The notes under the pieces: generated by a model
The model's input: only the letters and a program-made list of their open reading frames with translations
The model's database searches: none
What the model was told of the DNA's origin: nothing
Shown here: positions 1 through 46,143 of the stretch, piece after piece
How positions within the stretch are numbered: position 1 is the first letter of the stretch
Layout: the number at the start of each line of letters is the position of its first letter
Program-made: the position numbers and the translations under genes
Assembly: GCA_903930765.1 (NCBI GenBank)
Contig: CAIYZV010000410.1
Coordinates: 1 to 46,143, forward strand
Origin: an uncultured Pirellula sp.
GTDB lineage: Bacteria > Planctomycetota > Planctomycetia > Pirellulales > Pirellulaceae
Reading direction: 5' to 3'
Length of the DNA stretch: 46,143 nucleotides

Positions 1-87
1 GAATCCAAGGGTAATGGAATCCAAGGGTAATGGAATCCAAGGGTAATGGAATCCAAGGGTAATGGAATCCAAGGGTAATGGAATCCA
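1..87. repeat. 16-bp direct tandem repeat, five copies plus a partial one
   Basis: Five identical head-to-tail copies of a 16-bp unit (GAATCCAAGGGTAATG) fill bases 1-80, followed by the first 7 bases of a sixth at 81-87. The array begins at the window edge, so the true copy number is unknown. There are no spacers, so it is not a CRISPR array. A 16-bp unit does not preserve reading frame, and no convincing gene covers it. It lies just downstream of the acyltransferase gene that ends at 171. Confidence 0.95.
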
Positions 88-170
88 GTGCGGTAGCCGT
101 CGAAGGTGCCAGTATATCCGATTCCCGAATCGAATTGGCAGAATCGTTGCCGCTCGAAACGCCAACGCTT

Positions 171-947
171 TCATGCGGCGGAAGAAAGCGGCTGAGGAAG
201 TCGCAGCCCGTCGGCAGATTCCAAGAGAAGAGTTTCGAGCATTTGCAATGCCCGTGCAGCGAGAACCCCATCGATCACGCGGTGATCGCAGATCAAGGCA
301 ACGTCGCATTTTCCATCCTGTTCCAATGGCCCTATCGCAAGACTGCTCGTGGTGACCAAAGGGTGATGTCCGTTGAGGGCACCGAATTGCCCTAGGCTGG
401 AAATACTGAACGTCCCGACATGTTTTGCTCGCTTGCGCCCGCAGCACCTGGTCAACAACCACCAAGTCGCGCGCCTTTGGATTAGCGGTCTTCGCTCCAT
501 GCGCAACCCATCGGCAAATACCTCATCGATCGATCCGTGAGTGAATCGGTCAACACTCGTTTGAACGGACTCGATGGCGAGTTGATGGGGGGATTGAATT
601 CGCCCCCAAATCAAACGTTCATTTCCTTCTCTATCGCATCGGTGTATCGTCACGGATGCGACGACTTCGGGATGTCGATAGAGATATGGGTTGGGCCAGG
701 ATACGTAAATATCCCGAAGCTCAGGGACTTCGCAACAAACACGACTATAGGCATGGAGGAATAGCGCCGTCCAACCGATGCGGTTTGTGGCAGAGCGCCG
801 TGCTGCGTCAAGTCCTCCCAACTGCATCCTCCGAATCAAGGGAAAGCTGGGTACGGACTTTGATGCGATCGAGATATCGATTGCCATTCGTCGATGGCGT
901 GGGACCCATCGACGTTTCGCGATCGGCTGCTCATTCAAGTCGCTCAT
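171..947 (-). CDS. Orphan 2-oxoacid dehydrogenase E2-type acyltransferase domain protein
   Basis: A 258-residue protein that corresponds only to the catalytic (chloramphenicol-acetyltransferase-fold) domain of E2 acyltransferases. The visible signatures are the active-site motif DHRVIDG at about residues 221-227 (family consensus DHRxxDG) and the preceding strand GTFSISSLGQFG at about 179-189. No lipoyl domain, E1/E3-binding domain or linker is present, so it cannot act as a normal E2 core component alone. The acyl donor and acceptor are unknown. Its ATG at 945-947 overlaps the stop of the isomerase gene (ATGA), so the two are almost certainly co-translated. It could be a structural relic of an E2 fold, but the His and Asp of the catalytic motif are retained. 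Family assignment is good; the substrate is open. Confidence 0.75.
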   Translation of the reverse strand: MSDLNEQPIAKRRWVPRHRRMAIDISIASKSVPSFPLIRRMQLGGLDAARRSATNRIGWTALFLHAYSRVCCEVPELRDIYVSWPNPYLYRHPEVVASVTIHRCDREGNERLIWGRIQSPHQLAIESVQTSVDRFTHGSIDEVFADGLRMERRPLIQRRATWWLLTRCCGRKRAKHVGTFSISSLGQFGALNGHHPLVTTSSLAIGPLEQDGKCDVALICDHRVIDGVLAARALQMLETLLLESADGLRLPQPLSSAA

Positions 948-2848
948 CGCTTAACTTGAACTTTCTTCAATTCCTCAAGGGAAGCTTGGGTCTCGACGGC
1001 ACCCACGCGGCTCTTCTTGGGATTGAGGAAGTTCGTGATCTGAGCATCCGCAATCAACTTGGACATGTACTTGTCCATTTCAACGCGAGTTTTCTTTTCC
1101 TTCAATTCCTTGGCAAGTTCGTCTTTGACAGCGCTGTAATCTTGGACCACGGGATTGGTATACCCCTGGGATCGCAGGATCACATACTGGCCACCGACTT
1201 CGATGATGCCGGACATCTCTCCCGACTTGAGCGCGAATGCGGCTTTCTCGAGATTGGGCTGTCCACCATGACGTCGCAACGGGGGCACCTTACCGTAATT
1301 CGCTTTGGAACTTGGTTCTACCGAAAACTGATAAGCCAGTTCGCCGAAGAATTGCTCTGTCGGGCGGTTGCGAGCCATTTCCCAAACCTCTTGAGCCGTG
1401 CGTTGATTGCTCATGACAATCGCGAGGACTTCAGCCCGTTGACCAAAATTCGCCTCGAAACCTTTTTGGAGATCTTCTTCGGTGACCTGCAATTTGTCCG
1501 CGACGAGTTTCTTCAATGCTACCGTTGGCCAGACCGCATCGCGAACGTACAAATCGACTGTCTTTCCTTCCTCGCTGAGCACATCCCCAATCCATCGATT
1601 GATGTCAGGGGTGCCATCTGCGTTCACATAACCATAGAACTCGGCGGTATTGCGGATCTCCGAATCGATTTCCGCTTGGGTGATTTGAAATTGAGCCTTT
1701 GCAAGGGCCTCTTCGACCAATTTTCGGTTGATTTCGCCTTCGAGGATTTGCGAGCCGAATCGTTTGACGCATTCCTTCTCAAGCAGATCCATGACAATGC
1801 TTTGGCCATTGATGATGGCCGCCACACCTGGGTACTGCGCTTGCAACTCTGGCTTGCCCAAAACCAAAGTGATCTGAGCTTTGTTGCGCAGCTCGGTATA
1901 AATTTTTTCTGCCGAATCTCGAAGTTTTTGCTCTTCGAGCTCAGTCCGAATTCGGGACTGAATCTCGACCATCTGTGCCGCGGGTGGATTTGCAGGCGGA
2001 TAGTGTCGGACGCATTGCAGCGTGACGTAGCCATCCCCCGCCTTGAAAATTTTGGAGACCTGACCGGGTTGCAACGAAAATGCGACCTCTTCAAATTGGT
2101 CATCACCCGAGTGTCGTCGGATCGGCTCTAACAGACCTTCGACGCTGGCGCTCTGTGGATCCTCGCTCTGCAACGCTAGTTTCTTGAACTCATCGGGATT
2201 CGCAGCCGCTTGCTCATGCAACTTCTGCAGTTTCTCTAGCTCTCGGCAAGCGATCATTCGCACTTGGACCTTTGGCCCAAACTCGCTCTGAAATGCACGA
2301 TCGATGTCTTGCGGGGAGACTTGGATCAAGTCTTGGCCCAAACGCCGAAGCGCTAGAATCTGCCAAATAATGTCGGAAGCATATTGCTCAGGAGTTATGT
2401 TTCGCTCGTCCTGCAACAGCTTCAAATACATCGGGACGTTGAGATTGAATTTCGCTGCAACCCGCGCGATCTCGTCGTCAACGTCTTTTTGAGTAATCTC
2501 AATTTTTCGTTGTTGGCATGCTTGGAGAAGCATGTACTTGTTCACCATGTTTTCCAGGATGGTTTCGCCGTGACGCAGCGTGCACTGCTGCGCGAGATCC
2601 TGCAGACTGATCTGCTGACCATTGACCAATGCAACGACTGCTGGACCAACGTCGGCATCCTTTAGGTTCTTCGAAGCCGAGGCGGTTTGCGCTGGGACCT
2701 TTTGCTGGGTCCCTTTGGTACCAGAACGGTCTTGGGCATTCAGAACAGAACCAGATGTCGAAATAACGCCGATCGCCAACCCCATCCATAGGGATCGACG
2801 CAGCACTAAACGGGAAACGTGTCCTTGGGTTCTTTGGGTCTTTCGCAT
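944..2848 (-). CDS. Secreted peptidyl-prolyl isomerase with two SurA/parvulin modules
   Basis: A 634-residue protein from the ATG at 2848. A GAGGA-type ribosome binding site lies about 5 nt before this ATG, whereas the longer reading frame (to 3037) has none. Residues 1-38 are a signal peptide with a basic start, a hydrophobic core and an A-Q cleavage region. The mature part is an internal duplication: a SurA-like N-domain (about 72-187) with a PpiC-type parvulin domain (about 195-285), then a second N-domain (about 340-460) with a second parvulin domain (about 472-562). Each half begins with a similar segment (ALVNGQQISLQDL and AIINGQSIVMDLL). It probably assists folding of exported proteins in the periplasm-like space. 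Its last base pairs overlap the start of the downstream acyltransferase gene. Confidence 0.85.
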   Translation of the reverse strand: MRKTQRTQGHVSRLVLRRSLWMGLAIGVISTSGSVLNAQDRSGTKGTQQKVPAQTASASKNLKDADVGPAVVALVNGQQISLQDLAQQCTLRHGETILENMVNKYMLLQACQQRKIEITQKDVDDEIARVAAKFNLNVPMYLKLLQDERNITPEQYASDIIWQILALRRLGQDLIQVSPQDIDRAFQSEFGPKVQVRMIACRELEKLQKLHEQAAANPDEFKKLALQSEDPQSASVEGLLEPIRRHSGDDQFEEVAFSLQPGQVSKIFKAGDGYVTLQCVRHYPPANPPAAQMVEIQSRIRTELEEQKLRDSAEKIYTELRNKAQITLVLGKPELQAQYPGVAAIINGQSIVMDLLEKECVKRFGSQILEGEINRKLVEEALAKAQFQITQAEIDSEIRNTAEFYGYVNADGTPDINRWIGDVLSEEGKTVDLYVRDAVWPTVALKKLVADKLQVTEEDLQKGFEANFGQRAEVLAIVMSNQRTAQEVWEMARNRPTEQFFGELAYQFSVEPSSKANYGKVPPLRRHGGQPNLEKAAFALKSGEMSGIIEVGGQYVILRSQGYTNPVVQDYSAVKDELAKELKEKKTRVEMDKYMSKLIADAQITNFLNPKKSRVGAVETQASLEELKKVQVKR

Positions 2849-3118
2849 GGTATTCCTCATGAATGATGCGACGGTGAGTCGGGGTGCGGACCCCGAAACG
2901 GTTTTTCGCCTAGCCACACCCATCCTGAGAGTGGCCTGTTCGAGGCGGTAACTTAAGCAATGCGGAGAGTGTACGAAGGTAACAAAATATGGGTCAAGAC
3001 GGATTTTGGGTCTGTTTGGCCTGATCCGCAGGTCCACAATCCTCGGATTCCTTATTAGAATGCTGGCTCCTTCGACGTCGCGATCTTTCCACGATTCCTC
3101 GACCCTTTGTTGAACCTT

Positions 3119-3679
3119 ATGACAGCAAATCCCACTGAGCGTTCGAACACTGGGCCCACGATTGGTGTCCTCGCAGAACGCGCCCGCACCGATGCAATAA
3201 GATCCAAAGAGGGGACTTGGAAATTCCAGTTGTCCAGAGATTCATGGAAGCACCTTGAACTGACCGATGGGAGCGGGCGTCGCTATGCCGACTGCACGGT
3301 CGTACCACTCTTTCCTGTCTCAACCCCCAAGGAATGGATTTCCATCCTCGCAAGTGACGGTGACGAATTGGCGTGTCTGCGCGATTTGGATTCTATCCGC
3401 CAAGAGGATCGGGAATTGATCGAACAGGAGCTAGCATTCCGTGAGTTCGTTCCGCAGATACTACGCGTTCTTTGGGTGTCGGGGACGCAGGAACCGTGCG
3501 AGTGGGAAGTGGAAACCAATTTCGGGCGTACGAAATTCGTGCTGAACTCCGAGGAGGACGTCCGTCGCGTCAGCGCTTGGACCGTTCATTTTGTCGATGC
3601 GAGTGGTGGTCGGTTTCGGGTCGAAGATGTTCGGACGCTCGACAGTCGATCGCGAGCATACGTCGAATGGTACGTTTGA
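3119..3679 (+). CDS. DUF1854 family protein
   Basis: About 186 residues from the ATG at 3119 (a TTG four codons upstream is possible). The order of motifs matches DUF1854 as I know it: a segment resembling 'VxxxPLFPVSTPKEWISI' near residues 60-77, a 'DELACLRDLD' stretch, a helix 'LxxELAFREFVPQILRVL', then 'WEVETxxGxxxFxLxSEEDVRR' and a final 'LDxxSRAYVEWY'. The biochemical role is not established. In some proteobacteria the family sits beside cyanophycin or ABC transporter genes, but neither is seen here. It is divergent from the isomerase gene and 65 bp upstream of the PhnP-like gene on the same strand, so it could share a transcript with it. Confidence 0.75.
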   Translation: MTANPTERSNTGPTIGVLAERARTDAIRSKEGTWKFQLSRDSWKHLELTDGSGRRYADCTVVPLFPVSTPKEWISILASDGDELACLRDLDSIRQEDRELIEQELAFREFVPQILRVLWVSGTQEPCEWEVETNFGRTKFVLNSEEDVRRVSAWTVHFVDASGGRFRVEDVRTLDSRSRAYVEWYV

Positions 3680-3731
3680 TTGCCTGCGCTTCGGGTGCGT
3701 ATCGAGGATGACCAATCAATGGTTACCAGTC

Positions 3732-3737
3732 AAGGAG
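3732..3737 (+). promoter_or_regulatory. Ribosome binding site deciding a TTG start
   Basis: AAGGAG lies 7 nt upstream of the TTG at 3745. No ATG in the first part of the reading frame has a comparable site, so TTG is chosen as the start of the PhnP-like gene. Confidence 0.7.
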
Positions 3738-3744
3738 AACTAGT

Positions 3745-4554
3745 TTGACAGCGGGGATTCACCAATCGATCGACATCCGTGGAGAGATGATTCTCATGGG
3801 AACAGGGACCAGTGTCGGGGTCCCTTGCATCGGTTGCTCGTGCGCTGTGTGCACCGGTGGGCATCCTCGAAACCAACGGACTCGTTCAAGTGCGATCGTG
3901 GGACTCCCCGAAGGAAACCTATTGATCGATACGCCACCCGATTTACGGAATCAACTGCTTCGTGAAGGGATTGGCCTGGTCCACGCGGTCCTGTACACCC
4001 ACGAACACGCAGACCATCTGCACGGACTCGACGATGTGCGGTTGTTCCCATTCATTTTAGGACATCCGATTCCACTCTATGCGACACCGACCGTCGAAGC
4101 CAGAATCCGAAAGGTTTTCGATTACGCATTCCTCGACCGAGAGCACACCCATCCTGGTGCTGCCCCGCAACTGCAGATCCGCACCATCGATGAATCGCCT
4201 TTGGAAATACTGGGAGCCACGCTCACGCCGATCCCCTTAATCCATGGTCCGCACTGCACCGTTTTTGGATATAGGATCGGAAATGTGGCTTATTGCACAG
4301 ACACCAATCGGATTGAGTCATCCAGCATGGAGATGCTGCGGGGATTGGACTGCCTCGTACTCGACGCTCTTCGAATGCGATCCCACCCAACGCATTTTTC
4401 GGTGCCAGAAGCATTGGACGTGATCGAGGAATTGCAGCCCAAGCGAGCCTTCTTGACCCACCTGTCACACGAACTGGATTACACCACGTTTTCACGGGAA
4501 CTGCCGGAGCACGTTGGGTTGGCTTACGATGGATTGCGAATCCCCCTCACGTAA
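3745..4554 (+). CDS. PhnP-like metallo-beta-lactamase-fold phosphodiesterase
   Basis: A 269-residue MBL-fold hydrolase. The metal-binding motif THEHADH is at about residues 85-91, with further ligand candidates at IHGPH (about 165-169) and the Asp of 'YCTDT' (about 180). A Cys-rich segment CIGCSCAVC (28-36) matches the extra zinc site of the PhnP/cyclic phosphodiesterase subgroup. Family members hydrolyse cyclic phosphodiesters, such as the 5-phosphoribosyl 1,2-cyclic phosphate of phosphonate breakdown. No other phn genes are nearby, so the physiological substrate is unassigned. It is cytosolic, with no signal peptide. The TTG start is supported by a good ribosome binding site. Confidence 0.8.
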   Translation: MTAGIHQSIDIRGEMILMGTGTSVGVPCIGCSCAVCTGGHPRNQRTRSSAIVGLPEGNLLIDTPPDLRNQLLREGIGLVHAVLYTHEHADHLHGLDDVRLFPFILGHPIPLYATPTVEARIRKVFDYAFLDREHTHPGAAPQLQIRTIDESPLEILGATLTPIPLIHGPHCTVFGYRIGNVAYCTDTNRIESSSMEMLRGLDCLVLDALRMRSHPTHFSVPEALDVIEELQPKRAFLTHLSHELDYTTFSRELPEHVGLAYDGLRIPLT

Positions 4555-4606
4555 CCGTTTTGTTAACAGGCTCCAAACAGCCCTCTCGCTGGGGGGGACT
4601 TCCGCC

Positions 4607-4612
4607 TATAAT
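4607..4612 (+). promoter_or_regulatory. Candidate -10 box upstream of the chorismate-lyase-like gene
   Basis: A perfect TATAAT within the phrase CTATAATAACG lies about 107 bp before the ATG at 4719. No good TTGACA-like -35 is seen at the expected spacing. A nearly identical phrase occurs at 30090-30106, also in an intergenic region upstream of a plus-strand gene. Confidence 0.35.
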
Positions 4613-4638
4613 AACGCTGTCGTTCGAACCATCACTTC

Positions 4639-4683
4639 CGCGACTTCCACCGGCGCGACTTCCACCGGCGCGACTTCCACTGG
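4639..4683. repeat. 15-bp direct tandem repeat, three copies
   Basis: Three head-to-tail copies of CGCGACTTCCACCGG (4639-4653, 4654-4668, and 4669-4683 with one change, C to T). They lie in the untranslated leader between the candidate -10 box at 4607 and the ATG at 4719. Confidence 0.95.
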
Positions 4684-4718
4684 CGCGAGCCTGACTCTGT
4701 TCGAAGGAACAGCCATCG

Positions 4719-5321
4719 ATGACTGAGCCGAAGGGGAATCCATCCCGAGCCGTGACCTCGAGCCAAACTTCGGCAGATCGTCTATCGCGGGTGTCCTTGG
4801 ATTCTTTGATCGCCGTTTATTACTCCGATCCGAAAGAACTGGGAGCATTTCAGAGCGTCAGCGCGACGGCAACCCCAGCCGGCTACAATCACCTCTTGAA
4901 CCACAATCATCATATGACGGTGACGGTTGAGGCATTCCACCGGGACTCGGTCAACGTGAAGGTTCTTCGCTCGTCGAAAAATGCGACACACTATTGCCGC
5001 GAGATCTTGCTGACATTACAGAAGTCAAATCGCGTGGTCCAATACGGAATCGTACGACTGAATCTAGCCACGATCGCGGAAGCTCCACGTGCCGAAATCC
5101 TCGAGGAAAAAAAACCTTTAGGGAGAGTATTGATCGAGCATCAGGTTCTTCGGGAAATCGAGCTGTTCGATCTCGTTCGAGTGACCTGTGGTTCGGCTCT
5201 GGCAAGGTTATTTTCTGTTGCAGAAGGAACCACGACCTTTGGACGCACTGCGATGATTTATTGCGACAGAGAGCCAGCCATCGAGTTGCTGGAGATCGTT
5301 GCGCCCATCGATTCTATCTGA
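4719..5321 (+). CDS. Chorismate pyruvate-lyase-like (UbiC/DUF98 fold) protein
   Basis: A 200-residue cytosolic protein. The segment NHNHHMTVTVEAFH (about 61-74) and the C-terminal block PLGRVLIEH (133-141) ... GRTAMIYCDREPAIELLE (175-192) match the chorismate lyase fold shared by UbiC and the Rv2949c-like DUF98 family. Glu192 is placed like the catalytic Glu of chorismate lyase. These enzymes convert chorismate to 4-hydroxybenzoate and pyruvate. Planctomycetes generally use menaquinone, so if it is active, the product would more likely feed an aromatic secondary metabolite than ubiquinone. UTRA regulator domains share this fold, but no DNA-binding domain is attached. The catalytic role is inference. 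Confidence 0.65.
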   Translation: MTEPKGNPSRAVTSSQTSADRLSRVSLDSLIAVYYSDPKELGAFQSVSATATPAGYNHLLNHNHHMTVTVEAFHRDSVNVKVLRSSKNATHYCREILLTLQKSNRVVQYGIVRLNLATIAEAPRAEILEEKKPLGRVLIEHQVLREIELFDLVRVTCGSALARLFSVAEGTTTFGRTAMIYCDREPAIELLEIVAPIDSI

Positions 5322-5368
5322 TGCAGCATCACCGACCGCTCTGGCTTGGACGGACAACACCAACGCCG

Positions 5369-7714
5369 TCAGGACATCGCGGAGCCTTGCAAGGTTGTAG
5401 GGCGTGCATCTGGAACTAGGGGCACCCTCTCCGGTAACAATTTACGGGGGCGAATTGAAATCCAGAACAAGATCGCGACCGCCAAAGCAACGCTTACTTG
5501 GCTCCAATACGTCGAGTACGCCCATGCGCCGCTCTGTGTATCGACCAATCCATCGAGTGATGATGGAACCGGCATTCGCGAGGCAGAAAACACGGCGATG
5601 GACATCGAAAGCCCATTGTGAATCACATGAAACACAAAGGTGCAGATCATCCCTCCGGTCCTAAACGCAAGCCACCCTAACAGCACTCCAGTAAACGTTG
5701 CACAGATCGTTTGTTGGAGGATACCGTGGGATAGCCCGAACAAAACCGCTGATCCAATCACCGCTCGCAAGACGCCTTTGCTTTCCAATAACCCAGAGAA
5801 AATAAAGCCTCGGAAAACCAATTCTTCGCACAGAGCTGGCAGAACCGCCAGGATTAGCAAGACGCTCCAGAGGGGAACCGAACTCAAAATAGAGTCGAAC
5901 TGCTGAAGTGTTTGGGTAGTTTCCTCGCCAAGCGGATACTCTCGACTGACGACACCTGCGAACCAAACATAGGTGGGATGCAAGCACACGGCGAGCATTG
6001 CACAATACAAAACATCCTCAGGTTGCGGCAGATTCAGTCGCAGTGAAGACAGGAGAGACCGAGTCAACATGATCGCCATGATCAACGCGGGGCCCAGCAT
6101 TAGCCCGACTTGGATCACAACCGTCGATTTCGCAATCGGCATCCATGATAGCTCATTGCTTCCCATCGCTAGCCGTCCAAAAAACAAAGCGACTAAGATT
6201 GACAGACCACACAGTACCGACTCGGCAGCGCTAGGATAGTCCGCTCGCTGCAACCAAAGCCGTTTCAACCAGCCTTTCATGGTCAGTTTTTCAGTGTCAG
6301 AGAAGAGCACCGCTTCATTTTCGAATTGCTTGACCGCCCAACGGACTGCAAGCAGACAGCATAAAGCGGTAACGCAAATCACCGACGGCAAATACGCAAT
6401 CGCATTCGAGTATTCCCCATCCATGAATGCTCTCGAGAGCAGGATTGGCCCCGTTACGGGAACAATACTGGTCCCTGTCGACAAAACCATTCCCGGCATC
6501 ATCGGCAAGATCACAAGTGGGAAGCCGACCAACATCAAGGGCATGAGGTAGTACTGCCCTTCCTTGCTGCTTCGAGCCAGACTGGCGACGGCCAACGCCA
6601 ACGCGCTAAACATCGCAGACATAGGCAGCACCAGAATCACCAACCAGAAAATTAGGCTTGGCGAAATCGGCCCCAGTGCTCCCAACGTTGAGGCAGGTGC
6701 CGCTTCCGAAAACTGCTTGAACACAAACGTAGTCGTGACGAACATGCTCATCAAATTCAACAGTGCCGTTGAAATACTGAAACACATTACGGTGAGGAGT
6801 TTCCCCCAGACAATCTCGCGTCTCGTCGCAGGGCTACTCAGCAAAGTCTCGAGAGTCCCTCGTTCTTTTTCGCCTGCACAAAGATCAATCGCAGGATAAA
6901 AAGCCCCGGTCAACGCCCAAACCAGCAATATAAATGGCAAGATTTTCGACCATACCAACGCTTGTTTTTGCTCGGTGGAGGCGATATCAACATGTTCTAT
7001 CTTCGGCGCACTCCAGACCTGCTCGTCAACACGCACCGCATGGAGTCGATTGCGCACCCAACCGTCTTGCCAACGGCCGATATACTCTTGCAGCTTCAAG
7101 ATCGCCAATCGAGACTTTTCAACGCTTTGATTGCTGAGTACCAGCACGATCGGTTCCTTGGCAGGTGCTGCGGTTGGAACTTCGGCGGAATCCAGATTCC
7201 CGGACGACTCCGGTCGAACGTGTTCCACCGAACTATCGGCGACATCATCGGAAACGAAGAGCATTACGTCCGCTTGGGCTTGTTTCAGCCAACTCTCAAT
7301 CTTGCTACGATCGATTTTCGAAACGATGCTGTTTCCGCTTCGTTCTGTCAATTCGAACGGCCCTCCATTGCGTCCGCTCCGTTCGCTGCGCAGCACTGAA
7401 TGCACTTCCTCGCCAACGCCCCACTGATCCTTTGGTTTCGACCATCGAACGCCGTCGGAATTGGTGCTAGAACCACCGTTCTCCAATCCAGAAAGATCCT
7501 TGGCCGCGCCCGAAATCTGCAACCACTGAGAGTCTCCAACAACTGCAATCGACAATTGCGGTTGCCGTTTCACTTGTGCCAACTGCAGCATCATCAACCC
7601 CATGAAGGGATACAGGAGCAGTGGCAGCACGCAGATGGTAAACATCGTGCGACGATCGCGTAGTTGATCTTTCAGTTCACGAACAAAAATCAGTCGAACA
7701 TGATTCCAATTCAT
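5369..7714 (-). CDS. ABC-2 (NatB-like) permease fused to CPBP intramembrane protease domain
   Basis: A 781-residue membrane protein. The N-terminal part has the ABC-2 exporter layout: one helix at about 25-45, a large soluble loop (about 50-250), then a helix cluster containing 'ERGTLETLLSSPATRREI' typical of NatB permeases. The C-terminal part is a CPBP (CAAX protease/bacteriocin-processing) domain with all three motifs: EELVFRG at 630-636, FGLSH ending at His663, and HVIHN at 696-700. It overlaps the ATPase gene by an ATGA (7711-7714), so the two form one exporter. The fusion suggests that proteolytic processing or sensing is coupled to export. The substrate is unknown. This two-part architecture recurs in planctomycetes. 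Confidence 0.85.
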   Translation of the reverse strand: MNWNHVRLIFVRELKDQLRDRRTMFTICVLPLLLYPFMGLMMLQLAQVKRQPQLSIAVVGDSQWLQISGAAKDLSGLENGGSSTNSDGVRWSKPKDQWGVGEEVHSVLRSERSGRNGGPFELTERSGNSIVSKIDRSKIESWLKQAQADVMLFVSDDVADSSVEHVRPESSGNLDSAEVPTAAPAKEPIVLVLSNQSVEKSRLAILKLQEYIGRWQDGWVRNRLHAVRVDEQVWSAPKIEHVDIASTEQKQALVWSKILPFILLVWALTGAFYPAIDLCAGEKERGTLETLLSSPATRREIVWGKLLTVMCFSISTALLNLMSMFVTTTFVFKQFSEAAPASTLGALGPISPSLIFWLVILVLPMSAMFSALALAVASLARSSKEGQYYLMPLMLVGFPLVILPMMPGMVLSTGTSIVPVTGPILLSRAFMDGEYSNAIAYLPSVICVTALCCLLAVRWAVKQFENEAVLFSDTEKLTMKGWLKRLWLQRADYPSAAESVLCGLSILVALFFGRLAMGSNELSWMPIAKSTVVIQVGLMLGPALIMAIMLTRSLLSSLRLNLPQPEDVLYCAMLAVCLHPTYVWFAGVVSREYPLGEETTQTLQQFDSILSSVPLWSVLLILAVLPALCEELVFRGFIFSGLLESKGVLRAVIGSAVLFGLSHGILQQTICATFTGVLLGWLAFRTGGMICTFVFHVIHNGLSMSIAVFSASRMPVPSSLDGLVDTQSGAWAYSTYWSQVSVALAVAILFWISIRPRKLLPERVPLVPDARPTTLQGSAMS

Positions 7715-8535
7715 GAAAGCCTCCCTTGAGTCTGTAGCAGGGCATCTTCAAGCCCCTCCAAAGGAGGCAGGGACGGATCTTTCGCTAATTCTTTTTCCGC
7801 TTGTACGATCAACCGATAAAACAACTCCTCAAAATCACTGGTTCCGTGACGCTCGGAGAGTTCCGTCAAACTTCCGAAGTCGAGCACATGCCCTCGATGC
7901 ATGATGGCTACTCGATCGCAGAGCCTTTCGACCTCCCGCATAATATGCGTCGAAAAAAGAATGCATTTGCCTTGGTCGCGGAGTTCTAGAATAATGTTTT
8001 GGAGCGATCGCGTCACAAGCACATCGAGCCCCAAAGTCGGCTCATCGAAAATCAATACCGATGGATCATGAATGAGAGCACGTGCTATGGAGACCTTTTG
8101 CCTCATTCCGGTCGACAATCTTCCACCGGGAACATCTCTAAAATCGTTCATATTGAGGCGTTGGAAAACGGTTTCCATCCGCTCTTTCAGAACCTCGGCA
8201 CGAACCCCGTAGAGACGTCCAAAGTACTCAACAAACTCCCATGGTGTCATGCGTTCGTAGATGGCGGTATTGTTGGACACAAATCCAATCGAATACCGCA
8301 CCATTTCGGCTTGGGTGGTAACATCAAAGCTCGAAACAGAAGCGGAACCTGAAGTGGGCTGCAAGACGGTAGCGAGGATTCGCAGGGCGGTCGTCTTACC
8401 CGCACCATTGGGTCCGAGCAATCCAAACACTTCGCCTGCTCGGGCACAGAAACTCAGATCCGCAACGGCAACATACGGGTCTCGGGAATGGTCGGCGTAA
8501 ACTTTGCGTAAGTTTCTGACTTGGACCAATTCCAT
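7711..8535 (-). CDS. ABC transporter ATP-binding protein (NatA-like)
   Basis: A 274-residue ABC ATPase. Walker A GPNGAGKT is at 41-48, the signature LSTGMRQ at 140-146, Walker B LIFDE at 161-165 and the H-loop His at 197. The sequence resembles the ATPases of NatAB-type sodium/drug exporters. It is the first gene of a two-gene unit; its stop overlaps the start of the permease-CPBP gene. It acts at the cytoplasmic face of the membrane, energising the permease. The start at 8535 gives a standard-length N-terminus (MELVQVRNL). Confidence 0.92.
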   Translation of the reverse strand: MELVQVRNLRKVYADHSRDPYVAVADLSFCARAGEVFGLLGPNGAGKTTALRILATVLQPTSGSASVSSFDVTTQAEMVRYSIGFVSNNTAIYERMTPWEFVEYFGRLYGVRAEVLKERMETVFQRLNMNDFRDVPGGRLSTGMRQKVSIARALIHDPSVLIFDEPTLGLDVLVTRSLQNIILELRDQGKCILFSTHIMREVERLCDRVAIMHRGHVLDFGSLTELSERHGTSDFEELFYRLIVQAEKELAKDPSLPPLEGLEDALLQTQGRLS

Positions 8536-8880
8536 GAGGGGACACCAGGTGAATTTTCTAATCGGAAGTCTTGCCCCCGAGTTTGGGGGTTGCAGGTGAC
8601 TCGCGGAGCGCTAAACGAGCCTATAGAGAATTACCACGTCTTTTCGGTACGTTCCCAATCTATGCACTCATCGACGACTTTATTCAAAGCTCATTTTTTT
8701 TGAGTTATTTTGATCGGCAGAATCGGAATAACCGGACCACGGGCTTGCAATCTCCGCCGAGTGCATTTTTTGTTTTTTACTGACTCATTTGCATGCCCTT
8801 ATTTGCAACCTACGGTTGTGGCGTGCATTGCTTCTTGAGCAATAAAATCGTTCTCGTTTGTAATTTCGGAAAACTACGTT
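8536..8880. other. Divergent intergenic region, no gene seen
   Basis: This 345-bp gap separates the minus-strand ABC exporter from the plus-strand HDOD gene and should hold both promoters. I see a small CCCCC/GGGGG hairpin (8574-8589), an AT-rich stretch with T-runs (about 8692-8715 and 8765-8780) and a 6-bp hairpin ATTGCT/AGCAAT (8827-8843) just before the HDOD start. No reading frame looks real, and no clear -10/-35 pair can be assigned. Confidence 0.6.
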
Positions 8881-9786
8881 ATGACGACCGTAAAGTCCGG
8901 CCCAAGCCTCGCTGAAGTCCTCGCCAATACCCAAATTCCAGCATTGCCAACCAGTGCGATGAAACTCCTGGAACTGTCCCAAGACCCATCGAAAGGTCCG
9001 GCGGATTACGCAAAGCCAATCGAAGCTGACGTGGGATTGATGGGCCAAGTCCTTCGGTTCGTGAACTCGTCCTACTTCGGATTCTCACGGGAGATCTCGT
9101 CGGTTCAGCAAGCATTGACGCTGGTTGGTGTGAGAACCATCAAAAACTTTGCTCTCTGGAGCGCAGTTTTCTCCATCGTCCCCAATCCCAAGATCGGCCC
9201 CTTCGACTTGCGAGGATTGTGGCAAGACTCCTTACGACGAGCCTTGTTCGCCCGTGCCGTCGGTCGAGAGTTGATGCTCGTCAATGCCGAAGAACTCTTC
9301 GCTGCAGCCTTGCTCCAGGATATGGCGATCCCTTTTCTACTGAAAGCATTACCGGCGGAATACGAGAACTTGATGAATCGCCGAGTGAGCGAAAAACTAC
9401 GTCTTTCCAGCCTTGAGCGAGAGGTGTTCGGATGGGACCACGCCCAGGCAGCAGCACAGCTCTGCCGGACTTGGCATCTGCCCGAAGACTTTGCGGTCCT
9501 CGTCGAACGCCATCCGTCCTTGAACGAATTGCTCGGCGGAAGCAATCCTCAAGTCGCCGCCGCCTGTGTCGCGATCGCCGCCCTACTACCGGCCTGCAAA
9601 GACAAAGACTGGGCGGAAGAAGTGGACTTTATTAAGGGCTTTGCACGCATCGATACGAAACAGCAAATCAACTTGATCGAACTCCTTGGACGCGTTGATG
9701 AGTCGATGGTAGACTTCGCTCCCATCATGAATCTCCCGATCCCTGAAAAGCCCCTTCTGGCCTATTTGGCCTCCCAAGCAAGTTAA
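8881..9786 (+). CDS. HDOD domain signalling protein
   Basis: A 301-residue protein made almost entirely of one HDOD domain. The typical opening 'LPTSAMKLLELSQDP', the 'IEADVGLMGQVLRFVNSSYFGF' segment, 'ISSVQQALTLVGVRTIKNFAL' and a downstream 'AALLQDMAIPFLL' are all present. The position that is His-Asp in true HD hydrolases is Gln-Asp here, which fits HDOD being a non-catalytic output or scaffold domain. No receiver, GGDEF or kinase domain is attached, so the partner is unknown. The ATG at 8881 has no clear ribosome binding site. The LarA-like gene follows 122 bp later with a strong hairpin in between. Confidence 0.88.
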   Translation: MTTVKSGPSLAEVLANTQIPALPTSAMKLLELSQDPSKGPADYAKPIEADVGLMGQVLRFVNSSYFGFSREISSVQQALTLVGVRTIKNFALWSAVFSIVPNPKIGPFDLRGLWQDSLRRALFARAVGRELMLVNAEELFAAALLQDMAIPFLLKALPAEYENLMNRRVSEKLRLSSLEREVFGWDHAQAAAQLCRTWHLPEDFAVLVERHPSLNELLGGSNPQVAAACVAIAALLPACKDKDWAEEVDFIKGFARIDTKQQINLIELLGRVDESMVDFAPIMNLPIPEKPLLAYLASQAS

Positions 9787-9850
9787 TCGCCCCTCTGCTT
9801 GCGTTAATTTTTTCGCTAAACTGATGCCCCGTACCGCGAACATGCGGACA

Positions 9851-9878
9851 GAAAGACGTTCTCAACAGAACGTCTTTC
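9851..9878 (+). terminator. Perfect 12-bp stem-loop between HDOD and LarA-like genes
   Basis: GAAAGACGTTCT (9851-9862), a CAAC loop and AGAACGTCTTTC (9867-9878) form an uninterrupted 12-bp stem with a 4-nt loop. There is no strong T-tract after it, only GTCATTTACT. It could be a weak terminator for the HDOD transcript, an mRNA-processing or stability element, or a protein-binding palindrome, since it lies only 30 bp before the LarA-like start. Confidence 0.6.
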
Positions 9879-9908
9879 GTCATTTACTCCAGGCAGCGAA
9901 AAACCAGC

Positions 9909-11189
9909 ATGACCATTTACTATTCCGTCGGCAGTCCTGAGCACGAACTGGGTGAACAGGACTTCTTGAACGCAATCGATTCTTGCTTGCACCAAATCGG
10001 GCACGTCCATCGAGTCCTCGCGATCCCTCCCGACCACACCCGTTTGGACTCTCAAGCGGGACCGATCACAAGGGCTGCCCACCAATTGCTCGGTCACAAG
10101 CTATCCGATGTTATGCCCGCATTGGGGACCCACGAAGCCATGAACGAAGGGGAACTTCAAAAGATGTTCGGCGATCTTCCCCGATCGCTGATTCGCGTTC
10201 ATCGTTATAAATCGGATGTTGAAACACTCGGTCACGTTGACTCTGAGTTCGTCGAGGATGCCACCGAGGGGATCTATAAAAAGCCATGGCCAGCCCAGGT
10301 CAACCGGATTATCACCCGAGGTGGGCACGACTTGATTCTGTCGATCGGCCAAGTCGTTCCGCATGAAGTGATTGGGATGGCAAACTACACGAAGAACATC
10401 TTTGTTGGTACCGGAGGTGTCGCTGGCATCGATGACAGCCATTACTTGAGCGCTCTGTACGGTTGCGAACGGATCATGGGACGCTGCGACAACCCCCTCC
10501 GCCGTATCCTGAATCGAGGCGCCGAACTATTCCTAACCCCGTATCGTATTCTCTACGTTCTCACCGTCGTTGAATCCACCGTCGATCGTGGACCAGTGGT
10601 ACGAGGGCTATACATCGGCGATGATCATTCCGTCTTTTTCAGAGCCGGGGAGTTATCGGCTCGAGTCAACTGCTTCCGACTCGATCGAGCTCCGAAGAAA
10701 ATTGTCGTCTGGATGGATCCGGATAAATACAAAAAGACGTGGGTAGGCAACAAAGCAATTTATCGTACCCGCATGGCCATCGCTGATGGCGGAAAACTAG
10801 TTGTGGTTGCACCTGGTGTTGCCAAATTCGGCGAGCAGCCCGAAGTCGACCAACTCATCCGCAAGTATGGCTACCGCACCAGTGAAGAAATACTTGAATG
10901 CGTCACTCGCAATGAAGACCTAGGCAACAACCTGTCCACTGCATCCCACCTGATACACGGCTCGACCGAGAACCGCTTTACCGTGGAGTACTGCCCCGGA
11001 ACCTTAACTCGGGAAGAAATCCGAAGTGTCGGCTATGAATATGGAGAATGGGGTCGGGCCATGAAAGAGTATTCCGTTGCCGACATCAACGACGGCTGGC
11101 ACGAAAGCCGCGAAGGCGAAGAGTTTTACTTCATTCGAAACCCTGGCCTCGGACTATGGATGCACCGTCAACACCGTCACGCGTTCTAA
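9909..11189 (+). CDS. LarA-type (DUF2088) nickel-pincer racemase/epimerase homologue
   Basis: A 426-residue protein, the usual LarA length. The N-domain motif PPDHTR (40-45) and ALGTHE (71-76) are present. His152 in PHEVIG is followed exactly ten residues later by Lys162; in lactate racemase the same spacing joins a catalytic His and the Lys that holds the nickel-pincer nucleotide. This suggests the cofactor is used. Known members racemise lactate or epimerise other alpha-hydroxy acids; the substrate here cannot be read from sequence. The maturation genes larB, larC and larE are not in the window. It lies downstream of the HDOD gene and converges on the dockerin gene. Confidence 0.8.
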   Translation: MTIYYSVGSPEHELGEQDFLNAIDSCLHQIGHVHRVLAIPPDHTRLDSQAGPITRAAHQLLGHKLSDVMPALGTHEAMNEGELQKMFGDLPRSLIRVHRYKSDVETLGHVDSEFVEDATEGIYKKPWPAQVNRIITRGGHDLILSIGQVVPHEVIGMANYTKNIFVGTGGVAGIDDSHYLSALYGCERIMGRCDNPLRRILNRGAELFLTPYRILYVLTVVESTVDRGPVVRGLYIGDDHSVFFRAGELSARVNCFRLDRAPKKIVVWMDPDKYKKTWVGNKAIYRTRMAIADGGKLVVVAPGVAKFGEQPEVDQLIRKYGYRTSEEILECVTRNEDLGNNLSTASHLIHGSTENRFTVEYCPGTLTREEIRSVGYEYGEWGRAMKEYSVADINDGWHESREGEEFYFIRNPGLGLWMHRQHRHAF

Positions 11190-11250
11190 GAAGGATCAAC
11201 ACTCTGTGCTTGTTCCCCGCATCGCCTCACGTTACATACGTCTAGGCTGA

Positions 11251-13884
11251 TTAGCGGCGCTTCGTTCTTCGAAGTGGTTCGATTTGACCATCAACTTCGA
11301 AGGGCACCGGCAGTGAACCTGGAAGTGCCAACGCGTCGGAAAGGGGCGGCGGGACTCCCTTGCTAGACTCACCTTCAGGTACCAAGCCGCCCTGCGAGCC
11401 GGAACCTTCGCCTGATCCATTGAGCACAGGTCGATTCATCGCATTGATAATGATCAGGATATCAAGCGGAGAAACTTTGCCGTCGCCATCGACGTCCAAA
11501 TCCCCATAGCTTTCCCCTTCACCTCGAGGCTTTACCACACCTGGGCCGTTGGTGTTGATGTAGTTGATGATGGTCAAAGGATCCAGCGGTGTCACCTTAC
11601 CATCGCCATCGACATCCATGGGATTGATGTCGTTGTGGTAGGGGGTTGCATCCGGAATGACTCGCAATCGGTCGGACCGTTGCAAACTGGTGCCGTAATT
11701 CCTCGATGTCGCGGTAAACGCAAGATCGATCCAGCCTGGTTCCTTGTAAGTCACACTCGTCCCGGGCTTCAACCTTACCACGCTACCAACCACTTCGAAT
11801 CGTGGATCCGAAACGGTAATGTCATACACCTCGTTCTTATCTGGATCGATGACGGAGATATTTCCAACAACGTAACCCGGCTTCTTTTCGGGGACTTGCC
11901 CACTCCCGGTCAGAAGCATTCCGGTGGGAGGATCATTTTGGTCTCTCACTTGGACGGTTACGGTCTTCTTGATCGAATCGGCCAGAGCCACTTCTGTCGC
12001 TGAGATCACCAGCACCACAGCTTGTTCGGATTCATAATCGAGAGAGACACCTGGAGCGAGCACCAACAACCCTCGATCGATCAAAAATCTACCATCAGAA
12101 ACAGTGTATCGGTATTGGCTATCGGAGTCCTTGTCGATTACCCGGACAGCACCGAGTGAGACTCCTGATTTACCTTCATCGACAATCAAGCTGTTCGGCG
12201 TATCGATCCCTTCGGGAGGATCATTGAGCGGTTGGACCTGAACCGTCAACGTCTGAGGAACAGACCAGTCGCGTCCGTCGTACGCTTGTACCACCACCGA
12301 ATCGACGCCATTGGCATTGGGACTCGGGGAATAAACACCGCCCGATGCAGCCGCCCATTGCCACGTCCCGATCGACCCATTGGATTCGCGAATCACATAA
12401 AAAATCGATTCCCCATCTCTGTCCTTAGCCGATTGGTCAAACCAGCTCTTGGCAAGTGCGATCGGTGAATCTTCTTGCGTGCTGATGCTGGGCAATGCCT
12501 GAAGCGTCGGTTTGGTGTTGTACCCGTGGCTTCGAACGCCAATGGCGACCTGATGAATTACCCCATCGCTAATCGCAGCGGCACTAGCCCCGGGCAAAGC
12601 AAACGAATGACGGTACAAACCACCATCACGAATCCCTACCAAGCTGTCGTTCAGAAACCCCATCGACCAAGCGGTCTTGTCCGCTGCCATGCGCGATCCG
12701 GTATCCGAGAACAATACATCGAATTGCTTTAGCCATGTCTGCATCGACCAGCCAAGAATCCGCGATGGATTCGACTTCGAGGAGGTTATCAAGATGCCTC
12801 GACTCAGATCGAAAACTGAAGGCCCAGCGGCATCCACAAGGTTGGCTACGGTGGGCAACCCTGGACCGTTGTCCAAAACCATCGCGCCATTTGCCGAACT
12901 TAAAACAATCTTGTCACCCGTTGGAGAACTGCTCGAAAACCGGACACTGGCTCCTTCAGGGCCTGCAAAGGCACGTTCCGCGGTGAGTTCGAAAAAACCG
13001 TTCCCTACTCGGTACGAGGAGATGCGTTGACCGCCATCGATTGTCGGTTCTTGCACCAAAAGGAATTGTCCACCGCTGGAGTGAACAGTGGATCCTGCTG
13101 TTAGTCCATCGACGACCGGGCTAGTACCGATCGACCACGGTTCACCTGCACCCGGCCCTGTGCTCTGGGAAACGGAAAACAACCCCTCGCCATGGAGGGC
13201 CTTGCCACGAACATAAACCGACCCATCCACACCATAGACCTGACTGGGTCTCTCAACCGAGGCTGGCAAATCTTCAAGTCTGCTTGTGCTCAAATCAAAC
13301 GCAACCAGTCGCGTCGCTAGGTTCCGCTCAACAACTGCGATGCCCTTATTCAAATCGATCATCGCGGCAGATTTAAGGGTGCCATCGAGTGGGATCCTTT
13401 GCTGGATGGATCCTGTTTCGACATTCAACCGTTGGATGGAGTTTCCAGCGGTAAACCACGCAACATCATCGGATTCCCAACGCAACGACTGCTGCAGTCC
13501 GAGATTGGATAACCATGTTCCACTGGGTGCGGGCAGCGTCGCCGTCGTCTGAACCAAGGTTTTCGACTCACCCAACAACCGGATAGAATAGTTGCCTGGC
13601 TTCAATCCACTAAAGCGAGCAACGCCATTCGCGTCGGTAATGCCAATCGGTTCGTTGGCTTGCTGCACCCCGTCAGAATTGAAATCGACGTAAACAACCT
13701 TATCAGGAAGTGCGGGGGTATTCGGGGCCGATTGGCGGTCGGAGTTCCAATCGTCAAAGACGAACACTTCCAAACCAGCCATCAACCGTCGATCTTCAAG
13801 ACGATCGAACTGCAACCGGCGGTTGCGAACCGCACTGTGGACAGCCCGATGCCTGAGTTCTAGTCTTTGTTTACGGTTAGCCAT
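11251..13884 (-). CDS. Extracellular LEPR/LEDRRLM-type protein with cadherin-like and dockerin repeats
   Basis: An 877-residue secreted protein. Instead of a classical signal peptide, the basic N-terminus carries FDRLEDRRLMAG (26-37), the planctomycete LEPR-XLL-like surface sorting signature. A SdrD-B-like segment follows (about 38-110: 'DANGVARFSGLKPGNYSIRLLG'), then a beta-propeller-like region (about 115-450), cadherin/Ig-like repeats (about 460-750, with 'NDPPEG' and 'NDPPTG' linkers) and a type I dockerin (about 757-817) with two DVDGDGK calcium loops. It probably acts in adhesion or in anchoring to cohesin-like partners. The C-terminal tail is Pro/Gly/Ser-rich and ends in basic residues. 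No enzyme domain is recognised. Confidence 0.82.
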   Translation of the reverse strand: MANRKQRLELRHRAVHSAVRNRRLQFDRLEDRRLMAGLEVFVFDDWNSDRQSAPNTPALPDKVVYVDFNSDGVQQANEPIGITDANGVARFSGLKPGNYSIRLLGESKTLVQTTATLPAPSGTWLSNLGLQQSLRWESDDVAWFTAGNSIQRLNVETGSIQQRIPLDGTLKSAAMIDLNKGIAVVERNLATRLVAFDLSTSRLEDLPASVERPSQVYGVDGSVYVRGKALHGEGLFSVSQSTGPGAGEPWSIGTSPVVDGLTAGSTVHSSGGQFLLVQEPTIDGGQRISSYRVGNGFFELTAERAFAGPEGASVRFSSSSPTGDKIVLSSANGAMVLDNGPGLPTVANLVDAAGPSVFDLSRGILITSSKSNPSRILGWSMQTWLKQFDVLFSDTGSRMAADKTAWSMGFLNDSLVGIRDGGLYRHSFALPGASAAAISDGVIHQVAIGVRSHGYNTKPTLQALPSISTQEDSPIALAKSWFDQSAKDRDGESIFYVIRESNGSIGTWQWAAASGGVYSPSPNANGVDSVVVQAYDGRDWSVPQTLTVQVQPLNDPPEGIDTPNSLIVDEGKSGVSLGAVRVIDKDSDSQYRYTVSDGRFLIDRGLLVLAPGVSLDYESEQAVVLVISATEVALADSIKKTVTVQVRDQNDPPTGMLLTGSGQVPEKKPGYVVGNISVIDPDKNEVYDITVSDPRFEVVGSVVRLKPGTSVTYKEPGWIDLAFTATSRNYGTSLQRSDRLRVIPDATPYHNDINPMDVDGDGKVTPLDPLTIINYINTNGPGVVKPRGEGESYGDLDVDGDGKVSPLDILIIINAMNRPVLNGSGEGSGSQGGLVPEGESSKGVPPPLSDALALPGSLPVPFEVDGQIEPLRRTKRR

Positions 13885-14072
13885 AATGACACATGCCCGT
13901 ATCTTGATTCGCGGTGAAAAACCGTAAGATGAGGAAACCCTTACTCGCGCGATCCTTCCCGCAACAATAATGGCTCTGTGTGTGTGTCCTTAAATGTACC
14001 GAATTTGGAAACCGCTTGAGAAGCGATCTCCCCCGATTTTTCGTATTTTTCACCTCCCAAACGATCTTGAAA

Positions 14073-15671
14073 ATGGCACATAAATCCCCCTTAACGCATG
14101 AAAAGCATGCCTTTCAGTCGCTTTTCTGCTCGATTTGCAGCTACCTCTTCCTGCTGCTCACGACTTCGTCCGCCCTCGGCCAGTTGGCGGACCAAAGGTA
14201 CCAATTGGGCCGTCGGCTCATCCGTTTCGAGACCGCTTGGCAGGCCGCAACCCCAGACCAGCGAACAGCTTCCGTGAAACCGGTCGAGCAGGCAGTCTCG
14301 AGTTTTTTCGGACTGCAACTTGCCGATGCAGCCAAACGGCTCGATCAAGCTCGATCGATCGTGGATCCTTTACCCATCGATCAGCAACCGCTTTGGTTCG
14401 AAGCAAACCAGCACTTCGTAGATATCGAAACATTAATTATCGATCCGTCGACATCCCCGGTCAAGTTTCGGTTGCAAAAGCTCTATCGCCTCCAGCCTCC
14501 CCCCTCCGACAACTCGGAATCCAATACCGAGCCAGTCCATGATTCGCCAGAAACGCTCAGTGGAACATTGCAACTCACCCTCTCAACTCAGGAGGGCTCA
14601 ACTCAGGAGGGCTCAACTCAGGAGGGCTTAACCCGGGAGGGCTTAACTCGGGAGGGTCTGCCGCAGGAGCGTGCACTCGCCAGCACCACCCTCGAAACCC
14701 CAACGCTCGACGCATGGACAACGTGGTCACTACCCTCGCTCCCAAATGGCGATTACACGATACGAGCAACTCTCAATAAGAATGGAGTTGAATCGGAAAT
14801 CATTTCAGAGAATCTAACTCTGTGCCAAGGCCTCACCGAGAGATCCGAAGCGATATCCGCATGGTACGACGGCAACCGAAGAGGAAGAGGGGATTCCAAG
14901 CAATCCTCCGCACGAATGCTCGCCAAGGAGATTCTGCAGATATGCAAAGGTTCTGCATGCGAGACAGACATCCCATGGACACAATGGATCGAGGACTTTG
15001 AGTCGCTCTCAGACGAGTCGGTCCCTTTCGACCAATGGATCCAATCCCATCCTGGAACTTCCCGCTGGTGCCAACTGAGCAACGGTAATAAGTCGCAAGT
15101 CATCCGTCTTCGAGTACCATCGGAATTGCACAAGCCGACGCCGGTCCTCTTTGCATTTCACGGGGCCGGGGGAAGCGAAAATATGTTTTTCGACACTTAC
15201 GGTGCAGGGCGTCTCATCGATCTCGCGGGCGAACGAGGGTGGATCGTAATCGCACCGCGTCAGACACTCAACGGACTCGGACTAAACACCGTGGAAATGC
15301 TCGATGAGTTGGAAAAGATTCTACCGATCGACCGGAGCCGGGTCATGCTGGTTGGGCATTCGATGGGTGCAGCCCAAGCCATGCAACAAGTATCCAACTA
15401 TCCGGAACATATCCGTGCTGTCGCAGCATTAGGAGGCGGAGGTATGGTAAAGCGAAGCGATGCTTTGGAGCAAATCCCCTTTTATGTTGCCGCCGGGGAC
15501 CGAGATTTCGGTCGACCTCGCGCTATGCTCCTCGCCAAACAACTCAAAGAGATCCAAGCCAACGTACAATACAACGACTTCGAAAACGTCGAACATTTGG
15601 TGATTGTCCAAGCCGCCCTCGACCATGTTTTTCGTTTCTTCGACGACGTACTCGCACCTCTTAAAAACTGA
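14073..15671 (+). CDS. Secreted alpha/beta hydrolase (esterase/depolymerase-like)
   Basis: 532 residues from the ATG at 14073; the reading frame extends to 13980, but only this start places a signal peptide (about 1-36, ending SALG) at the N-terminus. The first 300 residues are helical and of unknown fold, with an in-frame 15-bp repeat encoding STQEG-type pentapeptides. The C-terminal 220 residues are an alpha/beta hydrolase with an oxyanion-type HGAGG segment, nucleophile elbow GHSMG (Ser430), candidate acid Asp476 or Asp478 and His508. This resembles feruloyl-esterase/PHB-depolymerase-like enzymes. It ends 16 bp before the copper chaperone gene, so it probably shares a transcript with copZ-copA, though a functional link to copper is not evident. 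Confidence 0.8.
   Translation: MAHKSPLTHEKHAFQSLFCSICSYLFLLLTTSSALGQLADQRYQLGRRLIRFETAWQAATPDQRTASVKPVEQAVSSFFGLQLADAAKRLDQARSIVDPLPIDQQPLWFEANQHFVDIETLIIDPSTSPVKFRLQKLYRLQPPPSDNSESNTEPVHDSPETLSGTLQLTLSTQEGSTQEGSTQEGLTREGLTREGLPQERALASTTLETPTLDAWTTWSLPSLPNGDYTIRATLNKNGVESEIISENLTLCQGLTERSEAISAWYDGNRRGRGDSKQSSARMLAKEILQICKGSACETDIPWTQWIEDFESLSDESVPFDQWIQSHPGTSRWCQLSNGNKSQVIRLRVPSELHKPTPVLFAFHGAGGSENMFFDTYGAGRLIDLAGERGWIVIAPRQTLNGLGLNTVEMLDELEKILPIDRSRVMLVGHSMGAAQAMQQVSNYPEHIRAVAALGGGGMVKRSDALEQIPFYVAAGDRDFGRPRAMLLAKQLKEIQANVQYNDFENVEHLVIVQAALDHVFRFFDDVLAPLKN
14582..14656. repeat. 15-bp in-frame tandem repeat inside the hydrolase gene
   Basis: Five head-to-tail 15-bp units: three exact copies of CTCAACTCAGGAGGG (14582-14626) and two diverged copies (14627-14641 and 14642-14656). 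A sixth, more degenerate unit may follow to 14671. They encode STQEG, STQEG, LTREG-type pentapeptides in a Ser/Thr-rich linker. Identical copies next to diverged ones suggest recent expansion at the 5' side. Confidence 0.95.
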
Positions 15672-15687
15672 CCCTCCGATTCCATCC

Positions 15688-15936
15688 ATGACCCACCAAG
15701 ACCGGCCCATTCAGAAAACCAATTTCAGCTTTTCCGTCCGAGGGATGACATGCGATCATTGCAAACGGGCTGTTGAGAACGCGGTCCGAGCAATCCCGGG
15801 CGCCACGGACGTGGACGTCGATCTCGCTCGCGGTATCGCGAACGTCTCCGGCCAACTCTCCGCACAAGACATCGTGCATGCCATCGAGGGAGAGGGTTAC
15901 GTCGTCAAGCCGATACCTTCGGGTAAATCCGGCTAA
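15688..15936 (+). CDS. copZ: CopZ-like heavy-metal chaperone
   Basis: An 82-residue protein consisting of one HMA domain with the metal site GMTCDHC (Cys22 and Cys25). It should bind Cu(I) in the cytosol and hand it to the ATPase encoded 4 bp downstream. The reading frame runs back to 15604, but the ATG at 15688 gives the normal domain start and avoids overlap with the hydrolase gene. No CueR- or CsoR-type regulator is adjacent. Confidence 0.88.
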   Translation: MTHQDRPIQKTNFSFSVRGMTCDHCKRAVENAVRAIPGATDVDVDLARGIANVSGQLSAQDIVHAIEGEGYVVKPIPSGKSG

Positions 15937-15940
15937 CTCC

Positions 15941-18274
15941 ATGAGCAAATCGTCGCCATCAGGGCCAAATCCAAAACTCGAGCTATCCGTACACGGTATG
16001 ACTTGCGCGGCGTGCGTTGGCCGCGTTGAACGAGCCTTAAAGAAAGTTCCAGGTGTTCGAAGCGCAAATGTGAACTTGGCCACCGAACGCGCCAATGTCG
16101 AACTGGAAAATTATTCCGACAAATCGATGGCACAGGTAACGCAGGCTATTCGAGACTCCGGATACGAGGCTCAAATCCTATCGAACGCAAGCGACTTCCC
16201 CAACATCGCTAGTTCGAAATCCAGTTCGGCAGCAGATCGAATCAATCTTTGGATCGCATGGGGATTTGCAGTTCCGATTTTTGTGATCTCGATGGCTCCT
16301 ATGCTGGTCCCGTCGCTGATGACTCTCATGATGCATTGGATGCCGATGGAACGTTGGAATCTACTCCTGTGGTTTCTGGCAACACCAGTGCAGTTCATTC
16401 CAGGACTTAAGTTTTACAAACATGCGTACGCGAGCATACGGCAACGATCGCTGGACATGAATTTCCTAGTAGCCACAGGTACAACAGCCGCCTATGGCTT
16501 TAGCTCGTTAGTGACCTTCTTCCCGGACTGGCTCGCCGATGAAGCGAAACATGTCTACTTTGAATCCTCAGCAGTTGTGATCGCTTTCGTCTTGCTCGGC
16601 AAGTACCTCGAGGAACGCTCCAAACGAGAAACTCGTAACGCATTGCAAGCTCTCGTCCGCCTTCAACCCCGTATCGCGCATCGCCTATCGTCGACGCCTT
16701 CGTCCAAAGCTCTCCCTCTAGCATTTCCCGCCATGGAGGACATCGACGTCCATCAACTGCGGCTCGGGGATATCATCCAAGTCCGCCCTGGAGAATCGAT
16801 ACCCATCGATGCCACGGTGGAATCAGGTACCAGCTTTGTCGATGAGAGCATGATCACCGGCGAACCGATCCCAGTTTCCAAATCCCCGTCGATGCCGGTG
16901 ATCGGTGGGACAGTCAATGGAAACGGAACCCTCGTAGCACGAGTCACCGCGATCGGCAATGAAACTGTCCTCGCTCGCATTACCTCCTTGGTCATGGAAG
17001 CTCAATCGAGCAAACCTCCCATCCAACTCACCGTAGATCGTGTGGTGAATGGGTTCGCTCCAACGGTTTTAGTCATCGCACTGCTCTCTGCAATCGGCTG
17101 GTTTCTAGGAAGCACAGAACATCGTCTTGAGAACGCGTTGGTCCACTCGGTTGCAGTTCTTATCGTCGCCTGTCCATGCGCGATGGGATTGGCAACACCC
17201 ATCAGCATGATGGTTGGTAGCGGTCGCGGCGCAGAACTGGGACTTCTCTTTCGCAGCGGCACATCCTTGCAAAACCTAAGCTCAGTACAAATCGCACTCT
17301 TTGACAAAACAGGGACCTTGACTCAAGGGCATCCCAAATTGACTGACTTGAAGATTCTCGACCACGAGTTAGGAGAGCAAGTCGAGTCAAGAGAGCAAGT
17401 CCTCGCGTTCGCTTCACTGGCCGCAGAGTCGTCAGATCACCCTATTTCCAAGGCAATCGTCGCAGCCGCAAATGAGCGTTCTGAAACTCATCCACAGCAC
17501 GACAACTGGGCGGTTATCGAATCCCATGCGATTCCAGGCCGTGGGGTTGAAGCCAAACTAAGCGATGGGCGAACGGTATTCCTGGGATCGTATTCATGGA
17601 TGATGGAACTCAGCAAGAACTCTCCAAAGTCTGACCATCTCAACGACGAGATCCGGAATCAAGGTAAAAGCTGCAGTTGGGTCGCACTTGATGCTCGCAT
17701 CCTCGGAGTTTTGCTCGTCTCCGATCCAATCAAACCGGAAGCAGCGGAAGCGATCCAAAAGATTGTAGGCCTTGGAATTGTTCCAAGCATCGTGTCCGGT
17801 GACCATCGAGTCGCCGTCCAAAACGTGGCATCCGATCTCGGCATCGACGATTGGTTTGCGGAAACCATGCCTTCCCAGAAAAGCGATCGTATCAAGGCCC
17901 TTCAAGCTTCTGGAAAACAAGTCGCTTTTATCGGTGATGGTATCAACGACGCACCCGCCATTGCGACCGCCAATGTCGGTATCGCTATTGGCACCGGAAC
18001 CGAGGTCGCAGCCAGCGCAGCTGATGTTGTCCTCATTTCTGGAAACCTGAACTTGGTTCCAACGGCTATCCGATTGGCCCAGGCGGTGCTGGCCAACATT
18101 CACCAAAATCTCTTTTGGGCGTTCGCCTACAACATCATCTTGATACCAGTAGCAGCTGGAATCTTAACTCCATTTACCGGCTGGAGCCTTACCCCGATGC
18201 TAGCCGCTACCGCGATGAGTTTGTCCAGCATCTTTGTGGTCAGCAACGCATGGCGATTGCATCGATTCCGTTGA
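15941..18274 (+). CDS. copA: Copper-exporting P1B-type ATPase
   Basis: 777 residues from the ATG at 15941, 4 nt after the copZ stop; the longer frame back to 15773 would overlap copZ and reads as nonsense. There is one N-terminal HMA domain with GMTCAAC (Cys22, Cys25). The actuator TGE is at 306-308, the transmembrane CPC motif at 411-413, phosphorylation site DKTGT at 455-459, an 'SSDHPISKA' nucleotide-binding HP motif and GDGINDAPA from about 665. The late 'AYN' and 'MSLSS' transmembrane signatures are those of Cu(I) exporters (CopA subgroup). It exports copper across the inner membrane, fed by the CopZ-like chaperone. No anomaly is seen. Confidence 0.93.
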   Translation: MSKSSPSGPNPKLELSVHGMTCAACVGRVERALKKVPGVRSANVNLATERANVELENYSDKSMAQVTQAIRDSGYEAQILSNASDFPNIASSKSSSAADRINLWIAWGFAVPIFVISMAPMLVPSLMTLMMHWMPMERWNLLLWFLATPVQFIPGLKFYKHAYASIRQRSLDMNFLVATGTTAAYGFSSLVTFFPDWLADEAKHVYFESSAVVIAFVLLGKYLEERSKRETRNALQALVRLQPRIAHRLSSTPSSKALPLAFPAMEDIDVHQLRLGDIIQVRPGESIPIDATVESGTSFVDESMITGEPIPVSKSPSMPVIGGTVNGNGTLVARVTAIGNETVLARITSLVMEAQSSKPPIQLTVDRVVNGFAPTVLVIALLSAIGWFLGSTEHRLENALVHSVAVLIVACPCAMGLATPISMMVGSGRGAELGLLFRSGTSLQNLSSVQIALFDKTGTLTQGHPKLTDLKILDHELGEQVESREQVLAFASLAAESSDHPISKAIVAAANERSETHPQHDNWAVIESHAIPGRGVEAKLSDGRTVFLGSYSWMMELSKNSPKSDHLNDEIRNQGKSCSWVALDARILGVLLVSDPIKPEAAEAIQKIVGLGIVPSIVSGDHRVAVQNVASDLGIDDWFAETMPSQKSDRIKALQASGKQVAFIGDGINDAPAIATANVGIAIGTGTEVAASAADVVLISGNLNLVPTAIRLAQAVLANIHQNLFWAFAYNIILIPVAAGILTPFTGWSLTPMLAATAMSLSSIFVVSNAWRLHRFR

Positions 18275-18301
18275 CCTAGTGATCAGCAACCGATTCGATT
18301 A

Positions 18302-18652
18302 TTAACCAAAAGAGTAGATCGCCGACAGCATTGCAAAACCAATCGCTAGTTCCACCGCTGCACCGACGACATTTTCCGAAGACAGGCTGCGCTCGAAACA
18401 AATTGTCAGCAACCGAACACACCCGGCTGTGCACCATGCGCCGCCAACCACAGCGAATACCACACTCGATTGTGCGAGCCAACAGCCCACCCCGAGGCCG
18501 ATAAAGAAACCGCCGTACGTTGCACGAAGCTCCGAGCTTCCGAGTGGATTTCTTGCTTCCACTCCGAGCACGCGTGCCACCGAACTTGGGAATAGCAACG
18601 CGAGCACCCCCAGCAATATGGTGATAACAGCACCGCCATTGGCTATCAGCAT
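18302..18652 (-). CDS. Small membrane protein, DUF4345-like
   Basis: A 116-residue protein with about four hydrophobic helices (roughly 5-25, 45-63, 66-86 and 95-113). The pattern 'LGVEARNPLGSSELRATYGGFFIGLGV' resembles the DUF4345 family of small four-helix membrane proteins; its function is unknown. The start is well fixed by AAGGAGG six nt before the ATG. It follows dnaE2 by 72 bp on the same strand and could be its distal operon partner. A longer overlapping frame (to 18884) lacks any family features and was discarded. Confidence 0.72.
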   Translation of the reverse strand: MLIANGGAVITILLGVLALLFPSSVARVLGVEARNPLGSSELRATYGGFFIGLGVGCWLAQSSVVFAVVGGAWCTAGCVRLLTICFERSLSSENVVGAAVELAIGFAMLSAIYSFG

Positions 18653-18658
18653 TGCGAG

Positions 18659-18665
18659 CCTCCTT
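18659..18665 (-). promoter_or_regulatory. Strong ribosome binding site of the DUF4345-like gene
   Basis: On the minus strand AAGGAGG occurs six nt before the ATG at 18652. It is one of the few consensus Shine-Dalgarno sites in this window and fixes the start of the small membrane protein. Confidence 0.8.
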
Positions 18666-18724
18666 TTTCAAGTAGTTCCTAGACGTGAATGATCGAACGT
18701 AGTTGGGAGCAAGTCCAGCAGCAT

Positions 18725-21700
18725 TTATCGAAAATCGCGAGAGCGAAGATCGATGGGACCAATGGTTTGCGATAGGTCTTCGATCTTGCTCGCAATGACA
18801 TGGATGATTCCTTTCCGGTTCTCGAGCGTACCGTGAACCAACCACGCATTCGATTGTTTGCAGACGAGATAATAGGATTCCCATGTGCTCGGGTGGAGAA
18901 CCAAGTTGATACTGCCCGTCTCGTCTTCCATGGTCACGAAGGTGATCCCTTTTGCGGTACCCGGACGTTGTCTCAATAAAATCAAACCGGCAACACGAAC
19001 GAATTGATGATGTCGCAACTCTTGGAGTTCCCTAGCAGTCTTCACCCGCAGTTTTTGCAGCGTGCTTCGATAGAACTGGATGGGATGACCACGAAGAGAA
19101 ACGCCGGTGGTTTCGTAATCCGCAACAACTTCCTCGAACGGATGCATGGGTGCGAGAAAACTCGGTAGCGGGTCGTCGTGATCCACATTCGCGGTATCAA
19201 AAAGTGGAAGCGTTGATCCATTTTTTTCCTGCCCCAATGCTTGCCAATACGCTGCGCGGCGATCCCCTGACAAACAGTTAAGGGCTCCCGCGTCTGCGAG
19301 CAATCCCAGGGTTGCTTGGGTCAACGCACACCGCCTCACCAAATCGGATTGATCGAGAAACGGTCCAACGCTTCGCCTATTTTCAACAATCGCAGTAGCC
19401 GAATCTGCATTCATGCCTCGGACCATGCACAGCCCCAACCTCAAATGTTTTTCTTCCTCAGTCAGTGTGCACTCCAAATCACTGGCGTTGATATCCACTG
19501 GTAACACGATGACACCATGCTGTTGCGCATCGGCGATCAATTGGGCTGGCGCGTAAAAACCGAGTGGTTGGCTATTGAGCATCGCACAGCAGAATACTTG
19601 TGGATAATGATGTTTGATCCAACAGGATGCGTAGACCAGCAAAGCAAAACTAGCAGCATGGGATTCGGGGAACCCGTATTCTCCAAAGCCGCGAATCTGC
19701 ATAAATACGCGCTCAGCAAATTCGTCGTCGAGTCCTCGAACTCGCATACCCTCGATCAATTTGCGTTTGAATTGATCGATCACTCCTGGGCGCCGCCATG
19801 CTGCCATCGCTCGTCGCAATTGATCCGCCTCACCGGGCGTGAATCCAGCCGCGACCACGGCCAACCGCATGGCTTGCTCTTGGAAAATCGGCACCCCCAT
19901 CGTTTTGCGAAGAACCGCTGCAATCTCCTCGGTGGGATACGGTGGCTGGATCCCTGTTTCCCTGGCCGCCAAGTACGGATGGACCATGTTTCCTTGAATC
20001 GGCCCTGGACGCACAATGGCAACCTCGATCACCAGATCGTAAAAACATCTCGGCTTCAATCGCGGGAGCATGCTCATCTGTGCCCGGCTCTCGATTTGAA
20101 AGACCCCCACCGTATCGGCTCGGCAGATCATGTCATAGACAGTCGAGTCAGCGGGAGGAATCGTCGCGAGAGTGAGCGGCCTGTCGAAATGTTTTAGAAT
20201 CAAACCCAAACTTCGATGGATTGCAGAGAGCATGCCCAACGCGAGACAATCGACCTTGAGTATCCCCAACTCATCGAGATCATCCTTGTCCCACTGAATG
20301 ATCGTTCGGCCGCTCATCGATGCGTTTTCGATCGGACACAGCTCACACAATGCACCTTGGGTCATCACCATTCCTCCTGTGTGTTGCGAGAGATGGCGGG
20401 GAAACCCAAGAATAGACTTCACCAAGTAGAGAAAACGCTTCCCGACATCCGATTCAGGATCGATACCGACTTGCTCGCACCGAAGTCCTAAATCATCAAC
20501 GCCTCCGCGACCATCGATGATTTTCGCCAGACCATCGATGTGATCCTGGGACAAACCTATCGCCTTTGCAGACTCCCGGACCGCGGAGCGTATGCGATAG
20601 GTAGTGACCGCAGCGGTCATTCCCGCCCGATGCCGACCATACTTTTCATAAACATACTGAATGACTTCCTCGCGACGCTGGTGCTCAAAATCGATATCGA
20701 TATCAGGAGCCTCGTTGCGTTCACGACTGATAAAACGCTCGAACAAAAGGTCGTACTGACTGGGGTCGACACTGGTAACCCCCAAGCAGTAGCAGACGGC
20801 GCTATTGGCTGCCGAACCACGGCCTTGGCAAAGGATGTTCCGAGATCTAGCGAATCGCACCAAATCCCAGACCGTTAGAAAATACGCCTCATATCGGAGT
20901 TCCTCAATCAGCTTCATTTCGTACTTGAGCATCTCGACCACGCGTATTGGAACACCTTTCGGATAACGCTCTTTTGCTCCTTGCCAAGCCAGACGCTTGA
21001 GATACTCCACTGCCGAAATACCATCCGGAGCCCATTCCGTAGGGTATTCGTATTTCAAGCAATCCAAACTGAACTCAAGCCTTGATGCGATCTCGCTTGT
21101 TGCATCAACCGCTGAGAGATGGTTGCGGTACTGATGAAGAATCCCATCGAGAGACTTCATCGCATACGTAGCATTCGCAGGTCGAAATCGAGATACCTGC
21201 TCGATGGTGGTTCCGCTTCCAATCGCGCTGATGCAATCATGAAGCAGCATCCGCTCGACATTGTGGTAGAGGCAGCCGCCGGTAGCGACCAAAGGCACCC
21301 CTGACTGACCACTAATTCGCCGTAGACGATCCAGCTTGGCAGCGTCGTTTACACCCGCGTGCAGATGGCTGATCAGATACGCTCGGTCCCCCATCAACTC
21401 ATAAAATTGTGAAAGCCACTCAATCCATGGGGCATCTTCACGAACATTGAAATCGATCCCTGCACGGCACCACAACAATTCGGCGATAGGAGTTACATCG
21501 ATTCCTGCCGCCTGAGCATACTCACATGCAGAATGGGGAAACGCGTTCGATGGCAAGTTTATCGTTCGCAAGTTGAGGGACGATTCATCCGATCCACTTG
21601 TTGCAGCACGAGGCTCCGAGTCACCGTTCCCGTCCTCCTTCGGACCATGTCCCCAGGTCATTACCGGTGATGATTTCGGTTTCGGGATGCCTTCCTTGGA

Positions 21701-22093
21701 GCTTCTGGGATCGACACGAGGGATAAGCCCAGCAAGCCAATCCGAGCAATGGTTTGCAATATCGTGCCATGATATCTCGCAATACCCTTTCTGAGCCCTC
21801 AAACGCCCGAGGCTTAATAGACGGCATAGATCACCGTAGCCTTTGCGATTCTTCGGCCAAACCACAAGGGGTGGTCCATCGATGGGATTGAGCTCGCAAC
21901 CGACGTAGAAGGGCAATCCAAGATCCTTCGCAGCGGTGTGCGCTCGAACGATTCCTGCGAGCGTATCTCGGTCGGTGACTGATAGCCCGCGATAACCTAG
22001 CTCGATAGCGCGTGCTGCTAGCTCGTGGGCGTGGGATGCCCCCTCGAGAAAGGAGAAGTTGGTTTTGCAGTGCAATTCGACGTAGTTCACCAT
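18725..22093 (-). CDS. dnaE2: Error-prone DNA polymerase III alpha-type subunit DnaE2 (ImuC)
   Basis: A 1122-residue C-family polymerase. The N-terminal PHP domain begins ELHCKTNFSFLEGASH (6-21), where the family metal-binding 'HxH' has become HCK, as in DnaE2-type PHP domains thought to lack nuclease activity. The catalytic palm carries PDIDIDF from residue 463, followed by 'EHQRREEVIQYVYEKYGRHRAG'. A C-terminal OB fold (about 1020-1100, 'VRVAGLILLRQRPGTAKGI') is the DnaE2 signature. These polymerases do mutagenic translesion synthesis, normally with ImuA and ImuB under LexA control. Neither partner is adjacent here. The ATG at 22093 lies in one arm of an inverted repeat, which may regulate expression. 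Confidence 0.92.
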   Translation of the reverse strand: MVNYVELHCKTNFSFLEGASHAHELAARAIELGYRGLSVTDRDTLAGIVRAHTAAKDLGLPFYVGCELNPIDGPPLVVWPKNRKGYGDLCRLLSLGRLRAQKGYCEISWHDIANHCSDWLAGLIPRVDPRSSKEGIPKPKSSPVMTWGHGPKEDGNGDSEPRAATSGSDESSLNLRTINLPSNAFPHSACEYAQAAGIDVTPIAELLWCRAGIDFNVREDAPWIEWLSQFYELMGDRAYLISHLHAGVNDAAKLDRLRRISGQSGVPLVATGGCLYHNVERMLLHDCISAIGSGTTIEQVSRFRPANATYAMKSLDGILHQYRNHLSAVDATSEIASRLEFSLDCLKYEYPTEWAPDGISAVEYLKRLAWQGAKERYPKGVPIRVVEMLKYEMKLIEELRYEAYFLTVWDLVRFARSRNILCQGRGSAANSAVCYCLGVTSVDPSQYDLLFERFISRERNEAPDIDIDFEHQRREEVIQYVYEKYGRHRAGMTAAVTTYRIRSAVRESAKAIGLSQDHIDGLAKIIDGRGGVDDLGLRCEQVGIDPESDVGKRFLYLVKSILGFPRHLSQHTGGMVMTQGALCELCPIENASMSGRTIIQWDKDDLDELGILKVDCLALGMLSAIHRSLGLILKHFDRPLTLATIPPADSTVYDMICRADTVGVFQIESRAQMSMLPRLKPRCFYDLVIEVAIVRPGPIQGNMVHPYLAARETGIQPPYPTEEIAAVLRKTMGVPIFQEQAMRLAVVAAGFTPGEADQLRRAMAAWRRPGVIDQFKRKLIEGMRVRGLDDEFAERVFMQIRGFGEYGFPESHAASFALLVYASCWIKHHYPQVFCCAMLNSQPLGFYAPAQLIADAQQHGVIVLPVDINASDLECTLTEEEKHLRLGLCMVRGMNADSATAIVENRRSVGPFLDQSDLVRRCALTQATLGLLADAGALNCLSGDRRAAYWQALGQEKNGSTLPLFDTANVDHDDPLPSFLAPMHPFEEVVADYETTGVSLRGHPIQFYRSTLQKLRVKTARELQELRHHQFVRVAGLILLRQRPGTAKGITFVTMEDETGSINLVLHPSTWESYYLVCKQSNAWLVHGTLENRKGIIHVIASKIEDLSQTIGPIDLRSRDFR

Positions 22094-22119
22094 GGGCTGG
22101 CATGCCCTCCATGGTGAAC
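22085..22119 (-). promoter_or_regulatory. Perfect 11-bp inverted repeat enclosing the dnaE2 start codon
   Basis: GTTCACCATGG (22085-22095) and CCATGGTGAAC (22109-22119) are perfect inverted copies separated by 13 bp; the spacer itself contains the palindrome GGCATGCC (22099-22106). The dnaE2 ATG (22091-22093) is in the downstream arm of the transcript, and a GGAGGG Shine-Dalgarno-like sequence spans the other arm and the loop. In RNA this would fold into a hairpin hiding the start codon; in DNA it could be an operator. Confidence 0.75.
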
Positions 22120-22210
22120 TAATTTATCCGCCCTGAGGCAATTCAAACATCGAGGATAGAAGAAATGTCAATCGCCATGTTCCGAAGCCTTCTGCAACAA
22201 CCGCTTGAAC

Positions 22211-22240
22211 GCTATCGGCTACTACGCTATCGGCTACTAA
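22211..22240. repeat. 15-bp tandem duplication at the end of the UVR-motif gene
   Basis: Two head-to-tail copies of GCTATCGGCTACTAC (22211-22225, and 22226-22240 with the last base changed to A). On the minus strand the duplication covers the stop codon (TAG, 22237-22239) of the UVR-motif gene and the first bases after it. Confidence 0.9.
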
Positions 22241-22971
22241 TGGTCTTGCTGGCGAGCCAATTCGTCGCGGAGTCGAGCCGCCAATTCGTACTGCTCGGTT
22301 TTCACGGCCTCTGCTAAACGTTCTTGCAAGGTCGGTCCGAGCGCGTATTCCTCGCGAAGCGAGTCTCTCAGCTTGCTGAGCTGCTGCACCATTTCGTCTT
22401 CATCGAATTCTTCTTCGGCCTCATGTTCGATGAAGACCTCTTTCATCTGCTCAAGTCCAGCGTTGATCTGCGCGATCGCATTCTCTGCATCGGACTCGTC
22501 AAGTGCGGCTAATGCGGCAGCCTGAGTACGATGGAAGAGAACGAAAGGACGGTATTGCTCGTGGCTCATGGTCCATTCCTCATCCGGGGAATGGTCTCTA
22601 CAGACGTCCATCAACGACAATGTGTGGTCCGCATCTTCGACGGCACGATGGTAATGCTCGAGCCTCAACCAGGAGATTCGACGGTGATAATACTGAGCGA
22701 ACTCGCGATCCGCCTCAAAGCATTGCTCTTCGTCCATCAAGAACTCTGGCTTTTGCTTTTCGAGTTCCAGCATTTGATCGAGAACCGTCGCGAAACCTTG
22801 GATCGACTGCCCGTCAGGTCTACCTTGAGTTTCCATTTGCAGGACACCCAAATCGACTCGCATCTGAATTACGTCCCGACCTTCGTCATTTTTGACGAGG
22901 CGAACCGAGAGAGTGTGCGGGTCAAATCCCCAATCGCGCAGGATTTCGTCCAGCCCTTTTGAAGAACTCAT
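22237..22971 (-). CDS. Acidic protein with C-terminal UVR motif
   Basis: A 244-residue protein from the ATG at 22971, which has a GAAAGG site 5 nt upstream; the frame extends to 23019 without support. The central part is acidic and helix-rich, with Tyr/His-rich 'REFAQYYHRRISWLRLEHYHRAVEDADH'. The last 35 residues form a UVR motif (family consensus for UvrB/UvrC/McsA/ClpC interaction): 'LQERLAEAVKTEQYELAARLRDEL'. UVR motifs mediate protein-protein contacts; this is not UvrB or UvrC. It lies 143 bp upstream of dnaE2 on the same strand, so a DNA-damage-related role is possible but is only inference from position and motif. Confidence 0.75.
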   Translation of the reverse strand: MSSSKGLDEILRDWGFDPHTLSVRLVKNDEGRDVIQMRVDLGVLQMETQGRPDGQSIQGFATVLDQMLELEKQKPEFLMDEEQCFEADREFAQYYHRRISWLRLEHYHRAVEDADHTLSLMDVCRDHSPDEEWTMSHEQYRPFVLFHRTQAAALAALDESDAENAIAQINAGLEQMKEVFIEHEAEEEFDEDEMVQQLSKLRDSLREEYALGPTLQERLAEAVKTEQYELAARLRDELARQQDH

Positions 22972-23254
22972 TGCGACCTTTCTCATATCGACTTTTTGCA
23001 CATGGGGTCGTGCTTTCATCCAATTTCTCGAACCCGAAAATGTTTATCCGCGTTGGCCTACTGCCAGTCGGCCCGTTGCCATTTCTGTGGCTCGATGGTG
23101 CGCCGACTCGGCTGATGTTTCGTCGAGCGAGTACGACATGCGACCTGACTCGTCATCGAAAAAAAGGGCGGCTCGGATGAGAAGTTGTTCGGAATTTCTC
23201 GATCAAAGCAACCTGACAAGTCACCTCGGTAGTATACCACGCAACATCGTAAGC

Positions 23255-23286
23255 GAAATCCAAAGCGGTTTTGCTTTCGGGATTTC
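23255..23286. other. Bulged 12-bp stem-loop in intergenic DNA
   Basis: GAAATCC plus AAAGC (23255-23266) pairs with GCTTT plus GGATTTC (23273-23286) around a GGTTTT loop, with a two-base bulge (CG, 23278-23279). Neither strand has a T-tract directly after it, so it is not a plain terminator. Confidence 0.5.
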
Positions 23287-23460
23287 TCCTTTCATGAAAA
23301 GTGTTCGCAATCCCAGTTGGCGAGGCTAGTCCTGGAGGTGTAATTCGGGACCCCACGCTGCGTGCAAGCGACCTAATCACGATCGCAAAAATCGGTACAA
23401 AGCGACCTCGGTACGACACCGTCGCCCAAGTCCACGAGTCCCTGGAAACTCTAAAAAGCC

Positions 23461-23486
23461 TCAGGAATTAAGTGATTTTCCTGAGA
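23461..23486 (-). terminator. Terminator-like stem with T-run on the minus strand
   Basis: CTCAGGAA (23461-23468) and TTCCTGAG (23479-23486) form an 8-bp stem with a 10-nt loop. Read on the minus strand it is followed by GCTTTTTAG. No minus-strand gene lies immediately upstream, so it may stop antisense transcription from under the M16 gene, or be fortuitous. Confidence 0.3.
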
Positions 23487-23697
23487 CGTTTCTCGGTTCC
23501 TCGCATTCGCCTAGACAATCTCTTTGCTACAATTCCTTCCCCGTGAGAATAAGAAAAACTGTCTATTTGAAACTTGGTTTCCCAGTTCCGCAAAGTCAGT
23601 TTGCAACTCCGGTACGTCAACTCGATCGAGTCGGCTCATGTGTGGCAGACTTATGACGAGTGTAAGGATTGCAAGGGTTGGATAGGGATAGTGCTGA

Positions 23698-24945
23698 ATG
23701 CAACAATCGTTTTATCAACATCGGCTCGCGAACGGCTTGATCGTCTTGGGCGAGCGGATGCCTTGGCTCGAGTCGGTTGCCTTTACTTTGATGATTCCCG
23801 GGGGGACCTGCCGCGAAACCACACCGCGAGCCGGCCTCGCCGGTCTCTCGCTCGAGTTGTCCCAGCGGGGCGCTGGGCCATGGGGTAGCCGAGAAATCGT
23901 TGAACAACTCGACTTCCTCGGCGTCGAACGCTCCAGCACCGTCTCCACGTTCCACACCACCGTGAGCATGGCGGCGATGGCGAGAGTCCTCGAGCCAGCA
24001 CTCGAAGTAGCCGCAGCCATGGTCCTGGAACCTCACTTCCCAGAAGAGGAACTTGAGGAAGCACGCCAATCGGCGCTGCTCGAACTCTCCTCGATCGAGG
24101 ATGATCCGGCTCAGAAATGTTTTAAGGAACTCAAGCAACTCCGCTATGGAGAAGTCTTTGGAAGATCGTCTCTCGGAACGGAATCGGGTTTGCAAGCGAT
24201 CTCGCACCAGGACTGCGTGGATTTCCACGCGAGGAACTGTCGCCCTCAAGGCTCCGTGCTCGCGCTCGCTGGCAACTTTGACTGGGAGCAGTTCGTGAAG
24301 CTTGCCGAAAAGCTTTTTGGTGGATGGAGTGGCCACGCAGCCGCAGAGCCGAGCCCAGTCATCTCGCATCGCGGATCAACCCACCTATCCCACGATAGCC
24401 AACAAACCCACATCGCTTTGGCCTACGACTCGGTCCCCTACAATCATCCGGAGTACTACCGCGGCCGCGGCATCGTCGGTGTCTTGAGCGATGGGATGAG
24501 TTCGCGACTGTTCACCGAAGTCCGCGAAAAACGAGGGCTCGTCTACGCGGTCTCCGCCTCCTCGCACTCACTGAAAAACTGCGGCAGCGTTCTTTGCTAC
24601 GCAGGCACAACCTCCGCCAGGGCTCAAGAAACCCTCAACGTTACCGTAGAAACGATCCGAGATATTCGAAATGGAATCGATCCAGATGAATTGTCGCGGC
24701 TCAAGTCGCGAGTTCGAACCTCGTTGGTGATGGAACAGGAAAGCAGCACCTCTCGAAGTTCCCAAATGGCCTACGACTGGGTCTACTTGGGGCGAGTACC
24801 GCCCCGCCAAGAAGTCCTCAGCGAGATCGAATCCCTGACATGCGAAAACTTGGTTGAGCATTTTCTGAAGTATCCACCCCAAGGATGGACGTTGGTTACG
24901 ATTGGTCCCGAGCCACTGGAGTTTGCTGATGCAATTTCGAACTGA
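23698..24945 (+). CDS. M16-family peptidase-like protein without the zinc motif
   Basis: A 415-residue M16 (pitrilysin/mitochondrial-processing-peptidase) fold protein. At the place where active members have HxxEH, this protein has 'AGLAGLSLELSQRGAG' (about 46-61), so the zinc ligands are missing. The second half has the conserved arginine-rich region 'GMSSRLFTEVREKRGLVYAVSA' (about 265-286), which is the substrate-chamber R/Y pair seen in the non-catalytic partner. It therefore resembles the inactive subunit of a heterodimeric M16B peptidase. The downstream gene encodes the active subunit and overlaps it by 17 nt, strongly suggesting a complex. No signal peptide is present. Confidence 0.85.
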   Translation: MQQSFYQHRLANGLIVLGERMPWLESVAFTLMIPGGTCRETTPRAGLAGLSLELSQRGAGPWGSREIVEQLDFLGVERSSTVSTFHTTVSMAAMARVLEPALEVAAAMVLEPHFPEEELEEARQSALLELSSIEDDPAQKCFKELKQLRYGEVFGRSSLGTESGLQAISHQDCVDFHARNCRPQGSVLALAGNFDWEQFVKLAEKLFGGWSGHAAAEPSPVISHRGSTHLSHDSQQTHIALAYDSVPYNHPEYYRGRGIVGVLSDGMSSRLFTEVREKRGLVYAVSASSHSLKNCGSVLCYAGTTSARAQETLNVTVETIRDIRNGIDPDELSRLKSRVRTSLVMEQESSTSRSSQMAYDWVYLGRVPPRQEVLSEIESLTCENLVEHFLKYPPQGWTLVTIGPEPLEFADAISN

Positions 24946-26146
24946 AGTCTTGGACAATGGCCTCGAGGTGGTCGCCGAGATCAACCCAGACGCCTTCAGC
25001 ATGTCCATCGGATACTTCGTGAAGACCGGATCGCGCGATGAAACTCACGAGATCGCGGGAGTCAGCCATTTCCTCGAACATATGATGTTCAAAGGCACCG
25101 CGCGTCGAACGTCGGTCGATGTCAATCGAGAACTGGACGACCTCGGATCGCAATCCAACGCGTACACCAGCGAAGAGCAAACGGTGTACTACATGAGCGT
25201 TCTACCTGAAAATCAGTGCGCAGCCTTGGACCTGCTGACCGACATGATGAGACCATCCCTGCGCGATGAGGACTTCCAAACGGAGAAACAAGTCATCCTG
25301 GAGGAAATCGCGATGTACGACGACCAACCTCCGTACGGCGCGATGGAGCGGGCCATGGAAGCCTACTTCGGCTCCCACCCACTCGCCACGCGAGTTCTCG
25401 GGACGCGTGACACAGTGACCGCTCTGACCTCCGAAGCGATGCGAACCTACCACGAAGCCCGCTACGCTCCGAACAACCTTTGCCTCGTGGCAACAGGTGC
25501 CGTCGACTTTGATGCGCTCGTCAAGGAAACCGCAACTCGCACAAAATCGTGGAAAGCATCCAACATATCCCGCGAGTTAGGACCACCGAAAGTCCAATCG
25601 CAGACCATCGGGATGGTCCATCCTCCAGCAACCCAGCAGTACACGCTCGAGTTCTCGCCAGGGCCAGGCTACCTCGACCCCGATCGCTACGTGACGCGGG
25701 TCCTCGGTTCGATCCTCGGCGATGACACGGGCAGCCGCCTCTTCTGGGATTTGGTCGATACCGGCCTTGCCGATACCGCGGTGGCTTACACCCAGGAATT
25801 CCAAGACTGTGGAGTGTTCGGAATTTTTTTGGCCTGCGCACCTGACCAACAGACGGAGAACTGGGCACGCATCGAAGCGATCTTGGCATCGGCTCTCGAA
25901 TCACCTGTCACCGAACGAGAATTGGATCTCGCGAAAAACAAAATCTGCGCCGGAATGATCCTCGCCTCAGAACGCCCTAGCAATCGACTATTCTCCGTCG
26001 GAAACGCTTGGACGATCCGAAGAAAATACGAAGGCGTGCGCGATGCGGCAGAACACTACCGTCAAGTTTCCTTGGACCAAGTCCAACAGGCATTCCTAAA
26101 ATTGAAAGATCGTCAACGCGTTCTCGTAAGCGTCGGCCCGGAATAA
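24929..26146 (+). CDS. M16-family zinc peptidase, catalytic subunit
   Basis: 405 residues from the ATG at 24929, with GGAG 7 nt upstream; the frame extends to 24902 but without support. The inverted zinc motif HFLEH (47-51) and the distal Glu in 'QVILEEIAMYDD' (125/126) at the spacing expected for M16 are intact. The C-terminal domain is a second M16 fold. The start lies inside the 3' end of the inactive homologue, so translation is probably coupled. The substrate is unknown; bacterial M16B peptidases degrade peptides or process specific targets. No export signal is seen, so a cytosolic location is likely. Confidence 0.9.
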   Translation: MQFRTEVLDNGLEVVAEINPDAFSMSIGYFVKTGSRDETHEIAGVSHFLEHMMFKGTARRTSVDVNRELDDLGSQSNAYTSEEQTVYYMSVLPENQCAALDLLTDMMRPSLRDEDFQTEKQVILEEIAMYDDQPPYGAMERAMEAYFGSHPLATRVLGTRDTVTALTSEAMRTYHEARYAPNNLCLVATGAVDFDALVKETATRTKSWKASNISRELGPPKVQSQTIGMVHPPATQQYTLEFSPGPGYLDPDRYVTRVLGSILGDDTGSRLFWDLVDTGLADTAVAYTQEFQDCGVFGIFLACAPDQQTENWARIEAILASALESPVTERELDLAKNKICAGMILASERPSNRLFSVGNAWTIRRKYEGVRDAAEHYRQVSLDQVQQAFLKLKDRQRVLVSVGPE

Positions 26147-26194
26147 CCCACCGAACCAACCAGTGGCCTCCCAAAATCGGCTAGGACCCTTGCT

Positions 26195-27433
26195 ATGTTT
26201 TCTGTCGACAGTGTTCGCTCGCAGTTCCCATCCCTCGCACGATGCCAACACAGCAAACCCATCATCTACCTCGATGGACCCGCTGGCACCCAAGTCCCCC
26301 AGTCGGTCGCCGATCGCGTTTCCGAAGTCCTGATCCATCACTCGGCAAACCGCTCGGGGAAATTCATCACCAGCCACGAAGTCGATGCGATCATGGATGA
26401 AGCCCATCGGGCTGCGGCCGATTTGCTCGGCGCCGATGACCCTCGCTCGGTCGCCTTCGGGCCGAACATGACCACCATGACGCTTCAGTTCTCGCGCGCT
26501 CTCGCCAAGACATGGAAACCTGGAGACGAAGTCGTCGTGTCCCGTCTAGATCACGATGCAAATTTCACTCCCTGGATCCTCGCGGCCAAGGATGCAGGAG
26601 CCACAGTTCGCATGGTCGATATCGACCCTATCGATGCGACGCTTTGCATGAAGTCCCTCGCGGACCAACTGGGACCCAAAACACGACTGGTTGCCGTCAC
26701 CGCTGCTTCCAACGCGGTCGGCTCGCTGACCGATATCCCAACCATCGCAGGAATGGTACATGGTGTTGGTGCGGAGCTATTCGTCGATGCGGTTCACTTT
26801 GCTCCTCATCGCCGAATCGATGTTAACCGCTGGAACTGTGACTACATGGTCTGCTCCGCATACAAATTTTTCGGACCCCATATCGGGATCCTTTACGGTC
26901 GCCCCGAACGCATGCAGGAACTCAAACCCTACAAGCTACGCCCTTCGCCAGATTCCATTCCAGGCCGATGGATGACGGGTACTCAAAATCATGCCTGCAT
27001 CGCTGGGGTCACTGCCGCAATCGATTACCTCGCATCTCTCGCCGGACCAGGCACCTCACGCCGCGAGAAACTGGATCTAGCGTTCAACGATATCGTGACC
27101 GCAGAAACCCATTTGATCACGCACCTCATCGAAGGTCTTCAACGCATCGCTGGCGTCAAGTTATTCGGTATTACCGATGCAGATCGCTTGCACGAGCGAG
27201 CTCCAACCGTCGCGTTCCAAATTGCCGGTATCAGTTCAGCCGACGCAGCAGCAACCATGGGCGAACAAGGGATCTGCGGTTGGCATGGGAATTACTACGC
27301 ACTGCCCCTCACCGAAGCGCTCAAAACAGAGCCCGAAGGAATGGTACGACTCGGCTGCATGCACTACAACACCCAAGACGAAGTAGCTCGAACGCTGGAT
27401 GTGATCCAAACAATCGCCAGCGCGGTGGCATAG
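26195..27433 (+). CDS. Cysteine-desulfurase-like PLP enzyme (class V aminotransferase)
   Basis: A 412-residue PLP-dependent fold-type I enzyme. The PLP-binding lysine is Lys224 in 'VCSAYKFFGPH', with the supporting Asp in 'ELFVDAVHFAPH'. The opening 'IIYLDGPAGTQVPQSVADRV' and 'WMTGTQNHACIAGVTAAIDYL' are typical of the cysteine-desulfurase-like VC1184 subfamily, which differs from IscS/SufS. The catalytic loop Cys of IscS is not obvious, so the real reaction may not be sulfur transfer. It lies 48 bp downstream of the M16 pair and could be the last gene of that transcript. No iron-sulfur genes are nearby. Confidence 0.85.
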   Translation: MFSVDSVRSQFPSLARCQHSKPIIYLDGPAGTQVPQSVADRVSEVLIHHSANRSGKFITSHEVDAIMDEAHRAAADLLGADDPRSVAFGPNMTTMTLQFSRALAKTWKPGDEVVVSRLDHDANFTPWILAAKDAGATVRMVDIDPIDATLCMKSLADQLGPKTRLVAVTAASNAVGSLTDIPTIAGMVHGVGAELFVDAVHFAPHRRIDVNRWNCDYMVCSAYKFFGPHIGILYGRPERMQELKPYKLRPSPDSIPGRWMTGTQNHACIAGVTAAIDYLASLAGPGTSRREKLDLAFNDIVTAETHLITHLIEGLQRIAGVKLFGITDADRLHERAPTVAFQIAGISSADAAATMGEQGICGWHGNYYALPLTEALKTEPEGMVRLGCMHYNTQDEVARTLDVIQTIASAVA

Positions 27434-27497
27434 CCCGGCTACCTTTTGGATCAGGCTGAGCCTCGGCGATTTCCGCGGCAACACCCAACTCAATCGC

Positions 27498-28484
27498 TCA
27501 CTTCAACGGCATCCCCGGTTCCACTTTTCCGTTGGTCGTCAGAATCTGAAAGTGATGGACTCCGGCAGCCAACGGATGGTCACTGGTCCACACGATTTTC
27601 TTTTCCGGAGTGACTTCGACCATCGAGATCCCCGTGTTCGCAGCATGCGAACCGACGACAGTGTTGCCGTTTGCAAGCCGCTGCGAGCCACATGGATCCT
27701 TGAAAAGTCCTCCGACGTCGTCGTTGGTGACTTGCCAAACAAGCTCTCCGTTGGGATTGAATTCAACGGCCTTGTTCCCATGCGTCAACGAAACCAACGT
27801 GTTTCCATTGTCCAAACGGATCGCAGTGAACGGCCAATTCTCAGCCGGCCTGCCACCGATCGATGCGAGATCGGTTTTGATGGTCCGCAATACCTTGCCA
27901 TCTAGAGAGTATTCCTTGACAGAAAACGCGAGCAAGTGAGGAACCAAATAGTTCCCATTGCGCAGTTGTCGCGCCATCCGTGTTTGCATGTGCGCATTGT
28001 CGGTTTCCGGCTGCAGTGGAACCTCCAATTGGATCTTGGCGGCACTATCAACCTCGAGCAATCGCGGCTTGGCACCCAACTCCGTGATCAATGTATTCCC
28101 ATTATACAATCGTTGTGCGGTACCAATTTCACCGTTCACAGCAGACAGCTTGTACAGAAAAACCACCTTCTTCTCGCGAGTCACTTCCTCGACCCGATCG
28201 GAATATGCCAACAATACATTTCCGTTCGGGAGCACGAATCCATCCCGAGATCCACCCGAGTATTCCCACGTAGCAGTCCCGTCCTCTCCGATGATCGCAG
28301 TCTTTGCCCCTAAGACCAAGTACGAATGGCGAATCGCGTCCTGGGCTGAGCCAACCGATGGAATCCATGCAAGGATCGCCATCATCATTAAGCGCGAACC
28401 CAAAAGATATCGATTGCCTGATCGCGAAAGTGAAAAGATACACTCTTGAATCAAAGACCGGGAAGAACTCGTTGGAATCATCAT
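27498..28484 (-). CDS. Secreted beta-propeller protein with NGN repeats
   Basis: 328 residues from 28484; a shorter start at 28388 (MMM) is possible and would give a more typical signal peptide ending GSAQ. The mature protein has repeated blades marked by 'LPNGNVLLAY', 'LYNGNTLITE', 'LRNGNYLVPH', 'LDNGNTLVSL' and 'LANGNTVVGS', each followed by strands ending in 'W' or 'EV'. This is a PQQ/ASST-like beta-propeller; no catalytic site is recognised. It lies 38 bp downstream of the M81 peptidase gene on the same strand, so the two are probably co-transcribed. It may bind a substrate or cell-surface polymer outside the cytoplasm. Confidence 0.75.
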   Translation of the reverse strand: MMIPTSSSRSLIQECIFSLSRSGNRYLLGSRLMMMAILAWIPSVGSAQDAIRHSYLVLGAKTAIIGEDGTATWEYSGGSRDGFVLPNGNVLLAYSDRVEEVTREKKVVFLYKLSAVNGEIGTAQRLYNGNTLITELGAKPRLLEVDSAAKIQLEVPLQPETDNAHMQTRMARQLRNGNYLVPHLLAFSVKEYSLDGKVLRTIKTDLASIGGRPAENWPFTAIRLDNGNTLVSLTHGNKAVEFNPNGELVWQVTNDDVGGLFKDPCGSQRLANGNTVVGSHAANTGISMVEVTPEKKIVWTSDHPLAAGVHHFQILTTNGKVEPGMPLK

Positions 28485-28522
28485 GGATATGTAGGTTAGG
28501 TACGTGGGTACTGAGCTCGAGC

Positions 28523-30022
28523 TCAGTTGTTGTCGGATGGAAAAATTTCGAAAGGGAACAATGGTTTTCGACGGTAATGATAATCCATCTGATGCAGATC
28601 TGCACAGGTTGATCCGGGTGTATTAACCCGTATAAAACGATCGCAAACCTCGCGATAGGCTGCCAGCGGTGCGTGAACACCCTTAGCAACCAAAACGCGG
28701 AACGATTTTGGATCGAGCCCACACGACAACAACTGCTGCAGACTAAAGGGAACCATCCGTTTGCTGGTCAGCAATAGTGTCAGTGGGTGCTCGCACGCCC
28801 GCACAACGACGGTAGCTCCCTGGTCAAATTCCACGATCCCACCATGCCGTGGCTGAGACTCCGAAAATCGACCGGGATGGATCGAGACGATCTCGACTCG
28901 CAGCAGCAGCGGATCACCATGCAATTGATCGGTATGCCCACCAACCGACAGACCCACAGTCGTCCCGACACCGGCGTTAATCGCCTCAGAAACAGCCTGC
29001 GCATCCGCGATGCATACGAATGCAGGCCCCAAATTGCGTTCGCACAATGCTCTCGCCAGCACCGTCCCATCCGCTGCAGAACCGCCACCGACATTGTCTC
29101 CCATATCGAGCAGTCCAAAGCGCACCCCGTCTGTTGCCTCGACCAAATCCAACGATGCTTTCACGTCGATCAACTCTCCTTCCATCGCATGACGATTTCG
29201 CCAGAGTGTATTTGCAAGTTCATCCGCAAATTGTTGTGCCAGTTGCAGATCACCATTGGTGATCACTACCGTCGCCGCCCCCATTTCGTTCACATCCGCG
29301 TAAGGAAACCCGAGGAGTAGGCTATTGCTCAACACTTCAGGCAATTCTTTTTGCTGGTCCGCAACGGTATAAATCTCCCGCAGGTGAGGTTCGTCAGTAC
29401 TTTGTCTCTCGATGTTGATGACCAGCGGCGGGAACGCTGCAGCCATCGTCGGATTCGTTTTCCCCAACAAACATTCGATCAAGATCTCGGCCGCTTCTTC
29501 ACCGCGTGCACGCTGGTCCAAATGGGGGTTCGTTCGGTAGGCGATGATTGCCGTGCTTGCCTCGACCATAGCCGGTGAAAGGTTCGCGTGTGCATCGAGC
29601 GTAACCACCACCGGCAGCTTCGCCCCAACCATTGCTCGAATCTGCGTCAACCAGTACCCATCCGCATCGCGATACTTCTCCGAAACCGCAGCCCCATGGG
29701 CTGCCACGAGAAGCCCATCCAAAGGCATCGATAGCTGCAATGCACACAATGTTCTGTTTAGCAATTCATCAAAAGCTTCTTTGGAAATCGTTCCCGAAGG
29801 AGTTGCGCGAACGGCCAGGATCGGCACGATTTCAACTGGCACTCCCTCACTGGCCCGATCCAATCCCGCTAAGAAACCACCCAATTCATGATGGCTCCCG
29901 ACAAATCGTTCCAAGATGTCATCCCCGATGGCTACCGTGTCTTCCTCGAAATTGCGCCACGTTGTCGGCGACACGATGAAGGTATTCGATTCATGAAGGA
30001 AGGCTAGGATCCCGATTCGCAT
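28523..30022 (-). CDS. M81-family metallopeptidase (MlrC-like)
   Basis: 499 residues from the ATG at 30022; the frame runs 10 codons further to a TTG without support. The family opening RIGILAFLHESNTF gives His10/Glu11. AAHGA (107-111), LDAHAN with Asp143 and His145, and His167 in 'YRTNPHLD' have the D-x-H...H spacing of the MlrC metal site. A C-terminal 'GGHTDQLHG' block completes the DUF1485/MlrC pattern. MlrC is known for the last step of microcystin linear-peptide breakdown, but most members act on unknown amide substrates, and there is no reason to assume microcystin here. It is divergent from the RraA-type aldolase gene. Confidence 0.85.
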   Translation of the reverse strand: MRIGILAFLHESNTFIVSPTTWRNFEEDTVAIGDDILERFVGSHHELGGFLAGLDRASEGVPVEIVPILAVRATPSGTISKEAFDELLNRTLCALQLSMPLDGLLVAAHGAAVSEKYRDADGYWLTQIRAMVGAKLPVVVTLDAHANLSPAMVEASTAIIAYRTNPHLDQRARGEEAAEILIECLLGKTNPTMAAAFPPLVINIERQSTDEPHLREIYTVADQQKELPEVLSNSLLLGFPYADVNEMGAATVVITNGDLQLAQQFADELANTLWRNRHAMEGELIDVKASLDLVEATDGVRFGLLDMGDNVGGGSAADGTVLARALCERNLGPAFVCIADAQAVSEAINAGVGTTVGLSVGGHTDQLHGDPLLLRVEIVSIHPGRFSESQPRHGGIVEFDQGATVVVRACEHPLTLLLTSKRMVPFSLQQLLSCGLDPKSFRVLVAKGVHAPLAAYREVCDRFIRVNTPGSTCADLHQMDYHYRRKPLFPFEIFPSDNN

Positions 30023-30090
30023 GGTTGCTCGTTGGCGGGTTGAAGAGAACAACGTTCGATGACAACATCCAATTTACATGGCAGCAATTC

Positions 30091-30096
30091 TATAAT
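30091..30096 (+). promoter_or_regulatory. Candidate -10 box in the divergent M81/RraA region
   Basis: TATAAT within CTATAATAACGACGTCG, nearly the same phrase as at 4606-4622 (CTATAATAACGCTGTCG). It lies 194 bp upstream of the aldolase ATG. No clear -35 is visible, so the promoter reading is tentative. Confidence 0.3.
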
Positions 30097-30284
30097 AACG
30101 ACGTCGGGAATACCTCGGAGCCGAGAATCCCCACCACAACAAATCCAGTCGCCACAGCATTCGTGAGGTCCATCATTGCGGAAGCATGCTAAAATCCTGT
30201 GTCCGGGCTCGATAGGTTCCATGGCAATTCCCGATATGATCGCATAGATCGTGAACGGCAGGCATACGGAAAGCGATAGGATTT

Positions 30285-30947
30285 ATGAATCATGACCTGA
30301 ATGCGATTCGATCGCACTTGTATGCAGCGGTGATCTGCGATGCGCTGGACCAAATCGGACTGCACCATCAATCGCCGAGAGTCTCGCTCCCATTGCAAAC
30401 CCAAATGCCAGATTCCGGAGGGATTTTAGCTGGACGATGCAAAACCACGCTTTGGGCCGACATGGCCCATCTGGATCCTGAACCCTATGCACTGGAACTG
30501 AAAGCAGTCGATGAATGCAATCCCGACAATGTCTTTGTAGCAGCCGCGGGTGGGTCGATTCGATCGGGAATCTGGGGAGAACTCTTAACCACCGCGGCCA
30601 AAAACCGTGGCTGTGTCGGTGCGATCGTCGATGGTGCGATTCGGGATGTGGACAAAATCGCAGCGATGCATTTCCCTGTGTTTGCCAAAAGCCGATGCGT
30701 GTACGATAGCTTGAACCGACAGCGAGTTATCGATGTAGATGTCCCCGTTGAGATCGATGGTGTTCGGTTCGAACCAGGTGATCTCGTCGTCGCCGATGCG
30801 GATGGAGTGGTGGTAGTTCCCAAGCGTGTTGAAGACGACGTGTTGAAATTGGCATTTGCAAAAGTGCTCGGCGAGAATCAAGTCCGCGATGCCATCCGTG
30901 CCGGCATGACTTCGAGGGAAGCGTTTAAAACCTTTGGTATTCTTTAG
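30285..30947 (+). CDS. RraA-family aldolase-like protein
   Basis: A 220-residue protein of the RraA/HMG-CHA aldolase fold. The pyruvate and metal-binding signature is present: 'GGSIRSGIWGELLTTAAKNRG' (89-109) and DGAIRD (116-121) with Arg120 and Asp121, the residues that bind substrate and divalent metal in class II pyruvate aldolases. True RNase E inhibitors (RraA) are mainly proteobacterial and shorter, so an aldolase or decarboxylase role is more likely. It is 16 bp upstream of the Tat-exported protein gene and divergent from the M81 peptidase gene, suggesting one degradative locus. Confidence 0.82.
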   Translation: MNHDLNAIRSHLYAAVICDALDQIGLHHQSPRVSLPLQTQMPDSGGILAGRCKTTLWADMAHLDPEPYALELKAVDECNPDNVFVAAAGGSIRSGIWGELLTTAAKNRGCVGAIVDGAIRDVDKIAAMHFPVFAKSRCVYDSLNRQRVIDVDVPVEIDGVRFEPGDLVVADADGVVVVPKRVEDDVLKLAFAKVLGENQVRDAIRAGMTSREAFKTFGIL

Positions 30948-30963
30948 TTTTTAGGGACGACTC

Positions 30964-32283
30964 ATGCCTGAGCCATCAGCATCCAAGCTATCCAAGCCGC
31001 ACACCCTGATCACCCGCCGGGATTGGATCGGTTTAACGTCCGGCGCGATCGCGATGACTGCGATGCAAGCAGGATCCAACGTCTACGGCAATCACCCACT
31101 CACGCACACTCGCTTCGCCAGCGATGAATCGATCCCAAAGAAGAAAGTCGCCGCTGTGGTGACGGTCTATCGCAAAAACTCGCACGCGGATGTTCTCGTT
31201 GGCAAAATCCTCGAGGGATGGCAGCAGGATGGAGGTCCGGGCCCTGCTTTAGAATTGGTTTCGCTTTATGTCGACCAGTTTCCTGAAGAAGATCTTTCGG
31301 TAAAGCTCTCGCAAAAACATGGCTTCCGCATGTGCAAAACGATCCGAGAAGCGATCACGCTCGGGGGCAACGAGGTTGCCGTCGATGGCGTCCTGAGCAT
31401 CGGTGAGCATGGTGAATATCCATGGAACGAATTCGGCCAGCATCTTTATCCCCGCAAACGGTTTTTCGAAGAAATCACCGATACTTTTGCCAACTGCAAG
31501 CGTGTGGTTCCGGTGTTCAATGACAAGCACCCTGGCCCTGAGTGGAAGGATGCTCTGTGGATGTACCAACGCGCGAAAGAGCTACAAGTTCCCTGGATGG
31601 CTGGTTCCTCGTTACCAGTCAGTTTTCGCCGTCCCGATGCCAACCTCAAATTGAACGCAAAAGTAGAGGCCTGCGTCGGTATCGGTTACTCGGGGCTCGA
31701 TATTTACGGCATCCATACCCTCGAGTTTTTGCAATGCATCCTGGAACGTCGCGCTGGAGCAGAGTCCGGTGTTCGCTCCGTTCAATCGGTCCCGACATCT
31801 CAGATCGGTCGCTTGTTGACCGAAGGCATCATCGATGGAAACCTCATGGATCAAGGATTGGCCGTCACGAATACAGATCGCGCTGCCGTCCTCCAATCTC
31901 CGCCAGCAGACGGCGCGGTATTCTTGATCGAATACAAAGACGGATTGATGGTTCCGGTGCTCATGCTTCCCGGCCTCGCCCAAGGCATTGCAGTGGCAGT
32001 GAAACCGCAAGGAGAAGCTAGTTTCGCGACCCGTGTCGAGGAGCGTGAAAAACCGTACTACCCACACTTCGCCTACTTGCTCAAAGGCATTGAAGCGATG
32101 ATCCACACGGGCCGCCCCGCTTATCCCGTAGAACGGAACATGCTCACCGCCGGTACCCTTGATCGACTGCTCGTGTCCCTCCGAGAGGGGAGTCGCCAAA
32201 TTGAGACACCGGATTTAGAAATTGCGTACCAACCCACCGATTACTCATACGCCCCCCATCTGCAACTTGACGGACTGCGTTAG
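30964..32283 (+). CDS. Tat-exported protein of unknown function
   Basis: A 439-residue protein with a Tat signal: Arg-Arg at 18-19 in 'ITRRDWIGLTSGAIAMTAMQAG'. The mature part has an N-terminal Rossmann-like segment 'KKKVAAVVTVYRKNSHADVLVGKIL' (about 59-83), and 'IGEHGEYPWNEFGQHLYPRKRFFEEI' resembles NAD(P)-oxidoreductase-like folds without the glycine-rich loop. I do not recognise an enzyme family; the organisation 'VVPVFNDKHPGPEWKDALWMYQRAKEL' looks planctomycete-specific. It follows the RraA-type gene by 16 bp and is surely on the same transcript. It probably acts outside the cytoplasm, on a compound related to the M81 and aldolase substrates, but this is inference. Confidence 0.7.
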   Translation: MPEPSASKLSKPHTLITRRDWIGLTSGAIAMTAMQAGSNVYGNHPLTHTRFASDESIPKKKVAAVVTVYRKNSHADVLVGKILEGWQQDGGPGPALELVSLYVDQFPEEDLSVKLSQKHGFRMCKTIREAITLGGNEVAVDGVLSIGEHGEYPWNEFGQHLYPRKRFFEEITDTFANCKRVVPVFNDKHPGPEWKDALWMYQRAKELQVPWMAGSSLPVSFRRPDANLKLNAKVEACVGIGYSGLDIYGIHTLEFLQCILERRAGAESGVRSVQSVPTSQIGRLLTEGIIDGNLMDQGLAVTNTDRAAVLQSPPADGAVFLIEYKDGLMVPVLMLPGLAQGIAVAVKPQGEASFATRVEEREKPYYPHFAYLLKGIEAMIHTGRPAYPVERNMLTAGTLDRLLVSLREGSRQIETPDLEIAYQPTDYSYAPHLQLDGLR

Positions 32284-33025
32284 GCAAAAGCCTTAAAGAG
32301 ATGATCCTTACGGCAAACCGCCCTTCAACCAACTCGGCGAAGCACTCCCTAAGCAGGGAAAACAAGAGGGTCGCAAACGGCATCTGCACGAGCTCGTTCC
32401 CGATGCACAATGCGAAACGGTTATCCGCTCATCACTCTTGCGATCGCCTCCGACGCTTTGTTCTTGTCCGCATCTCAGGTGTAGGACATGTTCTCGAAGG
32501 TCGCCATGTGGACTGGATTCCAATAGAAACTATGTCATCCGCTTTCGAAGCTGTGCTTGGAGCTCGGTTGCTAACGTCTCTAGTTCGGTCCTGGATTTGG
32601 TTTTCAGCTCCTCGTCGGTCGCCTCCGCGAATGCATCGCACCGTTGATCGACGGGACGCAATGGTACCACAAACCATTGTTAGTTTGGGACGATCCGTTG
32701 CGGGTGGGCTGGCAGCGATTTGCTATCACTGCGGGCGTGCCCGGTATTTTGAACCACGAATAAACGCTAATGTTCGCTGATAAAGAACCCTAGTACGGTA
32801 GGGACTGTCGCCGGATTTTTCTGAGCTATGGTTTGTCTCTTCTCTCCGCGCCCCCGCGTCTCCGCGTGAGCCTTGGCTGTTTAGTTGGATAGGCGCACGG
32901 AAATGTTCAACGCGATCTTTAGAGTCGTGCAACGAGCAAAATCATCTAAGAGAAAACATTGGGAAGTCACCCATTCGCTTTATCTCGACCAGCCACTCGC
33001 TTACACGCGTAGCTCGACCGAGGGA
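32284..33025. other. 742-bp convergent intergenic region, degenerate sequence
   Basis: The flanking genes both end here, so no promoter is needed, yet the gap is long. The best plus-strand frame (32301-32780) has no family features and was not accepted. Near the right side are two phrases characteristic of dispersed repeats (32751-32788 and 32836-32880). The region is best read as decayed or inserted non-coding DNA. Confidence 0.55.
32751..32880. repeat. Possible remnant of a dispersed genomic repeat
   Basis: The phrase GAACCACGAATAAACGC (32751-32767) and, 70 bp later, CTCCGCGCCCCCGCGTCTCC (32844-32863) followed by GCGTGAG resemble wording commonly found in dispersed intergenic repeats of planctomycetes and some other phyla. 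On the minus strand the second phrase reads as a run of ACGCGGAG-like units. No transposase or terminal repeat is visible. Confidence 0.4.
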
Positions 33026-36000
33026 TTACTTGCGCAGGGTCATCAAGTACTCTACGACATCGATCAACTCTTGTTCGGTCATGGTCTCCTGCAGATTCTC
33101 AGGCATCAACGACTTCTCTTGTTTCTTGATCTCTTCCAGATCGGAGCTCTTGATAGCCCGTTCGATCCCCTTTGCATCCTTGATGGTCACTCCTTCGTCG
33201 GTCTTTGAAATCAACAAACCAGTGACAACCTCTCCATCTCCTGTACGAGCTGTATAAGCTTCATAGTTGTGACTGATCCCCGCACTGGGTGCCAAAATCG
33301 AAACGTACATCGCCTCGCGCGTGAGTTTATTCCCGATCTCGGTCAAGCTTGGTCCAACGTTCTTGCCTTCGCTACCAACCATATGGCACTGGGAACATGT
33401 AGCAACCCCGAAGTACACGGACTTCCCATTCGCACTATTACCCTTCTTTTTGACCAACTCCTCGATAGGAGGAAGTGGGTTCTGAGAAGTTTTGAGGACG
33501 GGGAACAGTTCTTTTGCTGCATTCGAGATGGCAGGGTCCTCGGAATTGCGAAGGGTTGGGCCGAGGAGAGGTTTCGCCTCTGCAGGTAAACGATTCTCTT
33601 TCGCGAGGGCGACCAGGTACGACTGATTCGCCTTGTTTCTACCCAAACCAACCGCAGCTTCCACCTTGACGCTTTTCGCTACGTTTTGCGATTCCAGCAA
33701 CGCCTTTTGCAATTCAACAGCTTCCTTGCGATTGCTGAGCGAGAGCGTCTTCGAGAGGGCTACGGCTACCTCGGATGGTTCCTCAGCCTCCAGCATTGTT
33801 TTCAGTTGCGAGACGCCACCGGTCTCGAGCGCCAGATCGAGAGCTTGGACCGCTTGGGTGGATGCCCCCCAGGCTGCCGCCCGCTTCAGCAATGGATCGG
33901 ACACGCCAGCGACCTTAAGCCTTTGCAGGATCTTTAGCTGCGATGGGTCGTCCCCCAGGGAGGTGATGTACTCGCGTACCATCGCGGCTAACTTTGGATT
34001 GCCGTTGATATCAACCCCATCGAGTCGCATCAAGGCTTCGATCACTGTTTGAGGTTGATTTTCCAGATCCAACAATGGCTTCAAGGCCGTTTGACGATCC
34101 GCTGGTTTTAGAAAATCGGTAGCGCGGAATAGGGCAGTGATTTGCTCCTTGGGGAGTTTCGTCGAGGCCAACCATTGGGCTTGCATCTGTGCAGCGACAG
34201 GGCCACGACCACGCCAAGCGATCGGGAGGGCTTCTCCCCTATCCGACTTTAATTCTCGATAGGCATTCAAGCATTCGTCCCAACGATCGGTCGCGGCGAT
34301 ACCGAGCGATTCGAGATACCATCGATCGCGAGTGCCGGCTTTGGCGGCCAACTGCGCCCACAACTTCGGCATTGCTGGCGACGCATCCTCTCTTAACGCG
34401 AGCGCCAACTCCCGTAACACCACCATGCTCGAATCATCGAGGAGCGGTGTGACGACTTTTTCAGTCTCGAGTTTCGCTTGACGGGCCAGTCGGATCGCTG
34501 TGGCGCGAACATTTTCATTTTCATCCTTCGATGCGGCAGCGAAGGCAGCCATCGGGCTATCGACTTTGGCAAGCAGCCAATACGCCCGCGCACGCATCCG
34601 TGGATTCGGATTTTTCGCCATCGTTTGAAGCTCGCCGATCGACGGACGGCCCATCTTCAAAATCGCGTGGTAGGCGAGGTATCGAACCGAGTTGCATGGA
34701 TTCGCTAACGCTGCAACGGCTCCTTGGGCGGTCGACAGATCATATTTGGGGACCGTGTACTTCGCACCCTCCGGGGCAAACCGGAACAAACGCCCACGTT
34801 CCATGTCTTGCATGTTGTGACCGCCGACGCCGGGATCATACCAATCTGAGACGAAGAGCGATCCGTCTGGTGCAACTGCGACGTCCGCCGGACGGAACCA
34901 CTTGTCGAACTCTCCGACCGCAAGATTCTCAATGGTTGCTGAGTAGCCAGCACCCATCGATTTCGCAATGTAGGCTCGAACCACATTCGGGCCTGCATCG
35001 CAGTGGATGACTTGGTTTCGGAATTTTTCGGGAAGCAAATCACCTTCGTAGACAGTGATCCCCGTCGGCGATCCAGCACCGGTAATCAGCATGGTTGGGA
35101 CCACGCCGGGATCATTCAAGTGCCAATGACGGTCCGGGATTTCGGATTCCCAGTTGGTCCTCTCGGCTTGCCACCCTGCACCGGTGATCTCATCGACGTA
35201 ACCGTAGTTACCAAACTCCATGACATAGTTAATGCGTGTGGCGCGATTCCCATCGTCATCGTTGTCCGACTGCCAAATCGTTCCAAAAGAATCCACGGCG
35301 GCTTCGTAGTTATTCCTGAAGTTGTGACCGAGAACTTCCATATCACTTAGGTCTTCATTGCAACGAAACACCATGCCTTGGCGGTACGGATTTCCTGAAT
35401 CGTTGATCTCACGTCCCCAACGGTCACGGATGGGATTCCCTTCCGAATCGCAGAGACGATGGCCTGTATTTCCAAAATTGAAGTAAAGCTTTCCATCAGG
35501 ACCGAACACAAACGAGTGGACCGAGTGATCGTGCTGAGGGTCACCTGTTTTCGTGAGGATAGCCCGTTTCGAATCGGGCTTATCGTCGCCATCGTTATCG
35601 ATAAACTCCAACACATAGGGAGCGGCACTCACCAGAACACGATTCCCGAGAACACATAACCCAAGTGCGGAGTCGATGTCGCGACCTTGGTAGAAGACCT
35701 TGGTCGTGTCCATGACGCCATCTTGGTTGGTATCCTCAAGGATCAAGATGCGGTCACCTTCGGCGCGTTCGCCATTGTGGCGACGATAGTTCACCACTTC
35801 GCAAACCCACACTCGCCCTCGATGATCGATATCGAGGTTGGTCAAACTTTTCAGCACCGGTTCGGAAGCTGCCAACGTAGCCTGCACCCCGTCCGCGACT
35901 TGCAAACCTGCAACCGCCTTTTCAGGTGTGCGGTCTTCATTGGATGTAGCCGGTTGCCCCCAGGCATTGAGCCCGTCGGGAATCCCTTCGGCAGCGATAT

Positions 36001-37456
36001 GAAACCGAACGCTCGTGGACGTACCGTTGTTCTGTGACACGCCACCTTGATCGAGCCCGCAGCCGACTTGGAACCGTTCAACGCCTTCCGGGAGATCGAA
36101 ACCGATCACGCTGAATGCGTGGGTGCCGATTCCCTTCACGACTTTGTCCCGTACCTGGAGCGGTCCGCCCCCTGCATTTGCATTCTTGCGGACTTCACCC
36201 CATTCCGTTTGAGCCACAAACCAGTTGAGATCCAGCAATGATTTTTTGCCGGACTTCGTGACCAACGTCGGCTCGACCCAATCCGCCCAATCGCAAGCAA
36301 AGCCGTCTTCGCCGGGGGTAACGATCAAGTAGAGTTTCTTGACTCCGGCCACTTCGATATCGACATCGATTTGGTGACGAGAGGTCGATGCGTTCAATGT
36401 GTTCGAGGAAAAGAGGACCTTCCCTTTCGGTTTACCAGAGGCACCGGTAGGTCCAGGCTCAATACCAAACTCCTTGGCAACTCCTGAAGGATTAAAATTG
36501 GCAGGAACCGCTTCGTCTTGATTCTCGACGAGTTTCGCTACAGCGATTGGTTCTACGGTCGTACCTGCTTCCGGAACATCGACGTGGGCGGTCCATAGAA
36601 TGGCATTGGCCACCAATCGCGTTGGTTCCGTACGCCCCCAGTTCCAATGGAAATGCCCGCCGGTATATCCGAACGAACGGCCTCCATTGGGACGCTCGGC
36701 TGCCCACGCCACATGCTGAGGTTCTCCCTTTGCAACAGCTTTCCTGACATCAGGGTTGCCGCTATGAGGGCCATCTGGACGATCCATCGTGCTCGAGGGC
36801 GCAACTGCCGAAAGAATCGGCGTTACCCCTTGCATGCCGTCCGGAAACCGCATGTGAAAGTACCATTCATCGCGCGTTGAGAAGGGTTTCACTCCACGGG
36901 TCACCGGGTGGTTTGGCAACGCCTCGAACTTCGCCGTCCAGTGTGGGTTCACCGACCAATTGGTTTCGAAATACCCACCCAGCCATTTTAGGTACTCGGG
37001 ACCTCCACGATCTTTCGGGACCTCGACGGCATAATGAATGCAGACCAAACCCGCTCCGCGATCCATTTGCTTGCCGAGTCGATCGAGGTGGGACAACGAT
37101 GGGTGGCCTCCGCCGCCATCGGAATAAATCACGATCGCATCGGCTCCATCGAGCATCGAATCGTCTTTGGGCCACCCGTTTCGGACGACTTCGCATTCAA
37201 CGTTTGGAACAGAGCGTTTGACCGCGTCAGCCAGAACGCGGCAACCGGCGTAGTGCTCGTGCGATCCGAAATCATGACTAGGACCACCCGCGATGAATAC
37301 GATTCGCTTGGACGCGTTTGGTTCGTTGCCGAATGCGGTTGTGCATTCGGAATTCGCCACGAACAACCCCAGAATCGCGATAACGATTGGCAAGCAATGC
37401 GTCTTAAGGGTAGACAGACGAGAAAGCAAGGAGTATTCGCCTGAGTGTCGGATCAT
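33026..37456 (-). CDS. Giant secreted ThuA - NPCBM - PVC dehydrogenase - HEAT - cytochrome c protein
   Basis: A 1476-residue exported protein. In order: a signal peptide (about 17-43); a ThuA-like glutamine-amidotransferase-fold domain (about 48-290, 'VFIAGGPSHDFGSHEH'); an NPCBM-like carbohydrate-binding domain (about 345-490, 'GKVLFSSNTLNASTSRHQI'); a PVC-type membrane-bound dehydrogenase beta-propeller (about 515-930, with 'DHRGRVWVCEVVNYRRH' and calcium-like 'DNDGDDKPD'); HEAT-like helical repeats (about 950-1320); and a haem site CSQCH (1354-1358) within a C-terminal cytochrome c-like domain. Such proteins are hallmarks of planctomycetes and verrucomicrobia and are presumed to oxidise sugars. 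The substrate and electron acceptor are unknown. The carbohydrate-linked ThuA and NPCBM modules support a glycan-related role. Confidence 0.88.
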   Translation of the reverse strand: MIRHSGEYSLLSRLSTLKTHCLPIVIAILGLFVANSECTTAFGNEPNASKRIVFIAGGPSHDFGSHEHYAGCRVLADAVKRSVPNVECEVVRNGWPKDDSMLDGADAIVIYSDGGGGHPSLSHLDRLGKQMDRGAGLVCIHYAVEVPKDRGGPEYLKWLGGYFETNWSVNPHWTAKFEALPNHPVTRGVKPFSTRDEWYFHMRFPDGMQGVTPILSAVAPSSTMDRPDGPHSGNPDVRKAVAKGEPQHVAWAAERPNGGRSFGYTGGHFHWNWGRTEPTRLVANAILWTAHVDVPEAGTTVEPIAVAKLVENQDEAVPANFNPSGVAKEFGIEPGPTGASGKPKGKVLFSSNTLNASTSRHQIDVDIEVAGVKKLYLIVTPGEDGFACDWADWVEPTLVTKSGKKSLLDLNWFVAQTEWGEVRKNANAGGGPLQVRDKVVKGIGTHAFSVIGFDLPEGVERFQVGCGLDQGGVSQNNGTSTSVRFHIAAEGIPDGLNAWGQPATSNEDRTPEKAVAGLQVADGVQATLAASEPVLKSLTNLDIDHRGRVWVCEVVNYRRHNGERAEGDRILILEDTNQDGVMDTTKVFYQGRDIDSALGLCVLGNRVLVSAAPYVLEFIDNDGDDKPDSKRAILTKTGDPQHDHSVHSFVFGPDGKLYFNFGNTGHRLCDSEGNPIRDRWGREINDSGNPYRQGMVFRCNEDLSDMEVLGHNFRNNYEAAVDSFGTIWQSDNDDDGNRATRINYVMEFGNYGYVDEITGAGWQAERTNWESEIPDRHWHLNDPGVVPTMLITGAGSPTGITVYEGDLLPEKFRNQVIHCDAGPNVVRAYIAKSMGAGYSATIENLAVGEFDKWFRPADVAVAPDGSLFVSDWYDPGVGGHNMQDMERGRLFRFAPEGAKYTVPKYDLSTAQGAVAALANPCNSVRYLAYHAILKMGRPSIGELQTMAKNPNPRMRARAYWLLAKVDSPMAAFAAASKDENENVRATAIRLARQAKLETEKVVTPLLDDSSMVVLRELALALREDASPAMPKLWAQLAAKAGTRDRWYLESLGIAATDRWDECLNAYRELKSDRGEALPIAWRGRGPVAAQMQAQWLASTKLPKEQITALFRATDFLKPADRQTALKPLLDLENQPQTVIEALMRLDGVDINGNPKLAAMVREYITSLGDDPSQLKILQRLKVAGVSDPLLKRAAAWGASTQAVQALDLALETGGVSQLKTMLEAEEPSEVAVALSKTLSLSNRKEAVELQKALLESQNVAKSVKVEAAVGLGRNKANQSYLVALAKENRLPAEAKPLLGPTLRNSEDPAISNAAKELFPVLKTSQNPLPPIEELVKKKGNSANGKSVYFGVATCSQCHMVGSEGKNVGPSLTEIGNKLTREAMYVSILAPSAGISHNYEAYTARTGDGEVVTGLLISKTDEGVTIKDAKGIERAIKSSDLEEIKKQEKSLMPENLQETMTEQELIDVVEYLMTLRK

Positions 37457-37798
37457 AGGGTTCGCTCGAACAATAGATGGAGGGATCGAACTGGAGGGAA
37501 TGGCGTACTACGGACCTAGGCTAAGAAATCGCCACGATCTCACATGGATTATGGTAGTTGGTAGCATGTTGCCGGTAAATTACCCATCTTCTTGCGAAAG
37601 TGTTTAAGTTTTATCGGTGGGAACACCACAAAATAGCCGAGGAGCCACCATCCTCTCGGGCGTCCGGGTGTTCGCAGTGAGCATTGCCGAATCGGGCAAG
37701 CGCATCGTAATGCCGCAGACTCGGTGGTTTCGGGGCCATGCACGTTTCGGGTCGATGGAACTCTAGACGATGCGTATAGTGGTATCGCGATCCGTTTT

Positions 37799-37862
37799 CC
37801 ACTGTTTTTCAGTCCCACTGTTTTTCAGTCCCGCTGTTTTTCCATCCCACTGTCGCGGTACC
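37799..37862. repeat. 16-bp tandem repeat upstream of pdxH
   Basis: Two exact copies of CCACTGTTTTTCAGTC (37799-37814, 37815-37830), a diverged third (37831-37846, CCGCTGTTTTTCCATC) and the beginning of a fourth (37847-37853). It ends 33 bp before the pdxH ATG. Confidence 0.92.
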
Positions 37863-37879
37863 AGCGGTACTTGCGGTAC
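37855..37879. repeat. Three GCGGTAC copies with 9-bp period
   Basis: GCGGTAC occurs at 37855-37861, 37864-37870 and 37873-37879, each 9 bp apart, 16 bp before the pdxH start codon. Could be a small tandem duplication or an array of binding sites. Confidence 0.7.
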
Positions 37880-37895
37880 CAACCGAGAGATCCCG

Positions 37896-38576
37896 ATGAC
37901 TATCCACCATCTTCGCCGAGATTACCGTTATGGCTCGTTGACGCGTGACGAGTTACCTTCGGATCCGATCGCTCTATTCCAAACCTGGTTTTCGGAATTG
38001 CGGGGGGCGGATTTACCGGAATGGTTTGAACCCAACGCGATGACGGTGGCAACGCACAAATCAACCGGTGGAGCAGCCTGCCGGATCGTCTTGCTCAAAG
38101 AAGTGGAACCGGATGGCTTTCTATTTTTCACGAACTACCAATCGAGCAAGGGGATGGAAATCGACGCGGATGGCCGAGTGGCTCTCGGATTTTATTGGCC
38201 CATCTTGGATCGCCAAGTTCGCGTGGAGGGAATTGCGGAACGGGTAGATCCGGAGATTTCAGAACGTTATTTTCGATCGCGGCCTCGATCGAGTCAACTC
38301 AGCGCGAACGTTTCGCCTCAGTCGGAAGTGATCGAGGACGATTCGCTCTTACAGCGTTTGGTGGATGAACTGGACGCAAAACTTGCCGGTGCCGATGTGC
38401 CTCGCCCTGATCACTGGGGAGGATATCGAGTCCGTCCGATATCGATTGAGTTTTGGCAAGGTCGTCCATCCAGATTGCATGACCGATTCCGGTACACCAA
38501 ACAAACGATCGCCCAAGGGATGGGTAATGAACCGATCAAGTCTGGGAGTTGGAAACTAGAACGCCTAGGACCTTAG
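37896..38576 (+). CDS. pdxH: Pyridoxamine 5'-phosphate oxidase
   Basis: 226 residues from the ATG at 37896, which gives the normal length and the N-terminus MTIHHLRRDYR. The FMN and substrate signatures are visible: 'ACRIVLLKEVEPDGFLFFTNYQSSKGMEI', 'RVEGIAERVDPEISERYFRSRPRSSQLSA' and the C-terminal 'GYRVRPISIEFWQGRPSRLHDRF'. It oxidises pyridoxine and pyridoxamine 5'-phosphates to PLP with FMN in the cytosol. PLP serves the two PLP enzymes in this window, but no operon link exists. The reading frame extends upstream through repeats and is rejected there. Confidence 0.95.
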   Translation: MTIHHLRRDYRYGSLTRDELPSDPIALFQTWFSELRGADLPEWFEPNAMTVATHKSTGGAACRIVLLKEVEPDGFLFFTNYQSSKGMEIDADGRVALGFYWPILDRQVRVEGIAERVDPEISERYFRSRPRSSQLSANVSPQSEVIEDDSLLQRLVDELDAKLAGADVPRPDHWGGYRVRPISIEFWQGRPSRLHDRFRYTKQTIAQGMGNEPIKSGSWKLERLGP

Positions 38577-38653
38577 TCTCGAAAGCTATGCCGCGATCGA
38601 CGGTAGGGCATGACCCCTCGGATCATTACCATGGCATCGCATGCCCAGTCCCA

Positions 38654-38719
38654 GCAGAGGAATACCCCGGCCTGTGCGGTGAGGCGGACACCACGAGCAG
38701 GCCGTTGGGGTACCTCTGC
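38654..38719 (+). ncRNA. Long three-helix hairpin, candidate structured RNA element
   Basis: Three successive helices stack: GCAGAGG/CCTCTGC (38654-38660 with 38713-38719), TACCCC/GGGGTA (38663-38668 with 38707-38712) and GGCCTG/CAGGCC (38669-38674 with 38698-38703), with an AA bulge on one side and a GTT bulge on the other. The apical part adds GGTG/CACC (38678-38681 with 38689-38692) around AGGCGGA. That is 23 base pairs in 66 nt. The strand is not determined by the sequence; plus is assumed from the flanking genes. Confidence 0.45.
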
Positions 38720-38774
38720 GCGCGGCTTGCCGACGCAAAAGCGAATTGGTTATTGGCTAGAAAACCATCGAAAG

Positions 38775-38810
38775 CGTGAGGAGCCAAAAGAAAATCTCTT
38801 GGCCCTCACG
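38775..38810 (+). other. 12-bp stem-loop with single bulge
   Basis: CGTGAGG (38775-38781) pairs with CCTCACG (38804-38810), and after a bulged A, GCCAA (38783-38787) pairs with TTGGC (38799-38803); the loop is 11 nt. No T-tract follows (AAATCTTTCG), so terminator function is doubtful. Confidence 0.5.
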
Positions 38811-39115
38811 AAATCTTTCGACGTTTGGGTAGAACGGACCGACTGCACAACAACCATGCATTCGGTCACGAGACACTGAAAAGCAATCAATGTGCCAAGG
38901 TGACACAGATTGCCGACATTGATCTGAATCGAACGGTTTTCCCTAGGTTTTCGAATTGTTTTTTTTCGTTACGATGGACGGAGTTCGCAGGAGCCTACGG
39001 CGTGCTGCCTGATAAACTGGCAACTGTCCAGTTTCAAAGCAGTCGTACAAGGACACGCTTGTCGTTGCGCCCCCCGAAACTTGGAGGCCTTCAGGTTAGG
39101 ACCAGTTGAGGTGGC

Positions 39116-39147
39116 GGTTGGGATCGACGTAAAAATCGTCCCGAACC
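39116..39147 (+). other. Bulged stem-loop about 90 nt upstream of leuA
   Basis: GGTT/AACC, GGGA/TCCC and CGA/TCG helices (39116-39127 with 39136-39147) with single-base bulges and a loop rich in A (CGTAAAAA). It may be part of a leuA leader. No leucine-codon-rich leader peptide was seen nearby, so classical attenuation is not supported. Confidence 0.35.
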
Positions 39148-39237
39148 TTGGGCGGCCCGCTAGAATCTGAATCGCTAGAGACCAACTGGATTGCCCGTCC
39201 CAGCATATATCAACCCCCACAAATCGTTCGATAACTA

Positions 39238-40818
39238 ATGACTCAAGCCGACACTCCTTCGTCCAATCTTCGCAGCATCCGTATTTTCGACACGACACTC
39301 CGCGACGGCGAGCAGTCCCCAGGAGCAAGTATGAATTTGGGCGAGAAACTGGAGGTTGCCCAAGCCCTCGCTTCTCTCGGCGTGGACGTTATGGAAGCAG
39401 GTTTTCCAATCGCTTCTCCGGGCGACTTTGAGGCGGTGCGGGAGATTGCGACGACCATCCGTGGACCTATCATTTGCGGATTGGCCCGATGCAACGACGG
39501 GGATATTGATCGGGCATGGGAGGCATTGCAGAAAGCGGAACGCTCTCGCATCCACGTCTTCCTCGCGACCAGTGCGATCCATCGCGAGTTCAAGTTGCGG
39601 ATGACACAAGACGAGATCATCGCGAGAGCGGTCAAAGGTGTCGAGCGCGCATTGTCGTACTGCGATGATGTCGAATTTTCTGCCGAGGACGCCGCGAGAA
39701 CGGAAATCGATTTTCTGTGCCGCGTGGTCGAAGCTGCCATCGATGCGGGGGCGACGACAATCAACGTACCCGACACTGTCGGTTACACAACTCCCGAAGA
39801 AATGTACGCCCGGATTGCAGAACTCATCAATCGAGTTCCCAACATCGATCGGGCAGTGTTAAGTTGCCACTGCCACGATGATTTAGGTTTGGCGGTCGCC
39901 AATTCGCTCGCAGCGGTTCGCGCGGGAGCCGGACAGATTGAGTGCACGATCAACGGCATCGGAGAGCGAGCTGGAAACTGTTCGCTCGAAGAAGTTGTCA
40001 TGGCGATGCGAACACGGAACGATATCTACCAGACAACCACGCGGATCAAAACCGAACGGTTGGTCCCTATCAGCCGACTTCTTTCCAAAATCACAGGCCT
40101 CGACGTGCAGCGCAACAAAGCGATCGTCGGGAGAAACGCGTTTGCGCACGAGGCTGGGATCCACCAGGACGGCATGCTCAAGGATCGCAGCACTTACGAA
40201 ATCATGAGACCGGAAGATGTCGGTTTCGCGAAAACGGACCTTGTTCTGGGCAAACACAGCGGCCGCGCGGCGCTCGCGGACCGCGCACGGGATCTTGGAT
40301 ACCATCTCAATGGCGAACAACTTCAAATCGTCTTCGAGCAATTCAAGGTCCTCGCCGATAAGAAAAAGAACATTTTCGACGGTGACATTATCGCTCTCAT
40401 CCAACAACAAATCAGCGGCGCCACAAATACCGCTTGGACTTTGGTTTCGTACAAAGTGCAAAGTGGATCCTCCAAAACTCCCAGCGTGGAACTCAGCCTC
40501 AAACACGGAGATGAAACGTTCACGGAACGGGTCGAGCAAGGGGACGGACCGATCGATGCGGCGTTCTGGGCGGTCGAGAAAATTACGGGCATCAAAACCG
40601 TTTGCAAGGATTTTCGAGTTCGTAGCGCATCGCTTGGTCGAGACGCCATCGGTGAAGTCACCGTTGAAGTCGACCACGAAGGAGAATCGTATCGCGGTAC
40701 GGGAGCATCCACCGACTCGGTCGAAAGCACCATCCTCGCAATGCTCAATGCCATCAATCGGATCATCACCGAAAAGAGCTTGCGCAGCGCTAGCAAAGTA
40801 ACCCCGCAGGACGCATAA
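39238..40818 (+). CDS. leuA: 2-isopropylmalate synthase
   Basis: A 526-residue enzyme of normal length. The catalytic DRE-TIM barrel begins 'FDTTLRDGEQSPGASM' (about 17-32), with metal ligands in 'LSCHCHDDLGLAVANSL' (about 208-224) and 'GIGERAGNCSLEE' (about 239-251). The linker 'HEAGIHQDGML' and the C-terminal leucine-binding regulatory domain (about 395-515, 'GEVTVEVDHEGESYRGTG') are complete, so feedback inhibition by leucine is expected. It condenses acetyl-CoA with 2-oxoisovalerate, the first committed step of leucine synthesis. It is preceded by the structured 661-bp region and followed by an unrelated serine hydrolase, so it is probably a single-gene unit. Confidence 0.95.
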   Translation: MTQADTPSSNLRSIRIFDTTLRDGEQSPGASMNLGEKLEVAQALASLGVDVMEAGFPIASPGDFEAVREIATTIRGPIICGLARCNDGDIDRAWEALQKAERSRIHVFLATSAIHREFKLRMTQDEIIARAVKGVERALSYCDDVEFSAEDAARTEIDFLCRVVEAAIDAGATTINVPDTVGYTTPEEMYARIAELINRVPNIDRAVLSCHCHDDLGLAVANSLAAVRAGAGQIECTINGIGERAGNCSLEEVVMAMRTRNDIYQTTTRIKTERLVPISRLLSKITGLDVQRNKAIVGRNAFAHEAGIHQDGMLKDRSTYEIMRPEDVGFAKTDLVLGKHSGRAALADRARDLGYHLNGEQLQIVFEQFKVLADKKKNIFDGDIIALIQQQISGATNTAWTLVSYKVQSGSSKTPSVELSLKHGDETFTERVEQGDGPIDAAFWAVEKITGIKTVCKDFRVRSASLGRDAIGEVTVEVDHEGESYRGTGASTDSVESTILAMLNAINRIITEKSLRSASKVTPQDA

Positions 40819-40869
40819 CAACCCACGTCTTAGAATTTTCGAAATCAGAAGAAGCCGGGAGTTGGTGTC

Positions 40870-42129
40870 ATGAATCGTATACGAGTTGGCGATCTCGCGA
40901 TAACAGAGTGTCGGTCGGAAACGCGACTCAGGGTCGAGTGGCGATGGTTTTTGTCATGCGTCGCATGCGTTGTCTATTTATCGAACTCTTTCGCGCAAGA
41001 AGCAAACGAAGTGACGTCTGCGTCCATCCCTAACCACCAAGAAATCCATCGAGCACTCGAAGGATTTATTGCCAAGCAAGACATTGCGGGGGCGGTCGCT
41101 GTAGTCGTTGAAAAAGACCGGGTGCTGCATTTGGGCGCTGTCGGCAACGCGAAGCTAGGATCTGCGGTACATCCCGAATCCGAACCGATGCTTGCGGATT
41201 CCATTTTTTGGATTGCATCGATGTCCAAGCCGGTGACGGGGGTTTGCGTGATGCAGTTGGTCGACCAAGGGAAATTATCGCTTGAGGATCCTATCGATCG
41301 GTTCCTACCTGAAATGTCGGAACTCAAAGATGAGACTGGCCAGAGAGCTTCGATCACGATCGCCCAACTCCTCAATCACACATCGGGCATGCGGGAGCTA
41401 GGCGAACCTTATTCCTCCAAGACGCTGGCCGAAGCGTCCTCGCAATACGCCAAAGCAGGCCCTCTCCATTTCGCACCTGGCACCAAATGGCAATACAGTC
41501 AAACCAGTATCAATACCGCAGCTCGCATCGTCGAAGTCCTCAGCGGCCTGAGCTTCGATGAGTATGCCCGGAAGTTCCTTTTTGAACCACTCGGTATGAA
41601 GGACACTGGGTTTTACTTGACGGACGATCAAGCCAAACGGTTAGCCGTCAGTTATACGAAGAACGAACAAGGCGACTTGGTGGCCGCTCCAATCTTCTTG
41701 CTCGCTGGGAAACAACCGACAGATCGCGAACGCTTCCCAGCTGCCAACGGAGGCTTGTTTTCCACGGCAGTGGATTACGCAAAATTTAGCCAAATGCTGC
41801 TCGGCGATGGAACAATCCACGGCAAGGTGATCTTGTCCAAAGCGGCAGCAACCCGATTACGCACCCCAAGCACGGGCGATTTGACCACAGGCTTCACCCA
41901 GGGTAACGCTTGGGGCGTGGGTGTTTGCGTCGTGGTGAAACCACAAGGAGCAACCGCGATGCTATCCGCAGGGACCTATGGTCATGGAGGGGCTTATGGG
42001 ACACAGGCCTGGATCGACCCGGTGGCCGGCCGGGCTTACATCCTTATGGTCCAAAGAGCCAACTTTCCCAATGCAGACGATTCGGACGTCCGAAAAACCT
42101 TTCAGTCGATCGCGGCGAAAATCAAGTAA
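40870..42129 (+). CDS. Secreted serine hydrolase, beta-lactamase class C/EstB family
   Basis: 419 residues with an internal-looking signal sequence (hydrophobic about 26-40, 'FLSCVACVVYLSNSFAQ'). The catalytic SxxK is SMSK (Ser117, Lys120), the second motif begins at Tyr209 (YSQ) and the third is HGG (His372), the pattern of class C beta-lactamase-like esterases and D-aminopeptidases rather than a true beta-lactamase (KTG). It probably hydrolyses an ester or peptide substrate outside the cytoplasm. It lies 51 bp after leuA; a shared transcript is possible but there is no metabolic link. Confidence 0.85.
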   Translation: MNRIRVGDLAITECRSETRLRVEWRWFLSCVACVVYLSNSFAQEANEVTSASIPNHQEIHRALEGFIAKQDIAGAVAVVVEKDRVLHLGAVGNAKLGSAVHPESEPMLADSIFWIASMSKPVTGVCVMQLVDQGKLSLEDPIDRFLPEMSELKDETGQRASITIAQLLNHTSGMRELGEPYSSKTLAEASSQYAKAGPLHFAPGTKWQYSQTSINTAARIVEVLSGLSFDEYARKFLFEPLGMKDTGFYLTDDQAKRLAVSYTKNEQGDLVAAPIFLLAGKQPTDRERFPAANGGLFSTAVDYAKFSQMLLGDGTIHGKVILSKAAATRLRTPSTGDLTTGFTQGNAWGVGVCVVVKPQGATAMLSAGTYGHGGAYGTQAWIDPVAGRAYILMVQRANFPNADDSDVRKTFQSIAAKIK

Positions 42130-42219
42130 CACTATCCGCGATGTCCATGCCAATGAATAACTTCGCTTTCCAAGTATTCAGCCTTCTATTTTTCTTTATC
42201 CCTTCATCGATTCCTACTT

Positions 42220-43335
42220 ATGTCCACTAGCAATGTTCATTCTTGGCTTTCCAACAAAGCCATGGCGTTTGATTCCAGCGGTATCCGCAAGGTGTTTGCC
42301 TTGGCAGCGACGATGAAAAATCCGATCAATCTATCGATCGGCCAACCCGACTACGACGTGCCGGCTCCCATTCGCGACGCAGCGTGCAACGCGATTCAAT
42401 CAGGCAAGAACGCTTACAGCCCAACGCAAGGAATCGCGCCGCTGGTTCAGCGAATGCAGCACGAGATCGATCAACAGTACCAACATGATGATCGCGAAGT
42501 GTTCATTTGTTCAGGCACCAGCGGCGGTATCGTTTTAACGATGCTCTCCTTGGTAAATCCTGGTGATGAAGTGATCGTGTTCGATCCGTACTTCGTCATG
42601 TACGTCCCGCTGATCCAATTGGTTGGCGGAGTGCCAGTGATCATCGATACCTATCCCGATTTCCAAATCGACATGGATCGACTCCGCGATGCGATCACCC
42701 CAAGGACCAAACTGGTACTATTCAACAACCCATGCAATCCTACCGGAGTCGCTGCGAGTTTGGACGAAATCCGAGGCATCGCTGAGTTGTGCCAAGAGAA
42801 AGGAATCGCGCTGGTCTCCGACGAGATCTACAGCCAGTTCCATTTCGGTTCTCCGATGCGATCCCCCGCGGAGTTCAATCCGCAAACAATCGTAATCGAT
42901 GGCTTCTCAAAAAGTTACGCGATGACCGGCTGGCGGTTGGGCTATGTTCATGGCCCCAAGGAGATCATCCAAACCATGATCAAATTGCAGCAATACACCT
43001 TTGTGTGTGCACCCACTCCGCTTCAGCATGCATCGTTGGCAGCCATGGACTACGACATGTCGGAGCACTACAAGAATTATGAGCAAAAAAGAAATCGCAT
43101 CGTCGCGGGGCTCAAGGGTTATTATGAGTTTCGCGAACCCGGAGGAGCCTTCTATATATTTCCAAAGGTACCCTCGGGGAATGCAACCGAGTTCGTCGCT
43201 CGTGCGATCGCCAACGAATTGCTAATCATCCCCGGCAATATTTTCTCCCGCAAGGACACCCATTTCCGGATTTCCTTTGCAGCCAGCGATGAAACGTTGG
43301 ACCGAGGCATCGAAGTCCTACAGAAACTCGCTTAG
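42220..43335 (+). CDS. Class I/II aminotransferase (aspartate aminotransferase-like)
   Basis: A 371-residue PLP enzyme. Lys231 in 'IDGFSKSYAMTGWRLGY' is the Schiff-base lysine. 'NNPCNPTGVA' and 'SDEIYSQFHFG' give the conserved Asn and Asp-x-x-Tyr residues that hold PLP, and the carboxylate-binding Arg is in 'HFRISFAA' near the C-terminus. It belongs to the I-gamma/AspB-like group; the amino acid substrate is not predictable from sequence. The start at 42220 is the first ATG and gives a full-length N-terminus. It stands between a secreted hydrolase and a nucleoside transporter with no obvious operon partner. Confidence 0.9.
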   Translation: MSTSNVHSWLSNKAMAFDSSGIRKVFALAATMKNPINLSIGQPDYDVPAPIRDAACNAIQSGKNAYSPTQGIAPLVQRMQHEIDQQYQHDDREVFICSGTSGGIVLTMLSLVNPGDEVIVFDPYFVMYVPLIQLVGGVPVIIDTYPDFQIDMDRLRDAITPRTKLVLFNNPCNPTGVAASLDEIRGIAELCQEKGIALVSDEIYSQFHFGSPMRSPAEFNPQTIVIDGFSKSYAMTGWRLGYVHGPKEIIQTMIKLQQYTFVCAPTPLQHASLAAMDYDMSEHYKNYEQKRNRIVAGLKGYYEFREPGGAFYIFPKVPSGNATEFVARAIANELLIIPGNIFSRKDTHFRISFAASDETLDRGIEVLQKLA

Positions 43336-43498
43336 GCCCCCTCTCGCTGGGACGGATAGGAAAACGCGATCCGCAGGAAAAGACGCCACCGATCACTTTT
43401 CAAGCGTTTTTGAACTGTTAGACTCCTGCGATTGCGGTAAGAGCCAGCATCTGCCTGCGCTGGAATTGAGATCTAATCATAAATATACAGGTGGCGTT

Positions 43499-44764
43499 AT
43501 GGAACGAATCATCCCGATCCTAGGGTTATTGGTAATGATCCTCATCGCGTGGGGATTGAGCTCGAACAGGAACCGTTTCCCGTGGCGGGTCGTCATCGGC
43601 GGTCTGCTGATGCAAGTCGGATTTGCGTTATTAGTACTGAGGGTTCCAGCGGGCCATACCGTCTTTGCCGCCATCGGGAATGTTTTTACGGGATTGCTCG
43701 ATTGCGTCGACCAAGGGGCCGGATTCGTCTTTGGAAACGGCATGGTTCAGATGGAAAAGGACCTTTCGCCGGCATTCAAAGTCCATTTCGTTGCCTTCAA
43801 AGTACTCCCGACGATCATCTTTTTTTCCTCGTTGATGTCCGTACTCTACTACGTTGGCGCGATGCAGTTGGTCGTGGGCGCGATATCGAGAGCCATGCAG
43901 AAAACGCTCGGAACATCAGGGGCCGAAACACTGTCCGCTGCGGGTAACATCTTCGTCGGCCAAACCGAAGCCCCATTGCTGGTCCGTCCCTACCTGAACA
44001 GCATGACGCAATCAGAACTGATGGCGGTAATGGTCGGAGGATTCGCGACGATCGCAGGTGGGGTCATGGCCGCATACGTCGGCATGGGGATCGATCCTGT
44101 GCATTTGCTATCAGCAAGCCTGATGTCCGCACCGGCAGCCTTGGTAATCGCCAAAATCATGCAACCTGAGGTTGAGAAACCACTCACCTTGGGCAAGGTC
44201 GAAATGACACCGCCGATGGAAGCCACCAACTTGATCGATGCTGCTGCCCGCGGCGCGAGCGATGGTCTGAAACTAGCGCTGAATGTCGGTGCGATGCTCA
44301 TCGCATTCCTCGGGTTGATTTACATGCTCGATAATCTACTGGGACTCCTCACGGAAAACCTATCCAATCTCATCGTTGGTAAATCTCATCGAATCACATT
44401 CACGCAGATCATCGGCATCGCTTCTTCGCCGTTTGCTTGGTTGATGGGGATCGAATGGAAAGACTGCTGGGTTGCTGGCGAGATCCTCGGTACACGCATC
44501 GTCAGCAATGAGTTCATCTCGTATACGCAAATGGATCCTACAAACAACCCCGCGATCGCGGAAGTCTCGGAACGCACCAAGACTATTTTGACCTATGCGC
44601 TCTGCGGTTTCGCGAACATCGGGTCCATTGGAATCCAAATCGGGGGGCTCGGACCATTGGCTCCCGACCGACGCGATACGCTCGTAAAGCTCGGGGTAAG
44701 AGCCATGATCGGTGGGCTGCTGGCATGCTACATGACAGCCTGTCTTGCCGGTATCTTCATTTGA
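43499..44764 (+). CDS. CNT-family nucleoside transporter (NupC-like)
   Basis: 421 residues from the ATG at 43499, with AGGTGG 4 nt upstream; the frame extends to 43277 within the aminotransferase gene and is rejected. Eight or more hydrophobic helices are visible, together with the CNT hallmark 'VGQTEAPLLVRPYL' and the second repeat 'FANIGSIGIQIGGLGPLAP'. It imports nucleosides by cation symport across the inner membrane. The cytidine deaminase gene follows after 33 bp, which supports pyrimidine nucleoside uptake as its job. Confidence 0.92.
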   Translation: MERIIPILGLLVMILIAWGLSSNRNRFPWRVVIGGLLMQVGFALLVLRVPAGHTVFAAIGNVFTGLLDCVDQGAGFVFGNGMVQMEKDLSPAFKVHFVAFKVLPTIIFFSSLMSVLYYVGAMQLVVGAISRAMQKTLGTSGAETLSAAGNIFVGQTEAPLLVRPYLNSMTQSELMAVMVGGFATIAGGVMAAYVGMGIDPVHLLSASLMSAPAALVIAKIMQPEVEKPLTLGKVEMTPPMEATNLIDAAARGASDGLKLALNVGAMLIAFLGLIYMLDNLLGLLTENLSNLIVGKSHRITFTQIIGIASSPFAWLMGIEWKDCWVAGEILGTRIVSNEFISYTQMDPTNNPAIAEVSERTKTILTYALCGFANIGSIGIQIGGLGPLAPDRRDTLVKLGVRAMIGGLLACYMTACLAGIFI

Positions 44765-44784
44765 GGATCCATTGCTGCATCATC

Positions 44785-44790
44785 GGGGAG
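44785..44790 (+). promoter_or_regulatory. Ribosome binding site supporting a TTG start of cdd
   Basis: GGGGAG lies 7 nt before the TTG at 44798. The alternative ATG at 44855 has no comparable site but would give a more standard cytidine deaminase length. Confidence 0.55.
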
Positions 44791-44797
44791 AACCAAC

Positions 44798-45265
44798 TTG
44801 GGAATCGAAGGATTGGCAAATTCATCATCGGATCGCAAAGAACTATCCGTGAATATGGAACTGGCCCGGCAAGCTGCCAAGCGGGCTTACAATCCCTACA
44901 GCCGCTTTGCCGTAGGTTGCATCCTCGTGGATGAGTTCGGCAATAAGTACTCGGGTTGCAACATTGAATCCGCATCGTATTCGGTGACGTTATGCGCGGA
45001 ACGTGTCGCAGGATCCCAAGCCATCGCAAACGGTTCCCGATCTTGGAAAACGATTTACATTGTCTCCCCAACGAGGGTCAGCCCGTGCGGTGTCTGCCGG
45101 CAGTTCCTCTACGAATTTGCGCCAGACCTTCACGTATTCCTGGGCGATCTCGAATCAGATGCATTCCTGGGGCCAATTCCTCTCCGCGATCTCCTACCAT
45201 TCGCGGATAGCCTTCAATCAACAGTGCTGGGCGAAAAGCGTCCCAATGTGCTTAAGGAGGAATAG
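44798..45265 (+). CDS. cdd: Cytidine deaminase
   Basis: 155 residues from a TTG at 44798 (or 136 from the ATG at 44855). Zinc ligands and catalytic Glu are in TLCAERVA (Cys66, Glu68) and SPCGVCRQ (Cys97, Cys100), and substrate contacts in GCNIESAS (Asn55, Glu57). It deaminates cytidine and deoxycytidine to the uridine forms in the cytosol. It follows the CNT transporter by 33 bp and together they form a nucleoside salvage unit. The last codons contain the ribosome binding site of the Hsp70-like gene, which starts 5 bp after its stop. The N-terminus before Met20 is longer than usual, so the start is uncertain. Confidence 0.92.
   Translation: MGIEGLANSSSDRKELSVNMELARQAAKRAYNPYSRFAVGCILVDEFGNKYSGCNIESASYSVTLCAERVAGSQAIANGSRSWKTIYIVSPTRVSPCGVCRQFLYEFAPDLHVFLGDLESDAFLGPIPLRDLLPFADSLQSTVLGEKRPNVLKEE
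45254..45260 (+). promoter_or_regulatory. Ribosome binding site of the Hsp70-like gene inside cdd
   Basis: AAGGAGG lies within the last codons of the cytidine deaminase gene, 10 nt before the ATG at 45271. It supports this start and translational coupling of the two genes. Confidence 0.65.
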
Positions 45266-45270
45266 GTTCG

Positions 45271-46143
45271 ATGTCAGAAAGGGTAACCGGAAAAAGGACA
45301 AAGGAAAGCAATTCGGAACTCGAAGCTGCTTTTGAGAAACAGCAGAGCCATTTCGTCGTAGGGATCGACCTTGGCACGACCAACTGCGCGATGGCTTATG
45401 TGGATACTCGCAAAGAATCGCGTCGTGTCGAGGTTTTCAAGATTGAGCAACTCGTGGACTTTGGCGCCTCGGCTCGAATGGAAACGCTCCCCTCGTTTCA
45501 CTACGAATTGACCGACCAAGAACGCAACTCGGTCGACAAGCGACTACGGTTCGGCGAGCCCGAGAAGGAATGTGGTGTTGTGGGCACATTGGCCCGCGAA
45601 AGGACGTTGCAGGTCCCCGACCGTGGGATTGGCTCCGCCAAAAGCTGGCTTTGCCACACCCTAGTCGATCGCTCGAGCGATTTGCTTCCCTGGCAAGGCG
45701 ACGAAGACGTGCAACGACTTTCTCCGGTCGAGGTAAGTCGCCGGTATCTAGAACATTTGAGGCGTGCATGGGATAGAGACCATCCGCACGACCCGCTCAG
45801 CGAGCAAGAAGTGGTCGTGACCCTTCCCGCTTCTTTTGATGAAGTCGCCAGGCAATTGACGTTAGAGGCTGCCAAGCGAGCCGGCCTCAACCATGTAATC
45901 TTGATCGAGGAACCCCAGGCTGCTTTTTATGCTTGGCTCGATCGTCACCCGTCGGATTGGATGCAGATCCTGCAATCAGGTCAAAGCATTCTCGTGTGCG
46001 ATATCGGCGGAGGAACCACCGACTTTACGCTGATCCGCGTGATCGACTCCGCAGTTTCCCAAGATCCAACCCTAGAGTCAGATCCACTGGCTTTGGAAAA
46101 GCCAGGTCGTGAAGCCGATGTTAGTTCCGCCGATGTTAGTTCC
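45271..46143 (+). CDS. Hsp70-family (DnaK/YegD-like) protein, 3'-truncated by the window edge
   Basis: The frame is open for 291 codons from the ATG at 45271 to the last base, so only the N-terminal part is seen. Actin-like ATPase signatures are clear: phosphate-1 GIDLGTTNCAM (31-41), 'VVVTLPASFDEVARQLTLEAAKRAGL' with 'LIEEPQAAFYAWL' and phosphate-2 DIGGGTTDFT (244-253). It differs from DnaK in having about 26 extra N-terminal residues and several insertions, as in the Hsp70-like proteins planctomycetes often carry outside the dnaK operon. The last residues seen are two ADVSS pentapeptides from a 15-bp tandem repeat, at a place where DnaK has no such insert. It starts 5 bp after cdd. Its client is unknown. 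Confidence 0.85.
   Translation, partial: MSERVTGKRTKESNSELEAAFEKQQSHFVVGIDLGTTNCAMAYVDTRKESRRVEVFKIEQLVDFGASARMETLPSFHYELTDQERNSVDKRLRFGEPEKECGVVGTLARERTLQVPDRGIGSAKSWLCHTLVDRSSDLLPWQGDEDVQRLSPVEVSRRYLEHLRRAWDRDHPHDPLSEQEVVVTLPASFDEVARQLTLEAAKRAGLNHVILIEEPQAAFYAWLDRHPSDWMQILQSGQSILVCDIGGGTTDFTLIRVIDSAVSQDPTLESDPLALEKPGREADVSSADVSS
46114..46143. repeat. 15-bp in-frame tandem repeat at the window end
   Basis: Two exact head-to-tail copies of GCCGATGTTAGTTCC (46114-46128, 46129-46143) encode ADVSS twice inside the Hsp70-like gene. The array reaches the window edge, so more copies may follow. Confidence 0.9.

Follow-up and report, generated by a model that had tools for sequence, protein, structure and literature searches.

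The window, that is, the whole 46,143-nt stretch of uncultured Pirellula sp. DNA that was analysed, contains a gene-free gap of 661 bp (38577–39237) between a stop codon at 38576 and an ATG at 39238, just as had been described in the original prediction. That prediction regarded the gap as carrying a candidate novel structured RNA, either a leader of leuA or an independent non-coding RNA; the candidate novel or independent RNA is supported by the analysis presented here, whereas the leuA leader is not. The gap holds the predicted RNA together with its promoter and activator site. Both of the stems described at the outset exist, and they are given as stem-loops 2 and 4 among the following features of the locus:

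37770–38576, plus strand: open reading frame originally called pdxH (putative name and start), convergent with the RNA
38654–38719, minus strand: stem-loop 4, terminator-like, the originally described 23-bp three-helix hairpin; 20 pairs family-wide, 16 of them with two-sided changes
38682–38688, minus strand: terminal loop UCCGCCU, a putative seed; all of the 65 aligned sequences have CCGCCU
38720–38736, minus strand: stem-loop 3, small hairpin preceding the terminator; 5 pairs, none with two-sided changes in the genus
38768–38821, minus strand: stem-loop 2, the originally described 12-bp hairpin; 14 pairs, 6 with two-sided changes
38825–38834, minus strand: conserved segment UUCUACCCAA, outside the modelled pairs, taken from the alignments
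38838–38866, minus strand: stem-loop 1, 5' hairpin; 10 pairs, 8 with two-sided changes
38871–38654, minus strand: predicted small RNA of about 218 nt; 27 orthologues aligned, 24 in the pair count
38883–38897, minus strand: sigma-54 (-24/-12) promoter TGGCACATTGATTGC; TGGYAC-N5-TTGC in 27 of 27 genus loci
39006–39022, no strand assigned: palindromic candidate enhancer-binding-protein site TGCCAGTTTATCAGGCA; 26 of 26 loci
39238–40818, plus strand: gene originally called leuA (putative name), divergent from the RNA

A BLASTN search with the gap gave matches in 27 of the 60 near genomes, namely in the window's own genome and in all of the 26 other members of the genus present in the draw. For most relatives within the genus, the match covered just the part from about 38656 to an end point between 38739 and 38778, and it is the alignment that extends the conserved block as far as the promoter at 38897, which could not have been seen in the original prediction. 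A hairpin pattern search returned 24 stretches, from MAGs of Pirellula, Planctomycetota or Planctomycetaceae. The gap is single-copy in the genome. Between 38200 and 39600, the repeats found were two short direct ones of 12 and 15 nt, each in two copies, and inverted pairs were absent; as these are the only repeats and the gap has one genome copy, the stems are not parts of a decayed repeat element. At two loci (L022 and L024), short tandem-looking repeats were seen near the RNA, past its 3' end.

The +1 position of the RNA (about 38871) was deduced from the promoter geometry, and its 3' end (about 38654) is predicted. Folding of the segment 38640–38830 yielded −87.9 kcal/mol, whereas shuffled sequences averaged −62.3 (z, −5.35; none of the 200 shuffles was as low), and that of the whole 661-nt gap a z of −2.61 (20 shuffles). 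The genus structure comprises 49 pairs, with 92.2% of the cells being standard pairs, as counted in 24 of the 27 sequences (L021, L025 and L026, which have long inserts, were left out). None of the 500 shuffles attained its covariation score of 0.256 (mean, 0.134), and one of the 500 had as many as its 16 pairs changed on both sides (mean, 11.6). Both covariation among orthologues and conservation are present, in agreement with the structured RNA that had been proposed. Within the genus, stem-loops 1 and 2 show two-sided changes, as does stem-loop 4 in its upper part, its base being almost invariant like stem-loop 3. In the alignment of 65 sequences, stem-loop 4 has 205 double-change cells versus 59.3 in shuffles, and all of the 12 pairs in its apical stem show two-sided changes.

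At the genus loci, the closing stem of the terminator-like hairpin ends 217–283 nt past the promoter start, and most of these loci have T-rich DNA after the hairpin, the T-run of the window being weak (TATTCCTCT). As the pdxH reading frame converges on stem-loop 4, this hairpin might be seen as a mere terminator shared by convergent genes, with the remainder of the block being incidental. Such a reading is very improbable, given that stem-loops 1 and 2 show two-sided changes, that the promoter is conserved, and that the loop is invariant although terminators need no fixed loop.

The strand of the RNA is indicated by the pairs themselves: the 49 pairs of the 24 sequences include 127 G–U cells when read on the minus strand versus 13 would-be G–U cells on the plus strand. 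Based on these G–U pairs, the conserved sigma-54 promoter and the polarity of the terminator, the RNA is assigned to the minus strand and points away from leuA. In 20 out of 27 genus genomes leuA lies beside the RNA, which is what a plus-strand leuA leader would call for. On the plus strand, however, the 127 paired cells become A–C, the promoter and terminator face the opposite way, and other genera mostly carry the RNA behind amtB; the leader is extremely improbable, and the G–U test speaks against it, barring use of both strands. In four genomes (G005, G022, G024 and G026), leuA is replaced beside the RNA by a distant homologue (28–29% identity), located on the RNA's own strand and upstream of it (G005:C1:2512562-2514118, G022:C6:30140-31753, G024:C114:103841-105469, G026:C122:20197-21777). 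Neither leuA nor the distant homologue is found beside the RNA in G006 and G011, and the contig ends there in G004.

No match to Rfam 15 was obtained for the window, either at the gathering score or at E-values up to 10, and none was obtained at the gathering score for 20 loci of relatives. A family known to Rfam 15 was rejected on the basis of these searches, which is consistent with the initial impression that the stems were unlike known families. A messenger for a small protein was also considered, since ORFs of 15–64 codons are found within the RNA in 20 of the 27 sequences. These ORFs differ in position and sequence, their lengths vary through indels, and seven of the 27 sequences contain no ORF of 15 codons or more; with no ORF common to the 27 sequences, this candidate was rejected and can practically be dismissed. 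In being non-coding, structured and provided with a terminator-like end, the RNA is like trans-acting base-pairing small RNAs that end in an intrinsic terminator.

The promoter matches TGGYAC-N5-TTGC, the sigma-54 -24/-12 consensus, and the gene for RpoN is present in the genome. In total, 20 exact TGGYAC-N5-TTGCW sites occur in the 5.74-Mb genome versus 12 for the reversed control. The palindrome, in the form [TC]GCY-N9-RGCA, was found in all of the 26 genus loci with enough upstream DNA, 143–196 bp upstream of the predicted start; its strict form, TGCY-N9-RGCA, is present in 23 of the 26 versus 0.7% of mononucleotide shuffles. Among the 20 exact sigma-54 sites of the genome, that of the RNA alone has TGCY-N9-RGCA within 260 bp upstream. 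The genus loci have both a -24/-12 promoter directly upstream of the RNA and an upstream activator site, as would be looked for in a sigma-54-dependent small RNA. A second palindrome with different spacing is present at L027 and L028, and the sigma-54 site of L100 has a one-letter variant of the palindrome at −76. In other genera, the palindrome lies 124–139 bp before six of the nine sigma-54 candidates of amtB (these nine stem from 8 of 16 loci, and two of the six palindromes were found by relaxed patterns), the comparable spacing in the window being 125 bp. Outside the genus, stand-alone promoters of the RNA have a palindrome at 100–140 bp in only 2 out of 13 cases (L171 and L281), and only three of the 23 genus amtB leaders carry one.

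The distribution of the RNA was explored with two covariance models, R2 (whole RNA) and R3 (3' part, built from 65 sequences), both of which give rough E-values. R2 matches 84 of 241 family genomes in 26 of 68 genera; 27 of these 84 belong to the genus itself and 57 lie outside it. R3 matches 223 of 396 order genomes, which belong to 82 of 144 genera, and some genomes carry two to four matches. In a draw of 392 genomes from the phylum, which includes members of the order (the split was not itemised), R3 gave nine matches, all of them within the same order as the window. The CCGCCU loop is also present in 20 out of 20 further order loci; this constancy should be read with the facts that R2 was trained on genus sequences carrying CCGCCU, and that CCGCCU served as the anchor for cutting the pieces, although no match failed the anchor. 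Between stem-loops 1 and 2, CUACCCA is conserved; of four other genera compared, g77 and g87 also have it behind amtB, as opposed to g7 and g41.

At the family loci outside the genus, amtB is located directly upstream of the RNA in 50 out of 57 cases (48 by pattern and two by eye), and a PII gene is found downstream in 37 of the 57. In the window's genus, amtB is directly upstream in none of the 27 loci. The RNA therefore occupies the 3' UTR of a nitrogen gene in the relatives, as GlnZ does, and not in the genus. Where amtB is missing, L171, L183 and L186 have a sigma-54 promoter 221–242 nt before the loop and PII after the RNA; L185 has a sigma-54 site 385 nt before the loop, L137 and L141 have an imperfect site only, and L172 lies near a contig end. 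For the 20 further order loci, a sigma-54 site within 450 nt upstream was found in nine, amtB by pattern in three, and neither in eight. In three order loci (L281, L287 and L293), amtB is replaced upstream of the RNA by another gene, the product of which presumably resembles an outer-membrane beta-barrel protein.

In 53 of the 77 non-genus loci, a PII gene lies 102–412 nt past the loop, and no sigma-54 site lies between the RNA and PII in any of these 53; thus, the RNA may also set PII read-through there, and the linkage suggests a role in cis in the relatives. It might be argued that the RNA is throughout a cis-acting attenuator or terminator, setting read-through into PII in the order, and that the window's copy has been displaced and is a relic. 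This is improbable: no PII gene was found downstream of the RNA at any of the 27 genus loci (flanks of about 1.5 kb in 24 and less in L016, L017 and L018), yet the promoter is kept in all of the 27 and the fold in the 24 sequences counted, whereas a relic would decay. Since the PII genes of the genus are located elsewhere and are absent from the downstream flank, action in trans is the better reading at the window's locus. In a tree of 46 AmtB proteins, which omits the AmtB of the window's own genome (split over two contigs), 24 RNA-linked rows are separated from 12 AmtBs of the genus by a branch with support of 94/95, and seven unlinked AmtBs of other genera fall on the RNA-linked side. This split suggests that the RNA-linked type of amtB was lost in the genus and that the RNA was retained.

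The CCGCCU of the loop is complementary to AGGCGG, the ribosome-binding site of the main amtB of the genus. AGGCGG stands a few bases before the ATG of this gene in 24 of the 28 genus leaders examined (10 + 13 + L218); the leaders without it (L354, L356, L357 and the fused L192) belong to other or unsettled copies. Of 212 distinct ORF starts at the genus loci, those of 10 amtBs have AGGCGG in the 20 nt before them, as opposed to none of the 202 other starts, a control set that includes possible non-genes and mutual orthologues. Genome-wide, neither AAGGCGG before an ATG (74 versus 73 in controls) nor AGGCGGAG (13 versus 11) is enriched. Outside the genus, AGGCGG is present in two of the nine unlinked amtBs, both of other families (L196 and L217), and the RNA-linked amtBs have AGGCGGA in one of 16 and AGGCGG in none of seven.

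Being similar to a Shine–Dalgarno sequence, AGGCGG may owe its conservation to ribosome binding or to pairing within its own leader, and in 13 out of 23 amtB leaders a 6-mer located further upstream is complementary to the AGGCGG site. In the window's clade, AGGCGG and CCGCCU form six pairs; the loop's best duplex, with seven, is shifted by four bases and still covers the ribosome-binding region of amtB. Because of the competing 6-mers and the shifted duplex, amtB is a good candidate target, short of a result. The amtB of the genus has a sigma-54-like element of its own (GGCN7TTGC) in 19 of 23 leaders, so the RNA and its target may be produced at the same time. In leuA (19 loci) and one PII gene (25 loci), about 400 nt around the match start contained no 8-mer complementary to either motif. 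With these two genes and amtB making up the candidates examined, the RNA might be nitrogen-regulated and have other targets, through UUCUACCCAA or another seed, or might bind a protein. The conservation of CUACCCA fits such a role, which is nevertheless rather unlikely, as an invariant loop that matches the amtB ribosome-binding site, a site absent at the 202 other starts, would then need a separate explanation.

A nitrogen-regulated small RNA that acts in trans and tunes the translation of the ammonium transporter is the reading we consider probable, though far from assured. Sigma-54 RNA polymerase would transcribe a non-coding RNA of about 218 nt from the minus strand, activated by an enhancer-binding protein bound at the palindrome, which lies 108 bp before the promoter, and transcription would stop at stem-loop 4. 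From the linkage of the RNA to amtB and PII genes in the relatives, we infer that the signal is most likely nitrogen status. The exposed C-rich loop UCCGCCU could then pair in trans with the AGGCGG ribosome-binding site of the unlinked amtB mRNA, perhaps assisted by UUCUACCCAA, and such pairing would be expected to lower translation of the transporter. In most of the family loci detected, the RNA would instead be part of the amtB 3' UTR, often before a PII gene, with the window's genus keeping it apart. The computation shows conservation, strand, fold, promoter, activator site, gene linkage and the complementarity of loop and ribosome-binding site, whereas transcription, nitrogen as signal, action in trans, amtB as target and the sign of the regulation belong to the proposed model. 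A broader view, which we hold tentatively and at somewhat below an even chance, is that one order-wide RNA serves as amtB 3' UTR, PII leader and free small RNA, its loop being a constant seed against transporter ribosome-binding sites; after loss of the host amtB, it would take or gain a sigma-54 promoter and act in trans on whichever amtB is left.

NrsZ and other sigma-54/NtrC-dependent small RNAs have a sigma-54 promoter, several stem-loops and a terminator. The RNA of the window shares these three features, but it occurs in Planctomycetota and is linked to amtB and PII in its relatives. By analogy, the nearest concept is GlnZ, an enterobacterial small RNA from the glnA 3' UTR (PMC9731577). 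Both are linked to nitrogen, and in relatives of the window the RNA forms the 3' UTR of a gene for nitrogen assimilation; the host gene is, however, amtB rather than glnA, the phylum is another one, and the RNA of the window would stand alone under a sigma-54 promoter of its own. The glnA RNA and Downstream-peptide motifs, which are glutamine riboswitches, are likewise found near PII and ammonium transporter genes (PMC2864571); unlike them, the RNA of the window has no Rfam match, stands alone and has a terminator-like end. The same source lists the Rhodopirellula-1 motif as a candidate RNA of Planctomycetes and Proteobacteria, in a row without an Rfam number and apparently marked as probably cis-regulatory (PMC2864571); compared by description only, it may be identical to the RNA of the window. 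Among the matches listed for open-access literature, mostly without full texts, there was no nitrogen-regulated small RNA of Planctomycetota. If the proposed function is true, the phylum gains a post-transcriptional nitrogen circuit, and the loci form a natural series from 3' UTR through PII leader to stand-alone gene, illustrating the passage of a 3'-UTR RNA into a gene of its own. The match between the loop and the ribosome-binding site opens the way to a direct mutational test.

Most of the 23 genus amtB leaders (e.g., L342, L200 and L213) contain a conserved hairpin of their own, TGCGNA(A/T)TCTCTC.GCA, whose CTCTC loop complements a GAGAGA immediately preceding the ribosome-binding site, in a pseudoknot-like arrangement. 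No Rfam match was found in this conserved leader in the eight loci searched, and it is possibly a second regulatory RNA. In the amtB flank of L213, two matches to Acido-Lenti-1 RNA (RF01687) were detected, at 451–496 on the plus strand and at 345–390 on the minus strand.
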